Part shown: positions 1-23,731 of the stretch, in pieces
How the letters are laid out: each line of letters starts with the position of its first letter
Position numbering within the stretch: the first letter of the stretch is position 1
From: a virus
Virus record (IMG/VR): IMGVR_UViG_3300010885_017439
Coordinates: 1-23,731 of that record
Direction: 5' to 3' (one strand)
DNA: 23,731 nt
Program-made: the position numbers and the translations under genes
The notes under the pieces: model-generated
Databases searched by the model: none
Seen by the model: only the letters and a program-made list of their open reading frames with translations
Told to the model about the DNA's origin: nothing

Positions 1-1055
1 GCGTAGTCGCAGTTAGCATTTGACGAGTTTGCCCACACTCCCTCGGCTCCTGTTGTCGTGTCTCCTGTCCAGTCGGCCAGCATCCTTCGTACGGTAATAC
101 CTCGTCCCCCGATGTCAGGCTCCATTGGAACCGTGTGGTCACCAGTACCGTTTGAAGCTGTAAGTCTTAGGATAGCTGATCCAATAGTCTTAGTTGAAAT
201 ATCTGGAACGTCAAACTTAACCAATGAAGATACCTGGTACCTAGGGTAATAAAGTGTACCTGTTGTGTTCGCTAGAGACGTTGCCCCACCTGTATAGCTC
301 TCAAGGAGGACCGTAATTGTCCCCTGGTTTGGAGTCCCTGCACCTGCAGCTGCAAGAGCCATATACTTATTCCCCTGAAGTGTAGAGTTTGAGCTCTCAA
401 TGTTAATCCAGTTATTTAGGATTGGTACAATGTGTGCAGAAATAGGAACTTCTGAAACAGTTAGAACTGCCGCCCAGCTTGAATACGTAGTGTTATAATA
501 TACTTGCCACTTTGAGATTATGGCAGCAAAAGGATAAGCTCCAACAACTAGGTGCTGCTCTGTGTCGTGCGAGTTCCAGTCTGCTGTTGTAGTTTCACCA
601 GCAACGGCAGGAATAAGTGTAGAAGCTGACCTTGTTGCCGTCAAGGATAGGTCAGCTGACTCAACGATCTCGTCTGTCCCAGGTCGAGTAATGGCATTAT
701 CTGTGCCAGACTCAGGGCCGATTAGCTTGGTGTAGTGCATGGAGATCATGGTCATGTAGTCCATCCCCTCGTACACAATCTCGTCGTTAGTGGCGTCGTA
801 TGAGGCAATCATTCCGGCAGCCACAACTACCCAAGATGAGCCATTCCATCTCTCAATCTTGTAGTGCCTCTTGAGAGGGATAAGTTCTGGGATTAGAGGG
901 TGATCAATGGCAAGCGTCCAAAAGGCGCTGCCGACGTCGTTGGCGTACACCTCTGTGCCAATGTTCTTGGCGTCAAAGATTACGCAGCGCTCAGTGCCAA
1001 CTGACCAGTTTGAGTTCTTATCAAAGATCCTGATCCTGTACCTGCTGGTAGCCAT
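1..1055 (-). CDS. Baseplate hub / tail-associated protein, partial (3' end outside window)
   Basis: The frame is open from an ATG at 1055 to the window edge, with no stop in 351 codons, so the C-terminus is missing. The start overlaps the stop of the Dit-like gene as TAATG, with a GAGG about 10 bases upstream. Residues 1-110 resemble the N-terminal domain of siphophage hub/Tal-type proteins, with segments such as HYKIERWNGSSWVVVAAGMI (65-84) and IVYEGMDYM (93-101). Residues of about 273-351 (SSLVKFDVPDI, then IGSAILRL and VRRMLADWTGD) look like a DNRLRE/CBM-like beta-sandwich, a carbohydrate-associated domain in surface proteins. The position after a Dit-like gene supports a hub at the tail tip. 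The hub assignment is from family memory and context. The DNRLRE call is less certain, and any peptidase or glycosidase domain would lie outside the window. Confidence 0.6.
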   Translation of the reverse strand, partial: MATSRYRIRIFDKNSNWSVGTERCVIFDAKNIGTEVYANDVGSAFWTLAIDHPLIPELIPLKRHYKIERWNGSSWVVVAAGMIASYDATNDEIVYEGMDYMTMISMHYTKLIGPESGTDNAITRPGTDEIVESADLSLTATRSASTLIPAVAGETTTADWNSHDTEQHLVVGAYPFAAIISKWQVYYNTTYSSWAAVLTVSEVPISAHIVPILNNWINIESSNSTLQGNKYMALAAAGAGTPNQGTITVLLESYTGGATSLANTTGTLYYPRYQVSSLVKFDVPDISTKTIGSAILRLTASNGTGDHTVPMEPDIGGRGITVRRMLADWTGDTTTGAEGVWANSSNANCDY

Positions 1056-1903
1056 TATAGCCAGGCCTCAGTGAAGGTGATAATCGTGCTTGCTGTGCTG
1101 GTCCCACCGTATGTTACAGTCCCCGGATACACCAGGAAGTCCCCTGTGGTTGAGGTGTGGTTTAGCCGGCAGTTGGTTTGACCCATAGTCTCCATGTCAA
1201 TGGCAATGGCACCAGCAGCTATGGCTGTAACAACAACCGTGCTTGAGGTACCTCCGCTTGACCAGCTGAATGTTACAACCTGACCAGCAGTGCAGCTGGC
1301 CTTGGTCAAAAGTGGGTAAACTGTGGCGGAGCCTCGGTGGGTAGTGTATGCTGAAGCCAATGCGCGAGCCGCAGAGAGCGTCTTCCTTGGGTTAGGCGCT
1401 AAGAAACGCAGCTGTACAGGCTGTGAAAAGCCGTCCTTAGGCTTGCCAATGGAATTCCTTCTTGATACTCCGTATACGGGAAGAGACACAGGTCGGACGT
1501 TCATATCAAGTTCGACACCATCTGGGAAATCTGCTGCCAAATTCCAGCTAGGCTGATAAAATCTTAACGGCCTAATGCCGTAGTTAGCAGAGAATGCTTG
1601 CGGCATTGGCTGTGTCGCAGAGGACAAAGCGTCAATCCTGTCCCAGAAGTCTCCTGTTGTGCTGCCATATACAGAGACAACCATATCAATATTTCTACCG
1701 CCTAAGTAGGACTCGGTCACGTTAACACCATCCCTAAGGGCGGCTTTGTCAACATAGCCAGCAGTTTGAACTGCCGCGTAATTTGCGGACTCAAGCTTGT
1801 AACCGGACAGCGGATCAGATCCTGCCCTGACGTTGGCCAGGGAGTTTAGATCCAAGTATTCAGTAGCGTCAATCTTGAGCTTAACTGGCCTGTTGAAATC
1901 CAT
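1055..1903 (-). CDS. Distal tail (Dit)-like protein with C-terminal beta domain
   Basis: This is a 282-residue protein starting at the ATG that overlaps the upstream stop as TGATG, with AGGAG about 9 bases before it. Residues 1-170 look like a tail-component/Dit fold. They have an early beta-rich stretch (RPVKLKIDATEYLDL), then DGVNVTESYLGGRNIDMVVS (residues 58-77) and FWDRIDALSSA, the usual 'divide the domain, rescale, average' pattern of siphophage Dit proteins. Residues of about 195-282 are Thr/Ser/Gly-rich beta strands and probably form an appended domain. Dit proteins form hexameric rings joining the tail tube to the hub. The next gene looks like a hub, which fits. No tape measure or tail tube gene precedes it, which is odd for a siphophage. 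The call rests on pattern resemblance, and an unrelated short-tail component is the main alternative. Confidence 0.55.
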   Translation of the reverse strand: MDFNRPVKLKIDATEYLDLNSLANVRAGSDPLSGYKLESANYAAVQTAGYVDKAALRDGVNVTESYLGGRNIDMVVSVYGSTTGDFWDRIDALSSATQPMPQAFSANYGIRPLRFYQPSWNLAADFPDGVELDMNVRPVSLPVYGVSRRNSIGKPKDGFSQPVQLRFLAPNPRKTLSAARALASAYTTHRGSATVYPLLTKASCTAGQVVTFSWSSGGTSSTVVVTAIAAGAIAIDMETMGQTNCRLNHTSTTGDFLVYPGTVTYGGTSTASTIITFTEAWL

Positions 1904-2568
1904 CAGCCGACTCTCCTAAGCTTTCGCATTCTGTTGATCAGCCTGTCGTATCGAGTTCTGGCAGCAACGTAGTTCTGGTTGATCATTGGCACCGAAACAT
2001 CAGTAGCCCCTGAGTTGACCTGCCACTGCTGGAACATAGTTCGGTCGTTCATGAGCCGGAACGTTGCTTCTGCTGTCACGTAATAGCGGATTGCCTGCTC
2101 GGCGTTGATGTCCAATGTCTCAACTGTCCAGTCTCCGTAGCCAACCAGACGAAGGTGAGACGTGTTGCCAGTTACTCGACCTGGCTGGATGTATAGAGTA
2201 CCAGCGTGCATTTCCCAGCCGCTGTATGGTCCCCACCCGTTCTCCTGCTCAAGGATGTCGGTAACTTCGTACCACTCCTTGATCGGGCTTACGGTTGAGT
2301 CAATGCGATACTTTAGTCCGTCAATACGGAAGATAGAGTCCATGCCGGCTGGCATAGCAAAAGAAGACGCGTGGAAAGAATTGAGAATCTCAGGAAGCGC
2401 TACGATAGAGACCATCTCTCGTGGGTAGGACCTTGAGACCTCAGCAATTCCAAGCTCAATTAGCTCGGTTAGTTCCTGTGTGCTCCAAGTCCTGTCCACC
2501 CCGTCAGACTGACCCGTATCGCGTAGGTCCCTTCTGATCTTGTTCATTAGGGTGCTCAGTGTTGGCAT
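1903..2568 (-). CDS. Head-tail connector / adaptor candidate
   Basis: This 221-residue protein has a clean ribosome binding site (GGAGG, 4 bases before the ATG). The N-terminus is helical, MNKIRRDLRDTG followed by TWSTQELTELIELGIAEVSR (residues 27-46), which is characteristic of small phage proteins encoded directly after the major capsid gene and annotated as head completion or adaptor proteins. A central beta region (WEMHAGTLYIQPGRV) and a basic helical C-terminus (RYDRLINRMRKLRRVG) follow. It lies between the capsid gene and the Dit-like gene, where a portal-docking adaptor is expected. The family assignment is from position and general resemblance, with no catalytic motif. It could instead be a tail completion protein. 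Confidence 0.55.
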   Translation of the reverse strand: MPTLSTLMNKIRRDLRDTGQSDGVDRTWSTQELTELIELGIAEVSRSYPREMVSIVALPEILNSFHASSFAMPAGMDSIFRIDGLKYRIDSTVSPIKEWYEVTDILEQENGWGPYSGWEMHAGTLYIQPGRVTGNTSHLRLVGYGDWTVETLDINAEQAIRYYVTAEATFRLMNDRTMFQQWQVNSGATDVSVPMINQNYVAARTRYDRLINRMRKLRRVG

Positions 2569-2588
2569 TTATCCTCCATATGCCCTAC

Positions 2589-2614
2589 CCCCAGCCGGCC
2601 GAAGCCAGCTGGGG
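2589..2614 (-). promoter_or_regulatory. Strong RNA hairpin after the major capsid gene (C-UUCG-G loop)
   Basis: In the minus-strand RNA an 11-pair stem (4 C:G pairs, A:U, G:C, C:G, one U.G wobble, then G:C, G:C, C:G) closes on a UUCG tetraloop with the extra-stable C(UUCG)G closing pair. The wobble pairs only in the minus-strand transcript; the plus-strand RNA would have a C-A mismatch there, which supports the orientation. It sits in the 65-base gap after the capsid stop codon and ends about 10 bases before the GGAGG of the next gene. No U-tract follows, so it is not a standard intrinsic terminator. An mRNA-stabilising or processing element is more likely. Confidence 0.7.
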
Positions 2615-2633
2615 ATAAAAGGCGTACCGTCTA

Positions 2634-3950
2634 TTACAGGCCGGTTGCGCGTGTCTCAAGACGCAGGTAACGGGTAATTCCCGTGCTGGTCTGTGGGACC
2701 ACGTTGCTGACGACTCCGTCAGAAACAGCTGTGGAAGCAACGTTCGAAGCCGTCTTGGCATACGAAATAGTCGTAGCAGCCACTGCAGTTACAGTGAATG
2801 TTCCGTTGAAGGTTGCGTCAACACCAATCACCTTGATCGTCTCGCCAACAAAGATACCGTGAGCAGCGCTCGTGGTGATCGTTGCAACGTTAGACGTCAA
2901 TGCCTTGTTGGTAACGACTGCAGCCTTGTCTCGGCCACTGTACTCGCTGACAGATGCCTCACCGATGATCATAGCACCGAAGCGCACCTTGTAACCAAGG
3001 AGAGCTCGCTGCGAGAGCGGGTCAGTGTGGTCTCCACCAGGAGCGATAAAGTACGTCTGCATCGTCTGTGAGTCACCGACGACGAATGCGTCAGGACCAA
3101 AGAAGAGTGCAGAGTAAACGGTCGTGCCGCTGACATCAAACGTCTTTGCCTCGTTGGAGACAAGGAAGCGAACGCCAGAGTACGCGCCGATCTCACCGTT
3201 CAGCATCGTAAGATTCTGAACGTACTTCGAGGCTTCAAGGAAGCCGTGATTCGAGGTATCGGTCAAAAGGTCATACTGCTGATTTGGGTGGATGATACAG
3301 CGATAGAATCCATCCGGATAAGGAGGGATGTTTGCAGACTTAAGTCGTGCAACTGCCTTCTTGATCTCAAGGCCCGTGAGCTTATAGTCTTGTCGGGCTG
3401 TGCCATCAGCGACATCGCTGATTGTAGCGCCAGCAAGAGCTGCTCGCGTTGAGATTGAGGAGGTAGTGGACTGAGCCTGTGCGTAGTAAACTCGGGCGGT
3501 GCCCGCGTTCATCACGTCACGTACAATTCGGTCCATGGACTGGGCTGCAGCAAACGAGACGCGCTCCGATGCGATCGAAACAAGATCGTGCGGCGAGTCA
3601 ACCTGAACGATATCGCTCAAGCTGGTGTATGCACCGTACTGCTTGACCGAAAAGTATTCAGTCCGAACCGAGAGATTAATCGTCGGATCAGGCGTTACAC
3701 CTTCGGCTAGTTCGGTGAGACCGTGTGAGACGTCCGGATAGCGGACGTAACGGATGCGGTCCGTGCCCTTGACAAACGTGCCAGGGACATAGTTGCTCGG
3801 GAGAGCATGGACCATGTTATTGCGAAGCTCCTTCTGGACCGACTGCGATACCAACTCCTGAACAAGCTTCTGATAGGCATTAGCCTCAGAGCCGTTCAGA
3901 GAGTTAACAAGGTGCAGTGGTGGCCCTGAGAGCGTATTGCTCGTAGCCAT
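2634..3950 (-). CDS. Major capsid protein, N4-gp56-like, with inserted C-terminal domain
   Basis: This 438-residue protein builds the icosahedral shell. Residues 1-340 match my recollection of the N4-gp56 family of HK97-fold capsid proteins. They show an N-terminal helical part, TDRIRYVRYPDVSHGLTELA (63-82) followed by EGVTPDP, then VKQYGAYTSLSDIVQ, a helix with FAAAQSMDRIVRDVMNAG, and FIAPGGDHTDPLSQRALLGY (301-320). The chain returns to a family-like end, TGITRYLRLETRATGL. Between them, residues of about 344-420 form an extra beta-rich domain (LTSNVATITTSAAHGIFVGE at 351-370, then VDATFNGTFTVTAV) of a type seen attached to many phage structural proteins. The ATG has AAGGAG 8 bases upstream, and the scaffold gene lies 14 bases upstream. 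All 20 arginine codons are CGN and none are AGA/AGG, consistent with very high expression. Confidence 0.88.
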   Translation of the reverse strand: MATSNTLSGPPLHLVNSLNGSEANAYQKLVQELVSQSVQKELRNNMVHALPSNYVPGTFVKGTDRIRYVRYPDVSHGLTELAEGVTPDPTINLSVRTEYFSVKQYGAYTSLSDIVQVDSPHDLVSIASERVSFAAAQSMDRIVRDVMNAGTARVYYAQAQSTTSSISTRAALAGATISDVADGTARQDYKLTGLEIKKAVARLKSANIPPYPDGFYRCIIHPNQQYDLLTDTSNHGFLEASKYVQNLTMLNGEIGAYSGVRFLVSNEAKTFDVSGTTVYSALFFGPDAFVVGDSQTMQTYFIAPGGDHTDPLSQRALLGYKVRFGAMIIGEASVSEYSGRDKAAVVTNKALTSNVATITTSAAHGIFVGETIKVIGVDATFNGTFTVTAVAATTISYAKTASNVASTAVSDGVVSNVVPQTSTGITRYLRLETRATGL

Positions 3951-3964
3951 TTAAATACTCCTTC

Positions 3965-4510
3965 TTACTCTTGCCAAGGATTACCAAGGGCCTTAAGGGC
4001 CCCAAGGATGTCCTCAGTCTTCATGGGCTTATCCTTAGCGACGCTACGCTTTGGCGTATTGACGTCTCCAAGGGTCTCTACGGCAGTCTCCTGACCGCCA
4101 GTGAACTGCTTGACGAAGTTCTCGAACTCCGCTGCGCGTTCCGTCTCGTTGAGTCCGCGAACCTTCTCCTGGAACTCGTAGTACTTAGGGAAGTTTGATT
4201 TCAACTTCTCCGTTTGATACTCTGTCCTGGTGACGTTCAGCTCGTCCTCAAGCTGTTTGATTTTCCGCGCTGCCTTCTCAAACTCCGACAGGGAAGCATC
4301 CTCTTGCGAGGCCTTCCACTGAGCGAGCTCGTCGTACTTGGCCCGGAACTCATCTGCTGCCTTTTTGGCTGCCGTGAGTGCCTGGTCCTTTCCGGCTAGA
4401 CGACGCTTCCAAGTGGCGACATCTTCCTCCGACTGAGTGGCAACCTCCGGGTTTTCACCATCTGGCTGCGACTCTAACGGCTGCTGTGCCGCGACTTCAA
4501 GGTCTGCCAT
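3965..4510 (-). CDS. Capsid scaffolding protein
   Basis: This 181-residue, highly charged protein has a disordered acidic N-terminus (residues 1-30), a long predicted coiled coil (about 31-105, for example WKRRLAGKDQALTAAKKAAD and KAARKIKQLEDELN), and a C-terminal tail with basic residues and a short helix (MKTEDILGALKALGNPWQE) suited to contacting the capsid protein. Composition, size and position directly before the major capsid gene are classic for scaffold proteins, which direct procapsid assembly and leave before or during packaging. AAGGAG lies 7 bases before the ATG. No prohead protease gene is visible in the window, so the scaffold probably exits intact or the protease lies elsewhere. 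The call rests on context and composition, because scaffolds diverge fast. Confidence 0.8.
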   Translation of the reverse strand: MADLEVAAQQPLESQPDGENPEVATQSEEDVATWKRRLAGKDQALTAAKKAADEFRAKYDELAQWKASQEDASLSEFEKAARKIKQLEDELNVTRTEYQTEKLKSNFPKYYEFQEKVRGLNETERAAEFENFVKQFTGGQETAVETLGDVNTPKRSVAKDKPMKTEDILGALKALGNPWQE

Positions 4511-4535
4511 CTATTGGCTCCTTCTCTTTACTACA

Positions 4536-4552
4536 GGTCGGAACTTCCGACC
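4536..4552 (-). promoter_or_regulatory. Perfect inverted repeat / hairpin before the scaffold gene
   Basis: An 8-base perfect inverted repeat (GGTCGGAA / TTCCGACC) around one central base lies just after the stop of the 1647-residue protein and before the scaffold ribosome binding site. As RNA it would form a 6-pair G+C-rich stem with a 5-base loop. No U-tract follows in the minus direction. It may be an mRNA-processing or stabilising element or a protein binding site. It is one of only two intergenic hairpins seen, and both flank the scaffold/capsid pair. Confidence 0.55.
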
Positions 4553-4553
4553 T

Positions 4554-7500
4554 TTATCGTCTAAATTCAACCGTGGGGCGATCCCCAGGTACAAGCTTAT
4601 TTTGGATCTGTGTTGGTGTGGTCAACTCGTTGATTGAGTTTAGTAGCATTTTTCCAGTACCAAGTACACCTGTGTTGAGGAATGGCTTACCAAGCTCGTC
4701 AACGAGGTCGGTAGCGTTGTACTGGTCGTATCCCTGCCTAGATACGGTTGAGATCCCGCTTCGTAGCCATGAAGGGATCACTACTGTGATGTCGTCTGGC
4801 AGACCTGGGATTAGCTGGGCAAGTAGGAATAGGTATTCTGGCTGCTCGGCATAGTTCTGATATTCTGCGTTAGGCTGGTTCCTGTCAAAGTAATCCTTCA
4901 TTTTCTGGTAGGCCACATACCCAGCTCCTGGCGCTACCTTGCCAAACGGCTTGTAGAACAGGAACCTAGCTAGCTCTGGCAGGACCTTACCGTACATGTA
5001 GGAGAGTGGGTAAAGGCCAAGGAACTGATGGTTAAGACCGCGCTCAAGCCATCCTCGGTTCTTGTTGAAGTAGTTTACCTTGTCCATAGCATCTGCTGCG
5101 GTCTGGTAGGAGTACTTTACAGCTTGGAATGCTGCCTCCTCTCCGGCGTGGCTCTCAAGCAAAAGGTCAGCTGACCTAGAAAGGATCTGCTGAGTTGATC
5201 TTGCGGTTGACGAAAGGGAACTATCACCCTTCACGATATTGGCAACTACAGCCTTAATCTGAGCCCTTGTAGCAGGGGTTACGTCCTTTGCTCCAGACCT
5301 AACCCGGATCTGCTCAATTAGGTCTGCAAGAGTGTTAAATTCTGCGCCGTACTGTCGAGCGTTACCAAGCGCCTCAATCATCTTTGCACCATCAGCAGCG
5401 CTACCAAGACCTGGATTGAAGTTTTCCATTAGCTCCATAACGATGCTCTTGTTTACCTCAGAAAGAGCGTACTGAGTTGACAGTGCCTTTGACTCGCTAA
5501 CAAAGTCCGTTAGCGCCGACTGGTAGCCTGACTTTGCCTCGTCGTAGTAAAGGCTTGGGTTTTTGAACTCTCTAGCAAAATAACCTGACTGGACTTCAAG
5601 CCTGTTTAGGGCATCGTTTAGCCTTGTAACGTCAAACCCGCTGTCTTTAGCAACGTTTACAATCTTAGCCCTGAGAACTGAGACAACCACTTCTGGCCTG
5701 ACTCCTTCTCCAAGCAACTGCTGGAATGCCTCTGGTGTGTATGCTTTCTCAATGCCGTATGCAGTATTGATTACGTCATTAAGACCGTCAATGCTTGGGT
5801 TTACGGCAAATCCAAATCCTGGCTTCTTAAGGCTATCAATTGCACCGCCACCAAACTTGAACGACTGCATACGCTTATATTCGGAGTACCATCCGATTAG
5901 CTGGTCAAGTGAATTTGTCCCGTACTTTTCCGTAAGGGCAATAAACTCACCAGGCCTGCTTGTTCTGACCCACTCTTGGAACCTAGGCGCCATGTCTGCC
6001 ACAGCCATCACGTCTCTGTAAGATTCCTTGAATTCAGCTGACTTAGTCCACTTAGGCTCGGCAAGCTGATCAAGAGCTCCTCGTGAGCCTTTGGCAGCGT
6101 CAACAGCGTCCATCTTACCTTCAAAGAAGATGTCACGAAGCTTTACGCCTTCCTTTAGCGTGGAAGGTACTCCGTTTCTTGACCCAACCATCGTGGTATA
6201 GAATGCCTGATCGTGGATCTGTTGAGCAAGCGATGAGCTTCTTTCACCCCACGCTGCTCGAAGTTCTTGTGCTGTGTATCCAGCCTCGCTGAGCTTCTTC
6301 TCAACAGCTACCTTGTCAATCCCTCTAAGCTCAGCAAAGAATGGAGATTCAATCAACTCCTGAGCAAAGAACAGAGGGCTATACTTGTACTTAAGCGTTG
6401 GGTAATAGTTCTCTGATACCTTGGCAATGTACCTGCCAAGCATTGGGACGTTCTTTGCCTTTCCTGTAAAGGCCTGAGAATATCCTACCTGCTTAAACTC
6501 TCCTGCGATTGCCCTTGACATCTCATTCTGCAGGTTAACAACTTTCATTCCTAGTCTCTGCAGGTCCCTGTTGCGGATGTCAAGAGAGATTCCCTTTTCC
6601 TTTAGTACGTTATCCATGATCATGTTGTAATCCTGAGGGTCAAGACCGCGCATACCAATGCGCCTCTCAACAGCAAATTCTGCAGTCTTCTTGTAGAACT
6701 CAGTTACCTCGTCAAGAGAGAACCTATCACCAAGAGCCAGCACGAGCCTCTGCTGCGCAGCGTTTCCAATAGTCGTCTGAGCAATTGGTGCCATTAGCGA
6801 CTGGATAGCCGACCTAGTCCTGCCGGCCTTATAGGAGCCAGGCTTTGCAAGATCAGGAAGTCCGTCAACAAAGTCTGATGTAATGTCAAGGAATGGTCTG
6901 CTCTGGGAGGAGATCTCCGGGATAGCGTTCTCTCCCTGCTTCAATCTTCCCACTACAACTGGAGTCTTAATCATCTTTCCTTCTGGTCCAAGACCAATCT
7001 TGTACCCATCAGCCTCAAGCGACCTTACCAGGTCATCAAACTCTCCAACGCTACCACCGATTGCGGTCCATACTGATCGAATCCCAGCTAACTCTTTAGC
7101 GCTAGCAGCCGACACTGTGGCACCGTTATCCATGGCAGACTTAAGCATCCCATAAACTTCATCTGATGAAATGAATCCTCTTGCCATATCTGCACCAGAG
7201 ACCTGATCTGCAATGTCTGCAAACTCCCTAGCTGCGGACTTTGCCCAGAAGCTCTTTGCGTTTGACACTCCTGTAGCCACATCTGGCGCATTCTTGAGAA
7301 TCTCAAACAGAGATGCTAGGATTGGCTGCGGGATATTCTGGAAGGCAGCTGGGTCAAGTGTTCCAGCAATAATCTCATTAAACCTATCGTAAAGTTGGAC
7401 CCACTCTGATACTTTTCCGGCAATCAGGCTGTCGTTGCGAACGATTGTAATTCTAGATGCAATACCCTGGTCAACCTCGTCAATTGCCTTGTACGCTTCA

Positions 7501-9497
7501 CGAGCGCTAGTAGATAGCTTCTTACCAAGAAGCTTTCCGATCTCTTCAACGTATGCGGCAGAGTTTCGAACACCGCCTGCTGCAAGCGTTTGGGCTAGAG
7601 AGAAAATCCTCTTAATGTTTCCAACCCTATTGACGTTGTAACCGTAAGTTCCGGACCTAGACATAGCAAGTCGACTGGCTAGTTCCCTCAAGAGAGGTAA
7701 GCTCTTAGTAAGATTTCCTGCGGAGTCAAAGTATCTTCCGCCAGAGATAACTCCATCAACTCCTAGCCTTGCTCCTCCGAAGATCTCCTCAAGGACCACG
7801 GCAACAGAGGTAGCAGAAGGCTCAACAACACCAGTTGTTCTGGCCAAGTCATCTGCTCCTGACCTCTCAAAGTTCTGTGCAAGGCTCCTAGCGGCCTCAA
7901 TGACCCTCCCAGTAGCTGCTCTCCCACCGAGGCGAAGTATGTTTGCCTCTGCAGTTACTGATGCCTCGATGCTATCTACCATCTTTCCTTGGGTAAGATC
8001 CTGAGATAGTTTCCAATTTTGGACAGCTTCGTTTGTAGGGTTGTACGTTGGCCCAAATTCAGCCTTAGCTGATCTTTCAGCTAGGCGAAGTGCAAGCCTC
8101 TTCTTGGCAAGTGTTACGATATTGTCGTTGCCAATGATTTCGAATCTGGTCTTAGGGTCAATAATCCTTGAACCATTCACCTTTGAAGTATCCTGTAGGT
8201 AACCCTTAATTTCCTCAACGCTCAGTGTGTATACTTCCTCAAGGGTCTTGCCCTTGGACCGGGCGGAGTCTGTTAGCTTTTTAATTACGTAGTCTGTGCT
8301 GGTGCCATCAATGGAACGCTGTCGGTATTCTGCAATAGCCACCTTAATATCTGTATCAATAAGCTCAACAATTGCATCAGCCTTCTGCTGCAGGTTGTTA
8401 AATCGGGAATCCTTAACTGCAGAAACAAGTTGGTTCTGCAGTGCAAGTCCAATTCGTGCTACAGCAGTCCCTCTTCCCTTTACTCCAGAAATTCTTTCTG
8501 CAGCCTTTCCGTAAGAAACAAGTCCTTCGTCTCCAAACGCTTTTGCAGTTGACTGCGCAAGTGTATACGCAAGACCACGCTTTATCCCTGCGCTTACCCC
8601 GCGAACCTTGCCGAATGTACCCTTTTCAAACTCAGAGAACAGCTTGTACTTGTTTAGCCAATTGGGGGCCTCTGCAGCCTTTCCAGCAGCCTCGTACGCC
8701 TGTAGCAACTTAACCTTGTTCCCCATATCAAGACCAACACCGGCCCCTGCAAGAGCGCCAGTGAACTTGCTTGCGATCTTCCCGCCAGCAGCATACCCAG
8801 CTACGCCGCCGATGATTCCACCTACTGGTCCAGCAACGGAGCCTGCTGCAACTCCAGCCCCAACTGCGGCAGCCCTAGTACCTGCCTTAGCAAGGTTTAG
8901 CTTGCCAACGATGGCCGGAGTGAGGTTAAGAGGGTCAAGAAGAATTGATGCGCCAAGGTTAATCGTTGGGTCGTTGCTGTATGACTTGTTGTTCTTGTAC
9001 ATGTAGTCAAGAATTTCTTGCTCTGTAGCTCCAGCATTAATCATTGCCTGTACGTCTGAAGGCAGGTCTGACCTGTTCTGAATTCGTGCTTTTGCTCCGA
9101 CTCCAGGAAGGTTGTCTGCAGTAAATTTACCTGGTTGCGAAATAAGATTAATACCAGCACCACCGATTGCTCCTACGGCGTCTCCAACAGTCTTGTCTCC
9201 TATCCTGAGATCGCTTATGTAGTCAACAGGTGGAAGCATACCGGTAATATCTGCTGCGCCTTTAAGAACAGCTCCAATTGCCTGCCCAACCATGCCGATT
9301 CCTCGCAATGGTGCTGAGAAAGCAAAGTCAAGAGGGCTCTTGGAGTCTCCGCCAGATGAAAGCTCTCCTACCACGTCACCGAACCTATTAGGACCCATCG
9401 TTCCTTGAGGAGTCAAACGCAACTCTAGGTCTGACGAAGTGATACCCGGTCCGCTACTGCTAGTTGTTCCTGGATCGTATGGATCTGTAAATGGCAT
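4554..9497 (-). CDS. Giant (1647 aa) putative internal virion / DNA-ejection protein
   Basis: I do not recognise a named family. The start overlaps the previous stop as TAATG. Visible parts are a Ser/Gly/Pro-rich N-terminus (1-55); a Gly/Ala-rich glycine-zipper region at about 208-256 (AAAVGAGVAAGSVAGPVGGI, GGVAGYAAGGKIASKFTGAL) that could cross a membrane; a very long mostly helical middle (about 260-1470) including a stretch rich in aromatic residues (YYPTLKYKYSPLFFAQEL); and a hydrophobic, aromatic module at about 1476-1535 (NRGWLERGLNHQFLGLYPLS, then MYGKVLPELARFLFYKPFG). It ends DRPTVEFRR, matching the end of the glycine-zipper protein at 21394-23731. Length, zipper and position between portal and scaffold suggest a protein packaged in the head and injected with DNA. 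The main alternative is a tape measure protein, which would be misplaced here. The function is inference. Confidence 0.5.
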   Translation of the reverse strand: MPFTDPYDPGTTSSSGPGITSSDLELRLTPQGTMGPNRFGDVVGELSSGGDSKSPLDFAFSAPLRGIGMVGQAIGAVLKGAADITGMLPPVDYISDLRIGDKTVGDAVGAIGGAGINLISQPGKFTADNLPGVGAKARIQNRSDLPSDVQAMINAGATEQEILDYMYKNNKSYSNDPTINLGASILLDPLNLTPAIVGKLNLAKAGTRAAAVGAGVAAGSVAGPVGGIIGGVAGYAAGGKIASKFTGALAGAGVGLDMGNKVKLLQAYEAAGKAAEAPNWLNKYKLFSEFEKGTFGKVRGVSAGIKRGLAYTLAQSTAKAFGDEGLVSYGKAAERISGVKGRGTAVARIGLALQNQLVSAVKDSRFNNLQQKADAIVELIDTDIKVAIAEYRQRSIDGTSTDYVIKKLTDSARSKGKTLEEVYTLSVEEIKGYLQDTSKVNGSRIIDPKTRFEIIGNDNIVTLAKKRLALRLAERSAKAEFGPTYNPTNEAVQNWKLSQDLTQGKMVDSIEASVTAEANILRLGGRAATGRVIEAARSLAQNFERSGADDLARTTGVVEPSATSVAVVLEEIFGGARLGVDGVISGGRYFDSAGNLTKSLPLLRELASRLAMSRSGTYGYNVNRVGNIKRIFSLAQTLAAGGVRNSAAYVEEIGKLLGKKLSTSAREAYKAIDEVDQGIASRITIVRNDSLIAGKVSEWVQLYDRFNEIIAGTLDPAAFQNIPQPILASLFEILKNAPDVATGVSNAKSFWAKSAAREFADIADQVSGADMARGFISSDEVYGMLKSAMDNGATVSAASAKELAGIRSVWTAIGGSVGEFDDLVRSLEADGYKIGLGPEGKMIKTPVVVGRLKQGENAIPEISSQSRPFLDITSDFVDGLPDLAKPGSYKAGRTRSAIQSLMAPIAQTTIGNAAQQRLVLALGDRFSLDEVTEFYKKTAEFAVERRIGMRGLDPQDYNMIMDNVLKEKGISLDIRNRDLQRLGMKVVNLQNEMSRAIAGEFKQVGYSQAFTGKAKNVPMLGRYIAKVSENYYPTLKYKYSPLFFAQELIESPFFAELRGIDKVAVEKKLSEAGYTAQELRAAWGERSSSLAQQIHDQAFYTTMVGSRNGVPSTLKEGVKLRDIFFEGKMDAVDAAKGSRGALDQLAEPKWTKSAEFKESYRDVMAVADMAPRFQEWVRTSRPGEFIALTEKYGTNSLDQLIGWYSEYKRMQSFKFGGGAIDSLKKPGFGFAVNPSIDGLNDVINTAYGIEKAYTPEAFQQLLGEGVRPEVVVSVLRAKIVNVAKDSGFDVTRLNDALNRLEVQSGYFAREFKNPSLYYDEAKSGYQSALTDFVSESKALSTQYALSEVNKSIVMELMENFNPGLGSAADGAKMIEALGNARQYGAEFNTLADLIEQIRVRSGAKDVTPATRAQIKAVVANIVKGDSSLSSTARSTQQILSRSADLLLESHAGEEAAFQAVKYSYQTAADAMDKVNYFNKNRGWLERGLNHQFLGLYPLSYMYGKVLPELARFLFYKPFGKVAPGAGYVAYQKMKDYFDRNQPNAEYQNYAEQPEYLFLLAQLIPGLPDDITVVIPSWLRSGISTVSRQGYDQYNATDLVDELGKPFLNTGVLGTGKMLLNSINELTTPTQIQNKLVPGDRPTVEFRR

Positions 9498-12295
9498 TAG
9501 AGTGCAATCCTATCTACGTAACGGCCGCCGCCACTTGCGCCTCTAGACTGTGATGGTGTGTTCCTAAACGACGTAGGAGCAGAACCTAGTCTAGGTGCTG
9601 TACCAGGTGCCACAGTTGGAGCCTTAGGTGCAATCACTGGGGCTGGTTTAGGTGTAATAACAGGCATCCTGCTGTCCCGTAGATCAGGTGCAGTTACTGG
9701 AGCCGTTGCTCCTGGCTTAGGCATGTTTTCACCACCAAGATTCCTTAGCGTGTATGCCATGTAGTCTGAGGTTGGGTTGACGTACGGTACGCCAGAAGTT
9801 CCGTATCCACTTGTAAATCCAGAACTTGCAGTAAGCTGACTACCTCCAGAGGCAGGTGGTCGACCTGGCCAGAAGTTTGGATCTGCTGTTGCCACGTCAG
9901 TGCTTCCTGGCTGCCTTTGAGGAATGGCTCCACGCTCACCGCCTGTTCCTGATGTTCCCGTGTCACCAGGCTTAGGAATTAAGTTTCTTTGGTCTGTGGT
10001 GAGAGAATTAATGAGAAGGTTGGTATAAGCTCCAGTCCTGTCCTCAATTCCCTTTCCTTTTAGCCACTCAGAAATTCGCGACTTCCACTCATCTGAAGTT
10101 CCTGAGCCATACTTGCCAAATAGGCTTGTGAGGTCTCCCTTTAGGTTTGACGTTCCTACGTAGGTTCCGTCTGTCACTGTTTTGCTATCCAGCCACATCT
10201 GCCCGTTCATGCCTCTTTCGGTGCCCATGTAATCGGCAAAAAGACCGATATAGTCCTTGTCTTGGAAAAGCTTAATGTAGAATTCTCCAATTGACGCGTC
10301 GGAAATATTTCCTCCTTCGTCAACAACAAGCGTAGGAAGTCGTCCGTCGGTTCCAAACCCAGTAAGTCTTTCAAACCCAGGCTTGTTCTTATTTTCGGCA
10401 GCCCATCCCTTCATAGCTTCAAGGTCCTGGTATGAGAACCTATAGAACAGGTTGTCTCCGCCTCGATACTGGATGATGTCGTTGTTGTCAATTCTTCCAG
10501 ATCCGCTTCCGCCACCAGGAACTGGGATAAACTTAAAGTTATCCTGACCAGTAACTGCTCTTTGCTCTGCGTAGTATGGCTTCCCAGCTCTGTCGTAAGC
10601 TAGGACAAATTTGTTCGGGTCTTGTACGTCAAACTTGTTAATTGCCTGGAAAGTAAAGTACCTTACCTTTGGATCCCATCTGTATGTCAGGACTAGATTC
10701 TTATCTTCAGCGATTAGTCGTGGCTTTTCGGTGGAGTCAATCTTAAGCCTAAGAACGTCAGCTACAGTCATTGATCCGTTACTTCCAATTTGCTGCAGTA
10801 GAGCAACTCTGTTTAGTCCTAGCTGCATTAGGGCGTCTCCAAACGGCCCTAGTGCGGTCAAATCTTCATTCACTTCAAGTTGGGTAAGAGTGTCTCCAAG
10901 TTGATCGGCTACGTCATATTCGCTTTGCCCGGAGATAACTGATATTCTTGTAATAAGATCGCTAATAGTCATAGGGTCGTTACCGCCGAATAGACCGTTA
11001 ACGTCTCCGTTGTTGATACCAACAATTGTTTCTGGGATATTGTTATCTGCAATGTTGTCAAACCCAGCTCCGCCTATTGCTCCAACAAAGTCAGACAAGG
11101 CTTTCTGTGTTGCTGACTGATCAGCTGCATTTGGGACGCTAATAGACGCACCTGACTTGTTCAACTCAATTGCTAGAGCCTCAACAGCTTTCTTGCTTGT
11201 TGATACAAAGATACCCTTGCTAAACTGTGAGCTAAACCCAGAGATAAACCCTGGCCATGTCTGTAGCTCCTTGCCGTACCCTTGGTCTTGCAACTTCTTA
11301 ATGTCATCAGCAGCAAGTTCAAGCTGATCCATGATGTTCCTTGCAGTCTCATCGTCTAGACCGTATGAACTCATTGCGGACTCAATAACTGACTGAACGT
11401 CAACATTGTTGTTGTTCAGTACATTAGAGAAGTTAGTAAGCCAATCGTCTCCAGAGCCATTCTTGATATCATTATTCAGGATGGAAACAGAGTTCTTATC
11501 TGGTAGGTAGTCCTTCAGAACACCACCTAGAAGCTTCTGTACACCACGAGCAATAGCGTCTGTCTCTGCCTTGAGCTCGTTGTCCACCTTGTCTACACGT
11601 GCTTGAGCCGCGTCGGACTCTCGACGAGCAATTGCGTCTGCCCTAGCAGATAGGATGTCTTGGTATGTCCTTGACTCCTCTGTCAGGCCTGCCTCTTTAG
11701 CCCGGATTAGCTCCTTGTCGTAGAAATTTACTAGCTGGTCTGCGGTGAACTTCTTTTCCTTGAATCCGTTTACCATGTCGGAAGCAGAACTGCTGTATGA
11801 GATCGTAAACATCTTGTTATTAAGTCGCTCACGGTCAGCATCAGTCATTGCTGGGTCTGCGGCAATTCGCTCAACAAACTTCTCGTACTCCGCGTCAGTA
11901 ATCTTACCTGTCCCAGATCCACCGACTAGGGATAGGTCAATTGAGTTACCGTTTTGGTAAGCTGCGTCTAGGATGTTCTCGTAGTCTCGAAGAGCAGCGA
12001 TACGGAACTCCTCTGCCTTAGTCTTTAGCTTCTCAGCGCCGCCAGAGTCTCCTGCTGCAGAAGCAGCTGCAGCCTGTGCCAAGTACCACGCAACAATGTT
12101 GTTTGCCGTGGCTGACTTGCTTACACCGTCAATAGTGAATAGACCAGCAGCAGAGCCGGACCGCATGTTATTGTTATATGCGGTAAGCATGTTCTGCTCC
12201 TGGTCCTGACGCTCCTCCTTAAGGAGCGCGTAGATCAGAGCTGAAAGGTTCTGTGATCCGCTAGCTGAGCGGCCGAATTTACCCTTGCGTGCCAT
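9497..12295 (-). CDS. Large (932 aa) putative virion protein, unknown family
   Basis: The family is unrecognised. I chose the ATG at 12295 because GGAGG sits 5 bases before it; an in-frame ATG at 12307 lacks a good site. The gene overlaps the portal stop by 17 bases and ends as TAATG with the 1647-residue gene. The N-terminal 240 residues are strongly helical, with Ala-rich and charged segments (ALIYALLKEERQDQEQNM; ADAIARRESDAAQARVDKVD), resembling a coiled structural protein. The middle (about 330-700) is mixed, with a beta-rich part (LVLTYRWDPKVRYFTFQAIN). The last 150 residues are low-complexity Pro/Ala/Thr/Gly (VITPKPAPVIAPKAPTVAPG) and end RYVDRIAL. No catalytic motif was found. Being coupled to the portal and to a giant glycine-zipper protein suggests an internal core or ejection protein, by context only. 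Confidence 0.5.
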   Translation of the reverse strand: MARKGKFGRSASGSQNLSALIYALLKEERQDQEQNMLTAYNNNMRSGSAAGLFTIDGVSKSATANNIVAWYLAQAAAASAAGDSGGAEKLKTKAEEFRIAALRDYENILDAAYQNGNSIDLSLVGGSGTGKITDAEYEKFVERIAADPAMTDADRERLNNKMFTISYSSSASDMVNGFKEKKFTADQLVNFYDKELIRAKEAGLTEESRTYQDILSARADAIARRESDAAQARVDKVDNELKAETDAIARGVQKLLGGVLKDYLPDKNSVSILNNDIKNGSGDDWLTNFSNVLNNNNVDVQSVIESAMSSYGLDDETARNIMDQLELAADDIKKLQDQGYGKELQTWPGFISGFSSQFSKGIFVSTSKKAVEALAIELNKSGASISVPNAADQSATQKALSDFVGAIGGAGFDNIADNNIPETIVGINNGDVNGLFGGNDPMTISDLITRISVISGQSEYDVADQLGDTLTQLEVNEDLTALGPFGDALMQLGLNRVALLQQIGSNGSMTVADVLRLKIDSTEKPRLIAEDKNLVLTYRWDPKVRYFTFQAINKFDVQDPNKFVLAYDRAGKPYYAEQRAVTGQDNFKFIPVPGGGSGSGRIDNNDIIQYRGGDNLFYRFSYQDLEAMKGWAAENKNKPGFERLTGFGTDGRLPTLVVDEGGNISDASIGEFYIKLFQDKDYIGLFADYMGTERGMNGQMWLDSKTVTDGTYVGTSNLKGDLTSLFGKYGSGTSDEWKSRISEWLKGKGIEDRTGAYTNLLINSLTTDQRNLIPKPGDTGTSGTGGERGAIPQRQPGSTDVATADPNFWPGRPPASGGSQLTASSGFTSGYGTSGVPYVNPTSDYMAYTLRNLGGENMPKPGATAPVTAPDLRDSRMPVITPKPAPVIAPKAPTVAPGTAPRLGSAPTSFRNTPSQSRGASGGGRYVDRIAL

Positions 12296-14261
12296 TTGGG
12301 CCTCCATTCATCTGGCCAGCCAACTCCGGTGGGAGTGGTCCCTGACCGTTCATCATCTGATCTGCCATTGCCTGTTCTGGCGGGATGGCCCCAGGTTGAC
12401 CTGGTTGCTGTGCGTTTGCTGGGAGCATCTCTGGCGGAAGGTTTCCCATCTCTCCGCCGTTCATCATCTCGCTTCCTCCAGATGCTCCAACCTGACGGAA
12501 GGCGTTTGCTGTGGATGCCTGCTGCTGAGCCATCTGCTGCTGAGCTACCTGCGGCGCCATCATCTGGAGCTGCTGGAACATCTGCATCAGCTGGCCCATC
12601 GTAAGCACTGCAGCTGGATTGAGAGTTGCGTCTGTCTGCTCGTCTCGGATGAGTTCCTTCTCGCCTTCTGGGTCTTCCACGCCAACACGGTCCATTGCGC
12701 GCTCCGCGCTCCAGATCCTGCCCTGTACGAGGTTGAGAGCCGTCTGAGCAAGCTCAAGGGTATCTCGAGGAGTTAGCTCTGGTGGGGTGATCTCAAGTCG
12801 GTATTCACCAGCAATAATCTCGCTGATTGGTCGCTCCTTGGCCTCCCACATCCGGGCGCTGAGCTCCCATACCTTTTTGATCCAGGAGTACAGAAGCTTG
12901 CGCTTTGGCGCAATCCTCTGTTCATAGTTAGCAACGAGAGACGCGATGGCACGGGACGAACCAAGAACACTGCTAGGCGCAAGGCCAAGCAGAAGATCGT
13001 TGAGGCCCGTTACCACCGCGATCTCTCGGTCAATCCGCTTGTTATAGTCTTCAAGCTGGAACTGAGGGATGAACGGAGTAATAGGTCGAAGCTCATTGCC
13101 AGGACCAGGCGTGGCCACTCGGCCAGGCTTAGGAATGGCGTTAGCCGGGACCTCATCTGGTGCATCCCCTCCGACGAGCTGCCACATCTGCCCGCCGACA
13201 ATTGACTGAATCATTTGAGCCTGTGCCGTGATCCGCTCGTCCTTCTCTCGGAGGAGTTGCTCAACGTCAAACAGCTCTGACTTACCGTATGGGCTGCCTG
13301 GGATCAGGCTGTTCCTGAGCGGGATGTACGGAAGCTCTCCGCCCAGCTCTGGGTGCTTCTTGATCCAAACTACCGTGTTGCCTACAATGAGTGCATTGCA
13401 GACTACAGGTGCCTTACCGGGCTTGCTAGGGTGCTTGTACCAATAGTCTAGTACGGTGATCTGCATCTGCTCGTACTCGCTCTGGATGCGCTTAGGCTGA
13501 CGCTCGTACTCCCTGTGGTACAGGTTGGCAAGTGGGTCAGAGTGAGTTGCGTGGTAGGTGTATGGGTGCCAGCTGCCGCCCTCTTGAACTGGGATTACCT
13601 CGATGCCGAAGTCTTCCATAACAGCCTGTGGGCTAAGCCCGTAGGTGTAGATAGCCCAGTCAATGCGATTGTAGTTGGAGTCACCGTACCCTAGTAGAAG
13701 GTTCTCTGGGGTATCAATGATCGTGATCTTGGGGATCTTGGCCTTAGGGTCCCAGTAAACCTTGGCAGCAGTGTGGCCGTACAGGCTCTTGTATAGACAC
13801 GCCTCCTCAAGCCTTACCTCAAACTCGTTGGCCTCGGCCCAAGCGAAGTACAGCCTCTCTCTTCGAGCAGCAGAAGCACGCCCCTGCTTGTCCATTGCTG
13901 TAGGTACGTAGTTTACAATAGGTGGGATAGCCTGAAGTGAGGATGGGATGTTTACGTAAGCAGGGTGCACGTTAACAGAAACGTGTGCACGACCAGCTGT
14001 ACGCGCCGAAGGGTCGCTTGCCCAGTGGTCTGCCCCGCCTAGTGTAATCGTGTTAGGGTAGTAGAAGTGGTCGTACCGGCGGAACATGGAACGCAGACGA
14101 GCCTGCTCAGGCTCCTGGATCTGCTTACGCTTGTAAGCCTCTGCCAGTACTGAGTAGTTCTCATCGGTGTTTGGGTCAATCTCCTGCATCATAAGTGCTG
14201 TGGAGGCCATTGACAGAGCCTTCTGCTCCTTATCTGGTAGCTTCACCTTCGGCTGAGCCAT
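12279..14261 (-). CDS. Portal protein
   Basis: This 660-residue protein would form the dodecameric ring at one head vertex through which DNA enters and leaves. It directly follows TerL (TAATG overlap, GGAGG 9 bases before the ATG), the standard order. Recognisable features are a helical N-terminus with RLRSMFRRYDHFYYPNTITL, a conserved-looking core (RRERLYFAWAEANEFEVRLE then EACLYKSLYGHTAAKVYWDP) found in many portal proteins, a beta-rich wing (YIPLRNSLIPGSPYGKSELF then DVEQLLREKDERITAQAQMI), a stem/crown helix with ALNLVQGRIWSAERAMDRVG, and a Gln/Met/Gly/Pro-rich C-terminal tail (about 560-660) that is probably disordered and may contact packaged proteins. The length fits portals of podophage-like and some siphophage groups. 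The call relies on context plus these patterns. Confidence 0.85.
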   Translation of the reverse strand: MAQPKVKLPDKEQKALSMASTALMMQEIDPNTDENYSVLAEAYKRKQIQEPEQARLRSMFRRYDHFYYPNTITLGGADHWASDPSARTAGRAHVSVNVHPAYVNIPSSLQAIPPIVNYVPTAMDKQGRASAARRERLYFAWAEANEFEVRLEEACLYKSLYGHTAAKVYWDPKAKIPKITIIDTPENLLLGYGDSNYNRIDWAIYTYGLSPQAVMEDFGIEVIPVQEGGSWHPYTYHATHSDPLANLYHREYERQPKRIQSEYEQMQITVLDYWYKHPSKPGKAPVVCNALIVGNTVVWIKKHPELGGELPYIPLRNSLIPGSPYGKSELFDVEQLLREKDERITAQAQMIQSIVGGQMWQLVGGDAPDEVPANAIPKPGRVATPGPGNELRPITPFIPQFQLEDYNKRIDREIAVVTGLNDLLLGLAPSSVLGSSRAIASLVANYEQRIAPKRKLLYSWIKKVWELSARMWEAKERPISEIIAGEYRLEITPPELTPRDTLELAQTALNLVQGRIWSAERAMDRVGVEDPEGEKELIRDEQTDATLNPAAVLTMGQLMQMFQQLQMMAPQVAQQQMAQQQASTANAFRQVGASGGSEMMNGGEMGNLPPEMLPANAQQPGQPGAIPPEQAMADQMMNGQGPLPPELAGQMNGGPNGTQG

Positions 14262-15757
14262 TAATCAGAACCTCCAAAATATGTGAATACTGGGTTTTCC
14301 AAGTATCCAGATTGATTTCTAATTGCGTGTTTAACTGCTACAGCAAGTGCCATAACAGCGTCTTGTTCCAACTTCTTATCGTCAAGTTTGTATGAAAGCA
14401 GCTGCCTTCGAAGCTGCATCCAGATCCCCTGGCGAGGGAATAGGACCATTCGCTTGTCAATGGCTGCCTTGAGATCGCTAAGCAACTCAAGCTTCTTTGC
14501 CTTGGTGCCACCGAAATCGTAACCACGTAGTGGCCTGATGACGGAGAACTCCTGCTTGAATAGCTTGCCTCCAAATCCAGTCTCGTCCACAATCGTGGTG
14601 CAGCTGGAGAGGTCTTGGTTGTATAGTAGGTGACCTTCTCGTACCATGTTTACGATGGCTTGGATGGTCTGCTTTCCTGTCCTGGTCCTAGCACGGACTC
14701 CTAGCATCCTGTTTGGAGCTGTGTGGTCAATCATAATTGTCCAGGTACTATCACTAGAGATACCTGGGTCGCAGCCCTGAACGTACCGGTGTCGCTTCTC
14801 AGGTGATGCCTCTGGGATCATCTCTTCAACGAAGCACTGCTCAATTGACTCAGAGGAGAAGTAGGCGTCCCTGGCCTCAATGAAGTGGCCATCAATGTTC
14901 TGTGGTACTAGATATTCAGCTTGCTGTCTTACAATAGCATCAAATGTGGCAGCTGACAACCCAAATCCGACATTATCTCTAGTCGAAAGCCTGAAGCTGA
15001 AGAACTGATCGTCCCTGTCCATATTCTTAGGGTCGCCCATCCCCCATAGGTCAGCGTAGTCGTTGATGCCCTCGGTAGGTGTGCCGATGAAGTGTAGCTG
15101 TCCGCCCGTGGAGAGCCTTCGCAGGTTCAGAACCTCTTGGTAGATCTGGATCAAGTGAGGCTCGAATGCAGCCTCGTCAAACGAGATCCCGTTCATGTCC
15201 TTTCCTAGGAGGGCCTTAGCCTTGTCCTGGGTGGTCCTGAAGTTAATGTTTGCCCCGCCTACCAGTGGGTGGAACTGCAGCCAGAGGTACTCGCCTCGGT
15301 ACTTCTTGGTGTGCTCAACAACGCGTCCTAGTTCGGTAATTAGGGGGCAGCCCCTGCCTCTCTGTGCAGGGTGACCGCCCTCTAGAATCATTGAAATCTC
15401 CCTGTGTACTAGCTCTGCGGTCTCCTGCTGGATTCCCACATGGTACCACTCATATGGTGCAGTCTGCCATCTCATGGCGTCCTTGTCGGTACCGTCTGGA
15501 GGTTCAACCCCCAGCTTGTAGAACGCACTGTGGAATACTGCCACTGCCATACCAAGAGTCTTGCCAGCTCGGTTGCCGGCTGAGCATACTGTCGTTAGGT
15601 ACTTTGGCCTCCAGCCAGAGTCATCCCTAGCCGCAATGCCCTTTACCCACTCGATCTGTCCAGGATGGAGAACTATACCAAGCCACCTATCGGCAAAGAA
15701 CACTGGGTCATTCCTGCCCCTCAGAAGATCTGAGGCCACCTGGCTTGTGATGTTCAA
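14261..15757 (-). CDS. terL: Terminase large subunit (packaging ATPase-nuclease)
   Basis: This 498-residue protein carries both halves of a packaging motor. The ATPase half has Walker A SAGNRAGKT (59-67), Walker B ISFDEA (191-196, with D194 and E195) and a coupling motif IGTPTEG (224-230). The RNase H-like nuclease half has D330 in GCDPGISSD, D391 in TIVDETGFGG and D466 in LEQDAVMALAVA, the expected acidic triad. The N-terminal HPGQIEWV is an adenine/Q-motif candidate. The start codon appears to be TTG, overlapping the DUF6321 stop as TTGA, with a weak AAGG about 7 bases upstream. The next in-frame ATG lies after Walker A, so an upstream start is required (a GTG at 15739 is the alternative). 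It cuts concatemeric DNA and pumps it through the portal encoded next. Confidence 0.95.
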   Translation of the reverse strand: MNITSQVASDLLRGRNDPVFFADRWLGIVLHPGQIEWVKGIAARDDSGWRPKYLTTVCSAGNRAGKTLGMAVAVFHSAFYKLGVEPPDGTDKDAMRWQTAPYEWYHVGIQQETAELVHREISMILEGGHPAQRGRGCPLITELGRVVEHTKKYRGEYLWLQFHPLVGGANINFRTTQDKAKALLGKDMNGISFDEAAFEPHLIQIYQEVLNLRRLSTGGQLHFIGTPTEGINDYADLWGMGDPKNMDRDDQFFSFRLSTRDNVGFGLSAATFDAIVRQQAEYLVPQNIDGHFIEARDAYFSSESIEQCFVEEMIPEASPEKRHRYVQGCDPGISSDSTWTIMIDHTAPNRMLGVRARTRTGKQTIQAIVNMVREGHLLYNQDLSSCTTIVDETGFGGKLFKQEFSVIRPLRGYDFGGTKAKKLELLSDLKAAIDKRMVLFPRQGIWMQLRRQLLSYKLDDKKLEQDAVMALAVAVKHAIRNQSGYLENPVFTYFGGSD

Positions 15758-16050
15758 GCTTTTGCCTTGTTCTTAGAAGAGATAGACTTTGCCTTACGCT
15801 TAGCGTCGGCCTTGCTGCTTGCCCCCCACGCCTGGAGGCTAAGTAGTAGTCGAGTAGGTCTACCCTTCTCGTCTCTCTCTGGACCTGCCATACCACCCAT
15901 GCGGGCAAGGAATGAGGCCCGTCTAGGGTTGTTTCCGGCCTTTACAGGGGCCTTTAGCGTTCCACCCTTGTAGGATGCCCTGCCCTTAGCATTTAGACCG
16001 CCCTTAGGGTTCTTGCCCTCTTTACGAGTCCAGGCTGGAGTCTTCGGCAT
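15754..16050 (-). CDS. DUF6321-type basic protein between terminase genes
   Basis: This 98-residue, strongly basic protein has unknown function. It carries two blocks that I recall as defining the phage family DUF6321: AWTRKEGKNPKGGLNAKGRA (residues 6-25) and RRASFLARMGGM, then GRPTRLLLSLQAWGASS. I chose the ATG at 16050 because GAGGAG lies 7 bases before it; a longer in-frame start at 16077 would add nine residues without a comparable site. Its first 29 bases overlap the end of the TerS candidate, and its stop overlaps the TerL start by 4 bases, so the three genes are translationally coupled. That suggests a packaging-linked role such as DNA binding or terminase regulation, but this is inference. 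The family also occurs in phages where it is not next to terminase, so a different role is possible. Confidence 0.7.
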   Translation of the reverse strand: MPKTPAWTRKEGKNPKGGLNAKGRASYKGGTLKAPVKAGNNPRRASFLARMGGMAGPERDEKGRPTRLLLSLQAWGASSKADAKRKAKSISSKNKAKA

Positions 16051-16513
16051 CTTCAATCTCCTCAGCTTCCATTTCAATCATGTTTACCACAGGACCTCCG
16101 CCAAGGATTCCTGCTAGAGTCACCGACAGCTCCCTGTCTGCAGACTTCTCAACCCTGCGGTCAATCATCTCTTGAGCTCTCAGGCCCTCAGCTAGTGTTG
16201 GTACAAGCTCTCCGGCCTCTACCATTGCGATTACGTGTCCCTTAACCAGTGCTGCAAGATCTCCGTCAGCCTTGAGCTTGTCTTGATTCTTCTTGAACTT
16301 CTTGATTACTGCAGCCTTTGCCGTCTGGTATTCGTTAGTAAGGTGGTTGCGCCTGTGGCCACCAAGGGTAATCCTTGAGATGTAGGAGTTGTTCTCCTTT
16401 AGCCAGTCGCTAACCTTCGTGTCAGGTTGCCCGTTTGCCATCCTCTGATTAATCTGTTCGGCAAACGGGCTCCTGCACGCGGCGCACCGTTCAAGTACGG
16501 GCGCTAGATTCAT
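16022..16513 (-). CDS. Terminase small subunit candidate (zinc-finger DNA-binding)
   Basis: This 163-residue protein has an N-terminal putative zinc-binding helix-turn-helix: C10-x2-C13 in RCAACRSPF, a recognition-helix-like stretch (TKVSDWLKENNSYISRITLG), then H53 and H57 in GGHRRNHL. This Cys-Cys...His-RNH layout is recurrent in small proteins encoded just before TerL in tailed phages. A charged helical middle (about 60-125) could drive oligomerisation, and the acidic C-terminus (EMEAEEIEDAEDSSLDS) is typical of a segment that contacts the large subunit. The start overlaps the holin stop as TAATG, with AGGAG just upstream. It would recognise the packaging site and load TerL. Assignment is by motif and position; a transcription regulator is the main alternative. 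Confidence 0.65.
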   Translation of the reverse strand: MNLAPVLERCAACRSPFAEQINQRMANGQPDTKVSDWLKENNSYISRITLGGHRRNHLTNEYQTAKAAVIKKFKKNQDKLKADGDLAALVKGHVIAMVEAGELVPTLAEGLRAQEMIDRRVEKSADRELSVTLAGILGGGPVVNMIEMEAEEIEDAEDSSLDS

Positions 16514-16725
16514 TATTCTCCTGTGTAGCCAAACGCCTTGTCGTTAGGGTTCAGCCATCGAAGTACCACAGGTGCAATTGCTGCCAACCCTGCTGCCACA
16601 ACGCTCTTGATTGCGTCTCCGTTGAGGTCAAAAGCTGACCCGCCAAGAGCCAAGAACTGAGCGATGCAGCCAGCGATGAATGACCGACCCCAGGATGCGA
16701 ACAGTGCCTTCTTTTCCTTAGTCAT
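16513..16725 (-). CDS. Holin, small two-helix type (r1t-like)
   Basis: This 70-residue membrane protein has two predicted transmembrane helices at about 14-32 (FIAGCIAQFLALGG) and 38-57 (AIKSVVAAGLAAIAPVVLRW). They are separated by a short acidic loop (FDLNGD), after a basic N-terminus (MTKEKK) and before a polar tail (LNPNDKAFGYTGE). This matches class II holins, especially the r1t-like family, which form inner-membrane holes that release the endolysin at a set time. AGGAGAA lies directly upstream of the ATG, and the gene follows the peptidase by 7 bases. It overlaps the TerS candidate as TAATG, so lysis and packaging genes share the transcript. The exact family is from memory, but the holin role is well supported by topology and neighbours. 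Confidence 0.75.
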   Translation of the reverse strand: MTKEKKALFASWGRSFIAGCIAQFLALGGSAFDLNGDAIKSVVAAGLAAIAPVVLRWLNPNDKAFGYTGE

Positions 16726-16732
16726 ATTTCTC

Positions 16733-17323
16733 CTACTTCTTTACGATGATGCAACGCTTAAACGGTGCCTCACCCTTACTTGAGGCAATAGCCTTGAGCT
16801 GAACTTCGGTTACTAGAACCGCAAACTGCTCCTTGCCCTTGCCGGTAAATGTTGGGTCGGCAAACTGCCAGCCCAGCTCTTCGTCATATGCTGCAGCTAC
16901 CATGTGTCCGTAAGTGGCCCCCTTATGTCGCCCTACGTACCTCTGGTGCCACGAGCTGATCGCTTGTGGCGGGTAGTTCTTTGCGGCATCTACATTGATG
17001 ATCAGGGCAGCACCCTTCTTGGCGCTTTCCACGCAGTCGTTCCAGTCCCTTGGATACCTGGCGTTGGCGCCAAGTACCTTGCAGGTCTTTACTAGATCCC
17101 ATAGACTTGAACCGTTGTCACTAACACCATGCTGCTCCTTAAACCCTGTTGCCTTCTCTTTGGCCTTAATTCCTTCTGCTGCTGTAATATCCTTGCCCAG
17201 GACCCACGAAGAGGCGCACGCAGCGCTCGATGGGCCGCAGTCGTCTAGAATGCCGCCCTTCTCAACGTGATCAAGCTGGCTCCGGACCTTAAGCTTGTTC
17301 ACTTTCCCTGTCCCGCTAGCCAT
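16733..17323 (-). CDS. Endolysin candidate: C39-like cysteine peptidase
   Basis: This 196-residue protein has the papain-fold signature of C39-type peptidases: C29 in GGILDDCGPSSAACASSW, H140 in ATYGHMVAAAYDEE and D156 in GWQFADPTF, in the right order and spacing. Bacteriophage proteins of this type cleave peptide bonds in peptidoglycan, and the next gene is a holin, so a cell-wall-degrading role is likely. There is no signal peptide or signal-arrest helix, so export would depend on the holin. There is also no separate wall-binding domain, since the catalytic domain fills the chain. GGAGG lies about 8 bases before the ATG, and the start overlaps the XhlA-like gene by 25 bases. An alternative is a peptidase that processes a virion protein, but the location makes lysis more likely. 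Confidence 0.72.
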   Translation of the reverse strand: MASGTGKVNKLKVRSQLDHVEKGGILDDCGPSSAACASSWVLGKDITAAEGIKAKEKATGFKEQHGVSDNGSSLWDLVKTCKVLGANARYPRDWNDCVESAKKGAALIINVDAAKNYPPQAISSWHQRYVGRHKGATYGHMVAAAYDEELGWQFADPTFTGKGKEQFAVLVTEVQLKAIASSKGEAPFKRCIIVKK

Positions 17324-17484
17324 GCTGTAATACCTCCAAGTCCGCTTACTCCAAGAAGAGCTATGATAAATTTGGCAAGCCGGTATGCGCCTCGAGTTTC
17401 GGCAAGCTCCATCTTGATCGTGGCAAGGTCTCCCTCAATACGCTCAAGTCGCTCTAGGATCTGGTCGGACTGGCTTTTAGTCAT
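17299..17484 (-). CDS. XhlA-like coiled-coil/membrane lysis accessory protein
   Basis: This 61-residue protein (MTKSQSDQILERLERIEGDL...) has an N-terminal heptad-like coiled coil (about 5-30), one transmembrane helix (about 37-57, LAKFIIALLGVSGLGGITAW) and a short C-terminal tail (AGQGK). The order resembles the XhlA/haemolysin-like family that works with holins in phage and prophage lysis cassettes. I chose the ATG at 17484 because its first bases overlap the stop of the upstream 61-residue gene (ATGACTAA), implying coupled re-initiation. Longer in-frame starts up to 17529 are possible, adding MMDRITMVKKLKTLS, but would overlap the upstream gene by about 50 bases. It directly precedes the peptidase and the r1t-like holin. 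It could act as a second holin or antiholin. Confidence 0.6.
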   Translation of the reverse strand: MTKSQSDQILERLERIEGDLATIKMELAETRGAYRLAKFIIALLGVSGLGGITAWLAGQGK

Positions 17485-17662
17485 TGACAATGTTTTCAAT
17501 TTCTTTACCATAGTAATACGATCCATCATTTAGCCTGGACACCTTAATTGATGCCCACTCCTCAGCTCCGTCTGCGGTTACCCATGGACCAGCAACTTCA
17601 ATTATAACTCCATCGTTATAGATTGTTGCTATATTTTCATCGTTAATAGTATATGTAAACAT
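17477..17662 (-). CDS. Hypothetical 61-aa protein after propeller gene
   Basis: The family is not recognised. The protein is acidic and beta-rich (MFTYTINDENIATIYNDGVI; SIKVSRLNDGSYYYGKEIEN), with no membrane segment or signal. The ATG begins 2 bases after the stop of the propeller-like gene and has no clear ribosome binding site, so it is probably translated by re-initiation. Its last 8 bases are shared with the next gene. Position after host-recognition genes suggests a fibre-associated or fibre-folding protein, but this is a guess. Like its upstream neighbour it is richer in A+T than the head genes. Confidence 0.6.
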   Translation of the reverse strand: MFTYTINDENIATIYNDGVIIEVAGPWVTADGAEEWASIKVSRLNDGSYYYGKEIENIVND

Positions 17663-17664
17663 TA

Positions 17665-18632
17665 TTATCTTGTATAATACATTGTATTGCCAAGAATTCC
17701 ACCAATATAATTACCGTCACTAGCCCAAGATCCAGCAGACGCATCCCCTGCAGCTGTTGATTTTGCGCCTTGAGATGTGTAGGTTGACGTGATTGAGCTA
17801 TTTGCACTTATTGATACAGTAGTACTTGTACCACCAGCATTAGAACCAATAGCAGCCCATCTTCCGTTAATAAAGAAAAGGTCAGGATCTACGTTATTTG
17901 TTCCAAGGTTGTGTGTAATTAATGCCCAGGACGTATCGTCACCATTAACACCAACTGAATATCCTAGTTTTCCATCTGTTGTGGACGCAGTCCAGGTATT
18001 TTGATTTTCCCACCATCTAATCATTCTGACTGTGCTTGTTCCAAATGGGCTTGTAATTGCAGTCTCGTTATCTCCGCCACCATCTCCAATTCTAGCAAGT
18101 TCTCCACTGGCACCGCCAAGAAGATTTCTTGTCAAATTTGATTCTGCAGCTGATATAGAAAATGAAGCCCCAGTCCTTGATGCCCAAGTTCCATTTATTG
18201 TAGTTGACCTAAAGAATTCACCAGCATTTCCAAGAGCCACATAGTACGTCCCAGTCCAAATAACTCTAACGATTGTTTTTGCGGTCGATCCAGTGCAGTT
18301 TACTGCAGTCCAAGTAGTATTTGATAAAGCTGTCGTATAAAGGAACTGTCTTGCAGTTGATGTAGCTACTGGCATAATATAATTTCCATTGTAGAAACTT
18401 GGGCACTGCAAAATTGACCCAGTTCCCTCTCCGCTTGATGCAATTGCAGAGCTATTATTAATAGATGGGAGATACTTAACAGCAGACGATGTTCCCTGTC
18501 CTCCAAACCAGAACCCGTTTGCATATACAAGTCTTTGTGAAGTCGTTGTTGCATTCCAAGTTCTACCAGTAAAGGTTGCGCCAATTGTGTCGCCCCTGTT
18601 TCCGCTTGATGAAACTCCTGGTATCTGGAACA

Positions 18633-18633
<1 letters not shown>
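17665..18633 (-). CDS. Propeller-like (BNR/WD-type) tail protein
   Basis: This 322-residue protein begins at the ATG overlapping the tail fibre stop as TAATG. It has repeated short beta-blade-like units with W-x-A or Y-x-A-x-G cores: WNATTTSQRLVYANGFWFGG, NTTWTAVNC followed by VIWTGTYYVALGNAGEFF and RSTTINGTWASRTG, NTWTASTTDGKLGYSVGV, and PDLFFINGRWAAIGS. This pattern (visible blade, 'strand, W-T-A, G-x-Y') is like BNR/sialidase or photosystem-stability-type propellers found at phage receptor-binding tips. I see no catalytic sialidase motif. Its coupling to the collagen-like fibre suggests it is the distal receptor-binding part or a partner. The gene is visibly more A+T-rich than the capsid or portal genes, hinting at separate acquisition. 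Confidence 0.6.
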
Positions 18634-21226
<2,593 letters not shown>

Positions 21227-21227
21227 A

Positions 21228-21380
21228 TCAGCCTTTCTTACCCTTCTTGGTCATAGCCTTTTCCTTGCCTTCTCCCTTTTTACCCTCTACCTTTTCGTGC
21301 TTCTTTCGTCCCTTGGCGCTTGAGTACTTCTCAGTCATTGCACCATATCTCTCAAACTTTACAAACTTCTTGGTCTTCAT
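21228..21380 (-). CDS. Small lysine-rich basic protein (50 aa)
   Basis: This short reading frame (50 codons plus TGA) lies in the gap between the glycine-zipper protein and the BppU-like gene. The ATG at 21380 has a good ribosome binding site (AGGAAGGAT, 4 bases spacing), and the stop is 2 bases before the next ATG. The protein starts MKTKKFVKFERYGAMTEKYS and ends EKAMTKKGKKG. It has 17 Lys and 2 Arg against 6 Glu, a net charge of about +13, and no hydrophobic core beyond the first 20 residues, so it is probably disordered after about residue 22. Packaging with DNA or binding acidic surfaces is possible, but no function is known to me. A real gene is likely because of the binding site and coupling. 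Confidence 0.72.
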   Translation of the reverse strand: MKTKKFVKFERYGAMTEKYSSAKGRKKHEKVEGKKGEGKEKAMTKKGKKG

Positions 21381-21393
21381 TTTATCCTTCCTA

Positions 21394-23731
21394 CTATGGT
21401 CTAAAGTCTAGACTTGGCCTATTCATGTCAATACCTGGGGACCTGTTGTACTGGTCAGTCTTGTTCTTGTTTCCAAGAATATCTGTGTAGATGAAGTCTG
21501 CTGCTTCTCCGCCTGCGATTGATCCACCGATTGCCCCAACCCCTGCTCCGAAGAACCCACCTGCTAGACCTCCGAGGATGCTTCCGGTAGTAGTCATTAA
21601 GGCTCTCCCTAGGTCTCCGCCAGTAGCTGCAGTGAACCCAAGGTTAAGAGCTGCCGCACCGAGTCCAAGCTTAGGGGCTAGGTTCTTGGGGGCAAGGTTA
21701 ATCGCATTGAATGCTCCGACCTGGAGCATGCTGATTGGGTCTAGGTATCCCTTAGCTGCTAGCACAGCTGCGTCAGCTACTGCTCCAGCTCCAAACCCGT
21801 GCCATCCGTGGTAATACCGTTGGGAGGTTGGTCCCCTCAGCGGAGATGTAAATTTCTTTATACTTTCAAGCGGGTTCTGTCCAGCTATTGAGTACATCTT
21901 GCCCTGGTCAAATGATGCCCCGAAAGCCTCATCTCCACCTTCAATCCTTTGGCGAGGAGAAGCAACTCCTCCGGTTGCGTTACCGCTGATGTCGGCCTCG
22001 GGTGTGAACTTGCCAAACTCATTTCCTGATTTAGCCAGTTCTGCAGTTGGGATCATGTCTCTAGGCTCTTGGAATCTGTTGATTAGAGCTCGTACTTCCT
22101 GTGGTCCCTTTAGCATAGCCCTGTCAAACATTTGGAAGAATAGGTTTCTTGGTCCTAACTCAATTACTGCATCAAGACCGTATCGAGTAGTAAGTTCGGT
22201 TTCAATTTTGTCTGCGTATGTCGGATCCCCCAGGATGTCGTTTGCAAACCCGTTTATAGCCTTGTTGAGATCCACCGCATCTTCGTTATAGTAGAACTTC
22301 CTCAGGCCATCAGAGATCTCTTTCCACCTATCGCCAGAGTAAAGTTCAATTGGCCTTGCAGCAAAAGATGGCTCTCCATCAATGGTCCTGGTTGGGAATT
22401 TATTGACAGGCTCAAGAGAGGCGACTGCCTTCTCTGGAGGATTTGCCTGGTTAGTATCTGCAGTCGTTCCGGCGCTCATAGTAACCCTATACGGAGTGCC
22501 CTTGTATGTAATCATCGCATTTTCTAGGAGGTTTGGGGCAGCGTTGGCGGTTCGAATGCTCCATGCCTCCCTAAAGATTAGAGCAAGTGCAACGTCTGGG
22601 TCGCTGTTGATTGCAGACAAGATGCGCTGTCTGGCGTCAGTAACACTACCCATCTGCTCACCAGAGAATAGCTTACGTAGGGCTGCAATCTCGTCATCTG
22701 TGGCCTCACCTGATAGGTACCTGGCAACCTCTGTTGCAATACCCTTTAATGCAGGTGGCTCATCTGGTGATTGAGCGATCTTAACCTTGTCCTGCTCTGG
22801 AGGTGGGCCGTAGTCAAACTCCCCATCTCCGTATGAACTGTAGGATGCACCAGTGTCAATTGCAACTGGCTGTCGAACTTGAGCCTCAAAGTCAGGAAGG
22901 ACCCTTCTCATTCTGACACCGTTCTCTTCAAAAGTCTGACCTGCGTTAGGGTCAATAATTCCAGCAGCACGATCAATGCCGTAAGACATAGTTCGTGCAA
23001 TCTTTGCCCACCTCTGAATTAGTTCAGCCGGTGGGACACCTTCTGGGGCATCCGCTCCTAGCGGACGTAGATCTCCATCGCCAGGGCTCTTTGACCCATA
23101 TGCAATCGCAGTGGAGAACCTGAACCCAAGTCTAGCAATGGCGTCAGCTGCAAATAGAAGATCCCTAACTGCTCGCCTCTTATCCAGAGGGCTATAGATT
23201 GGCCTATCGGAGCTGGCCCTAACTTTTCCGCCTTCCCCTTCAATCCGACCGGTAGCAATGTCTGGGTCAACTGGATAGCTCTTCCTAATAGGGAAACTGT
23301 ACCTACCAGTTACTCCTCCAGTTACATCGTCTGCCCTCATTGATGCCTTATCTAGGTAGTCTGGAGCTATACTGACAATTGCATCACTAACAAACGAAGC
23401 AAACCCAGGGTTAGCGTCAAGAGATGATTTCTGAGCGTTAAGAATATCAATCTGGTCAATAACGAAGTTCTTTACTGCGTCTTCAATCAGTGTTTGGTCA
23501 ATAACAGGAGATCGCTTTGCTTCTGAACCGAATGTTTTTACTGGGGCCTTTGCGTTGCTAATAAGCATTGCTTGGGTACCTGCAACCGCTTCCTGCTTCA
23601 CCTTGTTAGGTGAGACCCTAGCTGGAGACTCAACTCCGATATCTGGTGTCTGCACTGGAATGATCTGACCATCCTTAACCTGCCAAGGCAATACCTTTGG
23701 GAATCCAAACGCCTGCATGTAAACTGGGTCA
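21394..23731 (-). CDS. Large glycine-zipper virion protein, partial (5' end outside window)
   Basis: The frame is open to the window edge. The first visible ATG (23718) has no ribosome binding site and in-frame codons continue upstream (D-P-V-Y), so the start probably lies outside. At least 778 codons are visible. Residue numbers here count from that ATG. The family is not recognised. The N-terminal 600 residues are mixed alpha/beta with helical stretches (RRAVRDLLFAADAIARLGF; AELIQRWAKIARTMSYGIDR). Residues of about 640-740 are Gly/Ala-rich, with a clear glycine zipper at 712-737 (GSILGGLAGGFFGAGVGAIG), suited to membrane insertion. It ends NRPSLDFRP, matching the end of the 1647-residue protein. 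A role as an ejection or tail-core protein is inferred from the zipper and virion-gene context. An alternative is a tail tape or lytic tail component. Confidence 0.55.
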   Translation of the reverse strand, partial: DPVYMQAFGFPKVLPWQVKDGQIIPVQTPDIGVESPARVSPNKVKQEAVAGTQAMLISNAKAPVKTFGSEAKRSPVIDQTLIEDAVKNFVIDQIDILNAQKSSLDANPGFASFVSDAIVSIAPDYLDKASMRADDVTGGVTGRYSFPIRKSYPVDPDIATGRIEGEGGKVRASSDRPIYSPLDKRRAVRDLLFAADAIARLGFRFSTAIAYGSKSPGDGDLRPLGADAPEGVPPAELIQRWAKIARTMSYGIDRAAGIIDPNAGQTFEENGVRMRRVLPDFEAQVRQPVAIDTGASYSSYGDGEFDYGPPPEQDKVKIAQSPDEPPALKGIATEVARYLSGEATDDEIAALRKLFSGEQMGSVTDARQRILSAINSDPDVALALIFREAWSIRTANAAPNLLENAMITYKGTPYRVTMSAGTTADTNQANPPEKAVASLEPVNKFPTRTIDGEPSFAARPIELYSGDRWKEISDGLRKFYYNEDAVDLNKAINGFANDILGDPTYADKIETELTTRYGLDAVIELGPRNLFFQMFDRAMLKGPQEVRALINRFQEPRDMIPTAELAKSGNEFGKFTPEADISGNATGGVASPRQRIEGGDEAFGASFDQGKMYSIAGQNPLESIKKFTSPLRGPTSQRYYHGWHGFGAGAVADAAVLAAKGYLDPISMLQVGAFNAINLAPKNLAPKLGLGAAALNLGFTAATGGDLGRALMTTTGSILGGLAGGFFGAGVGAIGGSIAGGEAADFIYTDILGNKNKTDQYNRSPGIDMNRPSLDFRP

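Follow-up and report, generated by a model that had tools for sequence, protein, structure and literature searches.

The window, by which we mean the whole stretch of DNA that was analysed, is a 23.7-kb contig of an uncultured phage. Its head genes all lie on the minus strand, in the order terminase, portal, 936-aa protein, 1647-aa protein, probable scaffold and major capsid protein (Table 1). The 1647-aa protein is one of two giant proteins encoded in the window; the other runs off the contig end. Searches of the annotated phage collection with both giants and the terminase gave no match, and a host search in genome contigs found nothing. The homologues discussed below come from ~110 loci of uncultured phages in all. 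Three queries, the terminase, the capsid protein and the 1647-aa protein, were scanned against viral contigs and gave loci L001–L065, and an alignment of 13 sequences covering the C-terminal half of the 1647-aa protein yielded 65 loci, down to an identity of 24%.

Table 1. Coordinates of the genes and features discussed in the text.
Feature	Position	Strand	Basis or remark
Major capsid protein	2634..3950	(-)	PHROG 1357, E 3e-40; Phage_capsid_4
Probable scaffold protein	3965..4510	(-)	Assigned from position and composition
Stem-loop AGGTCGG-AAGTT-CCGACCT	4535..4553	(-)	Directly 3' of the stop codon of the 1647-aa gene; covaries in relatives
1647-aa giant, mostly helical	4554..9497	(-)	Ejection/virion-type by gene position
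Tip E-F-R-R, C-terminus of the 1647-aa protein	4557..4568	(-)	21 distinct homologue tails aligned; codon counts
Variable linker, predicted disordered, ~residues 1627-1643 of the 1647-aa protein	4569..4619	(-)	~0.1 pairwise identity per column; AF2 pLDDT ~27
936-aa protein, adjoining the portal gene	9497..12307	(-)	
Portal protein	12279..14261	(-)	PHROG 64 / SPP1_portal
NRPSLDFRP, C-terminus of the second giant	21397..21423	(-)	Final Pro alone constant (16/16 homologues)
Second giant, C-terminal third	21394..23731	(-)	Open frame running off the contig end; full-length homologues

Two other observations were made along the contig and its relatives. In many relatives, the two ORFs at 16513-17323 of the window are represented by one fused ORF of ~345–380 aa, because both queries match the same ORFs. 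One of the two window ORFs encodes 196 aa with a DCGPSSA motif that by eye resembles C39-type peptidases, and the other encodes a membrane-like product of 70 aa. The portal proteins end in at least two unrelated classes of C-termini, ...NKTINRLAR and ...LPPELLAALGGGQ-like, which track the phage clades.

The original prediction held that the two giants carry one and the same C-terminal docking or packaging tag. Its underlying observation was confirmed. ORF 4554-9497(-) ends in DRPTVEFRR (codons 4557-4583(-), stop codon 4554-4556; longer end ...KLVPGDRPTVEFRR), while ORF 21394-23718(-) ends in NRPSLDFRP (codons 21397-21423(-), stop codon 21394-21396; longer end ...GIDMNRPSLDFRP). The two tails are written in different codons, as claimed, and the pattern is absent from every other called protein of the window. 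The description of the second ORF as a complete protein of 774 residues, however, does not hold. Because its frame continues right up to the contig end and its homologues measure 2,252–2,569 aa, the ORF covers no more than the C-terminal third of a protein of ~2,250–2,570 aa; full-length homologues are found at L074:283-7884 and L075:417-8126 and in L076 and L078.

How far the two tails agree beyond chance was assessed over the 19 complete tails of the window, which form 171 pairs, with peptides drawn at random from the interior of these proteins as the null. The pair DRPTVEFRR/NRPSLDFRP ranked first of the 171 at every length tried, from 6 to 15 residues. The chance of finding a score this high in any of the 171 pairs was 0.0015 for 9 residues, 0.002 for 8, 0.01 for 10, 0.04 for 15 and 0.31 for 6. 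These values are suggestive rather than decisive, because the 9-residue frame was picked after the match had been seen, and with such post-hoc noticing the likeness goes only modestly beyond chance.

A single tag on both giants, recognised by one receptor in the head, would account for this best-scoring pair. It would also agree with the closest sisters, the only relatives in which the core [DE]FR persists, each time in a single protein: L021 ends ...LEFRP in the second family, and L001 and L010 end ...SEFRR in the 1647 family. The DRP ahead of EFRR is kept merely as RP, in the closest sister. Six relatives in which both tails are readable tell against such a tag. Their tails mismatch, with end-aligned scores of -8 to -16 versus +26 in the window, and the two tails are no more similar in matched genomes than in permuted genomes. 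The second-giant homologues end in I-x-P-R-x-x-P, V-R-x-P or x-I-L-P, whereas in these phages the homologues of the 1647-aa protein end in G-T-F-R-K or T-T-L-R; examples are IKITPRIGP with TDVGTFRK, IKISPHIGP with TDIGTFRK, and PTVRIP with NAITTLR. Because the tails differ in these six genomes, the very outcome that the original prediction had named as speaking against it, a tag common to both giants is refuted, and one shared receptor in the head is highly improbable. Judging from the homologues, the resemblance in the window is a lineage-specific coincidence, and each giant family appears to have a tip of its own, with the conserved last residue being R or K in the 1647 family versus P in the second family.

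The tip of the 1647-aa protein was found to be conserved in its own right. Tips were counted in 21 distinct genus-level homologues with ~35% identity or more, which represent perhaps five or six independent clades. The end [FL]R[RK]? (that is, [F/L]-R-[R/K] or T-L-R) was present in 20 of these 21 homologues, compared to a base rate of 1.0% at random internal positions, and the last residue was R or K in all 21 (internal base rate 11.8%). The linker, comprising the 15–20 residues before the tip, varies among the homologues in both length and sequence, as is apparent from tails such as LVPGDRPTVEFRR, SEEGRPSSSEFRR, NPLEYTPVEFRK, NPIEYSGEFRK, KFNTDVGTFRK, GNAITTLR and SETVSLRR. In the family alignment, pairwise column identity rises from ~0.1 in the linker to 0.32–0.54 in the last columns. 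Codon differences within groups show a synonymous to nonsynonymous ratio of 34:2 in the last three codons and 53:151 in the twelve preceding codons; these counts stem from overlapping, non-independent pairs and from groups assigned by hand with the tails partly in view, although the contrast is large.

Hence, at the protein level the tip is conserved beyond its flanking linker, as expected of a C-terminal short linear motif. Its Arg is encoded by AGA, AGG, CGG and CGC, and its Phe or Leu by six codons. Because the tip codons vary synonymously to this extent, the constraint acts on the protein and not on the DNA. AF2 predicts that the tails of both giants are unstructured. These sequence comparisons support the interpretation that the tip of the 1647 family is a selected short linear motif at the end of a disordered tether.

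An alternative explanation would be that the end is conserved through nucleic-acid signals, namely the ribosome-binding site of the next gene or a stem-loop after the stop codon, rather than through the protein. This is what we found in the 936-aa family, where the AGGAG of the next gene encodes RS, RR or RK. The 936-aa protein was considered as a third tagged protein, and this candidate was rejected: in most relatives its tail RSL/RRAL/RKL is the Shine-Dalgarno sequence (AGGAG) of the next, overlapping gene. The explanation is also partly true for the VRxP tails of the second family in several phages, where GTGAGG precedes TAATGG, and in L043 and L048 the stem-loop takes in the stop codon. 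In the 1647 family, however, these signals lie 3' of the stop codon in nearly all sequences, and the codons vary synonymously. The tip codons of the 1647-aa gene contain no Shine-Dalgarno sequence, with the next gene starting ~40 nt further on, and across the family the ribosome-binding site of the next gene lies 20–40 nt downstream. Moreover, L061 keeps VRLP even though its ribosome-binding site comes after the stop codon. An origin of the conserved end in nucleic-acid signals is therefore very improbable.

The stem-loop behind the stop codon of the 1647-aa gene is a DNA or RNA feature separate from the tip, and precedes the scaffold and capsid genes. Over 18 aligned sequences, 94.8% of its positions are paired, with 30 double-change cells. 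Its covariation was 0.736 versus 0.286 in shuffles, and seven of the eight pairs have changed on both sides. The loop stays near AAGTN, and no U-run follows the stem-loop. Possibly, it helps to process or terminate the RNA of the scaffold and capsid genes, or controls their translation.

The conserved ends might also serve to prevent degradation, if R, K or P at the end of a disordered tail makes it resistant to tail-specific proteases and to the readers of C-end degrons. The predicted disorder of both tails would suit this explanation, as would the constancy of the last residue, which is always R or K in the 1647 family and always P in the second family. Yet, protection of this kind leaves the F/L and Arg that are fixed in 20 of the 21 1647 homologues unexplained, and in distant 1647 homologues the last residue is Y, D, G or P. 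We consider it distinctly unlikely.

Homologues of the 1647-aa protein with 25–30% identity carry other tips, among them KDYFDIY, SQLVELPK, KIPEIP and QQLRNP, and so the motif is not required by the 1647 family as such. The tip would thus belong to a genus-level group, with tips being replaced over longer times. The distant homologues L121 and L122 end in KIPEIP or KLPRIP, which resemble the second-giant tails KLPTRILP and VRIP of other phages. This likeness may reflect either chance or an exchange of tips.

For the second giant, 16 distinct complete C-termini were available. Proline was the last residue in all 16 (for instance in L032, L049, L061 and L077), compared to 5.5% proline overall, and the residues ahead of it are clade-specific. 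Ribosome-binding sites overlap some of these tails. A proline right before the stop codon slows termination in bacteria. Ahead of the tail, which has an AF2 pLDDT of 24–31, lies a glycine-rich helical region. Full-length relatives carry clade-variable domains near their N-terminus (DUF7831, cpYpsA (SLOG) and DprA-like), in a region that falls off the window's contig; these domains are candidates for injected counter-defence. The second giant had also seemed, by eye, to contain a NADAR domain, but this was not confirmed. If the second giant docks at all, it would do so through a contact of its own.

Searches of Pfam, PHROGs and NCBIfam with the 1647-aa protein gave no firm family, a PDB profile search gave no match, and no catalytic domain was found in this protein. 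The AlphaFold models of the two giants had low confidence, with a mean pLDDT of 39 and 54. The 1647-aa model had a single significant Foldseek match (E 1.3e-6), to a phage protein named for a large polyvalent-protein-associated domain, which, given the weakness of the model, serves as no more than a lead. Within the head module, the gene of the 1647-aa protein is flanked by portal-side genes and the scaffold gene, the arrangement expected of an ejection or internal virion protein. This position is best explained if the 1647-aa protein acts as a virion protein of the ejection type.

The original prediction of a docking or packaging tag thus survives in part: the tip of the 1647-aa protein is selected and the position of its gene fits a protein incorporated into the head, whereas the claim that both giants have the tag in common is lost. 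Our preferred interpretation, to which we assign a probability of roughly 45%, is that the tip docks the 1647-aa protein onto a partner in the prohead. During prohead assembly, the tip would bind a conserved surface of the major capsid protein, the scaffold or the portal. A few copies of the large helical protein would thereby be held inside the head near the portal, and would later be ejected along with the DNA. The tip is kept in phages whose capsid protein is 78–93% identical to that of the window, and is different where this identity is ~50%. This parallel would fit a partner among the head components, but common descent gives the same picture, because all head genes diverge together.

Alternatively, the tip might mediate self-assembly or contact with a partner outside the head, such as the neighbouring 936-aa protein or the host envelope after ejection. 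The genes of the 936-aa and 1647-aa proteins are adjacent and co-diverge, with an identity of ~40% each at a capsid identity above 80%. However, the tips stay similar while the 936-aa protein falls to ~40%. We regard this alternative as doubtful.

Docking within the prohead, our preferred interpretation, could be extended to a wider scheme. Giant proteins might be loaded into the heads of these phages by short C-terminal address tags that a surface of the capsid or scaffold reads, in an encapsulin-like manner, with a separate tag for every cargo family and with new tags taking the place of old ones as the head proteins diverge. We consider this scheme rather unlikely. Apart from T4, little is understood of the way in which phage proheads choose the ejection and cargo proteins that they take in. 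With a C-terminal tag of four residues, which could be removed or transferred to a reporter protein, the loading of cargo would become open to direct experiment. Such a tag would also link phage heads to the shells of encapsulins, relatives of the HK97-type capsids.

In T4, the internal proteins and Alt are sent into the prohead by a short peptide, the capsid-targeting sequence, which is N-terminal and is removed by the prohead protease. The motif of the 1647-aa protein sits at the extreme C-terminus instead, and is not a capsid-targeting sequence of the T4 type. In gene order, the parallel is with gp44, an ejection protein of staphylococcal phage 80alpha, which is encoded between portal and scaffold and enters procapsids at low copy number (PMC7290940). 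The gene of the 1647-aa protein has the same position, although gp44 is much smaller.

Polyvalent proteins of phages and conjugative elements are described as very large multidomain proteins that are encoded near head genes and are thought to be packaged and injected (PMC5512222). The full-length relatives of the second giant, with their DUF7831, cpYpsA-SLOG and DprA-like domains, would be in keeping with such proteins (PMC5512222, PMC9503650). The 1647-aa protein differs in that it has no detected catalytic domain, and the available part of PMC5512222 describes no comparable C-terminal tip in polyvalent proteins. According to the same paper, the N4 virion RNA polymerase, likewise giant and ejected, has an encapsidation determinant towards its C-terminus (PMC5512222). 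This determinant, however, is a region of 1,400 aa, compared to a tip of four residues in our case.

Encapsulin targeting peptides are short C-terminal peptides that follow linkers of 10–20 residues and bind the inner face of the shell, for example PLTVGSLRRGG in Myxococcus xanthus and NTGGDLGIRK in Thermotoga (PMC7925596). The tip of the 1647-aa protein shares several of these properties. It is a short peptide at the extreme C-terminus after a flexible linker, it places hydrophobic beside basic residues, and its cargo gene lies beside one that encodes a capsid-type shell. The group ending in DVGTFRK has V-G-T-F-R-K where Myxococcus has V-G-S-L-R-R, and the group ending in ETVSLRR also resembles the PLTVGSLRR core. 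Against the consensus [LI]-x-[VI]-G-S-L-[RK], the VEFRR of the window ranks within 36% of gene tails, and we rejected it as an encapsulin targeting peptide. Only the GTFRK group (top 2–4%) and the SLRR group (top 4%) approach this consensus. A further difference is that the shell would here be a phage capsid protein. By analogy, the tip of the 1647-aa protein may work like an encapsulin targeting peptide, though we do not class it as one.
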